Assembly: GCF_007833275.1 (NCBI RefSeq)
Contig: NZ_CP042241.1
Coordinates: 62,001-126,000, forward strand
Length of the DNA: 64,000 nucleotides
Direction: 5' to 3'
Source: Salarchaeum sp. JOR-1
Lineage (GTDB): Archaea; Halobacteriota; Halobacteria; Halobacteriales; Halobacteriaceae
The notes beneath the pieces were generated by a model that ran no database searches, was not told where the DNA came from, and saw only the letters and a list, made by a program, of their open reading frames with translations. Made by a program: the position numbers and the translations under genes. Positions 1 through 64,000 of this stretch are shown one piece after another. Within the stretch, counting starts at the first letter, position 1. Each line of letters starts with the position of its first letter.

Positions 1-48
1 CTGCGCGCCGTGGACTACGCGGGCTACGAGGGCGACATCCAGGAGTAG
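1..48 (+). CDS. 3' end of a gene cut by the window edge
   Basis: Only the last 15 codons are present, in frame 1, ending LRAVDYAGYEGDIQE and TAG at 46-48. Codon use is normal for the window, so this is probably a real gene end. The tail is too short to name a family. Its last strands could suit a TIM-barrel sugar-phosphate isomerase type protein, but that is only a guess. No downstream gene lies close on the same strand. Confidence 0.5.
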   Translation: MRAVDYAGYEGDIQE

Positions 49-216
49 CACGCACGACAAACGAACGAATCGGTCGTACGGAACGCGGACGAAGTTGCAG
101 TCGAGTACAGCGGGTTTCGCAACTGGGCGACGGCGTTACCGAGGCCGCCCCGCAGCGTTCGTTCAACCGGGGCGGGTGGGCGAGACGGGAGAGCGCCCGC
201 ACACACCCGCTCGTTC

Positions 217-390
217 TCACCGATCCGATTTTCGCCGGAGGAAGATAGCAACGCCGAAGATGGCGATTGCGACGCCGACGAGCACTATTTGAAGGCGGCC
301 GGCCGTGAATCCGGACGCAGCAAATACGGCCCATCCGAGCGCCCCGAGAAGGCGCCATAGGCGGTGTTCGGGGAGTGAGACGCCTTCCAT
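217..390 (-). CDS. small membrane protein, 57 aa
   Basis: This short reading frame runs from ATG at 390 to TGA at 217. The protein has two hydrophobic stretches, about residues 12-30 (LWRLLGALGWAVFAASGF) and 34-50 (QIVLVGVAIAIFGVAIF). It ends in a basic tail, LRRKSDR. The pattern of two helices and a positive C-terminus is that of a small inner-membrane protein. No family is recognised. It stands alone, with no gene within 270 bases upstream. The clean hydrophobic periodicity makes chance less likely, but expression is unproven. Confidence 0.5.
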   Translation of the reverse strand: MEGVSLPEHRLWRLLGALGWAVFAASGFTAGRLQIVLVGVAIAIFGVAIFLRRKSDR

Positions 391-586
391 AGTAATCCGG
401 CCGCCACCACCAGGCCGATAACGGGACTGACTATTCCGACCAACATACTAGTGGTGGAACCCACCACGGCGGCTCGTATTGCGGTGCCACGACGATGTCT
501 TCCGATCGACCCTCAGCACGTTTGATTTTAATGGCATCAGCCTCGGGGGAGCGCGCTACGACGGAGTCGCACGAACGCGCAGAGTA

Positions 587-604
587 GGTTACCGGCCAGT
601 AACC
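587..604. promoter_or_regulatory. palindrome GGTTAC-N6-GTAACC upstream of HTH gene
   Basis: A perfect inverted repeat with 6-base arms and a 6-base spacer lies 59-76 bases before the start at 663. A weak T/A box (CCTAAGAGG, near 628-636) sits between it and the gene. The position fits an operator or activator site for the regulator at 663-938. A related GTAAC-N3-GTTAC palindrome occurs upstream of the next regulator (1326-1338). Confidence 0.35.
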
Positions 605-662
605 CCGTGACAATGCCGTTACCGAGTGCCTAAGAGGGTGGCGTTCGTTGTGGTAGACGACG

Positions 663-938
663 ATGGACGACGTACTCTCCGAGTTGCCGCCGAGCGCGAA
701 ACTGGTCGTGAAAGTGCTCGAATACAACGGCGGCCTGACCCAGAAGGAAATCGTCGAGAAGTCCCGGCTCTCCCAGCGAACCGTCCGGGACGCTCTCGAC
801 CGCCTCCAGGAGAACGACCTCGTGGAGAAGGACATCTACATCCCCGACGCCCGCCAGAACCTCTACCGACTCGCGCTCGCGGAGAGCGACGACGGGGAGG
901 AAGAAGAGGCAGCGAAAGCAGAAGCCCTTCTAGACTAA
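663..938 (+). CDS. MarR/TrmB-like winged-helix regulator, 91 aa
   Basis: A short DNA-binding protein made almost wholly of a winged helix. LEYNGGLTQKEIVEKSRLSQ (about residues 19-38) gives helices 1-2. RTVRDALDRLQENDLVEKD gives the recognition helix and the start of the wing, closed by RQNLYRLA. The C-terminus is a highly acidic tail. Many haloarchaea carry such single-domain HTH proteins of MarR or TrmB type. The ATG at 663 follows a T/A-poor box and the palindrome at 587-604, so autoregulation is possible. Its 3' end overlaps the convergent HxlR gene by 9 bases. Target genes are unknown. Confidence 0.8.
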   Translation: MDDVLSELPPSAKLVVKVLEYNGGLTQKEIVEKSRLSQRTVRDALDRLQENDLVEKDIYIPDARQNLYRLALAESDDGEEEEAAKAEALLD

Positions 939-1286
939 GTTTTCCGCCGGTTCGAGGTGTTGTTCGCCCCACGCCGCGAGCGACTGCACCACCGGTTCGA
1001 GCGACTCGCCGAGGTCGGTGAGCGAGTACCGCACCCGCACGGGTTTGTCCTGCACGACCTCGCGGTTCACGAGGCTGTGCTCCTCGAGGTCGTCGAGGCT
1101 CTCCGAGAGCACCTTACTGGAGATGCCGTCGACGTCCTCCTGGAGTTCGTTGAATCCGAGGGCGTCCGCGCGGAGGAGTCGGTGGATGATGACGGGATGC
1201 CACTTCTTCCCGATGAGGGAGGCGGTCGCAGTGATGGAACACCAGTCGTTGCCGGCGCACTCCACGGGAACCCGTTGGTCGGCCAT
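930..1286 (-). CDS. HxlR-family transcriptional regulator
   Basis: At 118 aa it has the usual size of HxlR one-domain regulators. The family opening is clear: CSITATASLIGKKWHPVIIH (about residues 15-34), with the single Cys that often serves as a redox or thiol sensor. It is followed by a winged helix (ELQEDVDGISSKVLSESLDD) and the wing plus dimer helix (RVRYSLTDLGESLEPVVQSL). It probably represses or activates a neighbouring redox or detoxification gene, but no obvious target lies beside it. A T-rich box at about 1309-1317 fits a leaderless start at 1286. A palindrome just upstream may be its own operator. Confidence 0.9.
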   Translation of the reverse strand: MADQRVPVECAGNDWCSITATASLIGKKWHPVIIHRLLRADALGFNELQEDVDGISSKVLSESLDDLEEHSLVNREVVQDKPVRVRYSLTDLGESLEPVVQSLAAWGEQHLEPAENLV

Positions 1287-1308
1287 ACGGGGAGCAGGCG
1301 GCGCGTCC

Positions 1309-1338
1309 GGAAAAACGTACCTCTCGTAACCTAGTTAC
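1309..1338 (-). promoter_or_regulatory. promoter and GTAAC-CTA-GTTAC palindrome of the HxlR gene
   Basis: Read on the minus strand, the box ACGTTTTTCC centres about 27 bases before the ATG at 1286, which fits a leaderless transcript. Directly upstream at 1326-1338 is a 13-base inverted repeat, GTAAC-CTA-GTTAC. It overlaps the stop codon of the gene at 1331-1600. Its position behind the TATA box suggests an activator or autoregulatory site. Confidence 0.4.
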
Positions 1339-1600
1339 CGTCCGTATCCTCGAAGAGGTCGTCCCAGCCGACCGCGTCCGCCACCTCGTCGATCACCTTC
1401 TCTATCGGCCCCTCGCCCCGGGTTTCGCCGGCCTCGTAGACGTCTTCGCGCTCGATAGCCTCGAACGCGACCTGGTCGCTCTCGTCGAAGTACACGGGCT
1501 TCCCGCGCGTGTCGACGCCGAGGATGTGTCCGCCCTCGATTTCCTCCGGATACTCGAACGCACCGGCCGGCGGCGACGAATCACGGTCGTCACGAGCCAT
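1331..1600 (-). CDS. conserved-looking small acidic protein, 89 aa
   Basis: An acidic soluble protein starting MARDDRDSSPPAG and rich in Asp and Glu. It contains GGHILGVDTRGKPVYFDESD (about residues 23-42) and a C-terminal helix, EKVIDEVADAVGWDDLFED. Upstream in-frame codons are Arg-rich and unlike haloarchaeal protein, so the ATG at 1600 was chosen over the longer frame. No domain is recognised. It lies just behind the HxlR gene on the same strand, 44 bases apart, but the HxlR promoter lies between them. Function unknown. Confidence 0.65.
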   Translation of the reverse strand: MARDDRDSSPPAGAFEYPEEIEGGHILGVDTRGKPVYFDESDQVAFEAIEREDVYEAGETRGEGPIEKVIDEVADAVGWDDLFEDTDGN

Positions 1601-1886
1601 ACGCGAATCGTCGTCCGCGCCGCCGAAAAACCCGACGGCCGCCCGCGACGCCGAACACCGCCGCGTCGCCCTCACCCAGCAGGTAGCCCGCGCTCGCGGT
1701 CGTGCCGTTCGCCGCGTTCGACAGACTCCCCCTCGCAAGCGCTCCCGGAATGCGCGCGGGAGTGAAGTTCACCGTCTCGCCTGGTCTCGGGACGCGGTGG
1801 TCGTTCGTCTCCCTGCCCGGCGCGAGCGTGACGGCGCCCGCACTGACACCCGCACCCGTTTTATTCTCGAATCGACTAGGGAGCCC

Positions 1887-2519
1887 GTGGAGAACGTCAC
1901 CGACCGCACGAGCAATCCCTTCGGCATGAACCCGCCGCACGAGACGCCGGTTCCCGGGTACGGGGACGCGAACGCGGATTTCCACGTCATCGGCGACCAC
2001 CCGGGCGTGCACGGGGGCGCGGACACCGGCGTGCCGTTCACGGGCACGGAGAGCGGGCGACGGCTCCAGCGCGCGCTCGCCGAGGTCGGCCTGCTCGCCG
2101 ACGTGGGCGACAAGCCGGAGGTGGAGAACCTCTATCTCTCCTACCTCCACATGGCCGTCGCGGACGGCAGCCCCGACGAGGCGTCGTACCGCGACCTCGA
2201 ACCGTTCTTCGACGCCGAGCTCCGCGCGATCACCGCGCACGTCCTGATTCCCGTGGGGGAGCGCGCCATCGACCACGTCCTGCGCGAGTACACCGCCCGG
2301 CACGCCAAGCACGCGCCGATCGACCCGGACGCCCTGCACGCCGAGGAACTGCTCGGCGCGGGCTTCCTCGTCGTCCCCGCGAAAGACCCCAGCGAGTGGA
2401 CGGACGCGGACGAACGAGCGTTCGTGGACGCGCTCGCGGACGTGCTGGAGCGCGACTACCGCCGCGAGACCGACCTCGGACGGTTCCTCACCGGCCCCGA
2501 CCCATACAGGGTGCGCTAG
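1887..2519 (+). CDS. uracil-DNA glycosylase superfamily protein
   Basis: A 210-aa protein of the UDG-like superfamily. Near the N-terminus PVPGYGDANADFHVIGDHPG matches the first active-site loop of family 4-type enzymes (GxGDxxAxxxxIGxxPG). The phrase TGVPFTGTESGRRLQRAL follows as the substrate pocket. The four Cys ligands of the Fe-S cluster seen in true family 4 enzymes are absent, so catalysis on uracil is not assured. GTG at 1887 was chosen because a box TTTTATT at 1859-1865 lies at about -25 and the peptide MENVTDRTSNPFGM reads like a genuine N-terminus. Role: probably DNA base repair. Confidence 0.75.
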   Translation: MENVTDRTSNPFGMNPPHETPVPGYGDANADFHVIGDHPGVHGGADTGVPFTGTESGRRLQRALAEVGLLADVGDKPEVENLYLSYLHMAVADGSPDEASYRDLEPFFDAELRAITAHVLIPVGERAIDHVLREYTARHAKHAPIDPDALHAEELLGAGFLVVPAKDPSEWTDADERAFVDALADVLERDYRRETDLGRFLTGPDPYRVR

Positions 2520-4165
2520 TCCTCCGTCCGGTCTCGGAGTTCGGTGCGCCGGATCTTCCCCGTCACCGTCTTCGGGAGTTCCTCCACGTACTCGATCTCG
2601 CGGGGGTACTCGTGCGCCGCGAGTTCGGACTTCACGTGCGACTGTATCTCGCCAGTGAGGTCGTCGTCGCCCTCGTAGCCCTCCGAGAGCGTCACGTAGG
2701 CCTTCACGATGTTGCCGCGCTCGGGGTGCGGTTTCGGAACGACCGCGGCCTCCGCGACCGCGGGGTGCTCGCCGAGCGACGACTCGACGTCGAAGGGGCC
2801 GATCCGATAGCCGGACGAGAGGATGACGTCGTCCGCGCGCCCCTCGAACCAGAAGTAGCCGTCCTCGTCCCGGGACGCGAGGTCGCCGGAGAGATACCAC
2901 TCGTCGCCGTCAGGACCCTCGACGAAGCAGTCGGCCGTCTTCTCCGGGTTGTCCCAGTAGCCCGCGAAGAAGCACGGGTAGTCGCCGCGCTGGGCGATGA
3001 CGCCGGTCTCGCCCGGCGGGAGTTCCTCTCCGGTGTCCGGGTCGACGACGGCGGCCGTGATTCCGGGGAGGGGTTTTCCCATGCTGCCGGGGCGGAGTTC
3101 CATCGTGGGATAGTTGTTGATGATCATGTTCCCCGTCTCGGTCTGACCGTACGTGTCGTGGATGGTGACACCGAGGGTCTCCTCGCCCCAGTCGACCACG
3201 CCGGCGGAGAGCGGTTCCCCGATGGAGAGCGCGTGCCGGAGGTCGAGGTCGACGCCGTCGAGCACGTCCTCGCGCTCGCGGAACATCCGGTAGGCGGTCG
3301 GAACGCTGAACAGCACGCTGATCGGGTATTCGTCGAGCAGGGCCGCCCAGTCCGCCGGGTCGAACTCGCCGTCGTAGACGAACAGTTCGGTTCCCCAGAA
3401 CCACGCGCCGAGCGTGTTGATGACGCCCGTGAGCCAGCCGATGTCGCCGGTGCTCCAGTAGAGGTCGTCCTCGGTGAGGTCGACGGCGTAGTACTGGGTT
3501 GCGGCGACGCCCGCGACCCAGCGGTGCTCGTGCAGAACGCCCTTCGCGGGGCCCGTGGTTCCGGACGTGTAGTAGAGGAGCGCGTTCGAGTCGCCCGAGG
3601 TTTCGGCGGCCTCGTAGGTCGGGTCGGCGTCGGCGAGCGCGCGCTCGTACCGGACGTCCCCGGGTTCGCCGCCGCCGACGGTGACGACGGTGTGGACGGA
3701 CGGCGCGTCGTCGAGCGCGTCCCCGACGGTGTCGCGGTTCTCGTCGGTGGTGACGGCGACGGCGGCGTCACAGTCGTCGAGCCGGTACGCGATCCCGTCC
3801 GGCCCGTAGCGCTCGTTCACGCTCCCCCAGACCCGGCCGGCCTTCAGCGCGCCGACCAGCGCGACGTAGTGCTCGGGGATCCGCGGCATGTACGAGACGA
3901 CGCGGTCGCCGGGGTCGGTGTGGGTTTCGAGGACGTTCGCGAACCGGTTCGAGCGCTCGGCGAGTTCCGCGAAGGAGAGCGACTCCCGGGAGCCGTCGCT
4001 GCCGGCGTACCGGAGCGCGACCCGGTCGGTGTCGGCGTATCGGTCGACGCACTCGTGGGCGATGTTCAGGTGTTCGGGCGCGTCCCAGTCTGCCTCGTCG
4101 AAGAACCGGCTCCAGTCGAATCCGTCGCGTTCGGCCTCGTAGTCGGGGAGGTTGTGAGACGACAT
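2516..4165 (-). CDS. AMP-forming acyl-CoA synthetase
   Basis: A 549-aa adenylate-forming enzyme that activates a carboxylic acid to its CoA thioester through an acyl-AMP. The P-loop signature YYTSGTTGPAKG is at about residues 198-209. YGQTETGN marks the second core motif, WYLSGDLASRDEDGYFWFEG the hinge region, and LPKTVTGKIRR carries the catalytic C-terminal lysine. The size and the GYRIGPFDVE stretch resemble medium-chain or acetate-type synthetases. The exact acid cannot be read. The ATG at 4165 is preferred to an upstream Cys-rich start at 4192. A T/A box (AAAAGACTATG, about 4192-4202) fits transcription starting near 4165. Confidence 0.88.
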   Translation of the reverse strand: MSSHNLPDYEAERDGFDWSRFFDEADWDAPEHLNIAHECVDRYADTDRVALRYAGSDGSRESLSFAELAERSNRFANVLETHTDPGDRVVSYMPRIPEHYVALVGALKAGRVWGSVNERYGPDGIAYRLDDCDAAVAVTTDENRDTVGDALDDAPSVHTVVTVGGGEPGDVRYERALADADPTYEAAETSGDSNALLYYTSGTTGPAKGVLHEHRWVAGVAATQYYAVDLTEDDLYWSTGDIGWLTGVINTLGAWFWGTELFVYDGEFDPADWAALLDEYPISVLFSVPTAYRMFREREDVLDGVDLDLRHALSIGEPLSAGVVDWGEETLGVTIHDTYGQTETGNMIINNYPTMELRPGSMGKPLPGITAAVVDPDTGEELPPGETGVIAQRGDYPCFFAGYWDNPEKTADCFVEGPDGDEWYLSGDLASRDEDGYFWFEGRADDVILSSGYRIGPFDVESSLGEHPAVAEAAVVPKPHPERGNIVKAYVTLSEGYEGDDDLTGEIQSHVKSELAAHEYPREIEYVEELPKTVTGKIRRTELRDRTED

Positions 4166-4245
4166 CAGGCAACAATTGTCACATGCACACATAGTCTTTT
4201 CCGCGTCCGCTAACTCCTTACTCCCTCCCGTCGAACCCCCACGGT

Positions 4246-5220
4246 ATGCGACACATCCGACTCGGGAACACCGAGTTCGAGGGCCGGAACAGCGTCTACC
4301 TCCTCGCTGGGGACGGCCCGACGACCCTCGTGGACACGGGCGTCGGCACGGACGGCGTGTACGACCAGCTCGCCGCCGCGCTCGCGGACGCGGGCTACGA
4401 GACGAGCGACCTCGACCGCATCGCCCTGACGCACTTCCACGAGGACCACGCGGGCCTCGCGGGCCGCCTCCAGCGTGAGAGCGGCGCGGACGTGTTCGTC
4501 CACGAGGCGGACGCGCCGCTCGTCGCCGGCGACGCGGACGCGCGGGCGGCGATGACCGACCGCCAGCGCGAACTCCTCGACGAGTGGGGGATGCCCGCGG
4601 AGAAGCAGCGCGAGCTCCTCGACTTCCTCGACACGCACGACGACATCCGCGGCGAACCCGCGGACGTGACGCCGGTGTCGGACGGCGACACGCTCGCGCT
4701 CGGCCCGCACGAGGCCGAGGTCGTCCACCTGCCCGGGCACGCCGCCGGCCTCGCGGGCTACCGCGTGGAGCGCGAGGGCCGCCGGGAGGCGTTCGTCGGT
4801 GACGCCCTCCTCCCGAAGTACACACCGAACGTCGGCGGCGCGGACGTGCGCGTCGAACGCCCGCTCCAGACGTACCTCGACAGCCTCGACCGCATCGAGT
4901 CCCTCGACCTCGACCGGGCGTGGCCCGGCCACCGCGGCCCCATCTTCGCGCCGACGCTGCGGGCGCGAGACATCGCCGACCACCACGCCGAACGCACCGA
5001 GCGCGTGCTCTCCGTGCTCCGCGAGCGCGGCAAGGCGACGCCCTGGGAGGTGAGCGCAGACCTGTTCGGCGACCTGCACGCCATCCACGTCCTCCACGGG
5101 CCGGGCGAGGCGTACGCCCACCTGAACCACCTCGCCCACGAGGGCGTCGTCGAGCGCGCCGGTCGCGAGTACGCGCTCACCACGGACGCGGAAACCGCCG
5201 ACTCCCGGTTAGAATTATAA
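4246..5220 (+). CDS. MBL-fold metallohydrolase with C-terminal winged helix
   Basis: 324 aa. The metallo-beta-lactamase core has the zinc motif THFHEDHAG (about residues 64-72). A later His lies in VVHLPGHAAGLAG, an Asp in FVGDALLPKY and a final His in WPGHRGP. The C-terminal 70 residues (RGKATPWEVSADLFGD to HLNHLAHEGVVERAG) form a winged-helix-like module, as in LACTB2-type proteins. Such enzymes hydrolyse thioesters or phosphodiesters. The divergent acyl-CoA synthetase next door makes an acyl-CoA-linked role possible but unproven. Start ATG at 4246, with a weak T/A box (TAACTCCTTAC) about 32 bases before it. Confidence 0.85.
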   Translation: MRHIRLGNTEFEGRNSVYLLAGDGPTTLVDTGVGTDGVYDQLAAALADAGYETSDLDRIALTHFHEDHAGLAGRLQRESGADVFVHEADAPLVAGDADARAAMTDRQRELLDEWGMPAEKQRELLDFLDTHDDIRGEPADVTPVSDGDTLALGPHEAEVVHLPGHAAGLAGYRVEREGRREAFVGDALLPKYTPNVGGADVRVERPLQTYLDSLDRIESLDLDRAWPGHRGPIFAPTLRARDIADHHAERTERVLSVLRERGKATPWEVSADLFGDLHAIHVLHGPGEAYAHLNHLAHEGVVERAGREYALTTDAETADSRLEL

Positions 5221-5235
5221 AACCCGTAACAGTAA

Positions 5236-5328
5236 AGCACGTGCTGTAAATCAGTTAGGTGTGGTTCTTTCAATGCCTGCATTCCGCAGGCACTGTGCCT
5301 CTGACGTCGGAAGCCGGAAACGGCTTCC
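5236..5328. repeat. cluster of a palindrome and two perfect hairpins
   Basis: Three inverted repeats lie in the 150-base gap before the amidohydrolase gene. The first is the palindrome AGCACGTGCT at 5236-5245. The second is TGCCTGC-ATTCC-GCAGGCA at 5274-5292. The third is GGAAGCCG-GAAA-CGGCTTCC at 5309-5328, a stable GNRA-type tetraloop hairpin. They lie upstream of the likely promoter (CATACTCTTT, about 5337-5346), so they are not part of a leaderless mRNA for that gene. They could form a small RNA, a terminator for the MBL gene, or the end of a lost mobile element. Confidence 0.55.
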
Positions 5329-5371
5329 ACGCTCCACCATACTCTTTGAGCCGCGCGTCCGACCGTCGGAC

Positions 5372-6607
5372 ATGGACGTCTCTCTCGACCGCCTGCGGGA
5401 CGACATCGAGGCGAACGCCGCGTTCGGCGCGACCGGCGACACCGGCCGCACGAACCTCACGGGGAGCGACGCGAACCGGGACGCCCGCGACCACCTCGTA
5501 GCGCGGATGGAAGACGCGGGCCTCGACGTGCGCGTGGACGCCGTGGGGAACATCGCGGGCCGGTGGGTCCCCGCGTCCGCGGACGCCGACGCGCCGGCCG
5601 TGGCGTCCGGAAGTCACCTCGACTCCGTGCCGAACGGCGGTATCTTCGACGGCCCGCTCGGCGTGTACGGCGCGCTCGAAGCCGTGCGCGCGCTCCGGGA
5701 GTCCGACACCGACCTCGCCCGGCCGATAGAGGTCGTGTCGTTCACCGAGGAGGAAGGCGCGTCGTTCGCCCCCGGCCTCCTCGGATCGTCGGTCGCCACG
5801 GGCGAACGCGACCTCGACACCGCGCTCGGGTACGAACACGACGGCCGGACGCTCGACGCGGCGCTCTCCGACATCGGCTACCGCGGCGACGGCGTGCTCG
5901 ACGCGGGCGCGTGGGACGCCTGGGTGGAACTCCACATCGAACAGGGAACCAGGCTCGAATCCGCGGGCGCTAACGCGGGCGTCGTCACGGACATCACGGG
6001 CATCACGCACTGCGAGGCGGTCGTCGAGGGGCAGGCCGACCACGCGGGCGCGACGCCGATGGACGCGCGGACGGACGCGCTGGCCGCCGCGAGCGAGTTC
6101 GTGCTCGACGTGGAGGACGCCGCCACCGACGCCGCGGGCGGCCAGGGAACCGCGGTCGGCACTGTCGGGAGCCTGGACGTCTCGCCGAACGCGACGAACG
6201 TCGTCCCCGGCCGCGTCGAACTCGGCGTCGACGTCCGGGACGTGGCGTACGACACGATGGACGACGTCGTGGCCGCGGCCCGCGACTCACTCGACCGACT
6301 CGAATCCGAGCGCGGCGTGAACACCTCGCTCTCGCGGCCGTTCGACGTGCCGCCCGCGCCGATGGCCGAGCGCGTGCGGGACGCCGCCACCGACGCCGCC
6401 GAGGAGAACGGCCAGTCGAGTCTCGCGCTGCACTCGGGCGCGGCGCACGACACGATGCACGTCGCACGCGTCACCGACGCCGGACTGCTGTTCGCGCCCT
6501 CCGAGGGCGGGTTCTCCCACAGCCCCCGCGAGTGGACGGACTGGGCGGACTGCCGGGACGCCGTCAGAGTGCTCGCCGGGACACTCGCGCGACTCGCCGG
6601 CCGGTAA
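5372..6607 (+). CDS. M20-family amidohydrolase (N-carbamoylase / allantoate amidohydrolase type)
   Basis: 411 aa, close to the usual length for HyuC/AllC-type enzymes, which remove carbamoyl or ureido groups using two metal ions. Metal and substrate motifs are clear: SGSHLDSVPNGGIFDGPLG (about residues 79-97), SFTEEEGASF for the bridging Glu, ELHIEQG for a His, GQADHAGATPMD for the dimer-domain substrate residues, and SGAAHDTMHVA near the end. The preferred substrate (N-carbamoyl amino acid, allantoate or ureidoglycine) cannot be told. The long upstream extension was rejected in favour of ATG at 5372, which has a T/A box at about -30. Confidence 0.85.
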   Translation: MDVSLDRLRDDIEANAAFGATGDTGRTNLTGSDANRDARDHLVARMEDAGLDVRVDAVGNIAGRWVPASADADAPAVASGSHLDSVPNGGIFDGPLGVYGALEAVRALRESDTDLARPIEVVSFTEEEGASFAPGLLGSSVATGERDLDTALGYEHDGRTLDAALSDIGYRGDGVLDAGAWDAWVELHIEQGTRLESAGANAGVVTDITGITHCEAVVEGQADHAGATPMDARTDALAAASEFVLDVEDAATDAAGGQGTAVGTVGSLDVSPNATNVVPGRVELGVDVRDVAYDTMDDVVAAARDSLDRLESERGVNTSLSRPFDVPPAPMAERVRDAATDAAEENGQSSLALHSGAAHDTMHVARVTDAGLLFAPSEGGFSHSPREWTDWADCRDAVRVLAGTLARLAGR

Positions 6608-6705
6608 CTGGGTGGACGCCCGCCGGGCGGCGAACGGCACCGCGGGGCGAATCGCGTTCCCGGCCGGGCGGAACCGCTAAGCCCCTCCGACGGCGTCCCC
6701 CGAGT

Positions 6706-7359
6706 ATGAGTGATGTGCTCACCGACGCCGCCGCGGACGCCGTGCGCGCCGGCAACGCCGAGCCCGGCGCGGTGCTCGCGGAGATGACCGAGTACGGCCG
6801 CGACGAACACTTCCCCATCGTCGGCCCCGACGCCGGGCGCTTCCTCCGCCTGCTCGCCCGCCTCACGGGCGCGCGCCGCGTGTTCGAGTTCGGCTCCGGG
6901 TTCGGGTACTCCGCCGCGTGGTTCGCGGACGCCCTCCCCGCCGACGGCGAACTCGTCCTCACCGACTTCGACGAAACCAACCTCGAGAAAGCCCGCGAGT
7001 TCCTCGAACGCACCGGCGACGCCGAGAAGTGCGCGTTCGAGGCCGGAGACGCGTTCGAGACGTTCGACGCCCGGGACGGCCCCTACGACCTCGTGTTCGT
7101 CGATTGCCAGAAGACCCGGTACGCCGACGCGCTCGACCGCGCCATCCCGGAACTCCGCGACGGCGGCCTCGTCGTCGCCGACAACGTCCTCGACGGCCCC
7201 GTGACGCCCGAGGAGATGCGGAAAGCGTTCCACGGCCGGCCGCCCAGCGACGCCGCTGCCGGCATCGCAGAATACGTGGAGAACGTACGTAGTGCGCCGT
7301 TCGAGACCGCGATCGTCCCGCTCGGCGAAGGCCTCTCGGTCAGCCGGTACAGCCCTTAG
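6706..7359 (+). CDS. O-methyltransferase (class I SAM, COMT-like)
   Basis: 217 aa. The N-terminal cap includes DEHFPIVGPDAGRFLRLLA, as in caffeoyl-CoA O-methyltransferase-like enzymes. The SAM pocket is RVFEFGSGFGYSAAWFA, the acidic ribose contact lies in LVLTDFDETN, and YDLVFVDCQKTRYADAL supplies the metal-side Asp, followed by GGLVVADNVLDGPV. These are cation-dependent methyltransferases; the substrate is unknown. A gap of about 100 bases separates it from the amidohydrolase, so co-transcription is possible. Start ATG at 6706. Its stop overlaps the convergent PGF-CTERM gene by 4 bases. Confidence 0.85.
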   Translation: MSDVLTDAAADAVRAGNAEPGAVLAEMTEYGRDEHFPIVGPDAGRFLRLLARLTGARRVFEFGSGFGYSAAWFADALPADGELVLTDFDETNLEKAREFLERTGDAEKCAFEAGDAFETFDARDGPYDLVFVDCQKTRYADALDRAIPELRDGGLVVADNVLDGPVTPEEMRKAFHGRPPSDAAAGIAEYVENVRSAPFETAIVPLGEGLSVSRYSP

Positions 7360-8111
7360 TCGCGGAGCGCGAGGAACGCCGCGCCCGCCACCGCGAGCAG
7401 GCCGACACCGAGACCGAATCCGGGCGAACCGCCCGAGGAACCGGAGTCGTCGGACTCCGTGGTGGTGGCCGCGGACGTCGTCGTGTCCGCTGACCCCATC
7501 GTGGTCGACGAGGATGTCGTGTCGTCCGCGGTCGTATCACCGCTCGTCGTCTGCGTCGTGGTCTGCGTCGTCGTCTCGCTCTGCAGGGCGTTCTCGACGT
7601 CGAACGTCGCGGTCGCCTGCGAGCCGCTGGACTGCGGGTTGATGTCGAGCGTCACGTTGTACGATCCCGCCTGGTCGGGGTTCGCGACGTCCTCGTAGAC
7701 GACGACGACCTCGTCGCCCTCGTAGAGGCTGTAACTGCCGCCGAGGTCGAACGTGAGTGTCGCGCCGTTGTTGCTGGTGGAGACGCTCGCCAGGTCGTCG
7801 CTGACGTTCACGTCCACGGCGTCGCCGGTCTGGTTGTCGCCGCGGTCGATGCCGATGGTGGCGACGTCCTCGACGCTGACGTTACTCGCGTCGGTGCCGG
7901 AGCCCTGGTAGTTCACCTGGAAGCCGTTCCACGAGGAGGTGTCGACCGTGGAACCGGCGGTGAGAGTCGCGGTGTGCTGTGCGGTCGCGCCGGGCGCGCT
8001 CGGGTTCGCGGTGAGGGACGCCGCGGTCGCCGCCGCGACGCCACCGGTGAACGCGCCGGCGACGACGGTCAGTGCGAGCAACGCGGCCAGGAGGCTACGT
8101 GTGTTCTTCAT
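7356..8111 (-). CDS. secreted PGF-CTERM surface protein
   Basis: 251 aa. A Sec signal peptide is plain (MKNTRSLLAALLALTVVAGA, then TGGVAAATAA). The body is a beta-rich domain with GDNQTGDAVDVNVSDDLASV and a following YEGDEVVVVYEDV strand. A Thr-rich linker (about residues 178-225) is a likely O-glycosylated stalk. The C-terminus is the tripartite PGF-CTERM signal: motif PGFG, one helix (LGVGLLAVAGAAFLAL) and basic RD. Archaeosortase A is expected to cleave here and attach the protein to a lipid anchor. The sugar-binding or structural role is unknown. A T/A box (CCTTTGAAG) near 8141 fits the start at 8111. Confidence 0.88.
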   Translation of the reverse strand: MKNTRSLLAALLALTVVAGAFTGGVAAATAASLTANPSAPGATAQHTATLTAGSTVDTSSWNGFQVNYQGSGTDASNVSVEDVATIGIDRGDNQTGDAVDVNVSDDLASVSTSNNGATLTFDLGGSYSLYEGDEVVVVYEDVANPDQAGSYNVTLDINPQSSGSQATATFDVENALQSETTTQTTTQTTSGDTTADDTTSSSTTMGSADTTTSAATTTESDDSGSSGGSPGFGLGVGLLAVAGAAFLALRD

Positions 8112-8174
8112 TGCGTGTCACAGCCAACACGAGTCTTCTTCAAAGGCCTTCGGGCCGAAAATTACTCGCGGTGA

Positions 8175-8396
8175 CTAATGAGAATCGTTCTCGCGGTACT
8201 CAGCGGCGCGGTCGAGCGCGGCCGATTCAGTCGCCTCGCTCACCCGCTCGTACGCCTCGCCCTCGGGCGCCTGTTGGAGTCGGTCGTACGTCACCGCCCA
8301 GTCGCCGCCCGCCGCCTCCCGGACGGAGACGACCGCGTAGCCGTCCGCGCGCTCCCACCGCCGTCCCGTGTGCGCGTCCACTTCCTGCCAGTCCAT
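8175..8396 (-). CDS. small conserved-looking haloarchaeal protein, 73 aa
   Basis: A soluble protein starting MDWQEVDAHTGRRWERADG, with a central strand set (YAVVSVREAAGGDWAVTYD) and an acidic helical end (SAALDRAAEYREN). Tyr, Trp and acidic residues alternate as in a small alpha/beta fold. The ATG at 8396 is used; the eight codons before it read poorly. No family is assigned. It lies divergently to the tautomerase gene, with about 80 bases between the two starts holding both promoters. Confidence 0.65.
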   Translation of the reverse strand: MDWQEVDAHTGRRWERADGYAVVSVREAAGGDWAVTYDRLQQAPEGEAYERVSEATESAALDRAAEYRENDSH

Positions 8397-8474
8397 ACCC
8401 GAACGCCGAGGGCCAGCCACTTAGCCCCCTCGTCGGCCGCAGGGCTATTGGCGACGTAGCCCCCGCTCCCGAGT

Positions 8475-8852
8475 ATGCCGCTACTCGCCGTCGACGCCGA
8501 CTTCGAGATAGCCGACGCGGACGCCGACGCGCTCGCGAACCGGCTCACCGCGCTCTACAGCGACCACATGGCCACCGGCACGGGCCACGTCGCCGTCGTC
8601 GTGCGCGACGACCAACACCTCTCGCTCGGCCGCGCCACCGACGGCCCCCTGTTCTTCCTGCAAGCGGACGTCCGAGAGGGCCGGTCGTTCGAGCGCCGAC
8701 GCGCGTTCGCGCTCGCCGCGATGGACGAGGCCCGCGACCGCTTCGGCGTCCCCGAACCCAATCTGAAGGTCGCGTTCACCGAACACGCCGGCGACGACCT
8801 GATGGGGTACGACCGCGTCGGCGGCGCGTGGTCGCCCGAAGAGGAGGGATGA
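8475..8852 (+). CDS. tautomerase-superfamily protein (MIF/4-OT-like)
   Basis: 125 aa. The start MPLLAVDADFEI gives Pro-1 after Met removal, the catalytic base of the tautomerase superfamily. A helix (ADALANRLTALYSDHM) and a second half (GHVAVVVRDDQHLSLGRA) follow the beta-alpha-beta pattern. The C-terminal half repeats it (RRRAFALAAMDEARDRFGVP). Two such units in one chain match MIF/CHMI-like members. The substrate is unknown; related enzymes act on keto-enol acids or degrade aromatic intermediates. The single ATG at 8475 leaves Pro in place, which supports this start. Confidence 0.75.
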   Translation: MPLLAVDADFEIADADADALANRLTALYSDHMATGTGHVAVVVRDDQHLSLGRATDGPLFFLQADVREGRSFERRRAFALAAMDEARDRFGVPEPNLKVAFTEHAGDDLMGYDRVGGAWSPEEEG

Positions 8853-8971
8853 GGTCGTCGTAGCGGGCGCGGCGCTCGTCGGCTAGCCCGGGTTCGACGC
8901 GGCCGCCGCCACCGGACGAACGCGATGGCCGGCTCCCCGGAGTGCAACGCCGCCGACTCCGTCAGCGGACT

Positions 8972-9256
8972 CTAGATGACGTCGTCGGGGTCGTGGTCGG
9001 CGCGCATCCGCTGGGCCTCGGCGGCGTACTGCTCGCGCTCGTCCGGGTCGCTCACACGACCGAGGTTCTCCGGGTCGGCGTCCACGGCGGCCGTCGTGTC
9101 GCGTCGGTCGCCGAAACTGGTGAGCGCGCGCTCCTTCCGGAAGTATCGCTCGCCGTCCGCTGTCGCGTACGTGAGGATGATGAGGTTTTGCTCATCGTCC
9201 GAGTACGTGCGTTCGACGAGCCACACGCGAACGCCCTCGCTCTCGGATTCGCTCAT
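8972..9256 (-). CDS. conserved-looking acidic protein of unknown function, 94 aa
   Basis: Starts MSESESEGVRVWLVERTYSD. The middle, NLIILTYATADGERYFRKE, reads as two beta strands around a turn. The C-terminal half is a charged helix (EREQYAAEAQRMRADHDPDD). The pattern looks like a small soluble domain and not a shadow frame, and its codon use matches the neighbours. No enzyme motif is visible. It sits about 40 bases after the reductase gene on the opposite-reading side, so it may have its own promoter. Confidence 0.65.
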   Translation of the reverse strand: MSESESEGVRVWLVERTYSDDEQNLIILTYATADGERYFRKERALTSFGDRRDTTAAVDADPENLGRVSDPDEREQYAAEAQRMRADHDPDDVI

Positions 9257-9293
9257 ACGGGAAATCGGGGACGAAAACGTAAGGCCGTACCGC

Positions 9294-10670
9294 CTAGTAC
9301 GTGTACTCGTCCTGCCGGAGCTGGACGTACCCGCCGTTCGCGAACGTCTTCTTCGTCTTCCGATAGCTCCGGTAGAGCTTGAGGCCGTGCACGCCGACGC
9401 GGGCGGTCTTCCGACTGATGAGCGACCCGCCGGTCGATTTTTCGAGGATGCGCTGGGCCACGTCGAACGTCTTGTCCCAGTCGTCGGGACCGTAGTCCGT
9501 CACTACGTCCGCGATGGCGACGTTCCGCAGGAGTTCGTCCCCGATGGCTTCCTTCCACGCCTCGTTGTACTCGTGGAGCATCTCCTCGGCGGCGTACTCG
9601 CCGGCGAGCGCGCCCGTCCGCATCGCGACGTGGTCGCCGCCCTCGTGGAACGCCGACGTGGTTCCCATCGCGCCGCCCGCCACCGCGATGTTCGCCTCCG
9701 TCGGGGAGTCGATGGGCCGCGTGCTCGAAATCGAGTACGTCTCCGTCCCCTTCGACTTCCCGTATCCCTCCTCGATGACGGGGAAGTCCGCCTCGATGTC
9801 GTACTCGTCGCCGTACACCTCTTCGAGGAGGCGGCGGATGTACTCCTTCCCCGAGGGGATGCGCTCGTCGTCCTCCCGGAGCAACCGATACTTCGACTTG
9901 TCGAAGTCGCCGATGTCCATCCCGATGGGCATCGTCAGGCCGACGCGTCCGACGTTGTCCCGGTTCGGGAAGATCCAGGGGTAGGCAGTCTCGCCCGGCA
10001 TCCACCCCCACCAGAACTTGATGTTGTGCGGCTCGAACACCTCCTCGGGGATCTTCCGGTACTCCTGGTAGGCGATGTGGTTCACCGTGCGCGGCGACAA
10101 GACCTCGGAGGCCGCGCGGTCCTCGGGGAGGTATTCATCGAGGACGGGCATCGTCACCTGTCGCTGCGGGCCGTCCGCGAGAATCACGTAGTCCGCCGCG
10201 ACCTCGCTCCCGTCCGCGAGCGTGAGCGTGTGCGACGGCGTCCCGGAGAGGTCGGTGTCGACGTTCCGCACGCTCGTTCCGACGCGGTACTCCGCGCCCG
10301 CGTCCTCGGCGCGGCTGCGGAGCCAGTCGTCGAGGCGCGCGCGGTGGAACGTGAACCCGAACGCGTCGTAGGAGGACTCGATGCCGGTTCGGTCTAGTTC
10401 CATCGTCTCGGTCGGCCCGATGAACTCCGCCTTGTCGAGGCGCTGCTGGTAGACGCCCTCGGGCATCGCGTCGACGTCCAGTTGCGCGATGTCCACCCAG
10501 TAGTCGAGGAAGCCCGCGGCGTCCGTCGAATCCGGCCCCAGTTCGGGACGGTCAGCGCGCGGCACGCCCTTCTCGAACACCACGGCGTCAGCGCCGTGCT
10601 CCGCCGCCGCTCGGGCGGCCGACGACCCGGCCGGCCCGCCGCCGACGACCGCTACGTCCACTCGTTGCAT
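9294..10670 (-). CDS. geranylgeranyl reductase-family flavoprotein
   Basis: 458 aa. The Rossmann FAD motif is at the very start (VAVVGGGPAGSSAARAAAEH). A second dinucleotide motif follows at YVILADGPQ, and the FAD/substrate region is NIAVAGGAMGTTSAFHEGGD. The family hydrogenates isoprenoid double bonds; in archaea this saturates membrane ether-lipid chains, and in haloarchaea also menaquinone side chains. It is larger than many such enzymes because of a C-terminal helical extension rich in Lys (YRSYRKTKKTF). Start ATG at 10670, with the box ACTTTTAAC at about -27. Lipid versus quinone substrate cannot be told. Confidence 0.85.
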   Translation of the reverse strand: MQRVDVAVVGGGPAGSSAARAAAEHGADAVVFEKGVPRADRPELGPDSTDAAGFLDYWVDIAQLDVDAMPEGVYQQRLDKAEFIGPTETMELDRTGIESSYDAFGFTFHRARLDDWLRSRAEDAGAEYRVGTSVRNVDTDLSGTPSHTLTLADGSEVAADYVILADGPQRQVTMPVLDEYLPEDRAASEVLSPRTVNHIAYQEYRKIPEEVFEPHNIKFWWGWMPGETAYPWIFPNRDNVGRVGLTMPIGMDIGDFDKSKYRLLREDDERIPSGKEYIRRLLEEVYGDEYDIEADFPVIEEGYGKSKGTETYSISSTRPIDSPTEANIAVAGGAMGTTSAFHEGGDHVAMRTGALAGEYAAEEMLHEYNEAWKEAIGDELLRNVAIADVVTDYGPDDWDKTFDVAQRILEKSTGGSLISRKTARVGVHGLKLYRSYRKTKKTFANGGYVQLRQDEYTY

Positions 10671-10751
10671 ACTCCGACATTCGGATACGACGTTAAAAGT
10701 ATTCGAGATTTGTGGAAGTCACCACGGGGTTTACGTGACAGTCCGCCGATA

Positions 10752-10769
10752 CCCCTGTATGGACAGGGG
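10752..10769. promoter_or_regulatory. inverted repeat around the start codon of the next gene
   Basis: CCCCTGT-ATGG-ACAGGGG is a perfect 7-base stem with the start codon of the 10759 gene in the loop. If transcription begins upstream, the start would be presented in a hairpin loop. If the mRNA is leaderless, the repeat acts only as DNA. Either way it could bear on initiation. Confidence 0.35.
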
Positions 10770-10956
10770 GCGCGCCATCTACCGGTTCGCGGAACTCTAC
10801 GTCGCGACGCTCGTGGTCGCCGCGCTCCTCACCGCCGGCTGGCTCGTCCTCCCGAACATCGCCGGCGCGCCCGAACTCGCCGGCGTCTGGTTCGCCGTCG
10901 GCGGCTTCGGCGTTCTCGTCCTGTTCACCATCGGCGTGGGATACCTCACGCGGTAG
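10759..10956 (+). CDS. small two-helix membrane protein, 65 aa
   Basis: Starts MDRGRAIYRFAELYVATLVV. Two hydrophobic segments are clear: about residues 13-31 (LYVATLVVAALLTAGWLVL) and 39-61 (LAGVWFAVGGFGVLVLFTIG). The ATG at 10759 was preferred to an upstream start because the added residues (TVRRYPC) are atypical. No family is known to me. It ends one base before the stop of glutamate dehydrogenase on the other strand, so the two are tightly convergent. Confidence 0.65.
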   Translation: MDRGRAIYRFAELYVATLVVAALLTAGWLVLPNIAGAPELAGVWFAVGGFGVLVLFTIGVGYLTR

Positions 10957-10957
10957 C

Positions 10958-12205
10958 TCACGGGAACAGCCCGCGGTACTCGTGCGCGCTCGCGACGCGC
11001 TCCATCGCGATGGTGTACGCGGCGGTGCGGAGGTCGGGGATGTCCTTCTCGTCGTAGACGCCGACCATCTCGTCGAACGCCATCGTCATGCGGTCGCGGA
11101 GGTCGTCGTTCACGTCCTGGAGATCCCAGGAGTACTGCTGGGTGTTCTGCACCCACTCCAGGTAGGAGACGATGACGCCGCCCGCGTTCGCGAGAATGTC
11201 GGGGACGACGGGAATGTCGCGCTCGACGAGCACGCTGGACGCGTCGAACGTCGTCGGGCCGTTCGCCGCCTCGATAACCACGTCCGCGCGCAGGTCCTCG
11301 GCGACCTCGGTGGTGATGACGTCCTCGATGGCGGCGGGGATGAGGGCGTTCACGTCGAGGCGGAGGAGGTCGTCGTTCGAGATGCGCTTTGCGTTCTCGT
11401 ACTCGGAGAACGTCTTCCCGTCCGCGACGTGCGCGGCCACGTCCCCGATGTCGAGGCCGTCCGGGTCGTAGATACCGCCGGTCACGTCGCTGACGGCGAC
11501 GACGTTCGCGCCGCGCTCGGTGAGGAGTTGGGCGGCGACGCTGCCGACGTTCCCGAAGCCCTGGATGGCGATACTCGCGCCGTCGAGGTCGGCGTCGAGG
11601 TACTGGAACGTCTCCTCGGTGATGATGGTGACGCCGCGGCCGGTCGCCTCGACGCGGCCCGCGGTTCCGCCGATTTCGAGCGGCTTGCCGGTGACGACGT
11701 TCGGCACCGCGTACCCCTGGTAGACGGAGTACGTGTCCATGATCCACGCCATCGTCCGGGCGTCCGTGTTGATGTCGGGCGCGGGAATGTCCATCTCGGG
11801 GCCGATCATGCGGCGGATGCCCTCGGTGTAGCGGCGGGTGAGCTGTTCGATTTCGCGGTCGGAGAGCTCCTTGGGTTCGCAGACGATACCGCCCTTCGCG
11901 CCGCCGAACGGGAGGTCGACGAGCGCGGTCTTCCACGTCATCCAGCCCGCGAGCGCCTCGACTTCCCCCATGGAGACGCCGGGGTGGTAGCGGATGCCGC
12001 CCTTGTAGGGGCCGCGGGAGCTGTCGAACTGGCAGCGGTAGCCGTCGTACACCTCGACGTGCCCGTCGTCGTGCTCGACGGGGAGACTGACTTTCTGCGT
12101 GCGCTCCGGCGACTTGAGGCGTTCGTAGATGTTGTCGGGGATGTCAACGTACTCGCGGGCGCGATCCATCTGCGCCAGCATGTTGTCGAGCGGACTGTCT
12201 GCCAT
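10958..12205 (-). CDS. gdh: glutamate dehydrogenase
   Basis: 415 aa, the normal length for hexameric archaeal GDH. The enzyme interconverts glutamate with 2-oxoglutarate and ammonia. Motifs: GGIRYHPGVS, the catalytic lysine in PFGGAKGGI, the substrate segment DIPAPDINTD, the NAD(P) fold with GFGNVGS, and NAGGVIVSYLEWVQN near the end. Whether it uses NAD or NADP is not decided here. The start at 12205 has the box CCTTATGG at about -27, so the 55-residue Arg-rich extension was rejected. Several GDH paralogues are common in haloarchaea, so the B or other number cannot be set. Confidence 0.95.
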   Translation of the reverse strand: MADSPLDNMLAQMDRAREYVDIPDNIYERLKSPERTQKVSLPVEHDDGHVEVYDGYRCQFDSSRGPYKGGIRYHPGVSMGEVEALAGWMTWKTALVDLPFGGAKGGIVCEPKELSDREIEQLTRRYTEGIRRMIGPEMDIPAPDINTDARTMAWIMDTYSVYQGYAVPNVVTGKPLEIGGTAGRVEATGRGVTIITEETFQYLDADLDGASIAIQGFGNVGSVAAQLLTERGANVVAVSDVTGGIYDPDGLDIGDVAAHVADGKTFSEYENAKRISNDDLLRLDVNALIPAAIEDVITTEVAEDLRADVVIEAANGPTTFDASSVLVERDIPVVPDILANAGGVIVSYLEWVQNTQQYSWDLQDVNDDLRDRMTMAFDEMVGVYDEKDIPDLRTAAYTIAMERVASAHEYRGLFP

Positions 12206-12244
12206 GCCGGTAAGGCTTACACGAACCCATAAGGGTATGTCGGA

Positions 12245-12282
12245 CCTCCGCCCGCTGTGTGAAGGAGTGGCTCGGGCGGAGG
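12245..12282. promoter_or_regulatory. long inverted repeat behind the gdh promoter
   Basis: CCTCCGCCCG (12245-12254) and CGGGCGGAGG (12273-12282) form a perfect 10-base inverted repeat with an 18-base spacer. It lies 40-77 bases upstream of the gdh start and behind its TATA box. It is therefore more likely a protein-binding site than part of the mRNA. Together with 12433-12466, it is the only structure seen in the 302-base gap between gdh and the phosphodiesterase gene. Confidence 0.5.
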
Positions 12283-12432
12283 CTGGTAGACACTGTGCCC
12301 CTCGTGGAACGGCGACCAAGCCCATCCGCGCGGTCGTTCGCGGCACCGGGGTGTTCCGCGACGACCGCACTCGGTCGGCGCTCCACGGCTATGCGGAGGG
12401 GTCGTCGGACGTTATAGGGCCGTGATAGTCCG

Positions 12433-12466
12433 GACCGTTCAGACCGTTCACCGGCCGTGAACGGTC
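12433..12466. promoter_or_regulatory. triple GACCGTTCA element
   Basis: Two head-to-tail copies of GACCGTTCA (12433-12441 and 12442-12450) are followed, after a short spacer, by an inverted copy. The pair GACCGTTCAC-CGGCC-GTGAACGGTC (12442-12466) is a perfect 10-base stem. The element ends about 10 bases before the probable TATA box (CGCTTTGAG, about 12477-12485) of the phosphodiesterase gene at 12508. The layout fits cooperative binding of a dimeric regulator. Confidence 0.5.
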
Positions 12467-12507
12467 GCGCCGACAACGCTTTGAGCGCCCGCGCCCGTGT
12501 TCGAGAT

Positions 12508-13230
12508 ATGCTGGGTCGCGCCCTCGGAACGGTCGTCGAGCGCGCGCTCGACAGGCTTCCGAGGCCAGCGGCGCGCGGCGTCCGCCTCGTCGCCCACAGA
12601 GGGTTCGCGAGCGTCAACCCCGAGAACACCACGCACGCCGTGACGCGAACCGGCGGCGCGGACGCGGTGGAGGTGGACGTGCGGCGCGCGGCGTCGGGCG
12701 AGGTCGTGGTGTGTCACGACGCGACCGTCGACCGCGTCACCGACGGCACGGGCCGCGTCGCACAGTTGAGCGCCCGCGAACTCGACGGGCTGTCCGTGCT
12801 CGACAGCGGCGCGGGCGTCCCGACGCTCGACGCGCTGCTCGACGCGGTGCCCGACCGCGTGGCCGTGAACGTCGAGCTGAAGGAGCGCGGCCTCGGGAGC
12901 GACGTGGACGCCGCCGCCGAGCGCGTCGAGAACGACGTGTGGGTGTCCGCGTTCGACCCGGTCGCGCTCCGAGACGCCGCCCTTCCCAGGGCGCTCCTCT
13001 TCGACCGCAACCCGCGGGAGAACCTCGCGGTCGCCGACGAACTCGACTGCGTCGCCGTCCACCCGAGCGTCGCGCTCTGCCTCGGCACGCGCACCGTCCA
13101 CCGGGCGCACGCTCGCGGATTCGCCGTGAACGCGTGGACGGTCGACTCTCCCGGGGTCGCGTGGGCGCTCGCCCGCCGAGGCGTGGACGGCGTCATCGCC
13201 GACCGGCCGAACGTGGTGCGTCAACCCTAA
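12508..13230 (+). CDS. glycerophosphodiester phosphodiesterase
   Basis: 240 aa. The GDPD TIM-barrel signature is present: LVAHRGFASVNPENT (catalytic His and Arg, about residues 30-44), then a metal Glu and Asp in AVEVDVRRA, and the second catalytic His in VVVCHDATVDRVTDGTG. The end has NAWTVDSP and GVDGVIADRPN, typical of the family. It cleaves glycerophosphodiesters to glycerol phosphate and an alcohol, giving phosphate and glycerol salvage. No signal peptide is seen, so it is probably cytoplasmic. Start ATG at 12508 with a T/A box at about -27 and the repeated operator-like element just upstream. Confidence 0.92.
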   Translation: MLGRALGTVVERALDRLPRPAARGVRLVAHRGFASVNPENTTHAVTRTGGADAVEVDVRRAASGEVVVCHDATVDRVTDGTGRVAQLSARELDGLSVLDSGAGVPTLDALLDAVPDRVAVNVELKERGLGSDVDAAAERVENDVWVSAFDPVALRDAALPRALLFDRNPRENLAVADELDCVAVHPSVALCLGTRTVHRAHARGFAVNAWTVDSPGVAWALARRGVDGVIADRPNVVRQP

Positions 13231-13255
13231 ATCCGGGAATCGCTCAGTCCGGGGT

Positions 13256-14005
13256 ATGCGAATCGAGAACTCGTTCATCGCCGCCGACGGCGTGGGCGAG
13301 AAGACGGAACGACGCCTCTGGCGCGAGGGCGCGACCCACTGGGACGAGTTCGATCCCAGGATGGTCGGCGAGAAGACGGGCGAACGCATCCAGTCATACA
13401 TCCGGGACGCGCGGCGCGCGCTCGACAGCGAAAACACTCGAGTGCTCGCCGACACGCTTCCCTCGGGCAGCCTGTGGCGGCTCTACGAGAACGTCCGCGA
13501 CGACGCGGCGTTCTTCGACATCGAGACGACCGGACTGGACGCCGCGACGAACGACGTGACGACGGTGAGCGTCCACCGCGGCGGCGACACCACCACGCTC
13601 GTGCAGGGCCGCGACCTCACGGTGGACGCGCTCGAACGCGAACTCGCGGACGCGTCGATGCTCGTCTCCTTCAACGGCAAACGCTTCGACCAGCCGTTCC
13701 TCGAGACGAACTTCGACCTCGACCTCGACACGCCCCACCTCGACCTCATGTACCTCTGCAAGCGACTCGGCCTCTCGGGCGGCCTCAAGGAGATCGAGAG
13801 CGACCTCGGCGTCGGCCGCGAGGGCGTGGAGGACGTGGACGGGCGGGAGGCCGTTCGACTCTGGAAGCGGTACCAGCGACGGGGCGACGACGCCGCGCTC
13901 GACCGCCTCGTGAAGTACAACCGCCTGGACACCGAGAACCTCCGCGTCATCCTCGACGACGTGTCCGGCCGCCTGCACGACGACGTGTTCGCGCGTCACG
14001 TCTGA
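13256..14005 (+). CDS. RNase H-like 3'-5' exonuclease domain protein (YprB type)
   Basis: 249 aa. The first 60 residues look like a short helix-hairpin-helix or DNA-contact region (GVGEKTERRLWREGATHWDE). The rest is a DEDD-type nuclease: DIETTGLDAATNDVTTVSVH (motif I, DxE), LVSFNGKRFDQPFLETNFD (motif II) and VKYNRLDTENLRVIL (motif III, YxxxD). Proteins of this sort (RNase_H_2, YprB-like) are assumed to act in DNA repair or processing. The gene starts 25 bases after the phosphodiesterase stop, so they may be co-transcribed. Start ATG at 13256. Confidence 0.8.
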   Translation: MRIENSFIAADGVGEKTERRLWREGATHWDEFDPRMVGEKTGERIQSYIRDARRALDSENTRVLADTLPSGSLWRLYENVRDDAAFFDIETTGLDAATNDVTTVSVHRGGDTTTLVQGRDLTVDALERELADASMLVSFNGKRFDQPFLETNFDLDLDTPHLDLMYLCKRLGLSGGLKEIESDLGVGREGVEDVDGREAVRLWKRYQRRGDDAALDRLVKYNRLDTENLRVILDDVSGRLHDDVFARHV

Positions 14006-14065
14006 TTCCCGGTTTCGAAGAACGTACCAGATTCCCCTTAGGGCCGTAGCGCCAACGATTGCGTA

Positions 14066-15325
14066 ATGTCTCAGGACCGACGCGGCATCCCGCGACGGGA
14101 GTTCGTGAAGTCCGCGGTCGCCATCGGCGGCGCGTCCGCGCTCGCGGCGTGTCTCGACCGCTCACCCGAGCCGATTCCGACGGGGACGACCGACCTCTCG
14201 ACGCTCCCGGAGCGCCAGCACGCGTGGAACGACGTACTCGACATCGACGACGCGGGGAACCCGCTGAACGCCCGCCACCACCTCCTCCTCCTCCTCGACT
14301 ACACCGGCGACGGAACGCCGAGCGACGGCGACCGCGAGACCGTCGAGTCGGCGCTCCGGTCGCTGGAGCGGGCGTACGAACGCAGCAACGAGGGCTTGCT
14401 GTTCACGCTCGGGTACTCGCGGGCGTACTTCGACCGGTACGACGCCGCGCCCGCGGGCGTCGACCTCCCGCGGCCGGAGGCGCTCGCGCCGTTCGAGAAC
14501 CCCGACCCCGACACGCCCGACGCGATACTCCACCTCGCGAGCGACCGCGGGGACGCCCTCCTCGGAGCCGAAGAAGCGCTCCGCGGGAATCAGTCGACGG
14601 CGAACGGCGTCGAGACGACGAGCTGGGAGGACGTGTTCACGGTCGCCGACCGCCGTACCGGCTTCGTCGGGAGCGGCCTGCCCGCCGAGCACGACGACGT
14701 GTCCGGCGTTCCCGATGGCGCAGTGGACGAGGACGCTCCGCTCTACATGGGGTTCAAGTCGGGGTTCCGGGGCTCGCAGGCGAGCGAGGATCGCGTCACC
14801 ATCCAGTCCGGGCCGTTCGCGGGTGGTGCGACTGAACACGCGAGCTACATCGAACTCAACCTCGACCAGTGGTACGAGCAGGACTCGCGCTACCAGCGCG
14901 TCGCGAAGATGTTCTGTCCCGCGCACGCCGAGAACGACCGCGTCGAGGGCGTCGGGGAGAACTTGGGCGCGAGCAACGGCGTCGCGTCCTGCGAGAAACC
15001 GGAGAAGACGGCGCGCGAGGACGGCGTCGTCGGGCACTCCCAGAAGATGGCGGGCGTGCGCGAGGACGGGTCGCCGCTCATCATCCGCCGCGACTTCGAC
15101 TCCACGGACGGCGGGCGCGCCGGCCTCCACTTCGTCAGCCTGCAGCGCGAGATCGGCGACTTCGTCGAGACCCGCGAAGCGATGAACGGGACGGACGTCA
15201 CCGAGGAGTCCGCGGTCGGCCAGCGAAACAATAACGGGATCCTCCAGTACATGAACGTCGTGAGTCGCGGGAACTACCTGCTGCCGCCGCGCTCGCGGCG
15301 CGCGCTTCCGGAGGCGGAGCCATGA
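14066..15325 (+). CDS. Tat-exported DyP-peroxidase-like lipoprotein
   Basis: 419 aa. A twin-arginine signal (PRREF, Arg10-Arg11) leads to a lipobox LAAC with Cys29, so it should be a Tat lipoprotein outside the membrane. The body follows the EfeB/DyP fold. Matching segments are YMGFKSGFRG at 227-236, GHSQKM with a likely haem-ligand His324, LIIRRDF with the conserved Arg (338-344) and GLHFVSLQREIGDFVETR. In active DyP enzymes the GxxDG motif supplies the distal Asp. Here it reads GFKSG, with Ser232. A normal peroxidase reaction is therefore doubtful, and haem or iron handling is an alternative. It overlaps the next lipoprotein gene by 4 bases. The box CCCCTTAGGG is at about -27. Confidence 0.75.
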   Translation: MSQDRRGIPRREFVKSAVAIGGASALAACLDRSPEPIPTGTTDLSTLPERQHAWNDVLDIDDAGNPLNARHHLLLLLDYTGDGTPSDGDRETVESALRSLERAYERSNEGLLFTLGYSRAYFDRYDAAPAGVDLPRPEALAPFENPDPDTPDAILHLASDRGDALLGAEEALRGNQSTANGVETTSWEDVFTVADRRTGFVGSGLPAEHDDVSGVPDGAVDEDAPLYMGFKSGFRGSQASEDRVTIQSGPFAGGATEHASYIELNLDQWYEQDSRYQRVAKMFCPAHAENDRVEGVGENLGASNGVASCEKPEKTAREDGVVGHSQKMAGVREDGSPLIIRRDFDSTDGGRAGLHFVSLQREIGDFVETREAMNGTDVTEESAVGQRNNNGILQYMNVVSRGNYLLPPRSRRALPEAEP

Positions 15326-16389
15326 ACCGCCGTCGCTTCCTCGCGGCCGCCGGCGCGGCGAGCACGGCGGGGCTCGCGGGCTGTCTGGACGCGCTCGGGT
15401 TCGGCCGACAGTCCTCGCCGTACGCGCCGCCGCTCCTCGAAGACCGACCCAGCGCCGTCTACTACCCGACGCACGTCGAGGGGATGAAGTCGTTCGGCAT
15501 GGCCAGCGACGGCCCCTACAAGTGCGCGTTGACGTACAGCTACCCGCACCGGTTCTGGCTCGTCACGAGTAATCCCGACGACCCGACGAACAAAGTCGAG
15601 ATTCGGAGCGGGGATTCGATTCACGTGATGCCCGTCGTCTGGCACGAGGAGACGGGCGTCGTGCCGCCCGCGGCGAACCCGCAAGTGACGTTCGCGCTCG
15701 CGGACGGCGAGGAGTCCGCGCCGTCGGTGTCGCCGTGGCCGATGATCTCCCAGCCGATGGGCGTTCACTTCGGAGATAACGTCGCGCTCCCCCGGAACGG
15801 CGACTACACCGCGACCGTCAGCGTCGCGTTCGGCGCCACCGAACGCACCGGCGTGCTCGCCGACGCCCCCGACACCGCCGAGTTCGAGTTCGAATTCACC
15901 TACCTCAAAGAACGCGTCGACACCATCTCCTATCGAACGCTCGACAACGCGGGCGAGCGCGGCGCGGTCGACCCGATGAAGATGGAGATGGTGCCGACGG
16001 CCCAGCTCGACGCCCCCGAGGACATGCGTGGATCCTTGTACGGAACGGGAACGAGTGGCGACGCGACGGTGCCCGTACTCGTCGTCGACAGCGCCGCGCG
16101 GTTCGGCGGCCGCGAGTCCGAGAGCTACCTCGTCGTCTCCCCGCGCACGCCGTACAACCGCTTCCCGCTCCCGATGGCGTCCGTCTCCGCCCGCGCGAGC
16201 GCCGAGGGCGAAGTCGTCCACGACGGCCCGCTGACCGCGACGCTCGACCCCGAGCTCGGCTACCACTACGGCGCGCCCGTCAGCGAACCCCCGGACTCCG
16301 TCGAGGTGTCGTTCGACGCGCCGCCGCAGGTCGCGCGCCACGAGGGCTACGAGACCGCGTTCCTCGACATGCCCACCGTGTCGGTGTAG
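15322..16389 (+). CDS. lipoprotein with P19/Tp34-like iron-transport domain
   Basis: 355 aa. The signal is twin-Arg (NRRRFLAAAG) with lipobox LAGC, Cys21. The first half resembles periplasmic iron/copper-binding proteins of the P19/Tp34 group: YPTHVEGMKSFGMASDGPY (about residues 48-66), SYPHRFWLV and SIHVMPVVWHEETG carry clustered His and Met that could bind metal (His51, Met55, Met60, His76, His101, Met103, His108). The second half (from about 195) repeats a beta-rich domain. It overlaps the DyP-like gene (ATGA), so the two are surely one operon. P19 proteins pair with FTR1/EfeU permeases in bacteria; none is visible here. The family call is by motif only. Confidence 0.7.
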   Translation: MNRRRFLAAAGAASTAGLAGCLDALGFGRQSSPYAPPLLEDRPSAVYYPTHVEGMKSFGMASDGPYKCALTYSYPHRFWLVTSNPDDPTNKVEIRSGDSIHVMPVVWHEETGVVPPAANPQVTFALADGEESAPSVSPWPMISQPMGVHFGDNVALPRNGDYTATVSVAFGATERTGVLADAPDTAEFEFEFTYLKERVDTISYRTLDNAGERGAVDPMKMEMVPTAQLDAPEDMRGSLYGTGTSGDATVPVLVVDSAARFGGRESESYLVVSPRTPYNRFPLPMASVSARASAEGEVVHDGPLTATLDPELGYHYGAPVSEPPDSVEVSFDAPPQVARHEGYETAFLDMPTVSV

Positions 16390-16428
16390 TTTCAGGGAGT
16401 TCAAGCCCTTCGACGCGTACTACTCGAT

Positions 16429-17406
16429 ATGAGCGACGACGACAGCCACGAGCACGTCGTCCCCGGGTCCGAGGAGGAACTGGACTCGGCGGACGTGCGC
16501 GGCTACGACTTCCGCGGCGACTTCGACTTCTTCGAGATGCTCGACGCGTACGAGACCACTGGCTTCCAGGCGACCCACCTCGCGCAGGCCGTGGACATCG
16601 CGCGCGACATGCGCGACGACGACGTGACCACCTACCTCACGCTCACCTCGAACATCGTCTCCTCCGGCCTGCGGGAGACGGTCGCCTACCTCGTCCGGGA
16701 GGGGTTCGTGGACGTCATCATCACCACGTCCGGCTCCATCACCGAGGACGTCATCAAGACGGCGAAGCCGTTCAAGATGGGGGAGTGGGACGCCGACGAA
16801 GCCGAACTCCGCGAGCGCGGCATCAACAGGCTCGGGAACATCTTCGTTCCCTCCGACCGGTACGTCTGGCTGGAGGCGTACCTGAACGACTTCTTCGAGG
16901 ACTTCTTCGCCGACGAGAAAATCCGCACGCCGACGGCGTTCTCGAAGGAACTCGGCGAAACCCTCGACGACGAGGACTCTATCCTGAAGAACGCCGCCGA
17001 CCAGGACGTCCCCATCTTCTGTCCCGCACTCACGGACGCCGAGGTCGGGAACTTCCTCTACTACTACCGCCAGGGCTACGACTCGGAGGTCGGCATCGAA
17101 ATCCTGGACGACTACGACTCGCTCATCGAGCACGGCCTGCTCGCGGAGGAGACCGGGCTCATCGCGGTCGGCGCGGGCGTCCCGAAGCACCACGCCATCA
17201 TGACGAACCTCTTCCGCGGCGGCGCAGACCACGCGGTCTACATCTCCACGGGCATGGAGGGCGACGGCTCGCTCTCCGGCGCGCCGCCCGAGGAAGCCGT
17301 CTCCTGGGGGAAAATCAAGGACGAGGACACGAACTACGTCCAGATCGAGGCCGAAGCCACGCTGGTCTTCCCGCTGCTGGTGGCGGGAGCGTTCAAGCGC
17401 GACTGA
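16429..17406 (+). CDS. dys: deoxyhypusine synthase
   Basis: 325 aa. The enzyme moves the aminobutyl group of spermidine, or of another polyamine in halophiles, onto a lysine of aIF5A, using NAD. The diagnostic C-terminal stretch SGAPPEEAVSWGKI is present with the active-site lysine at about residue 295. Other matches are LTSNIVSSGLRETV and GAGVPKHHAIMTNLFRGGAD, the NAD and substrate site. Length is normal. Start ATG at 16429, 39 bases after the lipoprotein gene. There is no functional tie to the iron genes, so the nearness is probably accidental. Confidence 0.93.
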   Translation: MSDDDSHEHVVPGSEEELDSADVRGYDFRGDFDFFEMLDAYETTGFQATHLAQAVDIARDMRDDDVTTYLTLTSNIVSSGLRETVAYLVREGFVDVIITTSGSITEDVIKTAKPFKMGEWDADEAELRERGINRLGNIFVPSDRYVWLEAYLNDFFEDFFADEKIRTPTAFSKELGETLDDEDSILKNAADQDVPIFCPALTDAEVGNFLYYYRQGYDSEVGIEILDDYDSLIEHGLLAEETGLIAVGAGVPKHHAIMTNLFRGGADHAVYISTGMEGDGSLSGAPPEEAVSWGKIKDEDTNYVQIEAEATLVFPLLVAGAFKRD

Positions 17407-17478
17407 GCAGTTTCTATATCGTCGATTCCAGTTTATGGTTCGTTGGGTTTTCGGTGGTGGCGCTCTACGCGTTGCGTG

Positions 17479-17802
17479 ATGGCTGCACGACCACCGATGA
17501 CCGACGACGGGGAGGAACCGGACGCGGTGGCGTTCGGTATCGCGGCGGTGGACGAACACCTCGGGAGCGTCGACTGGCCGGCGACCGCCGCGGAGATCGT
17601 CGCGGCGACCGACGACCCCGAGGTCCCGTACGAGGCGAGCGGACGGACGCTCGCGCTCTCGACGGCGCTCGACGAGACCGACAGCGACGAGTTCGAGTCA
17701 CGCCGCGACCTCCTGGACGCCCTGCACCCCGTGTTCGAGGAACACCGGCAGTCAGCGGGGCCGGGACTCATCGCGTGGATTCGGAACGCCCTTCCGGTTT
17801 AA
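17479..17802 (+). CDS. small haloarchaeal protein, DUF5789-like, 107 aa
   Basis: An acidic alpha-helical protein. The run VDEHLGSVDWPATAAEIVAA (about residues 27-46), then a short beta part (VPYEASGRTLALSTAL) and a closing helix (RRDLLDALHPVFEEHRQ), resembles the DUF5789/DUF2795 group. That group is common in haloarchaea and without known function. ATG at 17479 fits the box GGGTTTTCGG at about -27. An ATG at 17497 is also possible. The hypothetical family link is by pattern only. Confidence 0.6.
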   Translation: MAARPPMTDDGEEPDAVAFGIAAVDEHLGSVDWPATAAEIVAATDDPEVPYEASGRTLALSTALDETDSDEFESRRDLLDALHPVFEEHRQSAGPGLIAWIRNALPV

Positions 17803-17827
17803 CCGCTCTCGCGTCCTCCACTCCCGT

Positions 17828-17953
17828 ATGACCGTTCTCGACATCGAGTGCCCGGACTGCGGGCGAGTAGAATCGGTTCGAAAGGAGGGACTGGGCCGGT
17901 ACGAGTGCGCGGAGTGCGGTCGGGAGTTCTCGCGGGCCGACCTCACTCGATGA
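17828..17953 (+). CDS. 41-aa zinc-ribbon protein
   Basis: A very small frame starting MTVLDIECPDCGRVESVRKE and ending with the second knuckle CAECGREFSRADLTR. Two CxxC pairs 17 residues apart form a rubredoxin-knuckle zinc ribbon, with little else in the chain. Such mini zinc-finger proteins are common in haloarchaea and often overlooked; some affect growth and biofilm formation. ATG at 17828 is 25 bases after the preceding stop, so the two genes may be one transcript. Its stop overlaps the end of the convergent kinase gene. Confidence 0.75.
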   Translation: MTVLDIECPDCGRVESVRKEGLGRYECAECGREFSRADLTR

Positions 17954-18959
17954 ACGATCGGAGCGTGTCGGAGTCGGCGGTCTCCCCCCGTATCGCGTAG
18001 TGGGCGGCGCAGGCGTTCGCGAGCGCGAGCGCCGCCACCCACGACCCGTCTGCGGCGCGAGCGTGCGCGAGACCCGCGCTGAACCGGTCGCCGGCGCCCG
18101 TGAAGCGGACGGGGTCGCTCGTCGGTTCGTTCGGCACGAACGCGAGCACGTCCCGGGTGGCGGCGACGGCGTGTTCGACCTCGTGGAGGACGAACGCGTC
18201 CACGCCGAGGGCCGCCCGCGCGGCACGGGCGAGCGAGCCGTCGTCCGCGAACGAGGCGTCGAGCGCGTCCGCGAGGAACGCGGCTTCCCCGCGGTTCGCG
18301 CTCACGACGACTTCGTAGCGGTCGGTGAGCGCGCCGAGCGCGTCCGCGAACCCGCGGACTGTGTCAGGGTCGATGATGGTCACGTCGCCGGGGTCAAGGA
18401 CGAGCACGCCGCCGTCGGGGTCGCGCTCGCGGAGTTCGCGGAGGGCGTCGGTCGCGTGCGGGACGGACGCCCAGTTCGCCCACACGACGGCGTCCGCGGC
18501 GAGCGCGGCGTCGAGGCGCGGGCCGAGCGCTCGTTCGAGCGTCTCGAAGCGCCACGTCTCGATGCCCGCGGACTCCTCAGTGAGCATCACGGCGTCCGAC
18601 TCGAACTCGTAGATGTCGACGTGAGCGGGCGCACCCATCGAGTACGCGTCGAACGGAAGCGTTTCGAAGATATCGTGGTCGAGGTGGCCGGCGAGCGTGG
18701 TGTCGTCACCGAGCGCGTGAAACTGGAACGCGTCGTTCACGGCCTGGCCGCCGGGGTCAGTGGCCTCGTGGTCGACGTAGAACGACTTGGCCTCGCCCGC
18801 GGCGATGCGGCGGCCGAACGACTCACGCGAGCGCACCGCGCCCGCCCGGTCTTCGACCGTGTACCGGCGGTCGACGCTGCCGTCCGGGAGCGCCGTGGCG
18901 GTGACGGACGCGTCCAGCACTCCCCGGGCGTCCGCGAGCCGTCCCGTGCGTTCGTCCAT
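17943..18959 (-). CDS. PfkB-family carbohydrate kinase
   Basis: 338 aa. The ribokinase/PfkB second signature RFTGAGDRFSAGLAHA holds the catalytic Asp near the C-terminus. Upstream parts fit too: FYVDHEATDPGGQAVNDAF for the sugar-binding N-region and VVSANRGEAAFLADAL for the nucleotide side. The substrate cannot be read; ketohexose, ribose or nucleoside kinases share these motifs. The first 60 residues carry an extra beta lid (VDRRYTVEDRAG). ATG at 18959 was chosen, since the longer frame runs antisense across another gene. It sits 29 bases behind the phosphatase gene on the same strand, probably one operon. Confidence 0.8.
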   Translation of the reverse strand: MDERTGRLADARGVLDASVTATALPDGSVDRRYTVEDRAGAVRSRESFGRRIAAGEAKSFYVDHEATDPGGQAVNDAFQFHALGDDTTLAGHLDHDIFETLPFDAYSMGAPAHVDIYEFESDAVMLTEESAGIETWRFETLERALGPRLDAALAADAVVWANWASVPHATDALRELRERDPDGGVLVLDPGDVTIIDPDTVRGFADALGALTDRYEVVVSANRGEAAFLADALDASFADDGSLARAARAALGVDAFVLHEVEHAVAATRDVLAFVPNEPTSDPVRFTGAGDRFSAGLAHARAADGSWVAALALANACAAHYAIRGETADSDTLRSFIE

Positions 18960-18988
18960 ACGCGTTCCCGGGGCTTCGGCGTGGTTAA

Positions 18989-19666
18989 CTATTCGGCCAG
19001 CACCGCGTCGACGGCGTCGAGGAAGCCGTCGGCGTACGCGCCCGCAACGACGTGGTCGGCGGCGGCCTTCGCGGCGTCGTCCGCGTTCGCGACAGCGTAG
19101 CCCGTCCCCACGGCGTCGAGCATCTCCGCGTCGTTCGCGGAGTCGCCGACCGCGACGAACTCCGACAGGTCGTAGTCGAGGTCGGCGACGAGCGATTCGA
19201 GCGCGCGGCCCTTGTGCATCCCCGGCGACTTCACGTGGTACGCGTATCCCGTGTCGACGACGTGAAGACCGTGCGTTTCGGCGATGTCGCGGAGGGGCGC
19301 GAGCGGCTGGTCGCGGCTCACCGCGACCTCGGTCTCCCGCCAGCGGTTCACCAGGTCGACCTCGCCCCAGCCCAGGCTGTGGCCGCGCGCGACGTACTCG
19401 TCCACCACGTCCTGGGCGGCCTCGCGGTCGCCGTGGAAGTGCAGGCGGTCGCGGTCGCGGTCGTAGGAGACGCCGCCGTTCTCCGCGACGACGCGCTCGG
19501 GCACGCCGACGAACCCGCAGAGCGCGACCGGGTACGGGAGCGCCTTCCCGGTGGCGATGACGACGGGCGCGTCCCACTCGCGGAGCACGTCGAGGACGCG
19601 GGAGTCGATGGAGCGGTCGTCGCGGCTGAGCGTGCCGTCGATGTCGACGGCGAGCGGCGGAACCAT
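18989..19666 (-). CDS. pgp: phosphoglycolate phosphatase (HAD, Cof type)
   Basis: 225 aa. HAD motif I is at the start (LAVDIDGTLSRDD), motif II in VVIATGKALPYP, a Lys in SPGMHKGRALE, and motif IV is VAVGDSANDAEMLDAV. Length and order match the archaeal phosphoglycolate phosphatase group, which removes phosphate from 2-phosphoglycolate, a product of oxidative DNA-sugar damage. Other small sugar phosphates are possible. The PfkB kinase follows in the same orientation, which suggests linked sugar-phosphate turnover. Start ATG at 19666. Confidence 0.88.
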   Translation of the reverse strand: MVPPLAVDIDGTLSRDDRSIDSRVLDVLREWDAPVVIATGKALPYPVALCGFVGVPERVVAENGGVSYDRDRDRLHFHGDREAAQDVVDEYVARGHSLGWGEVDLVNRWRETEVAVSRDQPLAPLRDIAETHGLHVVDTGYAYHVKSPGMHKGRALESLVADLDYDLSEFVAVGDSANDAEMLDAVGTGYAVANADDAAKAAADHVVAGAYADGFLDAVDAVLAE

Positions 19667-19697
19667 ACCGCATCCTGCGCCGGCCGGGAGAAAAACC

Positions 19698-20432
19698 CTA
19701 TGCGCCGAGCCCGCCCGCGTGGACGTAGTCGAGGAACTCGTCCACGACGCCCGGGTCGTACGTCCAGAACCCGTGGAAGGTTCCGTCGTCCTGCTCGTGG
19801 GCGATGAGCGCGATCTTCCGCGAATCCTGGCCGTCTCCGTCGTACACGACGAACCACGACTCGCGGACCTCCGAAACGTCGTCCGTGTGGAAGGCGAGGT
19901 TGAGTTCGTTCCGCGGTTTCTCCCAGTCCGGAAGCCCGTACACGTGCACGTCGAGCCCGCTGTCCGCGAGCTGCGTGTAGACGCGCCACTGGTCGTCCAT
20001 CTTCGAGAGCGACTGGAAGCCGACGCGGAGTTCGCCGCGGCCGACGGTGTGCGCGGCGACCTCGACCTCGCGGGACGCGATTATCATGTTGCGCTTGTTG
20101 AACGACGTAAACGTCGTCGTGTCGTCGTGTTCGAGCACCGCGGGATAGCTGTCGCGGTCGAAGTCGGGGTCGGAGACGATACCCGCCTCGAACGCGATCA
20201 CGGAATCGACGTCGTCGAGGTCGCTCGCCGCCACGACATCCCCGTCGTCGTGCAGCACGGCGAAGTTCGCGGGCGCGTGCTCCCCGCGTGATTCCGCGAC
20301 ACTCACGGTGACGCGCTGCGGGCCGAAGTAGTCGCGAAGGCGGTCGACGACGGCCTCGTTTACGGGGTCGTAGACGGTGAGCGTTCGCCCCTCGCTCTCC
20401 ACGCGTTCGACGAGCGAGCGGATGGAGTCCAT
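19698..20432 (-). CDS. DICT-domain sensory protein
   Basis: 244 aa. The DICT fold is recognisable: VSVAESRGEHAPANFAVLH (about residues 43-61), VIAFEAGIVSDPDF, and the core FTSFNKRNMIIASREVEVAA with following AHTVGRGELRVGFQSLSKM. DICT domains occur in cyanobacteria and haloarchaea, often beside light or redox signalling proteins, and are thought to bind a ligand. This protein has no kinase or DNA-binding part, so it probably works by contacting a partner. The gene lies 31 bases before pgp. Start ATG at 20432 with a T/A box (TGACAGTCC then TATATAAATC on the other side, near 20455-20465). Confidence 0.78.
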   Translation of the reverse strand: MDSIRSLVERVESEGRTLTVYDPVNEAVVDRLRDYFGPQRVTVSVAESRGEHAPANFAVLHDDGDVVAASDLDDVDSVIAFEAGIVSDPDFDRDSYPAVLEHDDTTTFTSFNKRNMIIASREVEVAAHTVGRGELRVGFQSLSKMDDQWRVYTQLADSGLDVHVYGLPDWEKPRNELNLAFHTDDVSEVRESWFVVYDGDGQDSRKIALIAHEQDDGTFHGFWTYDPGVVDEFLDYVHAGGLGA

Positions 20433-20477
20433 CTCGCACGAGAATCGGACTGTCAGGTATATAAATCCGGGGGCGGT

Positions 20478-21572
20478 TCAGGGCCGCCAGTCGCGCGTCG
20501 TGTGATTCAGTCGCTCACAGCCGTCGGCGGTGACGGCGACGAGGTCTTCGATGCGGACGCCCCACTCGCCCGCCCGGTAGACGCCGGGTTCGACGCTGAA
20601 CACCATTCCCTCCCGGAGTTCGCGCTCGTTTCCGCCGACGATGTAGGGTTCCTCGTGCACGTCCAGACCGACGCCGTGGCCGGTGCGGTGGACGAACTCC
20701 TCGCCGAACCCCGCGTCCGCGACGACCTCGCGCGCGGCGGCGTCCACGGCCTCGCAGGACACGCCGGGTTCGACTGCGTCGACAGCGGCCTGTTGGGCGT
20801 CGGCGACGGCCTCGTGCGCGTCGATGTACGCTTCGGGCGGTTCGCCCTCGAAGACGACGGTCCGGGTCTGGTCGCTCGGGTAGCGGTCGACGCGCGTCCC
20901 GAAGTCGAAGACGACGGGCTCTCCCGGCCGGATCTCGCGCTCGCCGTGCTGGTGGTGCGGAAGCGCGGCGTTCGGCCCCGACGCGACGATCGTCTCGAAG
21001 GACGTCCCCGTACCCCCGTGGTGTTCGAGTCGGTCTGCGACGTACCGCGCGAGGTCGGTTTCGGTGCTGCCGACGGCGTCCGCGCCGAGCGCGCGCACGT
21101 CCCGCATCGCGGCGTCCGCGGCCTCGCTCGCCCGGCGGATGGCGTCGCGTTCGGCGTCGTCCTTCCGCACGCGCAGCGCGGACAGCACGTCCGTCGCGAG
21201 GCCGAACTCGGCGTCGGGAAGCGCCGTCCGGAGGTCCATCGAGAACCGCGCCCACATCGTCTCGTCGAGGAGGACGCTCGAACCGAGGTCGAGGTCGGCC
21301 GCGACGTCGCGGACGTGTTCGACGGGGTCGTCGCCGTCCCGCCACGTGCGCACGTCATCGACCCAGGTCTCGTCGCGGAGTTGCTCGGCGTAGAGCGCGG
21401 GCGCGAGGAACGCGGCGTCGTCGGGCGTGACGAACAGGAAGAAGTGACGTTCGCCGGGCGACTCGTGAAACCCCCCGAGGTAGTAGAGGTTCGGACTCGG
21501 GAAGAGGGCGAGCGCCTCGTCCGCGTCGAGGCGGTCCTGGCAGTCGCGGGTGCGGCGTTCGAAGGGCGTCAT
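20478..21572 (-). CDS. M24-family metallopeptidase (Xaa-Pro type)
   Basis: 364 aa. The creatinase N-domain (LFPSPNLYYLGGFHESPGER, about residues 23-42) precedes the pita-bread domain. Metal ligands are all present: Asp in VFDFGTRVDRYPSDQTRTV (two Asp), His in GHGVGLDVHEEPYI, Glu in FSVEPGVYRAG and Glu in GVRIEDLVAV. It should remove N-terminal residues ahead of proline, using two metal ions. The ATG at 21572 is used; a GTG 21 bases upstream is less likely. The protein is cytoplasmic by lack of signal. Downstream DICT gene is 45 bases away but probably has its own promoter. Confidence 0.92.
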   Translation of the reverse strand: MTPFERRTRDCQDRLDADEALALFPSPNLYYLGGFHESPGERHFFLFVTPDDAAFLAPALYAEQLRDETWVDDVRTWRDGDDPVEHVRDVAADLDLGSSVLLDETMWARFSMDLRTALPDAEFGLATDVLSALRVRKDDAERDAIRRASEAADAAMRDVRALGADAVGSTETDLARYVADRLEHHGGTGTSFETIVASGPNAALPHHQHGEREIRPGEPVVFDFGTRVDRYPSDQTRTVVFEGEPPEAYIDAHEAVADAQQAAVDAVEPGVSCEAVDAAAREVVADAGFGEEFVHRTGHGVGLDVHEEPYIVGGNERELREGMVFSVEPGVYRAGEWGVRIEDLVAVTADGCERLNHTTRDWRP

Positions 21573-21637
21573 AGCCCGGGGTTCGGGGGCCACGACCTAA
21601 ATTCGCCTGACCGGCGGCGAGCCATCACGGGCCACTA

Positions 21638-21745
21638 CTAGTCGGCCTCCCCGCTGACGCCGACGGCGCGGACGTGCGCGCGACCCGGCGGAACGGCGTG
21701 CTCGAACTCGCGTTCGGTCGCACCCACGAACCCGGGTATCGACAT
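21638..21745 (-). CDS. possible 35-aa protein
   Basis: A short frame MSIPGFVGATEREFEHAVPP then GRAHVRAVGVSGEAD. Its start at 21745 has a T/A box (GGAAAAAGCG near 21770) at about -25, in the same gap that must hold the promoter of the divergent gene at 21795. The amino acid mix looks protein-like. No family known. It could be chance, so the call is weak. Confidence 0.3.
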   Translation of the reverse strand: MSIPGFVGATEREFEHAVPPGRAHVRAVGVSGEAD

Positions 21746-21794
21746 CCGGTAGTCGGTCGCTACGCTTTTTCCCTCTCGCGCGGAGGGGTGACGT

Positions 21795-22043
21795 ATGGCG
21801 TTTCCTTCGTCTCTCGCGACCGCGCTGAGTTCGCGCCCGAAACAACTCCTCGGAGCCGGGTTCGGCCTGCTCGGCACGAGCCACTTCGCGTTCTGGACGC
21901 AATCCTCAACAGCGCTCTCAGATGCGCTCGCCGCCGGTGACTACGCCGCCGCGCTGGCGCCGCTGTCCGAGTACGCCGCCGGCCACCCAGCATACCTGCT
22001 CGCTATCGTCACCGGCATAGCGCTCGTCGCGTGGGCGCAGTGA
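21795..22043 (+). CDS. small hydrophobic protein upstream of an MFS carrier, 82 aa
   Basis: Starts MAFPSSLATALSSRPKQLLG. It has hydrophobic stretches at about residues 18-34 (LLGAGFGLLGTSHFAFW) and 66-81 (AYLLAIVTGIALVAWA), so it may be a two-helix membrane protein. Its stop TGA overlaps the GTG start of the MFS gene (GTGA), a sign of translational coupling. It might be a small subunit or helper of that carrier. No family is recognised. A box GCTTTTTCCC at about -27 supports the start. Confidence 0.6.
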   Translation: MAFPSSLATALSSRPKQLLGAGFGLLGTSHFAFWTQSSTALSDALAAGDYAAALAPLSEYAAGHPAYLLAIVTGIALVAWAQ

Positions 22044-23239
22044 GTGCGAGCGAGTCCGCGCGAAGCTGGCGCGGCGTCACCGCCGTCGCCGCCTGGCAGG
22101 TCGTCGCGTCCGCCACCTACTACGCGGTGTTCGCCGCGACGTCCTCGTTCCGCGACGCCTACCAGTTGAGCGGGTTCGAGGTCGGACTCGTGGTGTCGGT
22201 GATGACGCTCGGGTACACGCTCTTTCTCTTCCCGATGGGCGCCGTCGTGGACGCGTACGGCGACCACCCCGCGATGGTCGGCGGCCTCGTCGGCCTCGCA
22301 ATCGGCGCGGCCGGCGTCGCCGCGTCCGGCGCGGGACTTCCGCTCGCCGGCACGTACCCCGGTCTCCTCGTCGCGGTGTTCGTCCTCGGCTGTGCGTACG
22401 CCACCGGGATGCCCGCGACGAACCGCGCCGTCGCCAGCCGCGCCCCCAGGGGCCGGTACAACCTCGCCGTCGGCCTGAAGCAGGTCGGCGTCACCGCCGG
22501 CAGCGCCGTGAGCGCCGTGTTCGTCACGAACACCCTCATCGTCCCGACGTGGCCCGCGAGCTTCGCCGTCATCGCCGTCGTCGGCTTCCTCGTCGCCGCC
22601 GGGTACGCGGTCACGTTCGACGGCACGGGCGGGAGCGGCCGCATGGAGTTCCCCGACATCCGCGCCATCGCCGCGAACCGCCTCCTGCTCGTCCTGTCTC
22701 TCGCCGGGTTCTTCCTCGGTGCCGCCGTCTTCACACTCACCGGGTACACCGTCCCCTACATCGAGGACGCGACGCGCGCCACCACCGCGTTCGCCGGCGC
22801 GACGCTCGCCCTGATGCAGGTGTCGGGGAGCATCGGCCGCATCGGCGCGGGCAGCATCGCCGACCGCATCCGCGGCACCGCAGAGCGCGCCAGCCTCCGC
22901 GTCCTCGCCGTGCAGGTCGCGGTCGCCGCCGCCCTGTTCTTCGCGCTCCCGGAAGCCAGGGGGGTCTGGCTGCTCGTCGTGTTCGCCGGCCTCGGCCTCG
23001 CCCTCCTGGGATTCACGGGCCTCTACCACGGTGCAGTCACGGCGCTCGCCCCCGAGGGGAAATCAGGGGCCGCGACCGCCGCCGGACAGATCACGCTCAA
23101 CGTCGGCGGCCTCGTCGTTCCACCCCTGTTCGGATTGATCGCGGACACCGCCGGCTACGCCCTCGGCTGGTACCTGCTCGGCGTCGGCGTCGCCGCCTCC
23201 ACCGGCATGGTCGTCTTCGCGCTCGTGCGCTACGACTAG
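22040..23239 (+). CDS. MFS transporter
   Basis: 399 aa with about twelve hydrophobic segments in two halves. The family loop between helices 2 and 3 reads GAVVDAYGDHPAMVGG, a variant of the GxxxDRxGRRxxL motif. The second half has its copy in GRIGAGSIADRIRGTAERA. Around residues 130-150 GMPATNRAVASRAPRGRYN is a further MFS landmark. The substrate is unknown; the type resembles cyanate, oxalate or drug carriers. GTG at 22040 overlaps the stop of the small hydrophobic protein, so both should be on one transcript. It is an integral membrane protein. Confidence 0.85.
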   Translation: MSASESARSWRGVTAVAAWQVVASATYYAVFAATSSFRDAYQLSGFEVGLVVSVMTLGYTLFLFPMGAVVDAYGDHPAMVGGLVGLAIGAAGVAASGAGLPLAGTYPGLLVAVFVLGCAYATGMPATNRAVASRAPRGRYNLAVGLKQVGVTAGSAVSAVFVTNTLIVPTWPASFAVIAVVGFLVAAGYAVTFDGTGGSGRMEFPDIRAIAANRLLLVLSLAGFFLGAAVFTLTGYTVPYIEDATRATTAFAGATLALMQVSGSIGRIGAGSIADRIRGTAERASLRVLAVQVAVAAALFFALPEARGVWLLVVFAGLGLALLGFTGLYHGAVTALAPEGKSGAATAAGQITLNVGGLVVPPLFGLIADTAGYALGWYLLGVGVAASTGMVVFALVRYD

Positions 23240-23818
23240 CGGCGACGAGTAGTACCGACCGCCGGCCCCGCTCACGTATCGCACCGGCACTACGGCGTCA
23301 GCCCCCTCCTGCACGCGCCCGTCCTCGCCGGCCCGCACTGTTCGTCGGTACGTACGGCATCACCGCTCGCCCCGCCGCGGACGCGCGCACGTCCTCCGGC
23401 GTCGCGCGCTTCCAGCCGCTCCCGCGAAACGCCACTCGCTCTCTCACCACCGCCGCCAACCGCGGCGGCGGACACGCTCCGCCTCGCTCTCGGTGTGGTC
23501 GCCGTCGCCGCCGTACTCCAGTTTCGGCTCTGAACGCCCTGTCGAACCCCCAGATCGTACATCGTATGTCGCTCTATCAAATCCCTTCAGAGGGGCGCCA
23601 CAGTCTCGGAGGGGAGCCAGAACTGGCCCCCGTTATCGAGGGGAGCGCGCGTCAGGAACCACCTCGCCGGTCGGCGTTCCGACAGCACTACCCCGGTCGG
23701 TGCGCGTTCTCGCCTCAGTGAACGGGCGGTCGCACGGTTCGATGACTCTGATCCGGTTCGTTCTCAGCTCACACGGAGCAGTTCGCCGGGGGACGCCTGG
23801 CACTGTTCGCGGCTGTGC
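23240..23818. other. 579-base gap with no recognised gene
   Basis: This stretch lies between the MFS gene and the convergent DUF4396 gene. Frames on both strands are rich in Arg, Pro and Ser, which is typical of non-coding high-GC DNA here. One frame near 23470-23534 reads AADTLRLALGVVAVAAVLQF and a stop, which looks like the last helix of a lost membrane protein, but no start was found. No repeats, tRNA or phage signals were seen. Confidence 0.5.
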
Positions 23819-24550
23819 CTACTCACTCGACTGGCTGTGCCCCATCTCGGCGGGGTTCTTCATCCCCTCTTTCACGCCGAAGTAGACGAGGATGGCGTTG
23901 ACGGGGTACGCGAAAACGAACCCGACAGACAGCGAGAACGCGAGCGCACCCCAGAACAGGAGGTCGCTGATGTGCGCCTGACTGGCGATCAGGAGATCCG
24001 TTCCGATGGCCGCGAGCTCCATGACGGTGATGCTCGGCGTCTCGCTGTAGAGGGCGTCCAGCATCGCCTCCCCGAAGCCGACGCCCTCCTGCATCAACGG
24101 CCCGACGGTGAGCGCGTACCCGAACAGGTACGCGAGCGCGAACGTCCCGACCGTGATGACGAGCGTGCTCTGGAGCGCGAGCAGCCCCGCGAGGAGCACG
24201 AACCCGAGGACTTCGCCGGCTCCACAGCCCGAGTAGCAGTGGGCGGTCGACCGGAAGCCGCGCCGCCACAGCGAGTCGTGGCTGATCTGGGTGCGACCGG
24301 AGTACCAGTAGACAGCGAGGCCGAACGGGCCGGAGTAGAGCACGACGAGCGTCCAGACGCCCTTCATCAGCGACGGCAGCGCTTGGTTCCGCTCGCGGAT
24401 GTCCCACCAGAGGACGGCGGCGGACGTGAGGGCGAACAGCGCCCAGACACCCATCGCGAGCGGATCCGAGAGGATCGGTTTCATGACGTGGCGAACTGGC
24501 GCGAGCGCGTGTTCGATCTGTGCGAGGAGTCCGTGTAGTGACATACTCAT
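23819..24550 (-). CDS. DUF4396 membrane protein
   Basis: 243 aa with about six hydrophobic segments. The family landmark is AHCYSGCGAGEVLGF (about residues 106-120), with His, two Cys and an acid, which suggests metal binding at the membrane. The end FGVKEGMKNPAEMGHSQSSE is Met and His rich. DUF4396 proteins occur in bacteria and haloarchaea, often near copper or redox genes, but their function is unproven. Starts at 24550 (MSMSL) or 24544; the first is used. Leader of about 50 bases if the box CCTAAAGTAT (near 24628) is the TATA element. Confidence 0.8.
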   Translation of the reverse strand: MSMSLHGLLAQIEHALAPVRHVMKPILSDPLAMGVWALFALTSAAVLWWDIRERNQALPSLMKGVWTLVVLYSGPFGLAVYWYSGRTQISHDSLWRRGFRSTAHCYSGCGAGEVLGFVLLAGLLALQSTLVITVGTFALAYLFGYALTVGPLMQEGVGFGEAMLDALYSETPSITVMELAAIGTDLLIASQAHISDLLFWGALAFSLSVGFVFAYPVNAILVYFGVKEGMKNPAEMGHSQSSE

Positions 24551-24960
24551 GAGAGTGATTCGGGGGGACGAGCTGCCGGTACTGTCCGACGTAGCCGCTG
24601 CAGCCCACCCGCTAGTTGGGCGGGGATACTTTAGGGAGCTGTGGCTACTAATCCAACGTGCAGCCGGGCCACCAGTGTCGATTCCGAGATATCGACCCCA
24701 GTGGGAGCCGCCCCGCCCCTCACGCGGATGAGGAGCGGCGAAACGATTCCCGCGAGGGAACGACTGATACGCGACCGACGAGCGTTCTCCGTTCCCGAGC
24801 ACAGCCCGCTTACTGAATCCAGAAGACCCGGGGGACGACGATGAGCCGCTCCGAAGTCGGCGGCCGGCTGCTCGGCGCTCGCGCGTCGGCCGCGACCGCC
24901 CTCCGCGCGTCCGCGACGGACGTGCGAGGGGCTTTTACGCGTCTCCGTGCAATCCCGGGT
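24551..24960. other. 410-base divergent intergenic region
   Basis: This gap holds the promoters of two divergent genes. On the minus side a box TCCCTAAAGTATCC near 24628-24641 serves the DUF4396 gene. On the plus side GGGGCTTTTACGCG near 24926-24939 serves the gene at 24961. The rest shows only Arg/Ser-rich shadow frames. A longer in-frame start at 24841 exists but the added 40 residues are atypical. No other structure was recognised. Confidence 0.5.
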
Positions 24961-25524
24961 ATGTCGGAGGCTCGAACGACCGGCGAGTACCGGGTACGCT
25001 CTCGAACGCCCGACGGCGCGGCGTTCGTGCTCGTTCCGCTCGACGGCGACGCCCCGGTGCGCGTCGAGGACGACGACGCCGACCTCGCGCCCGGGAACCG
25101 CGTTCGGGCGACGCTCGCCTGGAACGACGGCACCGCGCGCTTCGATGACTACGAGGCCGTCGATGACACCCGAATCACGTACGTCCGCGGCGCGACCGGC
25201 CTGTTCGAGGACGCGCTCGACACCATGGAGGAAGCCCGCCGCGAGAACCTCGGCGTGAACTCCCAAACCACGTACAGCACGGACGGCGACCCGAACGGCG
25301 CAGTCTACGCGTTCGCCAGTCAGCCCGGCGAGCGCGACCTCTACACCGAGTTCCGGGACGGCACCGCGCCGCTCGAACCGCTCCTCGACCGACTGGACGA
25401 CTTCGAAGACTGCCCCCACCACGTGTTCGTCCTCGACCCCGCCGAACACGACTTCCTCGTGCTCTACCTCGTCCTCCGCCGCGACAGCGTCCTCGAACGC
25501 ACCGTCTTGGACACCTACGCCTGA
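24961..25524 (+). CDS. conserved-looking haloarchaeal protein, 187 aa
   Basis: Starts MSEARTTGEYRVRSRTPDGA. The first 80 residues form an OB-like or beta-barrel pattern (PVRVEDDDADLAPGNRVRAT). A conserved-looking central part, LGVNSQTTYSTDGDPNGAVY, and a Cys-His-rich tail, FEDCPHHVFVLDPAEHDFL, follow. I think it matches haloarchaeal families such as DUF6663, but cannot confirm. There is no signal peptide or membrane helix. The box GCTTTTACG at about -27 sets the start. It abuts the stop of the reductase gene on the other strand. Confidence 0.65.
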   Translation: MSEARTTGEYRVRSRTPDGAAFVLVPLDGDAPVRVEDDDADLAPGNRVRATLAWNDGTARFDDYEAVDDTRITYVRGATGLFEDALDTMEEARRENLGVNSQTTYSTDGDPNGAVYAFASQPGERDLYTEFRDGTAPLEPLLDRLDDFEDCPHHVFVLDPAEHDFLVLYLVLRRDSVLERTVLDTYA

Positions 25525-26430
25525 CTACGATTCGGCGAGTCGCACGAGGTCGGTCAGCGTCTCGTTCACCGGCGTGTCGATGCCGTGGTCGCGGCCGCGC
25601 GAGACGATTTCGCCGTTCAGCGCGTCGATTTCGGTTCTCCGCCCGCGGTCGAGGTCCTGGCGCATCGAGGAGCGGTTTTCGGCGGTGCGGCGGGCGACCC
25701 GGGACGCGGCCGCGACGGGGTCGGTAGTGAGTTCGATACCCTCGGCGTCCGCGACGGCGGCGGCTTCCTCGACGGCGCGGCGGAGCACGCGCTCGCCGGG
25801 GTCGGTGTCGGCGAGGCGGCCGTTCGGCACGCCCGCGAGCGCGGTCGCGGCGTTGATGCCGGCGTTCACGAGGACTTTCTCCCAGACGGCGCGCGCCGCG
25901 TCCGCAACCACGTCGGTCTCGATGCCGGCGTCGGTCAGCGCGCGGGCGAGCGCGGTCGCCGCCTCACTGGTGTCGGTGACGTAGTTCCCCACGACCGTGT
26001 CGCCGACGCCCGCGTGTCGGACGTGACCGGGCGCTTCGAGCGTCGCGCCGTGACTCGTCGTCCCCGCGAGTACGCGGGACGCGGGCACGAACTCCGCGAT
26101 AGTCTCCGCGTTCCCGAGGCCGTTCTGGAACGTGCAGACCGCCGCGCCGTCGAGGAGCGCGTCGGCGTCGGCGAGCGCGCTCCGCGTGTCGTAGGCCTTC
26201 ACGCACACCAAGACGACGTCCACGGGGCCGACGCTGTCGGGGTGTGTCGTCACGTCCACGGGAACGCGCTCCGTCGTTCCGTCGGGGAGCGTGAGGCGAA
26301 GCCCGTCCCGGGCGAGGGCGGTGACGTGGTCGCCCGGCCGACCGACGAGCGTCACGTCGACGCCGCTCCGATCGAGACGACCGCCGAACAGCGACCCGAT
26401 AGCACCCGGGCCGAGCACTGCGACGCGCAT
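25525..26430 (-). CDS. panE: ketopantoate reductase
   Basis: 301 aa. The N-terminal Rossmann fold has VLGPGAIGSLFGGRL at the start and the family pattern CVKAYDTRSALADADALL for NADP contact. The helical C-domain has the catalytic Lys in AVWEKVLVNAGINAATAL and a closing EIDALNGEIVSRGRDHGI. It reduces 2-ketopantoate to pantoate for coenzyme A. This route is normal in haloarchaea, where pantoate kinase then replaces the bacterial path. The ATG at 26430 (MRVAVLG) fits the fold. Related 2-hydroxy acid dehydrogenases are a lesser alternative. Confidence 0.9.
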   Translation of the reverse strand: MRVAVLGPGAIGSLFGGRLDRSGVDVTLVGRPGDHVTALARDGLRLTLPDGTTERVPVDVTTHPDSVGPVDVVLVCVKAYDTRSALADADALLDGAAVCTFQNGLGNAETIAEFVPASRVLAGTTSHGATLEAPGHVRHAGVGDTVVGNYVTDTSEAATALARALTDAGIETDVVADAARAVWEKVLVNAGINAATALAGVPNGRLADTDPGERVLRRAVEEAAAVADAEGIELTTDPVAAASRVARRTAENRSSMRQDLDRGRRTEIDALNGEIVSRGRDHGIDTPVNETLTDLVRLAES

Positions 26431-26586
26431 ACCCGGCGAAACGACGGCCGCGTACAAAAGCCCTGGAAGTCGGCTTCGCGGAACGCCTCCTCCGCGGCGT
26501 CCAGGTCGTCTATCCGCGCCTGCGTTCGGGCGTGGAGGCCGTTCGCGTGCTCGTGAAGCCGAGCGGCCTAACTACCGTGTGGCCGG

Positions 26587-27108
26587 TTAGTGGAGGGTGA
26601 CGCGCGCCGCTGCGACGCGCCGACCGCTGTCCGTGTCGACGAGCGTGAGTAGGTACGTGCCGCCGCTCTCTAGCCCCGAATTTTCGGCGTCGGTTTCCAC
26701 CACTCGAATCGTGTCGCCGGGCGCGAACGTGCCGAATGCCGGTGGAACGCTCTCGTTTTCGTGTGCGACGAGACTCGTGTCCCGCCACTGCGGGCTTTCG
26801 AGCGTCCGGATCGGCGTGGCGTTCCGGTAGACGACGAGGCGGAGCGACCGGTAGTCGATCGCCGACCCGCCGGTGTGACGGACGACGAACGCGGCCTCCG
26901 ATTCGGCCTCCGAGAGGGACGCGGGCGCGTCCGCGAAGGCGGCGGTCAGCGTGTCGTTCGAACCGAACTCGGCTCGCTCCGGGGTAGTCTGGAGCGCCCA
27001 GAGGCCGTACGTGCCACCGGCGAGCACCAGCACACCGAGAACGGCCGCCGCGAGCAACACGCGACGCCGGGGGTTCGCGGCCGAGTCGTACGCGGGCGTG
27101 TCAGTCAC
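26587..27108 (-). CDS. membrane-anchored extracellular protein, 173 aa
   Basis: The N-terminus is short and polar with a basic patch (NPRRR), then one strong helix (VLLAAAVLGVLVLAGGTYGL, about residues 18-37). The rest is a beta-rich domain outside the cell: AAFVVRHTGGSAIDYRSLRL and PGDTIRVVETDAENSGLE, then YLLTLVDTDSGRRVA. The last part resembles the C-terminal domain of haloarchaeal type IV pilins, but no prepilin peptidase site is clear. GTG at 27108 was chosen because the frame before it is Arg-rich. Function unknown; perhaps a surface adhesin or a signalling module. Confidence 0.6.
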   Translation of the reverse strand: MTDTPAYDSAANPRRRVLLAAAVLGVLVLAGGTYGLWALQTTPERAEFGSNDTLTAAFADAPASLSEAESEAAFVVRHTGGSAIDYRSLRLVVYRNATPIRTLESPQWRDTSLVAHENESVPPAFGTFAPGDTIRVVETDAENSGLESGGTYLLTLVDTDSGRRVAAARVTLH

Positions 27109-27187
27109 GTTCCCGGATAGGGCGGCGTGGCCCCGACGCGTGTTCGCCGACAGACCGCGGGCGGTTCGAAACGCTCGTCGCCGCGTA

Positions 27188-27248
27188 CCTCCGTGGTTCG
27201 GTAGCCGACCCCCCAACGGAGGACGCCTCGCGCGTTAGCGCGGGGAGG
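27188..27248. repeat. two adjacent hairpins, possible mobile-element end
   Basis: CCTCCGT (27188-27194) pairs with ACGGAGG (27216-27222), a 7-base stem. Right after it, CCTC-GCGC-GTTA-GCGC, then a 3-base bulge and GAGG, folds as a second hairpin (27226-27248). The last part, with AGGCTGTCAA just after it, looks like the right ends of haloarchaeal IS200/IS605 (IS1341-type) elements. No transposase is present. A terminator for the stress-protein gene, which ends at 27252, is another reading. Confidence 0.4.
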
Positions 27249-27251
27249 CTG

Positions 27252-27641
27252 TCAATCCGCGCCGCAGACGATGACCGGGCGATCCGCACCGAGGATGACC
27301 GCCTGCGTCACGCTCCCGAAGAGAGCTTTTCCGGTGGGCGTGCGCTTGCGGGACGCGACGCAGATGGCGTCCACGCCGAGGTCGCGGGCCGTGTCGAGAA
27401 TCGCCTCCGAGGGGTCGCCGCTCGTCTCGTGCAGTGTCACCTCGATCCCGGCGTCCTCCAGGGTTTCCTTCGCGTGTCGCGCGGACGCGAGCTGGCCGAT
27501 GGACGCCCCGGTCGGGTTGTCGGTGAAGTCGTGGAAGACGTGCGCGTGGATTTCGTCCCGCCCGGGGAGGTCGATCACCGCGTCGACCTGGGCGTTCGCG
27601 TGCTCGTCCTCCTCGTCGACCGCGAGCAGTATCTCGTACAT
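27252..27641 (-). CDS. universal stress protein (UspA) family
   Basis: 129 aa, a single Usp domain. MYEILLAVDEEDEHANAQVD is the start strand and helix, and EDAGIEVTLHETSGDPSEAI the centre. The nucleotide end reads ASRKRTPTGKALFGSVTQAV then GADRPVIVC. The first Gly of the classical G-2x-G part of the ATP motif is replaced (SRKR), while FGS is kept, so ATP binding may be weak. Haloarchaea have many Usp paralogues, and targets are unknown. Start ATG at 27641. Two hairpins follow its stop. Confidence 0.88.
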   Translation of the reverse strand: MYEILLAVDEEDEHANAQVDAVIDLPGRDEIHAHVFHDFTDNPTGASIGQLASARHAKETLEDAGIEVTLHETSGDPSEAILDTARDLGVDAICVASRKRTPTGKALFGSVTQAVILGADRPVIVCGAD

Positions 27642-27743
27642 CGTCCCGGTGTGCGCACCCGAGAGGCATACCGCTTTGGGTGAGTGTCACTTCCGTGCAG
27701 GGTCGAGCGCACCGCTTACGGCGCTCGCGGACGAACGGCGGGT

Positions 27744-28283
27744 ATGGCCGAACCCGACCTCGACCGCGACGCGTGGCGCGAGCGCGTCCGCGAGCACCGC
27801 GCGGAGAAACGCCGGTTCGTCCGGGAGAACATGGAACTCCCGGAGACCGGCGACGACCTCGAATTCTACGACCTCGACCCCGACCTCCGTGTGGTCGCGC
27901 GCCTCCAGCGCGCGCAGAACCCCGAGGTGGTGCGGGTGGAGCTCACGCGCGGCCCCGCCGCGGAGTACGAACGCGTCGCGACCCTCGGGTTCACGCTCGA
28001 CGGCGAGCATCACGTACTCGCGGGCTACCACGCCCCAAAGCAGAACGGCCTGTTCGTGCCGTTCACCGACGAAACGTCGGGCGGCGAGACGCCGGAGATC
28101 GGCCGGTACGTCGAACTCGACGTCGACGGCGTTGCGTCGGGGAGTCAGGTCGCGCTCGACTTCAATCTCGCCTACCTGCCGTTCTGCGCGCTGGACGAGA
28201 GTTACGCGAGCCCCGTGCCGCCGGCGCGAAACCACGTGCCTGCGGCTGTCCGGGCGGGAGAGAAACACGTCGAAGTCGAATAA
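27744..28283 (+). CDS. DUF1684 family protein
   Basis: 179 aa. The family is plain from LEFYDLDPDLRVVARLQ (about residues 40-56), HHVLAGYHAPKQNGLFVPFT and VALDFNLAYLPFCALDESY, then PVPPARNHVPAAVRAGEK at the end. DUF1684 proteins occur in bacteria and haloarchaea and have no assigned reaction. The Phe/Asn/Cys-rich conserved surface suggests a binding or catalytic pocket. ATG at 27744; the twenty residues before it in the frame are not protein-like. Cytoplasmic; no operon partners. Confidence 0.85.
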   Translation: MAEPDLDRDAWRERVREHRAEKRRFVRENMELPETGDDLEFYDLDPDLRVVARLQRAQNPEVVRVELTRGPAAEYERVATLGFTLDGEHHVLAGYHAPKQNGLFVPFTDETSGGETPEIGRYVELDVDGVASGSQVALDFNLAYLPFCALDESYASPVPPARNHVPAAVRAGEKHVEVE

Positions 28284-28335
28284 GAGTCGACGACCGAAGC
28301 GTGGAGAGAGCGAGAGTCAGCGACCGCCGGCGGCG

Positions 28336-29307
28336 TTACGCGCCGACGTCGGTTGCTTCGAGGAGTTCCTGATAGCGGTTCCGAATCGTGACTTCGCTCA
28401 CGTCGGTGACCTCGCTGACCTCGCTCTGCGTGACCTTCTGGTTCACGAGCAGGCTCGCGGCGTAGATGGCGGCCGCCGCGAGGCCGACGGGGGACTTTCC
28501 GCTCGTGACGCCCTGTTCCTGGGCGTTCGAGAGGAGTTCGCGGGCGCGGCGTTCGACCTCGTCCGAGAGGTCGAGGTCGCTCGCGAACCGCGGGACGTAG
28601 CTCGCGGGGTCGGCGGGCGCGACTTCGAGGCTGAGTTCGCGCACGATGTAGCGGTACGTGCGCTTGAACTCCATCTCGTCGATGCGGCTGACGGTCGCGA
28701 CCTCGTCGATGCTGCGCGGGGTCTGCATCTGGCGGGCCGCCGCGTAGACGGACGCGGTGGCGACGCCCTCGATGCTCCGTCCGGGAAGCAAGTCCTCGTC
28801 GAGCGCGCGCCGATAGATGACCGACGCCGTCTCCCGTACTTCCTTGGGGAGGCCGAGCGCGCTGCTCATGCGTTCGATTTCGCCGAGCGCCTGCTTGAGG
28901 TTCCGCTCTTTCGAGTTCCGGGTGCGGAAGCGCTCGTTCCACGTGCGCAGGCGCTGCATCTTCTGGCGCTGGCGGCTGGACAGGCTGTTGCCGTAGGCGT
29001 CCTTGTCCTGCCAGCCGATGTTCGTGGAGAGGCCCTTGTCGTGCATCATGTTCGTGGTGGGTGCGCCCACGCGGCTCTTCTCGTCCTTCTCCGCGGAGTC
29101 AAAGGCGCGCCACTCGGGGCCACGGTCGATGCCGTCCTCCTCGATGACGAGACCACATTCGGCGCAGACGGTCTCGCCGTGTTCCTCGTCGTTGACGAGT
29201 TTTCCACCGCACTCGGGGCACGTGGTGGTGTTCGCTCGCTCGTCGCTGGTCTCTTCTTCGGTGCGCTGGCGGTCGCTGGAGTACGTTCGTATCGTAGTCT
29301 CGCTCAT
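28336..29307 (-). CDS. tfb: transcription initiation factor TFB
   Basis: 323 aa. An N-terminal zinc ribbon (CPECGGKLVN and CAECGLVIEEDGID, about residues 30-58) recruits RNA polymerase. The B-reader part is RAFDSAEKDEKSRVGAP. Two cyclin repeats follow: IERMSSALGLPKEVRETASV and LASDLDLS-type second repeat with ASDLDLSDEVERRARELLSN. The last helices (EVSEVTDVSEVTIRNRYQEL) form the recognition helix for the BRE. Haloarchaea carry several TFBs with different targets; which one cannot be told. A T/A box GTTTGAAGC near 29334 gives a leaderless start at 29307. A second, GTTTAAGTTTG, lies near 29385. Confidence 0.95.
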   Translation of the reverse strand: MSETTIRTYSSDRQRTEEETSDERANTTTCPECGGKLVNDEEHGETVCAECGLVIEEDGIDRGPEWRAFDSAEKDEKSRVGAPTTNMMHDKGLSTNIGWQDKDAYGNSLSSRQRQKMQRLRTWNERFRTRNSKERNLKQALGEIERMSSALGLPKEVRETASVIYRRALDEDLLPGRSIEGVATASVYAAARQMQTPRSIDEVATVSRIDEMEFKRTYRYIVRELSLEVAPADPASYVPRFASDLDLSDEVERRARELLSNAQEQGVTSGKSPVGLAAAAIYAASLLVNQKVTQSEVSEVTDVSEVTIRNRYQELLEATDVGA

Positions 29308-29585
29308 GGTGAATCTCCGAAAGCGAGGGAAAGCTTCAAACGCCTTTCCCTCACGCTTCCTAACCATCGATAGGTTCGAAACAAACTTAAACCTTTCGCA
29401 AACCTTGTGTAACTCTAGCATGCAGATATCACCGGTAGACGTTTCCTACCCCACACAACCTCTGCTTTTAGTCCAGCCGAAAAACCGGTAGCTGGAGCGT
29501 AAGGTTTAGAACTCCCCCGCGGCAGCCATCCATCACTCCCCCAACCAATAATTTTATCCCCGAACGAGGGAAACATTAATCCCGT
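29308..29585. promoter_or_regulatory. A/T-rich divergent promoter region of tfb and the HalX pair
   Basis: This region is the most A/T-rich gap in the window. Minus-strand boxes near 29334 and 29385 can serve tfb. On the plus strand AATAATTTTATCCCC (29546-29560) lies about 30 bases before the start at 29586. Several tracts (GGAAACATTAATCCC, AACTTAAACC) may bind regulators. The richness of TATA-like boxes suggests that expression is controlled by more than one factor. Confidence 0.55.
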
Positions 29586-30182
29586 ATGGTGGGGCAGACG
29601 CCGTGTCCGACAGTTCTCGTCGTCGACGAGGCCGACCGACACGACCGCTATCGGTCGTGGCTACCGGGATACGACGTCCGTACCGTCGAAACCGAGCGAG
29701 CGGCCGCTGACGCTCTTTCCGAGGGCGTGAACGTCCTCCTCCTCAACGCGTGCAGGCACCGCGACAGCGCGCTCGTGGAGCGAAGCCACCGACACGGCGC
29801 TCGCGTCGCCCTGCTCGCCGCCGACAACGGCGGCAGCGTCCACGGGCTCAACGCCAGCGTCCCCAGGCCAGTCGACCGCGAGAGCGTCGTGGCCACCGTC
29901 GAAACCCTGCTCGCGCACACCACGTACGACGCCGCCCTCGACGAACTCTTCGTGCTGTGCAAGCGCCGCGCCGCCCTCCTCGACGGGAACGCAGACCGCT
30001 CGGAAACGGTCGCCGCGCTCTCCCGGCGCATCGACGCCCTCATTACCGAACTCGACACCACCATTGCGGAGTTCGCGACCGACGACTTCCGCACTGCCTT
30101 CCGCGACGTCGACACCCCGCAGTCAGACGGCGAAACCGGAAGATGGCGTCGACGGAAGACTTATTCAGACAGAACGCAGTGA
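29586..30182 (+). CDS. HalX-domain protein with decayed receiver
   Basis: 198 aa. The first 105 residues align by eye with a CheY receiver: VLVVDEADRHDRYRSWLPGY, then NVLLLNACRH where the phospho-acceptor Asp is Asn54, and SVPRPVDRE where the conserved Lys is Arg94. The second acid of the pocket is also lost (DEAD-like for DD). Residues about 112-175 are a HalX domain: TTYDAALDELFVLCKRRAAL and ELDTTIAEFATDDFRTAFRD. HalX is a haloarchaeal output domain. Without the acceptor it cannot be switched in the usual way, so it may be a constitutive partner or decoy. It is followed 18 bases later by a paralogue. Confidence 0.8.
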   Translation: MVGQTPCPTVLVVDEADRHDRYRSWLPGYDVRTVETERAAADALSEGVNVLLLNACRHRDSALVERSHRHGARVALLAADNGGSVHGLNASVPRPVDRESVVATVETLLAHTTYDAALDELFVLCKRRAALLDGNADRSETVAALSRRIDALITELDTTIAEFATDDFRTAFRDVDTPQSDGETGRWRRRKTYSDRTQ

Positions 30183-30200
30183 CCAAAGCGAGAGGCGACA

Positions 30201-30713
30201 ATGCCGGAATGTGCTTACATAACAGTGCTCGCGCTCGGCGGCCCGCAGAACTCGGTCCGCCAGTACGCCGAGAGCGCCGACCACGACGTGCACACCGGCA
30301 CCCTCAACGACGTCGACGACAGCGTCGACGTCCTCGTCCTCGACGACACCACCGACTGCTCTCCGCACCGCGTCCTCGAACACATCCGGGAACACGGCTA
30401 CGACTGCGGTGTCCTCCTCCTGGGTGACCGCGACGAGACCACGCGCGGCGTCGACATCACGCTTCCCGCGGACGCGTCCACCGAGGAGATCCGGACGGGC
30501 GTCGTGCGAGTCGCTCGCCGCGTCGCGTACGAAGCCGTGCTGGACGACCTCTTCGACCTCTGCGAGCGTCGCGCCGACCTGCTCGACGACGGCGACGAGG
30601 ACGCGCTCGACGCGGTGTCCGACCGCATCCGCGAGCGCCGCGAGTGCACGGACGACATCGCGGCGAGGTTCGACGAAGCGGACTACCGCGCGGCGTTCCG
30701 CGACCTCGACTAG
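30201..30713 (+). CDS. second HalX-domain protein with decayed receiver
   Basis: 170 aa and clearly a paralogue of the upstream gene. The HalX part is strong: RVAYEAVLDDLFDLCERRAD (about residues 107-126) and DIAARFDEADYRAAFRDLD. The receiver half keeps an Asp in the acceptor place (VLVLDDT, Asp48) but has lost the acidic pocket (VLALGG at the start) and the conserved Lys (TLPADAS). The two proteins thus lost different catalytic residues, which hints at subfunctions within a pair. ATG at 30201 lies 18 bases after the first gene, so one transcript is likely. Confidence 0.8.
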   Translation: MPECAYITVLALGGPQNSVRQYAESADHDVHTGTLNDVDDSVDVLVLDDTTDCSPHRVLEHIREHGYDCGVLLLGDRDETTRGVDITLPADASTEEIRTGVVRVARRVAYEAVLDDLFDLCERRADLLDDGDEDALDAVSDRIRERRECTDDIAARFDEADYRAAFRDLD

Positions 30714-31144
30714 CCGTCCAGGTCGCGCGCGATAGCTGCGAGGCTGTCGCTCGGTTTCTCCGTCGCGTCGTAGTACGCGGTCGTTCCCGGTTCTCGGAGA
30801 CCGTACGCGTACCCCGCTTCGACGATATCGACGTACACGGAGCGACCGATGTCGAGGTCGGTTTGGTCGAGCCAGGCGACCAGGTGGTTCTCGCCCTCGC
30901 CCGGCGTGCGCGCGAGCCGCGGCGTCTCGTACGCGCCACGAATCACGGGCGCACCGCCGCTCTCCTCGATTCGAGCGCGGTACTCGGTGCCGTCGACGGC
31001 GAGGCGAACGACCTCCCCGACGGGAACGCGCTCTGCGACGCCTTCGGGCAGTTCTATCTGCGGTCGCGTGGTGCCACCGTACCGGCCGATAGTCGCGGTG
31101 GCCGTCTCGACCGCGGGATTGTCGGACGCGATTCTGTCGGGCAT
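30710..31144 (-). CDS. conserved-looking haloarchaeal protein, 144 aa
   Basis: Starts MPDRIASDNPAVETATATIG. A beta-rich body follows: RPQIELPEGVAERVPVGEVV, then RLAVDGTEYRARIEESGGAP and VAWLDQTDLDIGRSVYVDIV. The end is AYYDATEKPSDSLAAIARDL. This looks like a DNA- or ligand-binding beta barrel widely kept in haloarchaea (I think DUF7112), but I cannot check. It overlaps the stop of the HalX gene by 4 bases, convergently. ATG at 31144; box GGCTTTTCTC near 31170 at about -27. Confidence 0.65.
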   Translation of the reverse strand: MPDRIASDNPAVETATATIGRYGGTTRPQIELPEGVAERVPVGEVVRLAVDGTEYRARIEESGGAPVIRGAYETPRLARTPGEGENHLVAWLDQTDLDIGRSVYVDIVEAGYAYGLREPGTTAYYDATEKPSDSLAAIARDLDG

Positions 31145-31182
31145 ACGCGAGAGATATAACCGTGGAGAGAAAAGCCGTGCGT

Positions 31183-31452
31183 CTATCGGTCGGACCGCCA
31201 CGCGCTGAACCGAATGTACGCGTAGAGCACGAGTCCGGTGAGGCCGAACAGGAGGCCGAACCAGATGAGCATCGCGGCGACGACCTCCGCGAGGTCGTTC
31301 TCGAAGAACTTCGCGATACCGAATCCGAGGGCGATGAGGAGGGCGTCCACGAGAACGAGTTTCAACTTGAACTGGTTGAGGTACACCCACTGGAACAGCG
31401 GGTTCGGATCCCCCGCGTCCTCCGCCGCGTTCGCGTCTGAGAGTCCAACCAT
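31183..31452 (-). CDS. two-helix membrane protein, 89 aa
   Basis: Starts MVGLSDANAAEDAGDPNPLF. Two membrane segments are at about residues 30-47 (KLVLVDALLIALGFGIAKF) and 56-80 (VVAAMLIWFGLLFGLTGLVL), with an acidic loop between (ENDLAEV). The tail is basic (RFSAWRSDR). No family known. The ATG at 31452 was preferred to the longer frame. It lies just before the 144-aa gene on the same strand with 38 bases between, which holds the latter's promoter. Confidence 0.65.
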   Translation of the reverse strand: MVGLSDANAAEDAGDPNPLFQWVYLNQFKLKLVLVDALLIALGFGIAKFFENDLAEVVAAMLIWFGLLFGLTGLVLYAYIRFSAWRSDR

Positions 31453-31547
31453 ACTCCGACGTACGGCGCAGCGTCGGTATAAGTCCGAGGTTTCGTGGCG
31501 CACGGTCGAACGCGGCGTTTTTCATGCTGCGCGACCAACTTCCGAGT

Positions 31548-31757
31548 ATGGCCGCGCCAACGCCGGAGGACGACCGCGGCACCGGCTCCCGAAAGCGAGC
31601 GTTCCTCTACATCTCGCCGTTCCTCGCGCTCGGTATCGCGGACGTCGTCCTCCTCCTGCTGTGGGGGCTGGACGGCCTCTGGGGGTTCATGATCCTCCCG
31701 CCGATTCTCTTCATCAGCGCCATCGGCTGGATAGCGCTCCGATACGGCTTCGTGTAG
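31548..31757 (+). CDS. small two-helix membrane protein, 69 aa
   Basis: Starts MAAPTPEDDRGTGSRKRAFL. Two hydrophobic segments follow: YISPFLALGIADVVLLLLWG and GFMILPPILFISAIGWIAL, at about residues 21-40 and 46-64. The box GCGTTTTTCA near 31512-31525 lies at about -27 and sets the ATG at 31548. It stands divergent from the 89-aa membrane protein, about 95 bases away. No family known. Its 3' end touches the broken histidine-kinase remnant. Confidence 0.6.
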   Translation: MAAPTPEDDRGTGSRKRAFLYISPFLALGIADVVLLLLWGLDGLWGFMILPPILFISAIGWIALRYGFV

Positions 31758-31941
31758 GGTCGCTGGACGCCCGTGAATTCGAAGCGCGCCCGGACTCGCT
31801 CTCCGTCGCTTCGACCGTCGAACCGCGGGCGTCGGCGATACGTGAAACGATGCGGAGGCCGAGGCCAGCGCCGTCCTCGCTGGCCGGGTATCCGGCGTCG
31901 ACGGCGCTGTCGCTCCCGGCCGCCCGCTCGCGTGTAGCCAT
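31758..31941 (-). pseudogene. C-terminal fragment of a histidine kinase
   Basis: On the minus strand the frame carries a HATPase_c end: GYPASEDGAGLGLRIVSRIA then DARGSTVEATESES, matching the G2 box (GxGLGL) and last helices of haloarchaeal sensor kinases. After ESESG the frame slips: the usual GGARFEFTGV appears only in the next frame (GARFEFTGV), so bases were lost. There is no H-box, N-box or sensor part. The remnant abuts the restriction-modification genes, which may have replaced the rest. An ATG at 31941 could still give a 75-aa peptide, but it has no likely function. Confidence 0.7.
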
Positions 31942-31986
31942 AACTCGCTACAAACCCATTTGCTCGCAGAGTGAGAAGACCGCCCG

Positions 31987-32835
31987 ATGGAACGAGGGTT
32001 CGACCACATCGGGAGCGCCGAGTTGAGCGAAGCGACGAAGGCCGAACTGCGGAGCGTCACTGACGGGTTCTTCGAGCGCCCCCTGGAGAAAGCCGGTAAT
32101 TTCGACTGGGAGGAGTTCAAGCGAAACGAGGCGTTCAAGGCGATCATGATGCCGTCGCCGCTGTTCTGGGTGCTTGCGAACTTCGAGCGGAGTTTCACGC
32201 AGAAGCTCGGCCAGCAGATGTACGAGAAGTTCGGGCGCGCGGTGGCGAACACGAACGATGCGGTTGGCGCGGCGGAGACCCAGTACGCCTGCACGAACCT
32301 CAACGTCGGCAGGGCCGAGGAAGACCGAATCGAGACCGTCATCTCCGAGTTGGCGGACGGCGAGCGCGACCCTGACTGGGACGCCGAGAAGCGGGAACTC
32401 CGCGACATCGACGCCCCGCCCGAGACCCGGAAACCCATCGGGACGGTGACGTGGGACCTCTGGGTGGAGGACTTCCGTGACGGCCGGCCGCTCGCCGCGG
32501 AAATCAAGACGCCGAAGCCGAACCGCGACCAGACGATGGAGTCGAAGCGCCAGATGCTGAAAACCGTCGCGGCGTACAAACACCGGGACGCCCCCACCCC
32601 CATCTGTCGGTTCGTGTTCCCGTTCAATCCCTACGGCAGTCTCGACGCGTACGAGTGGTGGCCGCCGCAGGCGTTCTTCGACGTGCACGCCGAGGACGGG
32701 ATGCTCATCGCGGACGGCTTCTGGGACGCCATCGGCGGCGAGGGGACGATGGAGGGCCTGTTCAACTTCCTCCTCGAAGAGTCCGAGGGAAACATCGAGA
32801 ACCTGAAGCAGTTAGCTGGGGACGAGACGCTCTAG
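31987..32835 (+). CDS. type II restriction endonuclease, TdeIII-like
   Basis: 282 aa. A PD-(D/E)xK core is visible: TVTWDLWVEDFRDGRPLA gives the metal Asp (157 or 162) and AAEIKTPKPN (Glu172, Lys174) the catalytic pair. The rest (FERPLEKAGNFDWEEFKRNE, FVFPFNPYG) matches, from memory, TdeIII-type enzymes, which are reported to cut GGNCC. The specificity here is not known. The methyltransferase lies 390 bases downstream, with the regulator between. GC content is lower than the neighbours, a sign of transfer. Its stop overlaps the convergent regulator by 4 bases. Confidence 0.75.
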   Translation: MERGFDHIGSAELSEATKAELRSVTDGFFERPLEKAGNFDWEEFKRNEAFKAIMMPSPLFWVLANFERSFTQKLGQQMYEKFGRAVANTNDAVGAAETQYACTNLNVGRAEEDRIETVISELADGERDPDWDAEKRELRDIDAPPETRKPIGTVTWDLWVEDFRDGRPLAAEIKTPKPNRDQTMESKRQMLKTVAAYKHRDAPTPICRFVFPFNPYGSLDAYEWWPPQAFFDVHAEDGMLIADGFWDAIGGEGTMEGLFNFLLEESEGNIENLKQLAGDETL

Positions 32836-33116
32836 TCCGCAAACGAGAGCGTGAGTTCCGACACGTCGGTCTCGTAGACGACGCCCCCGGAGTCGTTGCG
32901 AGTCTTCTCCACGAGAGCGGCGTCGACGAGTTCCTCCAGGTACGTGTGCGTGGACTCGCGGTGGGAGAGCCCGGTCACGTCGCTCGTCTCGGCGTGCACG
33001 TCGCGTAACGTCCCGCCCGCCGTCTCCCGGAGCGCGTTCAGGAGTCTGAGCCGCTTCTCGTTTCCGAGCGCAGAGCACACCGTCACGATGGCGTCGTCAT
33101 CGGAGGCTACCTCCAT
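32832..33116 (-). CDS. ArsR-like winged-helix regulator inside the R-M locus, 94 aa
   Basis: Starts MEVASDDDAIVTVCSALGNE. The winged helix is NEKRLRLLNALRETAGGTLR (helices 1-2), LSHRESTHTYLEELVDAALV (recognition helix and following) and GVVYETDVSELTLSFAD (wing). It sits between the endonuclease and the methyltransferase, convergent to the first and divergent from the second. That is where controller proteins of type II systems sit, but classical C proteins are XRE-type, so this would be a different sort. A T-rich box near 33140 (CGTTTTTGTC) gives a leaderless start at 33116. Its likely binding site is the palindrome pair at 33173-33220. Confidence 0.75.
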   Translation of the reverse strand: MEVASDDDAIVTVCSALGNEKRLRLLNALRETAGGTLRDVHAETSDVTGLSHRESTHTYLEELVDAALVEKTRNDSGGVVYETDVSELTLSFAD

Positions 33117-33172
33117 ACTCGCCGGGAGGCGCGGCGCGACAAAAACGCGTGCGGAGTGCGACGGCGAGTGAC

Positions 33173-33220
33173 CGGGTACCCGAAACCTAAATACCGCCAC
33201 GGCTAATGGGCGGGTACCCG
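33173..33220. promoter_or_regulatory. methyltransferase promoter with twin CGGGTACCCG palindromes
   Basis: Two identical perfect 10-base palindromes CGGGTACCCG lie at 33173-33182 and 33211-33220, with centres 38 bases apart. The TATA-like box CCTAAATACC (33186-33195) lies between them at about -30 from the ATG at 33221. The second copy ends at the base before the start codon. A protein bound to both would block or steer the methyltransferase promoter. Confidence 0.6.
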
Positions 33221-34594
33221 ATGAGAGCAATCGACTTATTCTGTGGCGCTGGTGGCTTTAGTGCCGGTTTCGAGGCGGCCGGCATCGACGTTCTCTATGG
33301 CTGTGATATCGCGGAGCGCGCCCTGGATACGTTCGACGCGAACCACGACGGCGACGGGCTCCGCCACGATATCAGCGACGGCGTCCCCCCAGAGGTAGCG
33401 GACGTCTCCGTCGACATCGTCTTCGGAAGCCCGCCCTGCAAGGGGTTCAGTGACGCACGGGGGTCGCGGCGGCTGGACGACGAACGAAACCAGCTCGTCT
33501 TCTCGTTCATCCAGTGGGTCGAGCACTTCCAGCCGAAGTACGTGATGATGGAGAACGTCGCGGGCATGACGACGATTAGCGACGAGTTCCTCGGAGCGAT
33601 AGAGCGCGAGTACGCGGACGCCGGCTACGCGGTGGACTGGGAGACGCTGAACGCGGCTGACTTCGGCGTCCCCCAGACGCGAGAGCGCGTCATCTACTTC
33701 GGCGTCCGCGACGACCTCGACGTGGAACCGTCCCTCCCCGAGGGCGGATACCGGGAGGCGAGCGAGGGTCAACTCACGCTGGCGGGTGAACTGATGCGTG
33801 GCTGGACGACCGTCTCCGACGCGCTCGAAGACCTCCCGGAGCCGACCGAGAACGGCGAGGTCAGCCTCCCCCCGCTGTCCGAGTATCCCGAGAACGACTA
33901 CCTCCCGCTCGTCCGCGACGGCGCCGAGACGACGTGGAACCACGTCGCGAAGGAGCCGTCGGACGACGAGGACACGCGCCACATCGTGGACGAGCTGCGC
34001 CCGGGCGAAATGTACCGTTCGAGCCGGTTCGGCGACCGCTACCGACAGGTCTGGGAGGTGCTCGAACATCGGTTCTCCGACGTCGAACAGGACGCCCTCC
34101 ACTTCATCGCCCGCCACCGCTCCCGGAAGGACTTCCGGATGAGCGGGAAGTCGGTCGGCGCGGTGCCCGACCACCTCATCGCCGACCACCTCGAACACGA
34201 CGAGGGCAGCGTCTACGACGCCCTCGAACGACTGCACGGGGACGGCTGGATTCGAACCGACGAAGAGGACGACACGCTCGGCTACGACCTGAACACGAAG
34301 TCGGGCATCCGCCCGCGGTACATGCGCCTCACTCCCGACGGTCAGTCGAACACGATTCTCACGACCGACTTCAACCCCCGAGACAAGCTCCACCCGACCG
34401 AGAACCGCGGGCTCTCCCTCCGGGAGGGCGCGCGCATCCAGAGTTTCCCGGACTCGTTCCGGTTCACGGGGTCGTTCGACGACATCGCCAACCAGATCGG
34501 GAACGCGGTACCGCCACTGATGGCCCAGCGCCTCGCCGACCACCTCCTCGACGTGCACGAGCGCGGGAGCCAGCACGTCACGGCGAGCGACTGA
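33221..34594 (+). CDS. DNA cytosine-5 methyltransferase
   Basis: 457 aa. Motif I DLFCGAGGFSAGFEAAG is at the start and motif IV GSPPCKGFS has the catalytic Cys73. Motif VI is MMENVAGM, motif VIII QTRERVIYFG and motif X GNAVPPLMA. The target recognition part (about residues 240-360) is long and holds a winged-helix-like stretch: PDHLIADHLEHDEGSVYDAL then ERLHGDGWIRTDEED. It should protect DNA from the neighbouring endonuclease. The first codons are A/T-rich compared with the region, another hint of transfer. ATG at 33221 fits the TATA box; an ATG at 33206 is less likely. Confidence 0.92.
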   Translation: MRAIDLFCGAGGFSAGFEAAGIDVLYGCDIAERALDTFDANHDGDGLRHDISDGVPPEVADVSVDIVFGSPPCKGFSDARGSRRLDDERNQLVFSFIQWVEHFQPKYVMMENVAGMTTISDEFLGAIEREYADAGYAVDWETLNAADFGVPQTRERVIYFGVRDDLDVEPSLPEGGYREASEGQLTLAGELMRGWTTVSDALEDLPEPTENGEVSLPPLSEYPENDYLPLVRDGAETTWNHVAKEPSDDEDTRHIVDELRPGEMYRSSRFGDRYRQVWEVLEHRFSDVEQDALHFIARHRSRKDFRMSGKSVGAVPDHLIADHLEHDEGSVYDALERLHGDGWIRTDEEDDTLGYDLNTKSGIRPRYMRLTPDGQSNTILTTDFNPRDKLHPTENRGLSLREGARIQSFPDSFRFTGSFDDIANQIGNAVPPLMAQRLADHLLDVHERGSQHVTASD

Positions 34595-34661
34595 TCGCGG
34601 ACGGCGAATCGACTCGGCGTCGTGTGTTGAACCGCGTTCGCCTCCCTCCCCCGGAGTCGGC

Positions 34662-36575
34662 CTACAGGAAGCGGAAGGTTTCGAGGTTCTTCGGCGCGAA
34701 CGTCCGCATGTTGTACTCGTGGTAGAGCGCGCTGGAGAGGTCTTGTGTAGAGCGCTCGTCACCGTGCACGCACAGCACTTTCTCCGGACGGGGGTTCATC
34801 GTGCGCACGAAGTCTTCGAGACCCTGGCGGTCGGCGTGCCCGGAGAACCCGTCCACGGTCTCGACGTCCATCCGGAGCTTGAGGCGGTCGTTCCGCCCGC
34901 GGTCGCCGGGCATCGCTATCTCGTCCCGGCCGGACTGGATGCGACGCCCCATCGTCCCCTGCGCCTGGTAGCCGACGAACACGAGGCGGTTGTCGGGGTC
35001 GGGCGCGAGGTGTTCGAGCCAGCTCATGATGGGGCCGCCGGTGACCATGCCGGACGTGGAGAGAATGATGCAGGGGTCGCCGTCCGCGACGTCCTTGCGC
35101 TCGTCCTTCCCGCCGTCGATGTGATTGAACTGGTCGGCGAGGAAGGGGTTCGCGTCCTCGTGGAAGATGCGGTCTCGGAGTTCGTCGCGGAGGTACTCGG
35201 GGTAGGTGGTGTGGATGGCGGTCGCCTCCCAGATCATGCCGTCGAGGTGGATTGGCATCTCGGGAATGTCGCCCTCGCGCATCGCCTCCTCCAGGACGAG
35301 CATGATCTCCTGACTGCGGCCGACGGCGAACGCCGGAATCACGACCTTCCCGTCGCGCTCGTACGTGTCGTTGATGACGCGCTTGAGTTTCTCCTCGGAG
35401 TCCTCCTGGTCGGTCTGATAGTCGTTGCGCCCGCCGTACGTTGACTCCATGACGAGCGTCTCGACGCGCGGGAAGTCGTTCACCGCGCCGTTGAACAGCC
35501 GCGTGGGTTCGTAGTGAATGTCGCCGGAGAAGGCGACGTTGTAGAGGCCGTCGCCGATGTGGAAGTGGGAGACGGCGCTGCCGAGGATGTGTCCGGCGTT
35601 GTGGAACGTGAGCTTCACGTCCGGCGCGATGTCCGTCACGTCCCCGTACTCGAGGGGAATGCAGTGCTTGATGGCCTCGCGAACCATTCCGGACTCGTAG
35701 GGCGGATTCCGGCCCTCTTTGGCCGCCACGTCGAGGTAGTCGAGCGTGAGGAGGCCCATCAGGTCGCGGGTCGGTTCGGTGCAGTAGATGGGGCCGTCGT
35801 AGCCGTACTTGAACAGGAGCGGGATGAACGCGGAGTGGTCGAGGTGAGCGTGCGTGAGCACGACCGCGTCGATGGAGTTCAGCGGCACGGCTTCCGGCGC
35901 CTGCAGGTAGGGCACCTCGCCCTCCGCGCCGGGCTTGTCGCCGCAGTCGATGAGAATGCGGGTGTCGGGCGTGGAGAGGATGAAGCTCGCCCGGCCGACC
36001 TCGCGACAGCATCCGAGCGTGGTGATGCGCACGTACTCGTCGTCGGACAGCTCTTCGCGGTGGATCTGGCGGCCGACTTTCTCGAGGATGTCGCGGCGTT
36101 CCTCGCGCTCGTGCGTGAGGAAGTTCCGGACGTTCGAGACCGTCGAGGATTCGATGGGGGGCGTGCGAAGGACTTCGGGCGTCCAGCCGGATGTCTGCGT
36201 TATCTCGCGGAGCGTGCTCCCGTGGCGGCCGATGACCATTCCGGGTTTCTCGGCCTCGATGACGACTTCGCCGGTGTCCTCGTGGAAGTCGAGGTTCGTG
36301 ACGCCGGCGTCGTCGGGAATCACGTCCATCACGTCCTCTCGTGCCTGTTCAGGGCGCGTGAGCACGTCCGGATCCGGGCGGACGGTGATGCGTTTTCGGA
36401 GTTTCGAGGCGAGGTTCCGGATGAGGTCGCCGTTCTGCGCGAACTTCTTCGGGTCGCGCGTGTACACGACGAGCTCGGGGCCCTCGTACTTGACTTCCGT
36501 GACGGTGATGTCCGGCGGAATCTCGTTCGTTATCGTTTCGTGCAGGTCTTCGAGTTGCTGGTCTACCGTACTCAT
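34662..36575 (-). CDS. fttA: beta-CASP ribonuclease aCPSF1 / transcription terminator FttA
   Basis: 637 aa. Order: two N-terminal KH-type domains (about residues 1-150, with GMVIGRHGSTLREITQTSGW as the GxxG loop), MBL domain with VVLTHAHLDHSAFIPLL, beta-CASP domain with STYGGRND and FAVGRSQE, and the RMM part with DGFSGHADR and VLCVHGDE. This is the archaeal counterpart of CPSF73. It cleaves RNA at U-rich sites behind the polymerase and acts in termination. The ATG at 36575 (MSTVDQQLEDL) is used. Its leader is unusually long and structured, see the features at 36572-36773. Confidence 0.95.
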   Translation of the reverse strand: MSTVDQQLEDLHETITNEIPPDITVTEVKYEGPELVVYTRDPKKFAQNGDLIRNLASKLRKRITVRPDPDVLTRPEQAREDVMDVIPDDAGVTNLDFHEDTGEVVIEAEKPGMVIGRHGSTLREITQTSGWTPEVLRTPPIESSTVSNVRNFLTHEREERRDILEKVGRQIHREELSDDEYVRITTLGCCREVGRASFILSTPDTRILIDCGDKPGAEGEVPYLQAPEAVPLNSIDAVVLTHAHLDHSAFIPLLFKYGYDGPIYCTEPTRDLMGLLTLDYLDVAAKEGRNPPYESGMVREAIKHCIPLEYGDVTDIAPDVKLTFHNAGHILGSAVSHFHIGDGLYNVAFSGDIHYEPTRLFNGAVNDFPRVETLVMESTYGGRNDYQTDQEDSEEKLKRVINDTYERDGKVVIPAFAVGRSQEIMLVLEEAMREGDIPEMPIHLDGMIWEATAIHTTYPEYLRDELRDRIFHEDANPFLADQFNHIDGGKDERKDVADGDPCIILSTSGMVTGGPIMSWLEHLAPDPDNRLVFVGYQAQGTMGRRIQSGRDEIAMPGDRGRNDRLKLRMDVETVDGFSGHADRQGLEDFVRTMNPRPEKVLCVHGDERSTQDLSSALYHEYNMRTFAPKNLETFRFL

Positions 36576-36676
36576 AGTGCGCGAACTGCGGGTTCCGGGT
36601 TCCGGCCACCCCACGGTAGTGCGCCGGAATCGGCGCAATACTGACGTGGGGTCACTGACCGGAGATGTGGTATCAT
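36572..36676 (-). other. possible upstream ORF of fttA, 34 aa
   Basis: From ATG at 36676 the frame reads MIPHLRSVTPRQYCADSGAL and on to AVRAL, and its TGA overlaps the fttA ATG (ATGA). The peptide is not like any family. The exact overlap is of the sort that couples translation, but a 34-codon frame can arise by chance. It lies within the inferred leader, so it is recorded as a possible regulator. Confidence 0.25.
36609..36651 (-). promoter_or_regulatory. nested hairpin in the fttA leader
   Basis: CCCCACG (36609-36615) pairs with CGTGGGG (36645-36651). Inside, GCGCCG (36621-36626) pairs with CGGCGC (36631-36636) over a 4-base loop. This two-stage stem lies 35-76 bases before the fttA ATG and inside the transcript if the TATA box at 36763-36773 is used. 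It could be a site for self-control by the ribonuclease it leads to. Confidence 0.5.
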
Positions 36677-36762
36677 CGTGGGAGAGCGGTGCGTCCGGCC
36701 GGTCCGGCGCGTCCGCGGGAACAGTGTCTGGAAAACCCGCTTGGTAGTTCCTATCCGCCGCT

Positions 36763-36773
36763 GATTATAAAAG
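36763..36773 (-). promoter_or_regulatory. fttA: strong TATA box of fttA
   Basis: On the minus strand the box reads CTTTTATAATC, the best TATA-like match near the gene. Transcription would begin near 36742, giving a leader of about 165 bases before the ATG at 36575. No other gene on this strand lies between. A weaker box (GTCAGTATTGCG near 36634-36645) could give a shorter transcript. Confidence 0.5.
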
Positions 36774-36809
36774 ACTTCGCAATAGGTGTTCGAGAACCGA
36801 TAGGTCGTC

Positions 36810-36950
36810 TCAGTCGCCGATGGAGATCTCCTCGTCCTCCATCGTCGGCGGTTCGTCGCTGGCTTCGAGTTCGCGTTCCTCGATGCGGAGGCGGCGCTGC
36901 GTCTGCTTGTTCAGTCCCTTCCGCTCGCGACCACGTTTCGTGTCGCCCAT
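36810..36950 (-). CDS. 46-aa basic/acidic small protein
   Basis: Starts MGDTKRGRERKGLNKQTQRR, a strongly basic N-half, and ends with an acidic half (EASDEPPTMEDEEISIGD). Such a two-faced charge pattern is common in small nucleic-acid-linked proteins. The box GCTTATGTGG near 36974-36983 lies at about -27 and supports ATG at 36950 over an upstream Met. It is divergent from proS and separate from fttA, which begins after its own promoter. No family known. Confidence 0.6.
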   Translation of the reverse strand: MGDTKRGRERKGLNKQTQRRLRIEERELEASDEPPTMEDEEISIGD

Positions 36951-37080
36951 ACCATGAGTGACGTTCGCATACCACATAAGCTTTCCCGCGGTGACGCTGA
37001 CCGCTTCCACGGAGCAAGCCGACTCGCACGGCGGGCGGGCTTCACGGGATTTAAGACTGCATACGGCGACGATTCGCGTA

Positions 37081-38544
37081 ATGAGCGACAACGAGCAGGA
37101 GCTCGGAATCACCGAGAGCAAGGAGCACAGCCCCGGGGAGTGGTACTCGGAGGTCGTGCGGAAGGCGGGCCTCGCGAGCTACGGCCCCGACTCGATGGGC
37201 GGGTTCATCGTCACCCGACCCCGCGGGTACGCGCTCTGGGAGAAGGTCCAGGAGAACCTCGACGAGTGGTTCAAGGGCACGGGCGTGGACAACGCCTACT
37301 TCCCGATGTTCATCCCCGAGTCCTACCTCGACAAGGAGTCGGAGTTCGTGGACGGCTTCGACCCCGAGGTTGCGTGGGTGACCGAGGGCGGAAACGAGGA
37401 ACTCGAAGAGCGCCTCGCCGTCCGCCCCACCTCTGAGTCCATCATCACGCCGTACATGAGCCAGTGGACGCGCAGCCACCGCGACCTCCCCCTCCGACTG
37501 AATCAGTGGTGTTCCGTCGTCCGATGGGAAGCGACGGAGACGAAGCCGTTCTTCCGGACGAAGGAGTTCCTCTGGCAGGAGGGGCACACGGCCCACGAGT
37601 CCGCCGAGGCGGCGTGGGACGAGACGGTGACGCGGCTCGGGCAGTACGAGAAGCTGTACGAGGACGTGCTGGCGATTCCGGTCATGCGCGGCCGGAAGCC
37701 CGAGCACGACAAGTTCCCCGGCGGGGAGACCACCACGACGGTGGAGGCGTTGATGCCGGACGGGAAGAGCCTGCAGGGCGCGACGAGCCACGACCTCGGA
37801 CAGTCGTTCGCGGAGGCGTACGATCTGACGTACGTCGACGAGGACGAGGAAGAGCAGGTCGCGCACACGACCTCGTGGGGGCTGTCGTGGCGCGCGCTCG
37901 GCGGCCTCATCATGACGCACTCGGACGACCAGGGGCTCGTGCTCCCGCCGACGGTCGCGCCCGAGCAGGTCGTCATCGTCCCCATCTGGCAGGAGGACAC
38001 GCGCGAGGACGTGCTCCAGTACTCCACGGAGGTCGCGGCCGAACTGGAGGAGGCGGGCGTGCGCGTCCACCTCGACGACCGGGACGAGCGCAACCCCGGG
38101 TTCAAGTTCAACGAGTGGGAGCTGAAGGGGGTGCCGCTCCGCATCGAAATCGGGCCGAACGAGGTCGACGACGAGGAGTTGACGTTGGCCCACCGGCCGG
38201 ACGGCGAGCAGTCCGTCGTGAACCGCGAGACGCTCGTGAGCTCGGTGGACGAACACCTCGACACGGTGCAGGAGAAGCTGTACGAGGCCGCCGAGGAGAA
38301 CCTCGAGGAGAACGTCCGGGAAGCCGATTCGCCCGAGGAGATTCTTGGCACCATCGGGAAGCACGGCGGGTACGTGAAGACGCCGTGGTGTGGTGACGAG
38401 GCCTGCGAGCAGGTGATCAAGGAGAAAATCGCCGCGGAAATCGTGATGGTTCCGTTCGACGAAGAACACGAGCCGGATGCGGACGAGTGTACGCTTTGTG
38501 GCGAGGACGCTTCGAAAACCGCGTACTTCGCCAAGACATATTAG
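37081..38544 (+). CDS. proS: prolyl-tRNA synthetase
   Basis: 487 aa, the archaeal/eukaryal form without the bacterial insertion domain. Class II motifs: motif 1 region PRGYALWEKVQENLDEWF, motif 2 QWCSVVRWEATETKPFFRTK with LWQEGHTAHES, and motif 3 near WGLSWRALGGLIMTHSDDQG. The anticodon domain follows (VVIVPIWQEDTREDVL). The C-terminal zinc-like domain ends with CGDEACEQ and CTLCGEDASKTAYFAKTY. It charges tRNA-Pro with proline. ATG at 37081 with the box GGATTTAAG at about -27, so the upstream extension was rejected. It appears to be a single-gene transcript. Confidence 0.97.
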   Translation: MSDNEQELGITESKEHSPGEWYSEVVRKAGLASYGPDSMGGFIVTRPRGYALWEKVQENLDEWFKGTGVDNAYFPMFIPESYLDKESEFVDGFDPEVAWVTEGGNEELEERLAVRPTSESIITPYMSQWTRSHRDLPLRLNQWCSVVRWEATETKPFFRTKEFLWQEGHTAHESAEAAWDETVTRLGQYEKLYEDVLAIPVMRGRKPEHDKFPGGETTTTVEALMPDGKSLQGATSHDLGQSFAEAYDLTYVDEDEEEQVAHTTSWGLSWRALGGLIMTHSDDQGLVLPPTVAPEQVVIVPIWQEDTREDVLQYSTEVAAELEEAGVRVHLDDRDERNPGFKFNEWELKGVPLRIEIGPNEVDDEELTLAHRPDGEQSVVNRETLVSSVDEHLDTVQEKLYEAAEENLEENVREADSPEEILGTIGKHGGYVKTPWCGDEACEQVIKEKIAAEIVMVPFDEEHEPDADECTLCGEDASKTAYFAKTY

Positions 38545-38608
38545 GGCATAATACGCCCTTGGACGCATCTGATATAGCGTAATACTATCAGGGGTGGGCT
38601 TTTCCCTG
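38543..38608. promoter_or_regulatory. gltB promoter with paired GCRTAATAC elements
   Basis: AGGGC-ATAATAC-GCCCT (38543-38559) is an inverted repeat that overlaps the proS stop codon. Within it lies GCATAATAC (38546-38554), and GCGTAATAC recurs at 38577-38585, exactly 31 bases away, about three helical turns. The second copy sits inside the imperfect palindrome TGATA-N11-TATCA (38570-38590). The probable TATA element is GGCTTTTCCC (38597-38606). A nitrogen-responsive regulator could bind here. Confidence 0.5.
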
Positions 38609-38634
38609 TTCGTGGCAATCGGTGTCATACACCT

Positions 38635-41600
38635 ATGGGGAACAATGAGCTTCTCGCAGACCCCTCTGACGCCAGCGCGAACTGCGGCGTGGGGGTAGTA
38701 ATGGACCTCGACGGAGGGCGGAGCCACGACGTGCTCGCGGACGGCATCGACCTCCTCGAGAACCTCGAACACCGCGGCACCACAGGCGCCGAAGAGAACA
38801 CCGGCGACGGCGCGGGCGTCCTCCTCCAGACCCCGAGAGCGTTCTTCGACGACGAACTCGACCTCCCCGACGAGTACGCCGCCGGCCAGTTCTTCCTCCC
38901 CCAGAACGCCGACGAACGCGAATCAGTGAAAGACACCGTCGAGTCCGTCTTCTCCGACTACGGTCTCGACACGCTCGCGTGGCGGGACGTGCCGACCGAC
39001 AACAGCGACCTCGGCGCGACCGCCCTCGAATCCGAACCCCACGTCGCGCAGGCGTTCGTCGCCGGCGACGCGAACCTCTACGTCGCCCGGAACGCCGTCG
39101 AGGACGCCGTCGACCACGAGCGCTTCTACGTCTGTTCGCTCGACGAGGACACCCTCGTCTACAAGGGCCTCCTGAAGAGCACGCAGCTCCGCGACTACTA
39201 CCCCGACCTCCGCGACGACCGCATGAAGACGACGTTCGCGATGGTGCACGCGCGCTTCTCCACGAACACGCTCGGCGCGTGGCACCTCGCCCACCCCTAC
39301 CGGAACATCATCCACAACGGCGAGTTCAACACGATCAAGGGCAACGTCAACTGGATGCGCGCCCGGGAGGCCGACCTCGACGCACCGAACCTCAGCGACG
39401 AGGAACTCGACGCGATCCGCCCCATCATCGACGACCCCGAGCAGTCCGACACCGCGAGCGTGGACAACGCGCTCGAACTCCTCACCGAGACGGGCCGCAG
39501 TCTCCCGCACGCCCTCCGGATGCTGATTCCCGAGGCGTGGCAGGGCGACGACGCGATGGACGAGTCGCGCGAGGAGTTCTACGACTTCCACGCCTCGCTC
39601 GTCGAACCCTGGGACGGGCCCGCGCTCGTCGTGGGGACGGACGGGGAGCGCATCGCGGCGGCGCTCGACCGGAACGGCCTGCGGCCGTGCCGGTACGAGG
39701 TGACGGAGGACAACCGGCTCGTGATGGGGAGCGAGGCCGGCGCGCTCGACACGCCGGCGAGCGAGGTCGAGGAGCGCGGCCGCCTCACGCCCGGCCAGCT
39801 GTTCGTCGCGGACCCGAACGAGGGCCGCGTGATTCCGGACGACGAGGTGTTCGACGACCTCACGGACGAGAAGTACGGCGAGTGGGTGGACGCCGAACAG
39901 GAGCACGTCACGGTCGACGACCCGCTCCCCCAGGATCCCGTGGAGAAACTGCGGGCGCGGCAGGCCGCGTTCGGGTACACGCACGACGAGCTCGACGAGC
40001 TCGTGGAGCCGATGGCAGTAGCTGGGGAAGACCCGGTCGGCTCGATGGGCGACGACACGCCGCTCGCGGCGCTCTCAGAGTTCAACCGCCCCTTCTTCAC
40101 GTACTTCCGTCAGCTGTTCGCGCAGGTGACGAACCCGCCAATCGACTACCTCCGCGAAGACCTCGTGACGAGCACGGAGACCCGGCTGGGCCGCCAGCGA
40201 AACCTCCTCTCGGAGTCGAAGGCGCACGCCCGACAGGTAGTACTGGACTCGCCCGTGCTCACGGACGACGGCCTCGCGGGCGTCCGGGAGAGCCGCCGGG
40301 AAGTCCGCACCATCGACACGACGTTCGACCTCGACGGCAGCCTCGACGACGCCATCACGCGCCTCCGCGAGGACGCCGAGGACGCCATCGCGGACGGCGC
40401 GGACGTGCTCGTGCTCTCCGACCGCGACCTGGGGCCGAGCCGTTTGCACGTGCCGAGTCTGTTGGCGACGGGCGCTGTCCACCACCACCTCGTCCGCGAG
40501 GGCCTGCGCTCGCGCGTCGGCCTCGTGGTGGAGTCCGGCGACCCGCGAACCGTCCATCACCTCGCGACCCTCGTCGGGTACGGCGCGGGCGCGGTGAACC
40601 CATACCTCGCCATCCAGTCCGTCACCGACCTGATGGACGAGGACGCGGACATGGATCGCGCGGTCGAGTCCTACGTCGCCGCGATGGAGAAGGGGCTGCG
40701 GAAGGTGATGGCGCGGATGGGTATCTCGACGGTCGCGTCCTACCAGGGCGCGCAGATCTTCGAGGTCGTCGGCCTCGACTCGGCGCTCGTCGAGGACTGC
40801 TTCACGGGCACGCCGAACCGCACCGAGGGCGTCGGCGTGGACGAAATCGAGGCCGACCTCCGGCAGCGCCACGCGACCGCGTACGACGACGGCACCGACC
40901 TCGACCGGCAGGGCGAGTTCACGAACCGCTCGAACGGCATCTTCCACCAGTGGAACCCGGAGACCGTGCACACTCTCCAGGGCGCCGTCCGGTCGGGCGA
41001 CTACGAGCAGTTCGAGGAGTACGCAGACCTCATCAACACCCAGAACGAGCAGCTCCAGACGCTCCGCGGCCTCCTCGACTTCGACTCCGACCGTGAGTCG
41101 ATTCCCGTGGAGGACGTGGAACCCGTGAAGGACATCGTGAAGCGGTTCTCGACGGCGGCGATGAGCCTCGGGAGTCTCAGTCCGGAGGCCCACGAGAACA
41201 ACGCCCGCGCGATGAACGAGATCGGCGCGAAAGCGAACACGGGCGAGGGCGGCGAGCCGCCGGAGCGCTTCGACACCGACCGCGAGTGCCGCATCAAGCA
41301 GGTCGCGTCCGGCCGGTTCGGCGTGACCTCCGAGTACCTCTCGTCGGCGGACGACCTCCAGATCAAGATGGCGCAGGGGTCGAAGCCCGGTGAGGGCGGC
41401 CACCTCCCCGGCGAGAAGGTGAACCAGATGATCGCCGACGTCCGGTGTTCGACGCCGGGCGTCGGCCTCATCAGCCCGCCGCCCCAGCACGACATCTACA
41501 GCATCGAGGACCTGAAGCAGCTCGTCTTCGACCTGAACGCCAGCAACCCCGACGCCCGCGTGCACGTGAAACTCGTCTCCGAGGCGGGCATCGGCACGGT

Positions 41601-43059
41601 CGCCGCGGGCTGCGCGAAGGCCAAGGCGGACTGCATCCACATCTCCGGCCACTCGGGCGGGACGGGCGCGTCCCCGAAGACGTCGATCAAGCACGCGGGC
41701 CTGCCGTGGGAGCTCGGGCTGGCGGAGGCGAACCAGCTCCTCCGCGAGACCGGCCTGCGCTCGCGCGTGACGCTCCGCGCGGACGGCGGCCTGAAGACGG
41801 GGCGGGACGTGGCTATCGCGGCCCTGCTCGGCGCGGAGGAGTTCGCGTTCGGCACGGGGTCGCTCGTCACGTCGGGGTGCGTGATGGCGCGGCAGTGCCA
41901 CAACAACACGTGCCCGGTCGGCATCGCGACGCAGGATCCCGACCTCCGCGAGCGGTTCGCGGGCGAACCCCAGCACGTCGTGAACTACATGTGCTTCATC
42001 GCGCGGGAGCTCCGCGAGCTCATGGCCGACCTCGGGTTCGAGACGGTGGACGAGATGGTGGGGCAGGTGGGCGTGCTCGAACAGGCCGAGACCGACCACC
42101 CGAAGGCGAAGCACATGGATCTCTCGCAGGTGCTCGCCGAGCCCTCGGGCGACGACCGGTACAAGACGATGGAGCAGGACGTGTCGTTCGACGACCACCT
42201 CGACACCGCCGTCGCCGCGGAGGCGGCGGAGGCGCTCGCGGGCGGCGAACCGACCACGGTCTCCGCCGAGGTGACGAACGAAGACCGAACCGTCGGCGGA
42301 CGGCTGTCCCACGAGGTGTCGAGCCGGCACGGCGGCGACGGACTGCCCGACGACACCGTTCACGTCGACCTGACGGGAACCGCGGGCCAGTCGTTCGGCG
42401 CGTGGCTCGCGTCCGGGCTGACGCTCGACCTCGACGGCGCGGCGAACGACTACGTCGGGAAGGGGCTCTCGGGCGGCCGCGTCGTCGTCTCGACGCCCGC
42501 GGACGCCGGGTTCGACCCCGCATCGAACACGCTGGTCGGGAACGTCGCGCTGTACGGCGCGACCGACGGCGAGCTCTACGTGAACGGCGTCGCCGGCGAG
42601 CGCTTCGGCGTCCGGAACTCGGGCGCGAAGGCCGTCGTGGAGGGCGTCGGCGACCACGGCTGTGAGTACATGACGGGCGGGGTCGTCGCCGTGCTCGGCG
42701 ACACGGGCAAGAACTTCGCGGCGGGGATGAGCGGGGGCGTGGCGTACGTCTTCGACCCCGACGGCGACCTCGAAGCGCAGACGAACACGGGCATGGTGAG
42801 CCTCGAAGCCGAACTGGACGACCGCGACCGGACGGTGCTCCGGCGGCTGGTGGAGAACCACGCCGCGCACACGGACTCCGAGCGCGCCCGCGACCTGCTC
42901 GACGACTGGGACGCGGCGCTCGCCGGGTTCACGAAGGTGATGCCGGACGCGTACCGCGCGGCCATCGAGGAGCGCCCGGAGGCGGACGCCCGCACGGATC
43001 TCCCGACCGCGGTCGAGGGCCTCGACGGACGGCTCGGCGCGACCGGGAGCGCGGACTGA
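38635..43059 (+). CDS. gltB: glutamate synthase large subunit (GOGAT)
   Basis: 1474 aa, full length. The Ntn glutaminase domain starts after a 16-residue propeptide with Cys17 (ASANCGVGVVMDLDG) as nucleophile. The central domain and the FMN barrel follow (GSKPGEGGHLPGEKVNQ, HISGHSGGTGASPKTS). The 3Fe-4S cluster ligands are Cys1082, Cys1088 and Cys1093 (CVMARQCHNNTCPVG). The end is the GxGxG beta helix. It makes glutamate from glutamine and 2-oxoglutarate. No small subunit lies nearby, so ferredoxin is the likely donor. ATG at 38635. The gene forms its own unit, with paired repeats in its promoter. Confidence 0.96.
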   Translation: MGNNELLADPSDASANCGVGVVMDLDGGRSHDVLADGIDLLENLEHRGTTGAEENTGDGAGVLLQTPRAFFDDELDLPDEYAAGQFFLPQNADERESVKDTVESVFSDYGLDTLAWRDVPTDNSDLGATALESEPHVAQAFVAGDANLYVARNAVEDAVDHERFYVCSLDEDTLVYKGLLKSTQLRDYYPDLRDDRMKTTFAMVHARFSTNTLGAWHLAHPYRNIIHNGEFNTIKGNVNWMRAREADLDAPNLSDEELDAIRPIIDDPEQSDTASVDNALELLTETGRSLPHALRMLIPEAWQGDDAMDESREEFYDFHASLVEPWDGPALVVGTDGERIAAALDRNGLRPCRYEVTEDNRLVMGSEAGALDTPASEVEERGRLTPGQLFVADPNEGRVIPDDEVFDDLTDEKYGEWVDAEQEHVTVDDPLPQDPVEKLRARQAAFGYTHDELDELVEPMAVAGEDPVGSMGDDTPLAALSEFNRPFFTYFRQLFAQVTNPPIDYLREDLVTSTETRLGRQRNLLSESKAHARQVVLDSPVLTDDGLAGVRESRREVRTIDTTFDLDGSLDDAITRLREDAEDAIADGADVLVLSDRDLGPSRLHVPSLLATGAVHHHLVREGLRSRVGLVVESGDPRTVHHLATLVGYGAGAVNPYLAIQSVTDLMDEDADMDRAVESYVAAMEKGLRKVMARMGISTVASYQGAQIFEVVGLDSALVEDCFTGTPNRTEGVGVDEIEADLRQRHATAYDDGTDLDRQGEFTNRSNGIFHQWNPETVHTLQGAVRSGDYEQFEEYADLINTQNEQLQTLRGLLDFDSDRESIPVEDVEPVKDIVKRFSTAAMSLGSLSPEAHENNARAMNEIGAKANTGEGGEPPERFDTDRECRIKQVASGRFGVTSEYLSSADDLQIKMAQGSKPGEGGHLPGEKVNQMIADVRCSTPGVGLISPPPQHDIYSIEDLKQLVFDLNASNPDARVHVKLVSEAGIGTVAAGCAKAKADCIHISGHSGGTGASPKTSIKHAGLPWELGLAEANQLLRETGLRSRVTLRADGGLKTGRDVAIAALLGAEEFAFGTGSLVTSGCVMARQCHNNTCPVGIATQDPDLRERFAGEPQHVVNYMCFIARELRELMADLGFETVDEMVGQVGVLEQAETDHPKAKHMDLSQVLAEPSGDDRYKTMEQDVSFDDHLDTAVAAEAAEALAGGEPTTVSAEVTNEDRTVGGRLSHEVSSRHGGDGLPDDTVHVDLTGTAGQSFGAWLASGLTLDLDGAANDYVGKGLSGGRVVVSTPADAGFDPASNTLVGNVALYGATDGELYVNGVAGERFGVRNSGAKAVVEGVGDHGCEYMTGGVVAVLGDTGKNFAAGMSGGVAYVFDPDGDLEAQTNTGMVSLEAELDDRDRTVLRRLVENHAAHTDSERARDLLDDWDAALAGFTKVMPDAYRAAIEERPEADARTDLPTAVEGLDGRLGATGSAD

Positions 43060-43101
43060 CCCGGGCCACACACTTAACTCCCGTCCGCTGGTTTTTCCGG
43101 T

Positions 43102-44091
43102 ATGGATTCGGCGCTCGTCGTCGGCGGCACGCGGTTCATCGGCCGCCACACCGTGGAGGAACTCGTAGAGCACGACTACCACGTGACGCTGTTCAACCGC
43201 GGGAGTCACGAGAACCCGTTCGTGGACTACGCGGACGTCCACCACGTCCGGGGCGACAGGGGGAACGACGAGGAACTGCTGTCGGCGAAGCGCGAGGTCG
43301 AACCGGACGCGGTGTTCGACTTCGCGGCGTACCACCCCGCGGAGGTGCGGTCGGCGGTCGAGATCTTCGCGGACGTGGACGCCTACGTGTACGTCTCCTC
43401 CGGCGCGGCGTACGCCCGGGACGACATCCCGAAGCGCGAGGGCGTGACGCCCATCGAGGAGTGCACGCCCGACCAGGCCGTGGACGACTCCTACGAGACG
43501 TACGGGAACAGGAAGGCGGAGGGAGACCGCGCGGTGTTCGAGGCCGCCGACCGGGGCGTGAACGCGATGAGCGTCCGCCCGACCGTGGTGTACGGGCCGT
43601 TCGACTACACGGAGCGCCTCGACTACTGGGTGTCGCGGGTCGAGGAACACGACCGCGTGGTGGTGCCGGGCGACGGGACGAACGTCTGGCAGCGCGTGTA
43701 CGTCGAGGACGTGGCGAGCCTCCTCCGGCTGGTCGCGGAGAACGGCACGCCCGGGAGGGCGTACAACGCGGGCGACCAGAACTCGATCACGCTCGAGCGC
43801 ACCGTAGCGGAGATTGAGAGCGCGCTCGATACGGACGTGGAGGTCGTGCACGCGAGCGAACGCGAACTCTCCACGGTCGACCTCGACCCGGCAGACTTCC
43901 CGCTCTACCGGCCGTACCCGCACGTCCTCGACACCCACCGCGCGGAGAGCGTCGGCTGGGAGTCCACGCCGGTCTCCGAGGCGATGGAGCGCACGGTCGG
44001 CGAGAGCGCGGAGAGCGACCGCGACGGCGCGGACGTGGGGCCGGCGCGCGAGACGGAGGAGCGCCTGCTGGACGTGCTGGACACGGTCTAG
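43102..44091 (+). CDS. NAD-dependent epimerase/dehydratase
   Basis: 329 aa, an extended SDR. The cofactor motif is at the start (LVVGGTRFIGRHTVEEL). The active site has Ser-Ser-Gly in YVYVSSGAAYA and YxxxK in YETYGNRKAEGDRAV. The C-terminal half has RPTVVYGPFDYTERLDYWVS and a cofactor-side GRAYNAGDQNSITL. The substrate, probably a nucleotide sugar or a related one, is not clear. It begins 42 bases after gltB, with the box CTGGTTTTTCCG near 43090, so it has its own promoter and may also be read through. Confidence 0.82.
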   Translation: MDSALVVGGTRFIGRHTVEELVEHDYHVTLFNRGSHENPFVDYADVHHVRGDRGNDEELLSAKREVEPDAVFDFAAYHPAEVRSAVEIFADVDAYVYVSSGAAYARDDIPKREGVTPIEECTPDQAVDDSYETYGNRKAEGDRAVFEAADRGVNAMSVRPTVVYGPFDYTERLDYWVSRVEEHDRVVVPGDGTNVWQRVYVEDVASLLRLVAENGTPGRAYNAGDQNSITLERTVAEIESALDTDVEVVHASERELSTVDLDPADFPLYRPYPHVLDTHRAESVGWESTPVSEAMERTVGESAESDRDGADVGPARETEERLLDVLDTV

Positions 44092-44127
44092 GAAAAGGCG
44101 TATAGGAGTTCGGGGTGACTGCCCGGT

Positions 44128-45186
44128 ATGTTCGAGAAATCCTCGTGGATCCGTCTCCCGCGGAACGTCGTCATCGGACACGGCGTGCTCGGGGAGACGC
44201 GCGCGGTGCTCGACGACGTGCACCTCACGGGCGACCCGCTGGTGGTGACGAGTCCGACGCCGCGCGAGGTGGCGGGCGAGCGCATCGTCGCGCAGCTGGA
44301 GGAGGCGGGGCGAAGCCCGTCGATCGTGACGGTCGAGGAGGCGTCGTTCGACGCCGTCAAGCGCGTCATCGAGAGCGCGGAGGACACCGACGCGGACTTC
44401 CTGATGGGGGTCGGCGGCGGGAAGGCGATCGACATCGCGAAGATGGCGAGCGACACGCTCGACCTCGGGTTCGTGTCGGTGCCGACGGCGGCGAGCCACG
44501 ACGGCATCGTCTCCGGGCGGGGGAGCGTGCCCGAGGGCGACACCCGGCACTCGGTGGCGGCCGACCCGCCGCTCGCGGTCGTCGCGGACACCGGCATCGT
44601 CGCGGACGCGCCCTGGGAGCTCACGACCGCGGGCTGCGCGGACATCATCTCGAACTACACCGCGGTGAAGGACTGGCGGCTCGCCAACCGATTGCGGAAC
44701 GTCGAGTACTCGGAGTACGCGGCGTCGCTCTCGGAGATGACGGCGGAGATGCTGGTGGACAACGCGGGCTCGATCAAGCCCGGGCTGGAGGAGTCCGCGT
44801 GGGTGGTGGTGAAGGCGCTCGTCTCCTCCGGCGTCGCGATGAGCATCGCGGGGTCGTCGCGTCCCGCGAGCGGCGCGGAACACCTGTTCAGCCACCAGCT
44901 CGACCGAATCGCGCCCGGGAAGGCCCTGCACGGCCACCAGGTCGGCGTCGGCGCGATTCTCTGCGAGTTCCTGCACTCGGGCGAGCGCGGGGACTGGACG
45001 GCGGTTCGGGACGCGCTCGCGTCCATCGACGCGCCGACAACCGCCGAGGAACTCGGCGTGAGCGACGAGGAGGTCATCGCGGCGCTCACGTCCGCCCACG
45101 AGATTCGCGACCGCTACACGATTCTCGGCGCGGGCATCAGCGAGGACGCGGCGCTCGAAGTCGCGGCGAAGACCGAGGTCATCTGA
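44128..45186 (+). CDS. egsA: sn-glycerol-1-phosphate dehydrogenase
   Basis: 352 aa, normal for the family. It reduces dihydroxyacetone phosphate to glycerol-1-phosphate, the first step of archaeal ether-lipid synthesis. NAD(P) motif: FLMGVGGGKAIDIAKMASD. Substrate part: PTAASHDGIVSGRGSV. Zinc ligands: Asp in AGCADIISNYTAVKDW and His in SGAEHLFSHQLD and ALHGHQVGVGA. ATG at 44128, 36 bases after the epimerase stop, so co-transcription is possible. Cytoplasmic. Confidence 0.95.
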   Translation: MFEKSSWIRLPRNVVIGHGVLGETRAVLDDVHLTGDPLVVTSPTPREVAGERIVAQLEEAGRSPSIVTVEEASFDAVKRVIESAEDTDADFLMGVGGGKAIDIAKMASDTLDLGFVSVPTAASHDGIVSGRGSVPEGDTRHSVAADPPLAVVADTGIVADAPWELTTAGCADIISNYTAVKDWRLANRLRNVEYSEYAASLSEMTAEMLVDNAGSIKPGLEESAWVVVKALVSSGVAMSIAGSSRPASGAEHLFSHQLDRIAPGKALHGHQVGVGAILCEFLHSGERGDWTAVRDALASIDAPTTAEELGVSDEEVIAALTSAHEIRDRYTILGAGISEDAALEVAAKTEVI

Positions 45187-45236
45187 ACGCGCCGGCGGCG
45201 AGCACGAGACCGGGACGCACCACGAGCGGCCGCTCC

Positions 45237-47024
45237 CTACACGTGTTCATCGAGGAACGCCACGGTCTTCCGGTACGCCGTGATGCGGTTCTCTAGCTTG
45301 CTGAAGCCGTGGCCCTCGTCCTCGAAGACGAGTTTCTCCACGGGGACGTGTTCGGCGGCCTCCTCCGCGACCTGTTCGGCCTCGCCGACGGGGACGCGGG
45401 GGTCGTTCGCGCCGTGCATGACGAGCAGGGGCGCGCGGATCGACGAGATGTTGTTGATGGGACTGATGGATTCGAGGAACTCCCGGTCGTCGTCGAGACT
45501 GCCGTACTCGGCTTCGCGGTGTTCGCGACGCCACTCGCCGGTGTTTTCGAGGAACGTCACGAAGTTCGCGATGCCGACCACGTCCACGCCGGCCGCCCAG
45601 AGGTCGGGGTACTCGGTGAGCGCGGCGAGCACCATGAACCCGCCGTAGGAGCCGCCGTAGGCGACGACCCTGTCGGAATCCACGTCGTCGCGGCCGGTCA
45701 GCCACTCGACGCCCGCGGCGATGTCCGTCACGGAGTCCATCCGCTTCTCGACGTTGTCGAGGTTCATGTAGTCCGCGCCGTACCCCGAGGAGCCGCGGAC
45801 GTTCGGCTCGAAGACGGCGTAGCCGTTGTCCACGAAGTACTGGCGCAGCGAGAGGAAGTAGGGCCGTCGCTGGGCCTCGGGGCCGCCGTGGATGTCGACG
45901 ATGACGGGGTGCGGGCCGGGTTCGTCGGGAAGGGTGAGGAACGCGGGAACCTCCAGGCCGTCGAAGGACTCGAAGTGCACGAGGTCGGGCGCCGTGAACG
46001 ACGACGTGGGGATGCCGGCGGTCGCGGCGTCCGTCCACCGCGTGCTCTCGCCGGTCTCGACGTCGAACACGTGGACGTTCGTGTTCTCGGTCGGCGCGGA
46101 GACGGCGACCGCGACCGCCTCGGCGTCGGGGCCGAAGCTCAATCCCATCACGACGCCGTTCGGGAGGGCGGGAGTCGCGTGCTCGGTGTAGTCAGGGAGG
46201 TCGTAGAGCGTGAGCTCGCTGTAACCGTCCACGTTCCGAATCGCCGCGAGCGTCCCCGAGTCGTGGTCGACGGCGAGCGACTCGACGTTCCAGCCGCCGC
46301 CCTCGACGCGGGTGTCGAGGTCGAGGGTGTCGAGGTCGAGTTCCGCGAGGTAGCGCGTGTCCGCGCCGTGGTCGGTGGAGACGAGGAGGGAGTCGCCGCT
46401 CGGATGCCACGCGACGCTCCCGTACCGCACGTCGCCGTCGTGGGGCGTGACGTGCTCGTAGTCGCCGGTGTCGAGGTCGAGGACGTAGAGGTCGTGGTCG
46501 CGGTTCGAGTGCATCTCGTGGACGACGAGGCGGTCGTCGCTGGGACTCCACCCCGCGACGGTGAGCCAGTCCATCCCGCGGCCGTCGAACACCAACTCGG
46601 CGTCCTCGCCGGTCTCGTCGCGGCGCTGGACGTACGCGTCGAAGTCGGCCTCGACTCGCCTGTTCGCGGTGAACGCGAACCGGTCGCCGTCGTGGCTCCA
46701 GCCGCCCCACTGGTGGATGCTCTCCGGGGCGTCCGTCAGCGCGACGTCCTCGCTGCCGTCCGCGCTCAGGCGGAACAGCTGGGTCTTCTCGTTTCCGCCC
46801 TCGTCCATCCCGTAGACGAGTTCCTCGCGGGTGGGCGAGTAGGCGGCGAAGGAGACGGACTCCTCGTGGAAGGAGAGCTGGTCGGGCCACGCCTCGGCGG
46901 CGTCGAGCTGCCAGACCTGGTTCGTTCCCGTGGTGTCCATCAGGAACGCGAGCCGGCCGTCCGGGCCGAAGGAGGGGCCGCCGGCGCTCCGGATGTTGAG
47001 GTAGCGTTCGATGTCGTACGCCAT
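45237..47024 (-). CDS. S9-family prolyl oligopeptidase-like peptidase
   Basis: 595 aa. The N-terminal two-thirds is a beta-propeller (WD40/TolB-like blades, for example FGPDGRLAFLMDTTGTNQVW and HDGDRFAFTANRR). The alpha/beta hydrolase has GGSYGGFM with Ser459, Asp541 in HGANDPRVP and His572 in DEGHGFSK. Such peptidases, acylaminoacyl- or dipeptidyl-type, take short peptides. No signal peptide is seen. Its start at 47024 is divergent from the glycosyltransferase gene, about 90 bases away. Confidence 0.9.
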   Translation of the reverse strand: MAYDIERYLNIRSAGGPSFGPDGRLAFLMDTTGTNQVWQLDAAEAWPDQLSFHEESVSFAAYSPTREELVYGMDEGGNEKTQLFRLSADGSEDVALTDAPESIHQWGGWSHDGDRFAFTANRRVEADFDAYVQRRDETGEDAELVFDGRGMDWLTVAGWSPSDDRLVVHEMHSNRDHDLYVLDLDTGDYEHVTPHDGDVRYGSVAWHPSGDSLLVSTDHGADTRYLAELDLDTLDLDTRVEGGGWNVESLAVDHDSGTLAAIRNVDGYSELTLYDLPDYTEHATPALPNGVVMGLSFGPDAEAVAVAVSAPTENTNVHVFDVETGESTRWTDAATAGIPTSSFTAPDLVHFESFDGLEVPAFLTLPDEPGPHPVIVDIHGGPEAQRRPYFLSLRQYFVDNGYAVFEPNVRGSSGYGADYMNLDNVEKRMDSVTDIAAGVEWLTGRDDVDSDRVVAYGGSYGGFMVLAALTEYPDLWAAGVDVVGIANFVTFLENTGEWRREHREAEYGSLDDDREFLESISPINNISSIRAPLLVMHGANDPRVPVGEAEQVAEEAAEHVPVEKLVFEDEGHGFSKLENRITAYRKTVAFLDEHV

Positions 47025-47114
47025 ACCGATGGGTGCGAACCGAGGGAGAAAGCCGTTCGGGTGGCGGAACCCGAACCGTGAAACCTTTTATGCGCACCTC
47101 GAATCCTCTCGTGT

Positions 47115-48167
47115 ATGCGCGTGGCGTTCGTCGCGGACCACACCGTCCACCACGAGACCGCCCCGGAGTCCGCCGAACGCCTCGACCGCCTCGCCGACAT
47201 CCTGGTCGCGCGCGGCCACGACGTGTCCGTCCTCTGCAGTCAGTGGTGGGAGGGCGACGTGGACGAGTTCGAACGCGACGGCATCGCGTACGTCGCCGTC
47301 ACCGACGACCCCGACGACTGGAAGTTCCCGGTTCGGCTGCCGGGCGCGCTCCACGAAGTAGACCCGGCGGTCGTGCACGCGTTCGGGCCGCCGGCTCACC
47401 TCGCCGCCGCCCGCGTCGGCGCGCTCGGCGACACCGCGCTCGTGAGCGACGTCTTCGACGCGCCCGACCGGGGCGTGCTCGCCGACCGCTGTCTGCGGTT
47501 CGCGGCCGGCGGCGGCCCCGTCGTCGTCCCCGCGCGCACCGTCGCCACCGCGCTCCGCGAGGCCGGCGTCCCCGCCTCGGCGCTCGCGACGCTCGGAAAC
47601 CCCATCGAGATGGATCGCATCCGAACCACCGACGCCGAACCGTGCGGCGACATCGTGTACTCGCGGCGGCTGGACGAGGACGCGAACCTCGAAAGCCTCC
47701 TGCTCGCGCTCGCGGAGTTCCGCGAGTACGACTGGAGCGCGACCGTCATCGGGGACGGCCCCGAGCGCGCGAACTACGAGCGCCAGGCTCGCGACCTCCG
47801 CATCGACGACCGCGTCGAATTCGTCGGCGAGAAGGACGTATCGGAGCGGATTGCGCTGTTCACGGACGCGCACGTCTACGTGCACACGGCGCGCCGGACG
47901 ACGTTCGCGACCGACCTCTTGCGCGCGCTCGCCTGCGGCTGCGTCGGTATCGTGGAGTACCACGCGCAGTCGAGCGCGCACGAGCTCGTCGAGCAGGAAC
48001 CCCGGGGGTTCCTCGCGACGAACGACGAGGAGATAACGGAACGCCTCGCGGAAGCCGCGGACATCCCCCGCGAGGACGTGTCGGAGCGGTTCGCCGACCG
48101 CGACGAGGCGACGTTCGCGGAGACGTACCTCGACTTCTACCGAACGGGCGGCGCGGGCTACGACTGA
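47115..48167 (+). CDS. GT4-type glycosyltransferase
   Basis: 350 aa in two Rossmann-like halves. The N-half starts MRVAFVADHTVHHETAPESA with the acceptor side at HAFGPPAHLAAARVG. The C-half has the GT4 pattern: DIVYSRRLDEDANLESLLLA, VIGDGPERANYERQARDLRI and, near the end, LLRALACGCVGIVEY with a Glu in the usual EAxACG place partly changed. The sugar and acceptor are unknown; surface glycan or lipid glycosylation is likely. A box CTTTTATG lies near 47087-47094 and supports ATG at 47115. It overlaps the convergent methyltransferase by 10 bases. Confidence 0.82.
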   Translation: MRVAFVADHTVHHETAPESAERLDRLADILVARGHDVSVLCSQWWEGDVDEFERDGIAYVAVTDDPDDWKFPVRLPGALHEVDPAVVHAFGPPAHLAAARVGALGDTALVSDVFDAPDRGVLADRCLRFAAGGGPVVVPARTVATALREAGVPASALATLGNPIEMDRIRTTDAEPCGDIVYSRRLDEDANLESLLLALAEFREYDWSATVIGDGPERANYERQARDLRIDDRVEFVGEKDVSERIALFTDAHVYVHTARRTTFATDLLRALACGCVGIVEYHAQSSAHELVEQEPRGFLATNDEEITERLAEAADIPREDVSERFADRDEATFAETYLDFYRTGGAGYD

Positions 48168-48778
48168 CGCAGGCGGAGGTGGCGGAACTCTCCGCCGAGC
48201 GAATCCCCCACGTCTTCTTCCGCGCGGATTTCGAGGCCGGCGTCCCGCACCAGGTCTCGCGTGTCTTCGAGGTCGGGCCAACTCCACGCCATCTCGACGC
48301 CCGCGTCGAGCCAGTCCGCGTTCGCGCCCGTCCACGCGTCGTGGCCGGTGACGACGACGGCGTCGCCGCCGGGGCGGAGGACGCGCGCGAGTTCCGCGTA
48401 GAAACCGCCGTGATCCGCGGAGGGAACGTGAATCACCGAGTACATCGCGGTCGCGGCGTCGAACGCGTTCGCGTCGAACGGCAGGCGAGTCATGTCGGCG
48501 TGCGCCACGCCGTCGGCGTGCTCGCGCGCTCGCTCGACCTGCTCGCGGGAGATGTCGATGCCGACGCCCGTGGCGTCGGCGGGGAGGGAGTCGAGGACGA
48601 GGTCGCCCGCGCCGCAGCCGGCGTCGAGCACGCGCGCGCCCTCGGGGAGGTCGGAGAGCAGGCGGGCGAGCAGGTCTGGGTCGTCGTCACCGGCGTCGCG
48701 CTGGGCGGCGTACGCCTCCGCGAGGCCGTCGTAGCCGTCCATCACGCGCCGCCGGAGGTCGAGGGTGTCGTCAGGCAT
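48158..48778 (-). CDS. class I SAM-dependent methyltransferase
   Basis: 206 aa. Motif I reads ARVLDAGCGAGDLVLDSL (about residues 48-65), then the acid GVGIDISREQVERA, motif II region HADMTRLPFDANAFDAATAM, and motif III LRPGGDAVVVTG. This is the UbiE/methyltransferase-11 type, with free small-molecule or quinone substrates. The gene starts within the last codons of folCP (8-base overlap), so the two are co-transcribed, but a link to folate is not evident. Start ATG at 48778. Confidence 0.88.
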   Translation of the reverse strand: MPDDTLDLRRRVMDGYDGLAEAYAAQRDAGDDDPDLLARLLSDLPEGARVLDAGCGAGDLVLDSLPADATGVGIDISREQVERAREHADGVAHADMTRLPFDANAFDAATAMYSVIHVPSADHGGFYAELARVLRPGGDAVVVTGHDAWTGANADWLDAGVEMAWSWPDLEDTRDLVRDAGLEIRAEEDVGDSLGGEFRHLRLRQS

Positions 48779-51170
48779 CGTCGCTCCCCCGGCGAACCGC
48801 GTCGGCGACCCGGACGGCGGCGACGTTCTCCGCGGCGTCGTGGACGCGCACGATGTCCGCGCCGCGATCCGCGGCGAGCGCCGTCGCGGCGACGGTCGCG
48901 TACCCGCCCTCGTCGGGATAGCGCTCGACGCGGTCGAACATGGACTTGTGGCTGTGCCCGACGAGCACGGGACAGCCGAGCGCGCGGAACTCCGGGGTGC
49001 GGTCGAGAATCTCGAAGTTCTCGCCGACGGACTTCCCGAACCCGATGCCGGGGTCGACGATGATTTTCTCCCGCGGTAGCCCGGCTTTCTCGGCGAGCAG
49101 CACGCGCTCGCGGAGTTCGTCGAGCACGTCGTCCACCACGTCGTCGTACGTGACTGATTCGCCCGGCTCGACGGGCGCGTGCAGCGAGTGCATCACGACC
49201 AGTGGCGCGCCGTACTCGGCGGCGACGAACCGCATCTCGGGGTCGCCCAAGCCGGTCACGTCGTTCAGGATGTCCGCGCCCGCCTCCAGCGCGGCGCGCC
49301 CGACCTCGGCCTTCATCGTGTCCACGCTCACGAGCGCGTCGAGGTCGCTGATGCGCTCGATGACGGGGACGATGCGGTCGATTTCCTCGGACGCGGACAC
49401 AGGCTCCGCGCCGGGCCGCGTGGACTCGCCGCCCACGTCGATGACGTCCACGCCGGCGTCCACGAGCTCCTCGGCGCGCTCGACAGCGTCCGCGACCGCG
49501 CGGTACTCGCCGCCGTCGTGGAAGGAGTCCGGCGTGACGTTCAGGATGCCCATCACGGCCGTGCCGTCCCCCCACGGGTACGCCGGGGTCTCGTTCTCGA
49601 AGGAGGCGCGGAGGTCGTCCGCGACCGCGGACAGGCCGTCGCCGGCCGCGTCGAGGCGCTCGCAGAGCGCGCTGAAGGTCGCGCGCGACCCGGAGAGCGT
49701 CACGTCGAGGTAGTTCCCGGGCTGGCTGCGGAGCGCGGACACGTCGCACGCCCCGCCGACGGCGGTCATCAGCGTCTCCACGCGCGCCGCCCGCTCCTCG
49801 CGGAGCCGAACCGCTCGGGTGGCCGCGACGTGGTCGGCCGGATTTCCGTGGGGGGCGTCGCCGGCGTCGAGCGCGCGGCCGGCGTCCCGGGTATCGCGGA
49901 CGACGCGGGGCGTGGCAGTGCGCGTCCAGCGCCGCCGCGCCTCCGCGACGGCGTACAGCGATCCCGTGACGAGCACGAGGGCGTCGGAGTGGGCGGCGTC
50001 GAGGCCCGTTTCGACGGCGGATTCGACGTCCTCCACGACCTGAACGTCCTCGGTACGGGTCTCGAAAACGCGGGCGAGCACGTCGGGGTCTTCGGCGCGC
50101 GGCGTCGCGGGTTCGCACGCGACGACGGTGCCGGGGTCGGGGAGCGCGTCCGCCATCCCCGCGTGGTCTTTGTCGTTCATCGCGCCCAGCACGAGCACGA
50201 GGTCGTCGTAGTCGTACTCCGCGAGAACGTCGGCGAGCGCGTCGCACGCGCCGGGGTTGTGCGCGCCGTCGAGCACGGTCAGGGGCGAGTCGTCCATCAC
50301 CTCGAACCGCCCCGGCCAGTGCGCGCCCCGGACGCCGCGCGCGATAGTCTCGGAGTCGGCGTCCGCGAGCTGTCGGGCGAGCACGGCCGCGACGCCCGCG
50401 TTCTCCGCCTGATGCCGACCCGGGTGGGGGAGGCGCGCCGACACCGACCAGTCACGGCCCTGGATGTCAACCGCGGCCTCCGCGAGGCCGACCCGGCCGC
50501 CGTACGAGACGGTCACGTCCTCGCCGACGACGACCGTGTCGCCGGCCTGCTCCCGGATCGCGTCGAGCGCGTCTCCTATCGCGGCGGTGACGAGGGGGCG
50601 GGCGGCGGGCGCGACGTGCGCCTTGTCCCGCGCTATCTCCTCGACGGTGTCCCCGAGCACGCTCTGGTGTTCGAGCGTCACGCTCGTCACCGCCGACGCC
50701 GCGGGGTCGACGACGCTCGTCGCGTCGTACTTTCCGCCGATACCGACTTCGAGCACCGCCACGTCCACGTCCTCGCGGCCGAAGTGCCAGAGCCCCATCG
50801 CGGTCACCGCCTCGAAGAACGTCGCCGGGTCGTCGGCGGCCGCGCGCTCCACGATGTGGGGTTTCGCCGCCTCGACGAACGCCGCGAGCGCCGACTTCGG
50901 CATCTTCCGGCCGTTCACGCGAACGCGCTCGCGAACGTCGTCGAAGTGCGGGGACGTGAACAGCCCGACGTCCAGGCCCGCCTCCCGGAGGACGGACTCC
51001 AGCATCCGCGCCGTACTCCCCTTCCCGTTCGACCCCGCGATCTGGACGTACGCCGGCCCCTCGTGCGGGCTATCGAGCGCGTCCAGCAGGTCGGCCGTCG
51101 AGTCCGTCCCCGCGCGCGGCCGGTACCGCTGGAGGTCGAGCAGGAAGTCCGCAGCCTCGTCGTAACGCAT
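48771..51170 (-). CDS. folCP: fused folylpolyglutamate synthase / dihydropteroate synthase
   Basis: 799 aa. The N-half is Fol[21 protein letters not shown] is the P-loop, [13 protein letters not shown] and [18 protein letters not shown] complete it. About residues 430-530 are a linker with [13 protein letters not shown]. The C-half from about 535 is Fol[46 protein letters not shown] and [10 protein letters not shown]. It makes dihydropteroate and adds glutamate, so folate for one-carbon transfer. This fusion is known in haloarchaea. ATG at 51170. The neighbour purNH uses formyl-folate, which fits the locus. Confidence 0.95.
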
Positions 51171-51243
51171 ACACCGAGACCTCACCGGGCGGCCGCAAAG
51201 GCCTGTCGAACCGCGCCCTCAGCGACCGTCGAGACGCCAGCAC

Positions 51244-51279
51244 TCAGTCGTGCCGGAACGCTCGATTGCCCGTGACCAC
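51244..51279 (-). repeat. duplicated 3' end of purNH
   Basis: On the minus strand this reads [11 protein letters not shown] and stop, nearly the same as the real purNH end [11 protein letters not shown] at 51345-51377. Some 66 bases separate the copy from the gene end. The bases match over about 36 positions with five or so changes. Duplicated gene ends of this sort are left by tandem duplication or by elements that insert in the 3' end of a gene. Confidence 0.6.
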
Positions 51280-51344
51280 CCACGCTCGCCTCGCTCGCAC
51301 CGCTCGCTCGTCGCCCTTGGAGATTCCGCCAGGCTAGAAAATAG

Positions 51345-52919
51345 TCAGTCGTGGCGGAACGCCCGGTTGCCCGTGAACACCATCGCGATGCCGTGGTCGT
51401 CGGCGGCCTCGATGACGTCGTCGTCGTTCACGCTGCCGCCGGGTTGAATCACGGCTTCGATGCCGGCGTCGGCGGCCTCCTCGATGCCGTCCGGGAACGG
51501 GAAGAAGGCGTCCGACGCCATCACCGCGCCGTCTGCGGACTTGCCTTCGGCGTGTTCGTCGGCCTTCATCGCGGCCAACCGGACGGCGTCTACGCGGGAG
51601 ACCTGGCCCATGCCGATGCCGACGGTCTCGGTGCCCTGCGCGAACAGGATGGCGTTCGACTTCACGTGCTTGATGGTCTGCCACGCGAACAGCATCGACT
51701 CGATCTGGTCGTCGGTGGGTTCGCGGTCGGTGACGACGTCGAGGTCGTCGGCGGTGAGGGACTGGCGGTCGCGTTCCTGGACGAGGCGGCCGCCCGTCAG
51801 GGGTTTCTCGGTGAAGCGCTCGCTGTAGCCGTCCAGACTCCCGACGTCGAGCACGCGGAGGTTCTTCTTCCCGGTGAGCACGTCGAGCGCGGCGTCGGTG
51901 TAGCCGGGCGCGACGACGACCTCCTTGAAGGAGTCCACGATCTGTTCCGCGGTGTCGGCGTCGCACTCGCGGTTGAGCGCGACAATCCCGCCGAACGCGC
52001 TCATCGGGTCGGTGGAGAGTGCGTCGGCGTACGCGTCGCTGAGGGTGTCGGCGGTCGCGCAGCCGGCGGGGTTGGTGTGTTTGATGACGGCGGCGGCGGG
52101 CTCGTCGAACTCCTTGATGAGGTCGAGCGCGCCGTCCGCGTCGTTGTAGTTGTTGTAGGAGAGCGCCTTCGCGCCCTCGTTCAGCTGGGGCGCGCCGACG
52201 ACGCTCGCCTCGCTGGTGGTGCGGTCGCGGTAGACGGCGGCGTCCTGATGGGGGTTCTCGCCGTACCGGAGTTCGCTGTGGCGGTCGTCGGAGGCGAGGC
52301 GGCGCACGGGGAAGTCGCCGTCGGCGTCCGCGGGAATGCTGACTTCGCCGTTCTCGACGGTGAGGTCGCCGTCGCGGAACCACTGCACGGCGCGCGGGTA
52401 CGCCTCGAACTCGGCGTCGTGGAGCACGCGCTCCTTCAGGGCTTGCGCGTCGTCGTCGTCGAAGACGGGGACGGGTTCCTGGGTGACGATTGGACCGCCG
52501 TCCACCTCCTCGGTGACGACGTGAACGGTGCAGCCGGTGACGCGGACGCCCGCGTCGAGCACTTGCTGGTGGGCGTTCATCCCGTCGAAGGCGGGGAGGA
52601 GGCTCGGGTGGACGTTCAGCGTCAGGGGCGCGGCGTCGAGGAAGGTGTCGGTGAGGACGCGCATGTACCCGTCGAGGCAGACGAGGTCGAAGTCGTAGTC
52701 GGCGAGCGCGTCGAGCACGCGTTCCTCGTGGGATTCGCGGGACTCGCCGTCGTCGCGTTCGACGACTTCGGCGGGGACGCCGCGGTCGGCGGCGGCGTCG
52801 AGGACGGGCGCGTCGGCGCGGTTCGTCAGCACGACGCCGAGTTCCACGTCGTCGAGCGTGTCCGCGATGTTCCGGAGGTTGCGGCCGCGGTTCCCGGCGA
52901 GACCGGCGATGGTGGTCAT
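51345..52919 (-). CDS. purNH: fused GAR transformylase / AICAR transformylase
   Basis: 524 aa. Residues 1-190 are PurN-like: [31 protein letters not shown] with His104, and [15 protein letters not shown] with Asp140. From about 205 the chain is the AICAR transformylase of Pur[41 protein letters not shown] and [17 protein letters not shown]. The IMP cyclohydrolase (MGS-like) domain of bacterial PurH is missing, as expected where archaeal PurO makes IMP. It adds two formyl groups in purine synthesis. ATG at 52919. purB lies divergent, 160 bases away. Confidence 0.92.
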
Positions 52920-53081
52920 GGGTGAGTCCGGGCGCGCGCGCCGCAAAGTAATTGCGGTTCCACGCGACAGAGTATGCAGGGACGCGGATAGAAACACGGA
53001 TACTTCCGCTCTTTCGCACCCGGTGTATGCACTCTCGTGAGGTTTCGACACGCCTTTGGCGGGCGGGCGTCACCCTCCGTC

Positions 53082-54452
53082 ATGAACCCGCTGTACGCCG
53101 TCAGCCCCCTGGACGGCCGCTACGCCCGCCGAACACGCCCGCTCGCCGAGTACGCGAGCGAAGCCGCGCTGATGCGCGCCCGCGTCGAAGTCGAAGTCAA
53201 GTACCTGCTCGCGCTCGCCGACCTCGACGAGATCCCACTCGACTTCACGGACGACGAGGCGGCGGCGCTCCGCGACCGCTACGACGCGTTCGACGAGGCG
53301 GACGCGGAGCTCGTGAAACAGATCGAGACGGAGGGATACGGCGAGTATTCCGCGACGAACCACGACGTGAAGGCCGTCGAGTACTTCGTCCGCGAGGGCG
53401 CGCCGGAGCGCGCACACTCCTGGATTCACTTCGGCCTCACGAGCGAGGACGTGAACAACCTCGCGTACCGCATTCTGGTGCGGCCCGCCGTCGAGGACGT
53501 CCTGCTCCCCGAACTGCGGGAGGTGCGGGACGAACTCGTGGAGATGGCGCACCAGCACGCGGACGTGCCGATGCTCGCGCGGACGCACGGCCAGCCGGCG
53601 ACCCCGACGACGTTCGGGAAGGAGATGGCGGTGTACGCGAGCCGGCTCGGGCGCGCGCTCGGCCGCGTCGACGGCGCGCTCGACGGACTGGCGGGGAAGC
53701 TCGCGGGCGCGTCCGGAACCTACGCCGCGCACCGCGCCGCCTACCCCGACGTGGACTGGCGGGCATTTAGTAGGGAGTTCGTCCACGAGCTCGGCCTCCA
53801 GCACGCGAGCCACGTCACGCAGGTGAACCCGAGCGACGACCTCTCCGAGCTGTTCGACGCGCTCAGCGGCGTGAACGACGTGCTCCTCGACCTCGACCGG
53901 GACGCCTGGCGCTACGTCTCCGATAAATACCTCGGACAGGAAGCCACCGAGGGCGAGACCGGGAGTTCGACGATGCCGCACAAGGTCAACCCCATCGACT
54001 TCGAGAACTCCGAGGGCAACCTCTCGAAGGCCAATTCGGATCTCGAATTCCTCGGGGACTACCTGACGAAGAGCCGGCTCCAGCGCGACCTCTCCGACTC
54101 CACGGTGAAGCGGAACATCGGGGGCGCGTTCGCGCACTGTCTCATCGGCTACCTCAAGCTCGAAGACGGCCTCGGGAAGGTCGTGCCGAACCCCGAGGTG
54201 ATGCGCGCCGACCTGGACGACACGCCGGAAGTCATCGGGGAGGCCGTGCAGACGATTCTCCGCCGGGAGGGACACAGCGACGCCTACGAGCGCGTGAAGG
54301 CGCTGACGCGCGGCCGCCGCGTGACCATCGAGGACTTCCACGAGCTGTTCCGCGACCTCGACGTTTCCGACTCCGTGCGGGAGGAGTTGCTCGCGCTCAC
54401 GCCCGCCTCGTACACGGGCTACGGCGCGGAGCTGGCGCGCGACGTGGAGTAA
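53082..54452 (+). CDS. purB: adenylosuccinate lyase
   Basis: 456 aa. The fumarase-superfamily signature GSSTMPHKVNPIDFENSEGN is clear (about residues 298-317). Other matches: the start NPLYAVSPLDGRYARRT, HFGLTSEDVNNLAY with the active-site region, and ARTHGQPATPTTFGKE with the catalytic His. It splits SAICAR and adenylosuccinate, two steps of purine and AMP synthesis, so it serves the same route as the divergent purNH. ATG at 53082, with the box ACGCCTTTGGC at about -27; the longer frame was rejected. Confidence 0.96.
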   Translation: MNPLYAVSPLDGRYARRTRPLAEYASEAALMRARVEVEVKYLLALADLDEIPLDFTDDEAAALRDRYDAFDEADAELVKQIETEGYGEYSATNHDVKAVEYFVREGAPERAHSWIHFGLTSEDVNNLAYRILVRPAVEDVLLPELREVRDELVEMAHQHADVPMLARTHGQPATPTTFGKEMAVYASRLGRALGRVDGALDGLAGKLAGASGTYAAHRAAYPDVDWRAFSREFVHELGLQHASHVTQVNPSDDLSELFDALSGVNDVLLDLDRDAWRYVSDKYLGQEATEGETGSSTMPHKVNPIDFENSEGNLSKANSDLEFLGDYLTKSRLQRDLSDSTVKRNIGGAFAHCLIGYLKLEDGLGKVVPNPEVMRADLDDTPEVIGEAVQTILRREGHSDAYERVKALTRGRRVTIEDFHELFRDLDVSDSVREELLALTPASYTGYGAELARDVE

Positions 54453-54555
54453 GTCGACCGCACGCGAGCGGCCGTGAACCCGCTGGGGAATGAACTCCGT
54501 GTCCGTTTCCGGCAGTTCCGGAGGGCCTAAGCCCGCGTGTGGGAAGAACTCTCGT

Positions 54556-55710
54556 ATGGATTTCGAGCTATCCGACGAGCAGGAAGCGATTCGAGAGGAG
54601 GTTCGGCGGTTCGCGGAGAACGAGATCGCGCCCGTCGCCACCGAGTACGACGTGGAGGAGAAGTACCCCTACGACGTGATGGAGAAGGCCGCGGAGATGG
54701 GGCTGACGGGTTCAAGCATCCCCGTCGAGTACGGCGGCGCGGGTTACACGCCCCTGGAGAACGCCATCATCATCGAGGAGCTGTTCAGTTACGACCCGGG
54801 TATCGCGCTCTCCATCACGAGCGCGGCGTTCGGCGCGGACGCCATCCGCGAGTTCGGCACCGACGAACAGAAAGAGGAGTACCTCGCGCCCATCGCGGAA
54901 GGCGACGCCGTCATGGGAACCGCCATCTCGGAGCCCGACACGGGCAGCGACGTGTCCGCCGTCTCCACGCGCGCCGAGAAGGACGGTGACGAGTACGTCC
55001 TCAACGGCAACAAGATGTGGATCACGAACGGGTCCGTCGGGGACTACTTCGTCGTGATGTGCAAGACGGATCCCGACGCCGACGACCGGTACTCGGGCTT
55101 CAGTCAGATCATCGTGGAGTCCGACCGCGAGGGCTTCAGCGCGGAGAAGATCACGGGCAAGCTCGGGATTCGCGCGAGCGACACCGCGGAACTCATCTTC
55201 GACGACGTGCGCGTCCCCGAGGAGAACCTCGTCGGCACGGAGGGCATGGGCTTCCTCCAGTTGATGCAGTTCTTCGACGAGACGCGGACGATGGTCGCCG
55301 CGCAAGCGGTCGGCATCGCGAAGGGCGCGTGCGAGCGCGCGCTCGACTACGCGCAGGAGCGCGAGCAGTTCGGGAAGTCCATCGGCGAGTTCCAGGCCAT
55401 CCAGCACAAGCTCTCCGAGATGCACACGAAGACCGAGGCCGCGCGCAACCTCACGTACAAGTCCGCGTGGAGCGTGGACAACGCGGACGACCAGCTCACC
55501 GCGCTCGCGTCGATGGCGAAGGAGTTCGCGTCGAAGACCGCGGTCGAGTGCGCGGACGAGGCCGTCCAGATTCACGGCGGCGCGGGCTACGTCAACGACT
55601 TCGACGTCGAACGCCTCTACCGCGACGCGAAGATCACCCAGATTTACGAGGGAACCACGGAGATCCAGAAGAACATCATCGCCCGCGAACTGATGGGGAA
55701 GGGCTTCTAG
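54556..55710 (+). CDS. acyl-CoA dehydrogenase
   Basis: 384 aa, the usual length. N-helices start MDFELSDEQEAIREEVRRFA. The FAD site is GTAISEPDTGSDVSAVST and MWITNGSVGDYFVVM. The catalytic Glu is in IYEGTTEIQKNIIARE at the end, and HGGAGYVNDFDVERLYRDA is the second family signature. It makes the first double bond in beta-oxidation or branched-chain amino acid breakdown, passing electrons to ETF. The chain-length preference is not clear. ATG at 54556, about 100 bases after purB, so probably its own promoter. Confidence 0.94.
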   Translation: MDFELSDEQEAIREEVRRFAENEIAPVATEYDVEEKYPYDVMEKAAEMGLTGSSIPVEYGGAGYTPLENAIIIEELFSYDPGIALSITSAAFGADAIREFGTDEQKEEYLAPIAEGDAVMGTAISEPDTGSDVSAVSTRAEKDGDEYVLNGNKMWITNGSVGDYFVVMCKTDPDADDRYSGFSQIIVESDREGFSAEKITGKLGIRASDTAELIFDDVRVPEENLVGTEGMGFLQLMQFFDETRTMVAAQAVGIAKGACERALDYAQEREQFGKSIGEFQAIQHKLSEMHTKTEAARNLTYKSAWSVDNADDQLTALASMAKEFASKTAVECADEAVQIHGGAGYVNDFDVERLYRDAKITQIYEGTTEIQKNIIARELMGKGF

Positions 55711-55749
55711 GGACAGCGCTTTTCCCGATACCCGGAGACGAGGGAGGTG

Positions 55750-57225
55750 ATGAATCAGCGGAACGCGCTCACCGTCCTGGGGGCGCTCGCGCTCACCGGA
55801 CTGGTGGCGTTCGGGCTGTCCCCGGAGGGGTTGTCGACGACCGGACGGTACGCGCTGGCGACCGGCGTGTTCGCGGCCGTTCTCTGGGTGACGGGCGCGC
55901 TCCCGCTGTCCGTGACGGCGCTCTGCGTCCCGGTACTCCTCACCGCGCTCGGCGTGTCGTCGATGGAGGGCGCGCTCTCCGGATTCGCAGACCCCGTCGT
56001 CTTTCTCTTCCTCGGGACGTTCGTGCTCGCGGGCGCGCTCCGCGACAACGGTATCGACCGCGCCGTCGCGTTCGCGCTCCTCCGACGGGTCGGCTCCACG
56101 CCCCGGCGAACCGTGTTCGGCGTGATGCTCGCGACCGCCGTGCTGTCGATGGTCATCTCGAACACGGCGACGGCGGCGCTGATGGCTCCCGTCGCGCTCG
56201 GGATCGTCGAATCCGCGGACGGCGGGCGAAACTTCCGGGTGGCGATGCTGCTCGGCGTCGCGTACGCGGCCTCCGTCGGCGGGGTCGCGACGCTCATCGG
56301 AACGCCGCCGAACGCTATCGTCGTCGGCCAGCTCGACGACCTGCTCGGCGTCACCGTCTCCTTCGTGGACTGGCTGCTCGTCGGCGTGCCGCTCGCCGCG
56401 GTGAGCCTCCCCGTCGTCTGCGCCGTCCTGCTCGCCGTCTTCCCGCCCGCCCTCGACACGGACGCGCTCGATCCGTCCGCGCACCCCGACACCCCCGCGC
56501 TCGACCCCGAGGGGCGACGCGCCGCCGCCGTGTTCGCGTTAGTCGCCGGTCTCTGGGTCGTCGGCGGCCTCAGCTTCCTCCTCGACGGCGTGCTTCCGAC
56601 GGCGTGGCAGGTGACCGTCTTCGGCGGAACGGGCGAGTCCGTGCTCGGCCCGCTCGGACATCAGGGGCTGCTGTACTACGCGCTCGTCGGCCTGCTCGCC
56701 GTGCCGCTCCTCGTACTCGTCGGCGCGGCGGACGAGGACAGCCTCCGGAACGTCGACTGGCCGACGCTCCTGCTGTTCGGCGGCGGCATCAGCCTCGCTG
56801 ACGCGCTCGGCCAGACGGGCGCGACCGAGTGGCTCGCGGGCGCGCTGTTCGGCGGCCTCGCCCTCCCCTCCATCGTCCTCCTGCTCGCCGTCGTCGCGCT
56901 CGTCACCGTCGCGCTCTCCGAACTCGCGTCGAACACCGCGACCGCTGCCGTGATGGCACCCCTCCTCATCGGCGTCGGTCTCGCCGTCGGCCCCGCGTTC
57001 GGAATGACCGGTCCGAACGCCGCGACCTATCTCGCGGTCGGGAGCGCCGCCGCCGCGAGTTTCGGGTTCGCGCTCCCCGTCGCCACCCCGCCGAACGCCA
57101 TCGTCTATGGCACCGGCGCGGTCACCCGCGCGGAGATGCTTCGCGCGGGCGTCCTCCTCGACCTCGCGCTCGTTCCCGTTCTCACCGCGGTTCTCACGGT
57201 CGTCTTCGCGGTCGTAGCGTTCTAG
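55750..57225 (+). CDS. DASS/SLC13-type anion permease
   Basis: 491 aa with about twelve hydrophobic segments. Two inverted halves each carry the Na-binding and substrate clamshell: SNTATAALMAPVALG with GTPPNAIVVGQ in the first, and SNTATAAVMAPLLIG with ATPPNAIVYG in the second. Such carriers bring in dicarboxylates, sulfate or phosphate with sodium. GTG at 55747 and ATG at 55750 are adjacent; the ATG is used. The strong GGAGGTG just before it touches the start and is too close for a normal ribosome site. Membrane protein; no operon partner. Confidence 0.88.
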   Translation: MNQRNALTVLGALALTGLVAFGLSPEGLSTTGRYALATGVFAAVLWVTGALPLSVTALCVPVLLTALGVSSMEGALSGFADPVVFLFLGTFVLAGALRDNGIDRAVAFALLRRVGSTPRRTVFGVMLATAVLSMVISNTATAALMAPVALGIVESADGGRNFRVAMLLGVAYAASVGGVATLIGTPPNAIVVGQLDDLLGVTVSFVDWLLVGVPLAAVSLPVVCAVLLAVFPPALDTDALDPSAHPDTPALDPEGRRAAAVFALVAGLWVVGGLSFLLDGVLPTAWQVTVFGGTGESVLGPLGHQGLLYYALVGLLAVPLLVLVGAADEDSLRNVDWPTLLLFGGGISLADALGQTGATEWLAGALFGGLALPSIVLLLAVVALVTVALSELASNTATAAVMAPLLIGVGLAVGPAFGMTGPNAATYLAVGSAAAASFGFALPVATPPNAIVYGTGAVTRAEMLRAGVLLDLALVPVLTAVLTVVFAVVAF

Positions 57226-57371
57226 GCGACGCCCTGGAGGAGTTCCCCGACGGCGAACGCGACCGCCGCGGCCGTCATCCCGACGGCGAGCATCTCCGCG
57301 CCCGCCCAGTACCACTCGCGGTCGGTGACGAGCGCGCGGGCCGCGCCGACCGCGAAGAAGGCGACCGCGGC
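57222..57371 (-). pseudogene. C-terminal remnant of a VIT1/CCC1-like transporter
   Basis: Read on the minus strand, a 49-codon frame has VAFFAVGAARALVTDREWYW, then AGAEMLAVGMTAAAVAFAVG and LLQGVA, with TAG at 57222-57224. That is the last two helices of a VIT1/CCC1 iron/manganese transporter (FFxVGAxxxxxTxRxWWxxGxEML). A TAA stop (57372-57374) closes the frame upstream and no start is present. It lies between the permease stop and dapE, and overlaps the permease stop by a few bases. Confidence 0.7.
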
Positions 57372-57377
57372 TTAACG

Positions 57378-58418
57378 CTATCCGACGAGTTCGGCGAGCG
57401 CGTCCGTGACGATGTCCGCGGCGCGTTCCACCTCGCGGAGGTCGACGTACTCGTCGCTCGAGTGCGCGACGGCGAGGTCGCCCGGGCCGAAGACGACGGT
57501 CGGCGCGTCCGCGGCGAAGTAGGACGCCTCGGTGGCCGCGCCGAACGGCCGCGGGCGGCCCGCGCCGGCCGCGACGAGCGCTTCGACGACGCTCGCGTCG
57601 CTCGGCGTGTGGAAGGCCTCGAGGAAGGGCGTGTCGCGCTCGGCGCGCGCGACGGTCGCGGTCACGTCGTCGGGGACGCGGACGCCGACGTGGTCTGCGA
57701 ACCCGGCGAAGAAGTCGGCCTCGGTCTCGGGCGGAACGCTCCGGCGGTCGAACGTGACGACGGCCTCGCTCGGCACCCGGTTCGTCGCGTCGCCGCCCCG
57801 AATCTTGGTGGCGACGAGCGTCGGCGGCCCCAGTTCGGCGTGCCTGCTCGGCCCGTGTTCGTCGTCGTAGGCGTCGAGCGCGTCGAGGACGGGCGCGGCG
57901 GCCTGAATCGCGTTCGCGCCCTCCTGGGGCTGGGCGGCGTGCGCGCCCTCGCCGCCGAGTTCGACGGTGCCCTGGAAGCGGCCGCGGGCGCTCGTGCAGG
58001 CGTTCAGGCCCGTGGGTTCGCCGACGATGTACCCGTCAGCACCGAGGTCGAGGGCGTGCGCGCCCGTCGAGTCCGTCTCCTCGTCCGGCGTGACTGCGAG
58101 CGTCACCCGGCCCGACTCGGGACTGATGCGGTCGAACGCCGCGAGCAGGGCGGCGAGCGGGCCTTTCGCGTCGCACGACCCCCGTCCGTAGAGGGTGTCG
58201 CCGTCGCGGCGGGCGGGGACGTGCGGCGGCACGGTGTCGATGTGGGTGTTCAGGACGACGTGCGGCCGGCCCGACCCCCGCGAGGCGAGGACGTTCCCGG
58301 CGTCGTCCACCGCGGGGTCGTACGCGGCGAGTTCGTCGAGGAGGAGTTCGCGCATCGCGTCCACGTTCTCGTGGGAGGGCGTTCGAACGGCGCGTTCGAG
58401 GAAGTCGACAGGTGTCAC
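57378..58418 (-). CDS. dapE: succinyl-diaminopimelate desuccinylase (M20)
   Basis: 346 aa. M20 metal sites: LNTHIDTVPPHVP (His), YGRGSCDAKGPLAALLAAFD (Asp), TPDEETDSTGAH (Glu-Glu) and YIVGEPTGLNACT. The lid domain has GEGAHAAQPQEGANAI. The C-terminal His is in LAVAHSSDEYVDLREVE. It removes succinate from N-succinyl-diaminopimelate, late in lysine synthesis; a role as LysK-like deacylase is less likely because of dapD. GTG start at 58418 overlaps the dapF stop by 4 bases. It is the last gene of the operon. Confidence 0.9.
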   Translation of the reverse strand: MTPVDFLERAVRTPSHENVDAMRELLLDELAAYDPAVDDAGNVLASRGSGRPHVVLNTHIDTVPPHVPARRDGDTLYGRGSCDAKGPLAALLAAFDRISPESGRVTLAVTPDEETDSTGAHALDLGADGYIVGEPTGLNACTSARGRFQGTVELGGEGAHAAQPQEGANAIQAAAPVLDALDAYDDEHGPSRHAELGPPTLVATKIRGGDATNRVPSEAVVTFDRRSVPPETEADFFAGFADHVGVRVPDDVTATVARAERDTPFLEAFHTPSDASVVEALVAAGAGRPRPFGAATEASYFAADAPTVVFGPGDLAVAHSSDEYVDLREVERAADIVTDALAELVG

Positions 58419-59239
58419 GTGTCCACCTGCCGGGCGGGCGTCGCGTCGGCCTCGCCGTCCCCGACGACGGTCGTGGGGCCGTGGAGCACGGCGGTGTCGC
58501 CGTCGAGGTCGATAGTGAGCGTGCCGCCGGGCGGGGAGACGCTGACGGTGGCGTTCTCGGGGACGCGGCCCTCGCGGGCGGCGACGACCGCGACCGCGAC
58601 CGCGCCCGTCCCGCAGGACTGGGTTTCGCCCTCGACGCCGCGCTCGAACGTCCGCTGGCGGAACCCCGTCTCGGTTGCCTCAGCGAACGTCGCGTTCGCG
58701 CCCTCGGGGAAGCGGTCGTGGTGGCGAATCGGCGGGGCGTCCGCGTCGATGTCGACGGCGTCCACGTCGTCCACGAACGCGACCGCGTGCGGGACGCCGG
58801 TGTTCACGGCGGTGACGGGGTAGCCCGCGATGTCCTCGCGAATCAACGGGGCGTCGCCGGTGACGGGGACGGCCGCGGGGTCGAACGCGGGCGCGCCCAT
58901 CTCGACGGCGACGTCGTCGCCGTCCACGACCGTGCGGCGGGTGCCGGCCTGGGTGTCGAGCATCACCTCGTCGGCGTCGGTGCGCGCGGCGACCCAGCGC
59001 GCGGCGCAGCGCGCGCCGTTCCCGCACATCGCGGCCGTGCCGCCGTCCGGCTGGACGAGCGTCATCACCGCTCGCGGCGGCTCGGTCGCGTCGTTGACCG
59101 CGAGGAAGAGTACGCCGTCGATGCCGAGGTCTGCGCACAGCGACTGCGCGAACGCGCCGCGATCCGGGACGTGCTGTGCGTTCGCGTCGACGATGGCGAA
59201 GTCGTTGCTGGTGCCGTGGTAGAGGTCGTAGGGAATCAT
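58415..59239 (-). CDS. dapF: diaminopimelate epimerase
   Basis: 274 aa. Two Cys of the racemase pair are present: Cys in MCGNGARCAARWVA and Cys in ETQSCGTGAVAVAVVAA, each in the expected frame. The start MIPYDLYHGTSNDFAIVDAN has the substrate Asn. It turns LL- into meso-diaminopimelate. ATG at 59239 overlaps the lysA stop (ATGA). The protein is cytoplasmic. Length is typical for the archaeal form. Confidence 0.94.
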   Translation of the reverse strand: MIPYDLYHGTSNDFAIVDANAQHVPDRGAFAQSLCADLGIDGVLFLAVNDATEPPRAVMTLVQPDGGTAAMCGNGARCAARWVAARTDADEVMLDTQAGTRRTVVDGDDVAVEMGAPAFDPAAVPVTGDAPLIREDIAGYPVTAVNTGVPHAVAFVDDVDAVDIDADAPPIRHHDRFPEGANATFAEATETGFRQRTFERGVEGETQSCGTGAVAVAVVAAREGRVPENATVSVSPPGGTLTIDLDGDTAVLHGPTTVVGDGEADATPARQVDT

Positions 59240-60456
59240 GCTTCGTGAGTGGTGAGGTCTGCGAGGGTCTCGCGCCGACGGACGAGGCGTTCGTCGGCGC
59301 CGTCCAGCGCGACGACCGCGGGACGCGGTCGCGAGTTGTACGTGTTCGCCATCTCGACGCCGTACGCGCCGGCGTTCCCGACGGCGAGCGTGTCGCCGCG
59401 TTCGACGCGGGGGAGGTCGCGGCCCTCGGCGAGGACGTCCGCGCTCTCGCAGACCGGGCCGACCACGGAGGTCGGAACGGTGATGCGGTCGGCGGCGTCG
59501 GGCGCGAGGCTGCGGACGGCGTGGTAGGCGTCGTAGAGCGCGGGCCGAATCAGCGTCGTCATCCCGGCGTCCACGCCGGCGAGCAGGTCGCCGTCGGTCT
59601 CCTTCGTGGTGTTGACCGTGGCGAGGAGGACGCCGGCGTCGGCGACGAGGTAGCGGCCGGGTTCGATAGCGAGGTCGACGTCGAGGCCGGCGAGGGCGTC
59701 CCGGGTAGCGGTCGCGACGGCGTCGAGGTCGAGCGGGGGTTCGGACTCGCGGTAGGGGACGCCGAACCCGCCTCCCACGTCCACGCGGTCGAGCGTGACG
59801 GGGCTCTCGGCGACGAGTCCGGCGAGCGTCTCGACGACGGTGCGGTGGTCGTCGCGGTCGCTCGCGGTCAGGAGGCCGCTTCCCGTGTGGGCGTGGAGGC
59901 CGCGCACGTCGAACCCGCGGTCGTCGGCGTCCGCGAGGACGCCGTGCACGCGGTCGCGGGCGACGCCGAACTTCGCGTCCGCGCCCGTGGCGACCTCCGC
60001 GGAGTGGCCCGCGCCGACGGCGGGGTGGACGCGAACCAGCACGCGCCCGGCGAACCCGCGCTCCGCGAGGCGGTCGAGCGTGTCCGCGGAGCCGACGGTG
60101 ACGGTGGCGTCCGTGCCGGCGAGGCGGTCGACCGCGTAGTCGAGGTCGCGCGCCGGCGGATTGACGGGCGTGTAGTGGACGTCGCTCGGGTCGAATCCGG
60201 CGTTGAGCGCGCGCTTCAGTTCGCCGGCGCTCGCGCACTCCGCGCCAGCGCCCGCCTCGCGGAGCGTGGTGAGGACGTGCCGGCCGGCGTTCGCCTTCAC
60301 GGCGTACAGCACGTCCGCGTCCGGGAACGCGTCCGAGAGCCGCCGGTAGTTCTCGCGGACGCGGTCGTGGTCGTGGACGTAGAGCGGCGTGCCGTGCTCG
60401 TCGGCGAGCCGGCGGAGGCGGGTGTCCGCCCAGTCCGCGAGCCGGCGGACGCTCAC
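59236..60456 (-). CDS. lysA: diaminopimelate decarboxylase
   Basis: 406 aa. PLP lysine is in VLYAVKANAGRHVLTTLREA (about residues 49-68), His in LHAHTGSGLL, the phosphate site in DVGGGFGVPY and EPGRYLVADAG, and the catalytic Cys in VGPVCESADVLAEG. It turns meso-diaminopimelate into lysine. GTG at 60456 overlaps the dapD stop (GTGA). The last step of the pathway is thus in the middle of the operon. Haloarchaea have no peptidoglycan, so the whole product goes to protein lysine. Confidence 0.95.
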   Translation of the reverse strand: MSVRRLADWADTRLRRLADEHGTPLYVHDHDRVRENYRRLSDAFPDADVLYAVKANAGRHVLTTLREAGAGAECASAGELKRALNAGFDPSDVHYTPVNPPARDLDYAVDRLAGTDATVTVGSADTLDRLAERGFAGRVLVRVHPAVGAGHSAEVATGADAKFGVARDRVHGVLADADDRGFDVRGLHAHTGSGLLTASDRDDHRTVVETLAGLVAESPVTLDRVDVGGGFGVPYRESEPPLDLDAVATATRDALAGLDVDLAIEPGRYLVADAGVLLATVNTTKETDGDLLAGVDAGMTTLIRPALYDAYHAVRSLAPDAADRITVPTSVVGPVCESADVLAEGRDLPRVERGDTLAVGNAGAYGVEMANTYNSRPRPAVVALDGADERLVRRRETLADLTTHEA

Positions 60457-61271
60457 CGGAGTTCGTCCTCCCGCTGGCTGGCCTCCAGCGTCTCGTTCTC
60501 CAGTTCGGTCGCGACGACGGCGGGCTTGTACGCCGCGCCCGGGATGAGGTCGTTGTCGCTCACCGAGGACTCCACGAACCGCGCGAACGCCCGTCGCTCC
60601 GGCGGGAGTTCGCCGTACAGCACCTCGTCCTCCACGAGGTCGTAGACGGGGATGCGGGGGGAGAGCAGGGTGTTCTCGCCGACGACGGAGTTCTCGCCGA
60701 CGACGAACCCGGAGGTGACGCGGCAGCCCGCGCCGAGGCTGACGCCGTCCTCGACGACGACGGGTGCGTCCTCGACGGGTTCGAGGACGCCGCCGATGAG
60801 CGTGTTCGCGCCGAGCTTCACGTCGCTCCCGATCTGCGCGCAGGAGCCGATGGTGTCCGAGGAGTCGACGAGCGTGCCGTCCCCGACGTACGCGCCGATG
60901 TTCACGAACGAGGGCGACATCATGATGGCGTTCGAGCCGACGTACGCGCCGCGGCGGATGACGGTTCCGTCGGGCGTGTTCCGAGTGCCGCGGTCGCCGA
61001 GGTCGGCGGTGTCGCGGAGCGGGAGCACGTCGTGGTAGGTGACGCCCCCGTACTCGCGGGCCTCGGTCGCGCGCAGGCCGAAGTTCAGGAGGATGCCCTG
61101 CTTCACCCACTCGTTCGCCTCCCACGACCCATCGGCCTTCTCGGCGGCCCGAATCTCGCCGGCTTCGAGCGCGTCGAGGAAGGCGTCGAGCGTCTCCTCG
61201 GCCTCACTGAAGGACGCGTCGTCGGTCTGGTGGCGCTGCCACAGGTCGGTGATTTCGGATTCGAGTGTCAT
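60453..61271 (-). CDS. dapD: tetrahydrodipicolinate N-succinyltransferase
   Basis: 272 aa. The left-handed beta helix (hexapeptide repeats) is plain: GTVIRRGAYVGSNAIMMSPS, FVNIGAYVGDGTLVDSSDTI then GSCAQIGSDVKLGANTLIGG and AGCRVTSGFVVGENSVVGEN. It adds succinyl from succinyl-CoA to tetrahydrodipicolinate and sets the succinylase variant of lysine synthesis. ATG at 61271 overlaps the dapB stop. A full N-terminal helical region (ITDLWQRHQTDDASFSEA) precedes the repeats. Confidence 0.94.
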   Translation of the reverse strand: MTLESEITDLWQRHQTDDASFSEAEETLDAFLDALEAGEIRAAEKADGSWEANEWVKQGILLNFGLRATEAREYGGVTYHDVLPLRDTADLGDRGTRNTPDGTVIRRGAYVGSNAIMMSPSFVNIGAYVGDGTLVDSSDTIGSCAQIGSDVKLGANTLIGGVLEPVEDAPVVVEDGVSLGAGCRVTSGFVVGENSVVGENTLLSPRIPVYDLVEDEVLYGELPPERRAFARFVESSVSDNDLIPGAAYKPAVVATELENETLEASQREDELR

Positions 61272-62029
61272 AGGTCGGCTGCGATGTCGGAGAATCGGTA
61301 GTAGGCTGGCTCTGCGTCCTGTACGAAGCCGGCGGCGTCGAGCGCGCCGGCGGCGAACACGCCGCGGTCGCCCGCGCGGTGCGTGAGCGAGAGCGACTCG
61401 TCGTTGCCGGCGAGCAGGAGTTCGTGTTCACCCGTGATGTCGCCCGCGCGGCGGGCGTGCACGCCGATTTCGCCGGGCTGTCGGGGGGCGTCGCCCTCGC
61501 GGCCGTGCACGCGCTCGGCGGCGTCCTCGCGCTCGGACTCGACGGCGTCGAGGACGCGCTTCGCGGTGCCGCTGGGGGCGTCTCGCTTCCCGCTGTGGTG
61601 GGTTTCGGTGAGTTCCACGTCGTACTCGGGGAGCGCCGCGACTGCCGTGCGAGCGACGGCGAGGAGCGCCTGCACGCCCCGGGAGAAGTTCGCGCCGCGC
61701 ACGACGGGAATCGAGTCGGCTGCGTCGCGGAGGACGGCCTCGTCGGCCTCGCTGAATCCGGTGGTGCCGGTGACGATTGGGACGCCCGCGTCGGCCGCCG
61801 CCGCGGCGTACTCGACCGCCGCGTCGGGGACGGTGAAGTCCACGAGGGCGTCAGGCTGGTGGTCGTCGAGGGCGGCCGCGAACTCCGCGGGTGTGACGAC
61901 GGGCGCGTCGGTGTCCGCGTCGTCGGGCGTGCGGGAGACGGCGAACGCCACGGAGAGGTCGCGCTCGCGGGCGGCAGCGAGGACTTCGCGACCCATGCGG
62001 CCGGTCGCGCCGGTGACGCCGACTCTCAT
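61268..62029 (-). CDS. dapB: 4-hydroxy-tetrahydrodipicolinate reductase
   Basis: 253 aa. NAD(P) motif VGVTGATGRMGREVLAAARE is at the start. Middle parts: VDFTVPDAAVEY, IVTGTTGFSEADEAVL, and the catalytic region ELTETHHSGKRDAPSGTAKR with His and Lys. It reduces the dapA product. ATG at 62029 overlaps the dapA stop. Length is normal for the family. Confidence 0.95.
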   Translation of the reverse strand: MRVGVTGATGRMGREVLAAARERDLSVAFAVSRTPDDADTDAPVVTPAEFAAALDDHQPDALVDFTVPDAAVEYAAAAADAGVPIVTGTTGFSEADEAVLRDAADSIPVVRGANFSRGVQALLAVARTAVAALPEYDVELTETHHSGKRDAPSGTAKRVLDAVESEREDAAERVHGREGDAPRQPGEIGVHARRAGDITGEHELLLAGNDESLSLTHRAGDRGVFAAGALDAAGFVQDAEPAYYRFSDIAADL

Positions 62030-62901
62030 AGCTCGGCGAGGACGGCGTCGAGTCGGTCGATCGTCTCCTCGCTCGCCGGCGACAGCGGGTCGCGGAAGGT
62101 CGCGGTGCCGTGGCCGCGGAGTTCGAGTGCGTGCTTCACGGGCACGGGGTTGGTCTCCGCGAACAGCGCGCGAAAGAGCGGGCCGAGTTCGTGGTGCACG
62201 TCGCGGGCGGCCGCGTACTCGTCGTCGTGGGCGCGCTCGACCAGCTCGACGACGCGTTCGGGTTCGACGTTCGCGGCGACGCTGATGACGCCGGTGCCGC
62301 CGACGGCCATCGTCGGGAGCGTCATGGCGTCGTCGCCGGAGAGCACGGCGAACGCCTCGTCGCGGGTGCGTTCGGCGACTTCGCCGATGCGGCCGAGGTC
62401 GCCGCTCGCGGCCTTGTACCCGACGATGTTCTCGTGGTCGGCGAGCGACACCGCGGTCTCCACGGCGATGTTTCGACCGGTGCGCCCGGGGACGTTGTAG
62501 ATGATCTGGGGGACGTCGACCTCGTCCGCGATGCGTCGGTAGTGGGCTTCCATGCCGGCGGGTTCGGGGCGGTTGTAGTACGGCGAGATGAGGAGGAGGG
62601 CGTCCGCGCCCGCATCGACGGCGCGCCGGGAGAGCGAGACGGCCTCGTGGGTCGCGTTACTCCCCGCGCCCGCGATGACGGGCACGTCCACCGCGTCGAC
62701 GACGGTCTCGATGACGTCGATGTGTTCGTCGTGCGTGAGCGTCGCGGACTCGCCCGTGCTGCCGACCGGAACGAGGCCGTCGACGCCCGCGTCCGCGAGT
62801 CGGCGGGCGTCCGCCGCGAGCTGGTCGTGGTCGATACTGCCGTCCGCGTCGAAGGGCGTCACCATCGCCGGGAAGACGCCGGATGTGAGGTTTCGTGTCA
62901 T
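62026..62901 (-). CDS. dapA: 4-hydroxy-tetrahydrodipicolinate synthase
   Basis: 291 aa. A class I aldolase barrel: GVFPAMVTPFDADGSIDHDQ at the start, VPVGSTGESATLTHDEH (the GTTGE pocket), LLISPYYNRPEPAGMEAHY with the catalytic Tyr, IIYNVPGRTGRNIAVETAV with Arg, and VGYKAASGD with the Schiff-base Lys. It joins pyruvate and aspartate semialdehyde. It is the first gene of the lysine operon. ATG at 62901; the longer frame is Arg-rich and was rejected. The 279-base gap upstream is its promoter region, shared with the divergent gene. Confidence 0.95.
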   Translation of the reverse strand: MTRNLTSGVFPAMVTPFDADGSIDHDQLAADARRLADAGVDGLVPVGSTGESATLTHDEHIDVIETVVDAVDVPVIAGAGSNATHEAVSLSRRAVDAGADALLLISPYYNRPEPAGMEAHYRRIADEVDVPQIIYNVPGRTGRNIAVETAVSLADHENIVGYKAASGDLGRIGEVAERTRDEAFAVLSGDDAMTLPTMAVGGTGVISVAANVEPERVVELVERAHDDEYAAARDVHHELGPLFRALFAETNPVPVKHALELRGHGTATFRDPLSPASEETIDRLDAVLAEL

Positions 62902-63180
62902 GTGTCTCGGGAGTCTGTGGTTGGAGCGTGGTTCGAATCGGGAACGGCCCGGCACGAAATGTCAGTCCGCGCGGAGCCACTACTGCGCGCGTTTGCGTTT
63001 CGTACCCGAGGAGAAGACGGCGCCGGCGCTCCTCGCCGCGGACGACCGAGTGGAGCGCGCCTGGCACATACACCAGTTTGGGAGGGCGTGTCGTAAAGCG
63101 TTGTCGCCGCACGCAACCTCTGCCGTCCGCAGAGCGCTGCCGCCCGGGTTTATGTGGGCCGCGCCCCGACGGTGACGTGA
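62902..63180. other. divergent promoter gap of dapA and the phosphodiesterase
   Basis: On the plus strand the box GGGTTTATGTGG near 63149-63160 lies at about -27 from 63181. On the minus side no clear TATA box was found for dapA, though GATTCGAACC near 62930-62940 is a weak match. A small hairpin CTCTGC-CGTCC-GCAGAG lies at 63118-63134. No gene, tRNA or further repeat was recognised. Confidence 0.45.
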
Positions 63181-63822
63181 ATGCTCGTTCTCGGAGACGC
63201 ACACGCGAACGAACCCGACCGACGCCAGGCGCTCCTCGCCGCGTACCGCGCGAGCGACGCCGACGTGGCGCTCCAGGCCGGCGACCTCTTCTACTACCGC
63301 CTCCCGATAGAGACGTACTTCATCGCCGGGAACAACGAGGACTTCGACGTCATCGACGCGCTCCGCCACGGCCGCATCGAGAGCGACCGCGTGAAGAACG
63401 CCCGCCTGCTCGCGAGCGACGCCGCGGCCGTGCGGGGACTCCGCGTCGCCGGTCTCTCGGGGAACTACGCGCCCTCGCGATACAACTACGCTCGCCGCGA
63501 CCTGCGCGACGACCGCCGCCGCCACTTCGTCCGCGAGGACGTAGAGGCCGCAGAAGAACTGGACGACGTGGACGTGCTTTTGACGCACGAAGCCCCGCAC
63601 GGCACGCCCGTCGAGGAGGAGTACGAGGTCGGGTGTCAGTACATCGACGAACTCCTCGACGCGCTCGAACCCGACCTCTGCCTCGTCGGCCACCACCACC
63701 AGCACACCGAGTCGACGTACGGCCCGACGCGCGTCGTCACGCTCGCGCCCGCGTGGGAGTCCTACTACGACCTCGCCCCCGACACCCTCTCGCTCACTCG
63801 GTTCGAGACGCCGGACGCGTAG
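63181..63822 (+). CDS. metallophosphoesterase
   Basis: 213 aa. The calcineurin-type motifs run in order: LVLGDAHANEPDRRQ (motif I), LQAGDLFYY (II), IAGNNEDFD (III, GNxE/D), LLTHEAPHG (IV) and LVGHHHQHTEST (V). The metal ligands are complete. This points to a small phosphatase or phosphodiesterase of unknown target; YfcE/MJ0936-like enzymes are relatives. ATG at 63181 is in the right place after the T/A box. It lies 30 bases before the next gene, but the box GTTTTTAGG there suggests that gene has its own promoter. Confidence 0.88.
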   Translation: MLVLGDAHANEPDRRQALLAAYRASDADVALQAGDLFYYRLPIETYFIAGNNEDFDVIDALRHGRIESDRVKNARLLASDAAAVRGLRVAGLSGNYAPSRYNYARRDLRDDRRRHFVREDVEAAEELDDVDVLLTHEAPHGTPVEEEYEVGCQYIDELLDALEPDLCLVGHHHQHTESTYGPTRVVTLAPAWESYYDLAPDTLSLTRFETPDA

Positions 63823-63851
63823 TTTTTAGGACTGGACGGCACAGACCGGGT

Positions 63852-64000
63852 ATGACGGACATCCACGCCGACCAGCGCGTCGCCGTGCTGGCGGACGCGC
63901 AGAACCTCTATCACTCCGCGCACAGCCGGTACTCGCGGAACGTCGACTACGCCAGCCTGCTCTCCGAAGCCGTGCAGGATCGCCGGCTCACGCGCGCCAT
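63852..64000 (+). CDS. NYN/LabA-like nuclease domain, N-terminal part
   Basis: Only the first 49 codons are in the window. They read MTDIHADQRVAVLADAQNLY and on through HSRYSRNVDYASLLSEA. The motif VAVLADAQNLYHSA matches the first strand and acidic residue of NYN-domain (PIN-like, LabA/DUF88) proteins, usually VAVFIDGxNLY, with Asp in the metal site. Such proteins are RNA nucleases or regulators. The box GTTTTTAGGAC (63822-63832) lies at about -27. The rest of the gene runs off the edge. Confidence 0.72.
   Translation, partial: MTDIHADQRVAVLADAQNLYHSAHSRYSRNVDYASLLSEAVQDRRLTRA

Follow-up and report, generated by a model that had tools for sequence, protein, structure and literature searches.

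Within the window, by which we mean the whole 64-kb stretch of DNA analysed here, three adjacent genes make up a restriction-modification (R-M) locus. A TdeIII-like type II restriction endonuclease (R) of 282 aa is encoded on the plus strand at 31987-32835 (PF09520, RE_TdeIII, E 2.7e-39, residues 18-260), and its core, as read from the sequence, is of the PD-(D/E)XK type (..WDLWVEDF..AAEIKT..). A winged-helix (wHTH) regulator (C) of 94 aa, placed by a family search in an R-M-associated family, follows on the minus strand at 32832-33116, and a C5-cytosine DNA methyltransferase (M) of 457 aa on the plus strand at 33221-34594 (PF00145, E 2.8e-62; PADLOC MTase_II, 1103 bits). The regulator is convergent with R, the stop codons of the two genes overlapping in a shared CTAG, and divergent from M, from which it is separated by an intergenic region of ~105 bp. 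An earlier note on this DNA had described this order and these strands (endonuclease, convergent wHTH, methyltransferase), and both were confirmed, as were all of its coordinates. The system was classified as type II on the basis of an endonuclease of a known family with its cognate methyltransferase alongside, R and M being found together in six genomes.

The methyltransferase begins at motif I (MRAIDLFCGAGG), and an N-terminal HTH of the kind that characterizes the autoregulators M.SsoII and M.EcoRII was looked for on this protein and was absent. Further downstream, a PadR-like winged-helix segment was detected at aa 320-375 (34178-34345, plus strand), with matches to PF03551 (E 3.5e-4, sub-threshold) and to NCBIfam TIGR03433 (E 0.0023). 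This segment corresponds to the variable, target-recognition region of C5 methyltransferases, and might be a wHTH that serves target recognition.

With a third-codon GC content of 88% and a 51%-identical homologue in another genome (G009), the regulator can be taken as a real gene. No Pfam family matched it above cut-off, and its match to the ArsR model NF033788 was weak (17.5 bits, cut-off 55); HTH_5 and HTH_20 matches come from its relatives, and it is because of these that we label the protein an ArsR-like wHTH. It cannot be classed as an ArsR/SmtB metalloregulator, as it scores below the curated cut-off and has a single Cys and no metal-binding cysteine motif. An HTH_3/XRE match was also sought in the regulator and none was found, which places it outside the XRE/lambda-repressor-type fold. 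Thus, of the previous description as ArsR-like and not XRE-like, the second part stands, while the first holds only by way of the relatives. AlphaFold2 run on the regulator sequence alone gave a pLDDT of 45 and was set aside, and a PDB search with the regulator-family profile returned no relative.

The methyltransferase promoter lies in the region between C and M, with a TATA box, CCTAAATACC, read from the sequence at 33186-33195 (plus strand). The twin CGGGTACCCG palindromes that had been reported around this box, the second abutting the start codon, are indeed present. Palindrome 1 (33173-33182), a putative operator, is located directly upstream of the BRE/TATA, and palindrome 2 (33211-33220) ends one base ahead of the methyltransferase ATG at 33221. 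From the position of the TATA box, transcription would be expected to start inside palindrome 2 and to yield a leaderless message, so that this copy, covering the predicted start site, is a putative repressing operator. An alternative in-frame ATG at 33206 is ACG in a congeneric genome (G117), which makes 33221 the likelier start of M. On the minus strand, a weak TATA-like A/T run at 33139-33146, ~23-30 nt before the regulator begins, may be the promoter of the regulator.

Apart from these two copies, CGGGTACCCG is not found in the 64-kb window (0.15 copies expected from dinucleotide shuffles), and the 2.52-Mb genome holds five; two of the three copies elsewhere were readable, and both appeared to be coding. 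An identical pair of perfect 10-bp palindromes within 60 bp arose in 9 of 60 shuffles of 64 kb, whereas the chance of such a pair at the ~105-bp methyltransferase promoter is ~2.5e-4. Therefore, the pair is not rare window-wide, and is improbable only because of its location in this promoter. At 10 bp with a central GTAC, CGGGTACCCG is short for a wHTH dimer, and it lacks a spacer, unlike the dyads of the sister groups described below.

Signs of restriction were found in the composition of the DNA of genomes that carry the system. The observed/expected ratios (O/E) of GGWCC were 0.11, 0.15, 0.02, 0.03 and 0.13 in sampled DNA of all five carrier lineages, the window included, and 1.02, 0.66 and 0.78 in haloarchaeal loci without a TdeIII-like system. 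Genome-wide, the counts of CGGWCCG are 318 and 203 in the two congeners, equal to 126 and 88 per Mb, whereas seven members of the family that are devoid of the system reach ~350-500 per Mb. The depletion in carriers points to GGWCC as the target and to long-lasting restriction, and by this indirect measure the system looks active. A GGWCC target fits TdeIII, which we take to belong to a GGNCC-like class. No GGNCC was found in the regulator-methyltransferase intergenic region (33117-33220), which excludes control by target-site methylation there.

A protein search with the regulator across 392 Halobacteriales genomes returned four strong homologues (G009, G133, G181 and G130), all of which adjoin R-M genes. 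A five-member profile added G124, G074 and G113 from the same order and G488 and G496 from elsewhere in the phylum, and with a wider profile G636 and G638 were found as well. Within the resulting family of 12 archaeal genomes, all 12 regulators directly adjoin type II restriction genes, and these are of four unrelated kinds: TdeIII with a C5 methyltransferase in the window genome (G000) and G009; an HNH endonuclease with a C5 methyltransferase in G181, G130, G124, G074 and G113, which belong to one genus; an EcoRV-like endonuclease (PF09233, E 1.5e-13) with a D12 methyltransferase in G133; and a HincII-like endonuclease (PF09226, E 3.7e-8) with an Eco57I-type methyltransferase in G488. The start of the HincII-like endonuclease of G488 was also recognized in G496, G636 and G638, where it follows the regulator directly.

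This contrasted with the control wHTH loci, none of which (0/36) lay near R-M genes. The controls comprised 24 lower-scoring wHTH loci and 12 lower-scoring matches in other orders, and were examined with PADLOC methyltransferase/restriction models at E <= 1e-8 in flanks of ~1.5 kb. A maximum-likelihood tree split ten R-M regulators from 16 controls by a 99/98 branch; the split was present in 100% of bootstrap trees, some internal branches being long. The searched plasmids and viral contigs contained no match. Membership of the regulator in a wHTH family dedicated to R-M is thus supported by the comparison of the family (12/12) with the control loci (0/36), and the association across four unrelated types suggests that the regulator is probably an archaeal equivalent of the controller proteins that time R-M systems in bacteria.

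Operator-like dyads were observed in two sister groups. In the divergent regulator/endonuclease promoters of the HNH group, GTTAC/GTAAC occurs 17 times, compared to 2.5 expected, and in shuffles of these promoters the best 5-mer of any kind reached 13. Four of the five promoters, those of G181, G130, G074 and G113, contain GTTAC-N8-GTAAC (array regions L044 6140-6300, L045 6700-6870, L058 7740-7910 and L059 6360-6510). In G181, G130 and G113, GTTAC half-sites stand at +0, +20, +33 (reverse) and +60, and with these 20- and 40-bp steps the direct copies would share one helix face. In the HincII group, TTGCCTA-NN-TAGGCAA is located immediately upstream of the regulator TATA in G488, G496 and G636, and TTGCC-N6-GGCAA at the same place in G638. 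Hence, two branches of the family have conserved dyads in the promoters expected to be under their control, and we regard this, although it stems from loci other than the window, as the strongest indirect support for the controller idea. The HNH-locus promoter of G124 contains no GTTAC; at the endonuclease start there is TCGTTG-N8-CAACGA (L057 6900-7070), possibly an operator switch that accompanied a diverged regulator. GTTAC is unlikely to be what the HNH system targets, as GTNAC shows no depletion there (O/E 1.06).

The TdeIII-like endonuclease was found in six of the 392 Halobacteriales genomes, in two of them with the controller. Between these two, the window genome and G009, identities are 51% for C, 51% for M and 65% for R; R is inverted in G009 relative to the window, and the divergent arrangement of C and M is shared. 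It had been asked whether the palindrome is kept at the methyltransferase promoter of homologous trios, and it is not: the trio of G009 is devoid of CGGGTACCCG, and the motif has been seen at this promoter only in the window and, as a single copy, in G117.

In the congener G117, the system occupies the same chromosomal place, with R 94% and M 93% identical, and a 320-bp segment with the regulator has given way to 16 bp. A relic of the regulator 3'-end, homologous to its last codons, is present behind the R stop codon, so that the regulator was deleted and not ancestrally absent. Palindrome 1 (10/10 bases) and the TATA box are intact in this genome, and palindrome 2 reads AGGATAACTG, with changes at 4/10 bases versus 1/38 in the remaining element (Fisher p 0.005); when the third-codon rate of 16% is taken as the reference, the difference is only suggestive (p 0.06). 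The conservation of palindrome 1 in a genome without the regulator is evidence against this copy serving the regulator alone. Immediately ahead of the endonuclease, G117 also carries an additional ~2.5 kb of sequence, the locus being otherwise syntenic (L047 5938-8511 vs. window 31901-31975).

Both the regulator and the palindromes are absent from G094 and two Halonotius genomes, which carry the R-M genes (R 77-80% and M 76-78% identical to those of the window). The earlier note had named loci of this kind as evidence that would speak against its proposal; such loci do exist, and we read them as evidence for an optional controller and not against the controller idea. As G117, G094 and the two Halonotius genomes illustrate, R-M can persist when the regulator is missing; the regulator is therefore dispensable and, judging from these comparisons, has been lost or left out more than once. 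In G094, the place of the regulator between R and M holds a small membrane-protein-like ORF, in minus orientation relative to R (L009 ~1220-1420).

Taken together, we consider it probable, though well short of certain, that the locus is a working type II R-M system, with GGWCC as the predicted target, that has its own small wHTH controller from an archaeal restriction-dedicated family acting mainly by repression of the methyltransferase promoter. In a new cell, this promoter, with its good TATA box and leaderless start, would fire immediately, and the controller, driven by a weak promoter, would build up slowly. A controller dimer would then bind CGGGTACCCG over the methyltransferase start (palindrome 2) and beside the BRE/TATA (palindrome 1), and would keep out TBP, TFB and RNA polymerase, cutting methyltransferase synthesis. 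With less methyltransferase, restriction would become effective, and methylation would be limited once enough had been made. Two additional elements are possible, both by way of palindrome 1: activation, and autoregulation of the controller, whose own promoter is situated downstream of this palindrome. Binding of the controller to the palindromes, and repression rather than activation as the outcome, are what we infer from the layout of the promoter, while the timing role after entry would follow by extrapolation from bacterial systems. More generally, it seems somewhat likely that Archaea own an R-M controller class of this kind, that is, a wHTH family with a fold unrelated to that of the bacterial XRE-type C proteins, taken up by four or more unrelated type II systems, each with an operator of its own, and easily lost while the system stays.

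The regulator might instead control the R-M genes via other sites, or act on its own promoter only, the palindromes being a core-promoter feature or the sites of another factor. The full conservation of palindrome 1 in G117, where the regulator is absent, would fit such a scenario, as would the trio of G009, in which CGGGTACCCG is lacking and the dyad-like stretches TTGTAGTCAATTTTGGCTACTAT and GGGGATACAGTACCCC are found. However, in the regulator-less lineage 4/10 bases of palindrome 2 are altered and its surroundings hardly at all, CGGGTACCCG is rare in the genome (5 copies), and a private motif is to be expected given that dyads vary among the regulators of the family; we consider this scenario unlikely. 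It is distinctly improbable that the methyltransferase represses itself, its internal PadR-like winged helix acting on the palindromes as in M.SsoII or M.EcoRII. The segment at aa 320-375 and the persistence of M and palindrome 1 in G117 after the regulator had gone would agree with this, but the PadR-like domain lies in the usual C5 target-recognition position, no N-terminal HTH of the kind seen in known autoregulators precedes motif I, at which the protein begins, and the Halonotius and G094 enzymes (76-78% identical) have palindrome-free promoters.

Control by methylation of the palindromes as target sites of the system itself, similar to CfrBI, has very little probability in our view. What speaks for it is that the motif is a palindrome that includes GGTACC, a hexamer with mild depletion in the window (6 copies where 19 are expected); yet carriers avoid GGWCC and not GGTACC in particular (GGTACC is also at 0.35-0.42 in non-carriers), and no GGNCC exists between 33117 and 33220. 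Given that the palindromes do not contain GGWCC, promoter methylation by the own system was rejected. Small ArsR-like regulators are abundant in haloarchaea, and the gene order of the trio differs between the window and G009, so that the wHTH could be a general haloarchaeal regulator placed beside R-M genes by chance. This is highly improbable as well, and was rejected on the basis of the control loci and the tree: the association is 12/12 against 0/36, it extends over four unrelated R-M types, and the R-M regulators form a separate 99/98 clade.

The dedicated controller that we favour resembles bacterial C proteins (C.PvuII, C.BamHI, C.Esp1396I and C.Kpn2I) in being a small DNA-binding protein within a type II locus, in having candidate symmetric operators at R-M promoters, namely the palindromes and dyads described here, and in the recurrent C-before-R operon of the G488 group and G009. 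It differs from them in its HTH_5/HTH_20-like wHTH, theirs being a lambda-repressor/XRE HTH, and in the archaeal TATA/BRE promoters and other operator sequences. Further, bacterial C genes are usually upstream of and co-directional with R, whereas in the window the regulator and R converge, and the regulator and M diverge. The claim that it sits at the bacterial C-gene position consequently fails for the window, although C-before-R occurs in G009 and in the G488-group relatives. By analogy, the regulator would work like a C protein but outside that family, having neither the XRE fold nor the gene position. Some C proteins repress the methyltransferase promoter, and one acts there alone (PMC12707154).

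A similar case, likened here by description, is RptR, which represses type I R-M defence islands of Gammaproteobacteria and whose minimal site is the 6-bp palindrome TAGCTA (PMC12255303). Like the regulator, it is small, R-M-proximal and strongly associated with R-M genes, and has a short palindromic site; unlike the regulator, it is bacterial and belongs to type I systems (PMC12255303). As its 6-bp site shows, even very short palindromes can function as genuine operators (PMC12255303). ArsR/SmtB-type and other haloarchaeal wHTH regulators share weak wHTH sequence similarity with the window regulator, which differs from the ArsR/SmtB type in the lack of a metal-binding cysteine motif and in its separate clade, the controls being located away from R-M genes. 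TdeIII-type R-M systems have the endonuclease family (PF09520) and the C5 methyltransferase class in common with the window locus, to which a wHTH controller is added.

A search of the open literature for an archaeal R-M controller, with REBASE and subscription papers outside its scope, found none. Controllers were absent from the main text of the archaeal and haloarchaeal R-M surveys in this literature, and in one archaeal survey a control-protein class appears in the supplementary profile list only (PMC10609329). Within the same scope, the view that no archaeal controller of this type had been described holds. The archaeal timing of restriction versus modification upon entry of an R-M system into a new cell also appears undescribed. 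If true, a dedicated wHTH family would represent a convergent answer, on TBP/TFB promoters, to the bacterial C-protein problem, and would make it possible to annotate, in R-M loci of archaea, controllers that XRE-based searches would overlook; the locus itself offers testable operators and a natural deletion (G117).

Several regulator-bearing systems looked decayed: G133 has a broken EcoRV-like endonuclease and D12 methyltransferase (L043 5893-7670), G130 a split HNH ORF (L045 6809-7502) and G113 a shortened methyltransferase (L059 4631-6394), and stops were seen in the endonuclease of G636, a draft genome (L067). Finally, GATC was strongly depleted in the HNH-carrying genus (O/E 0.16; L044, L045, L057, L058 and L059).
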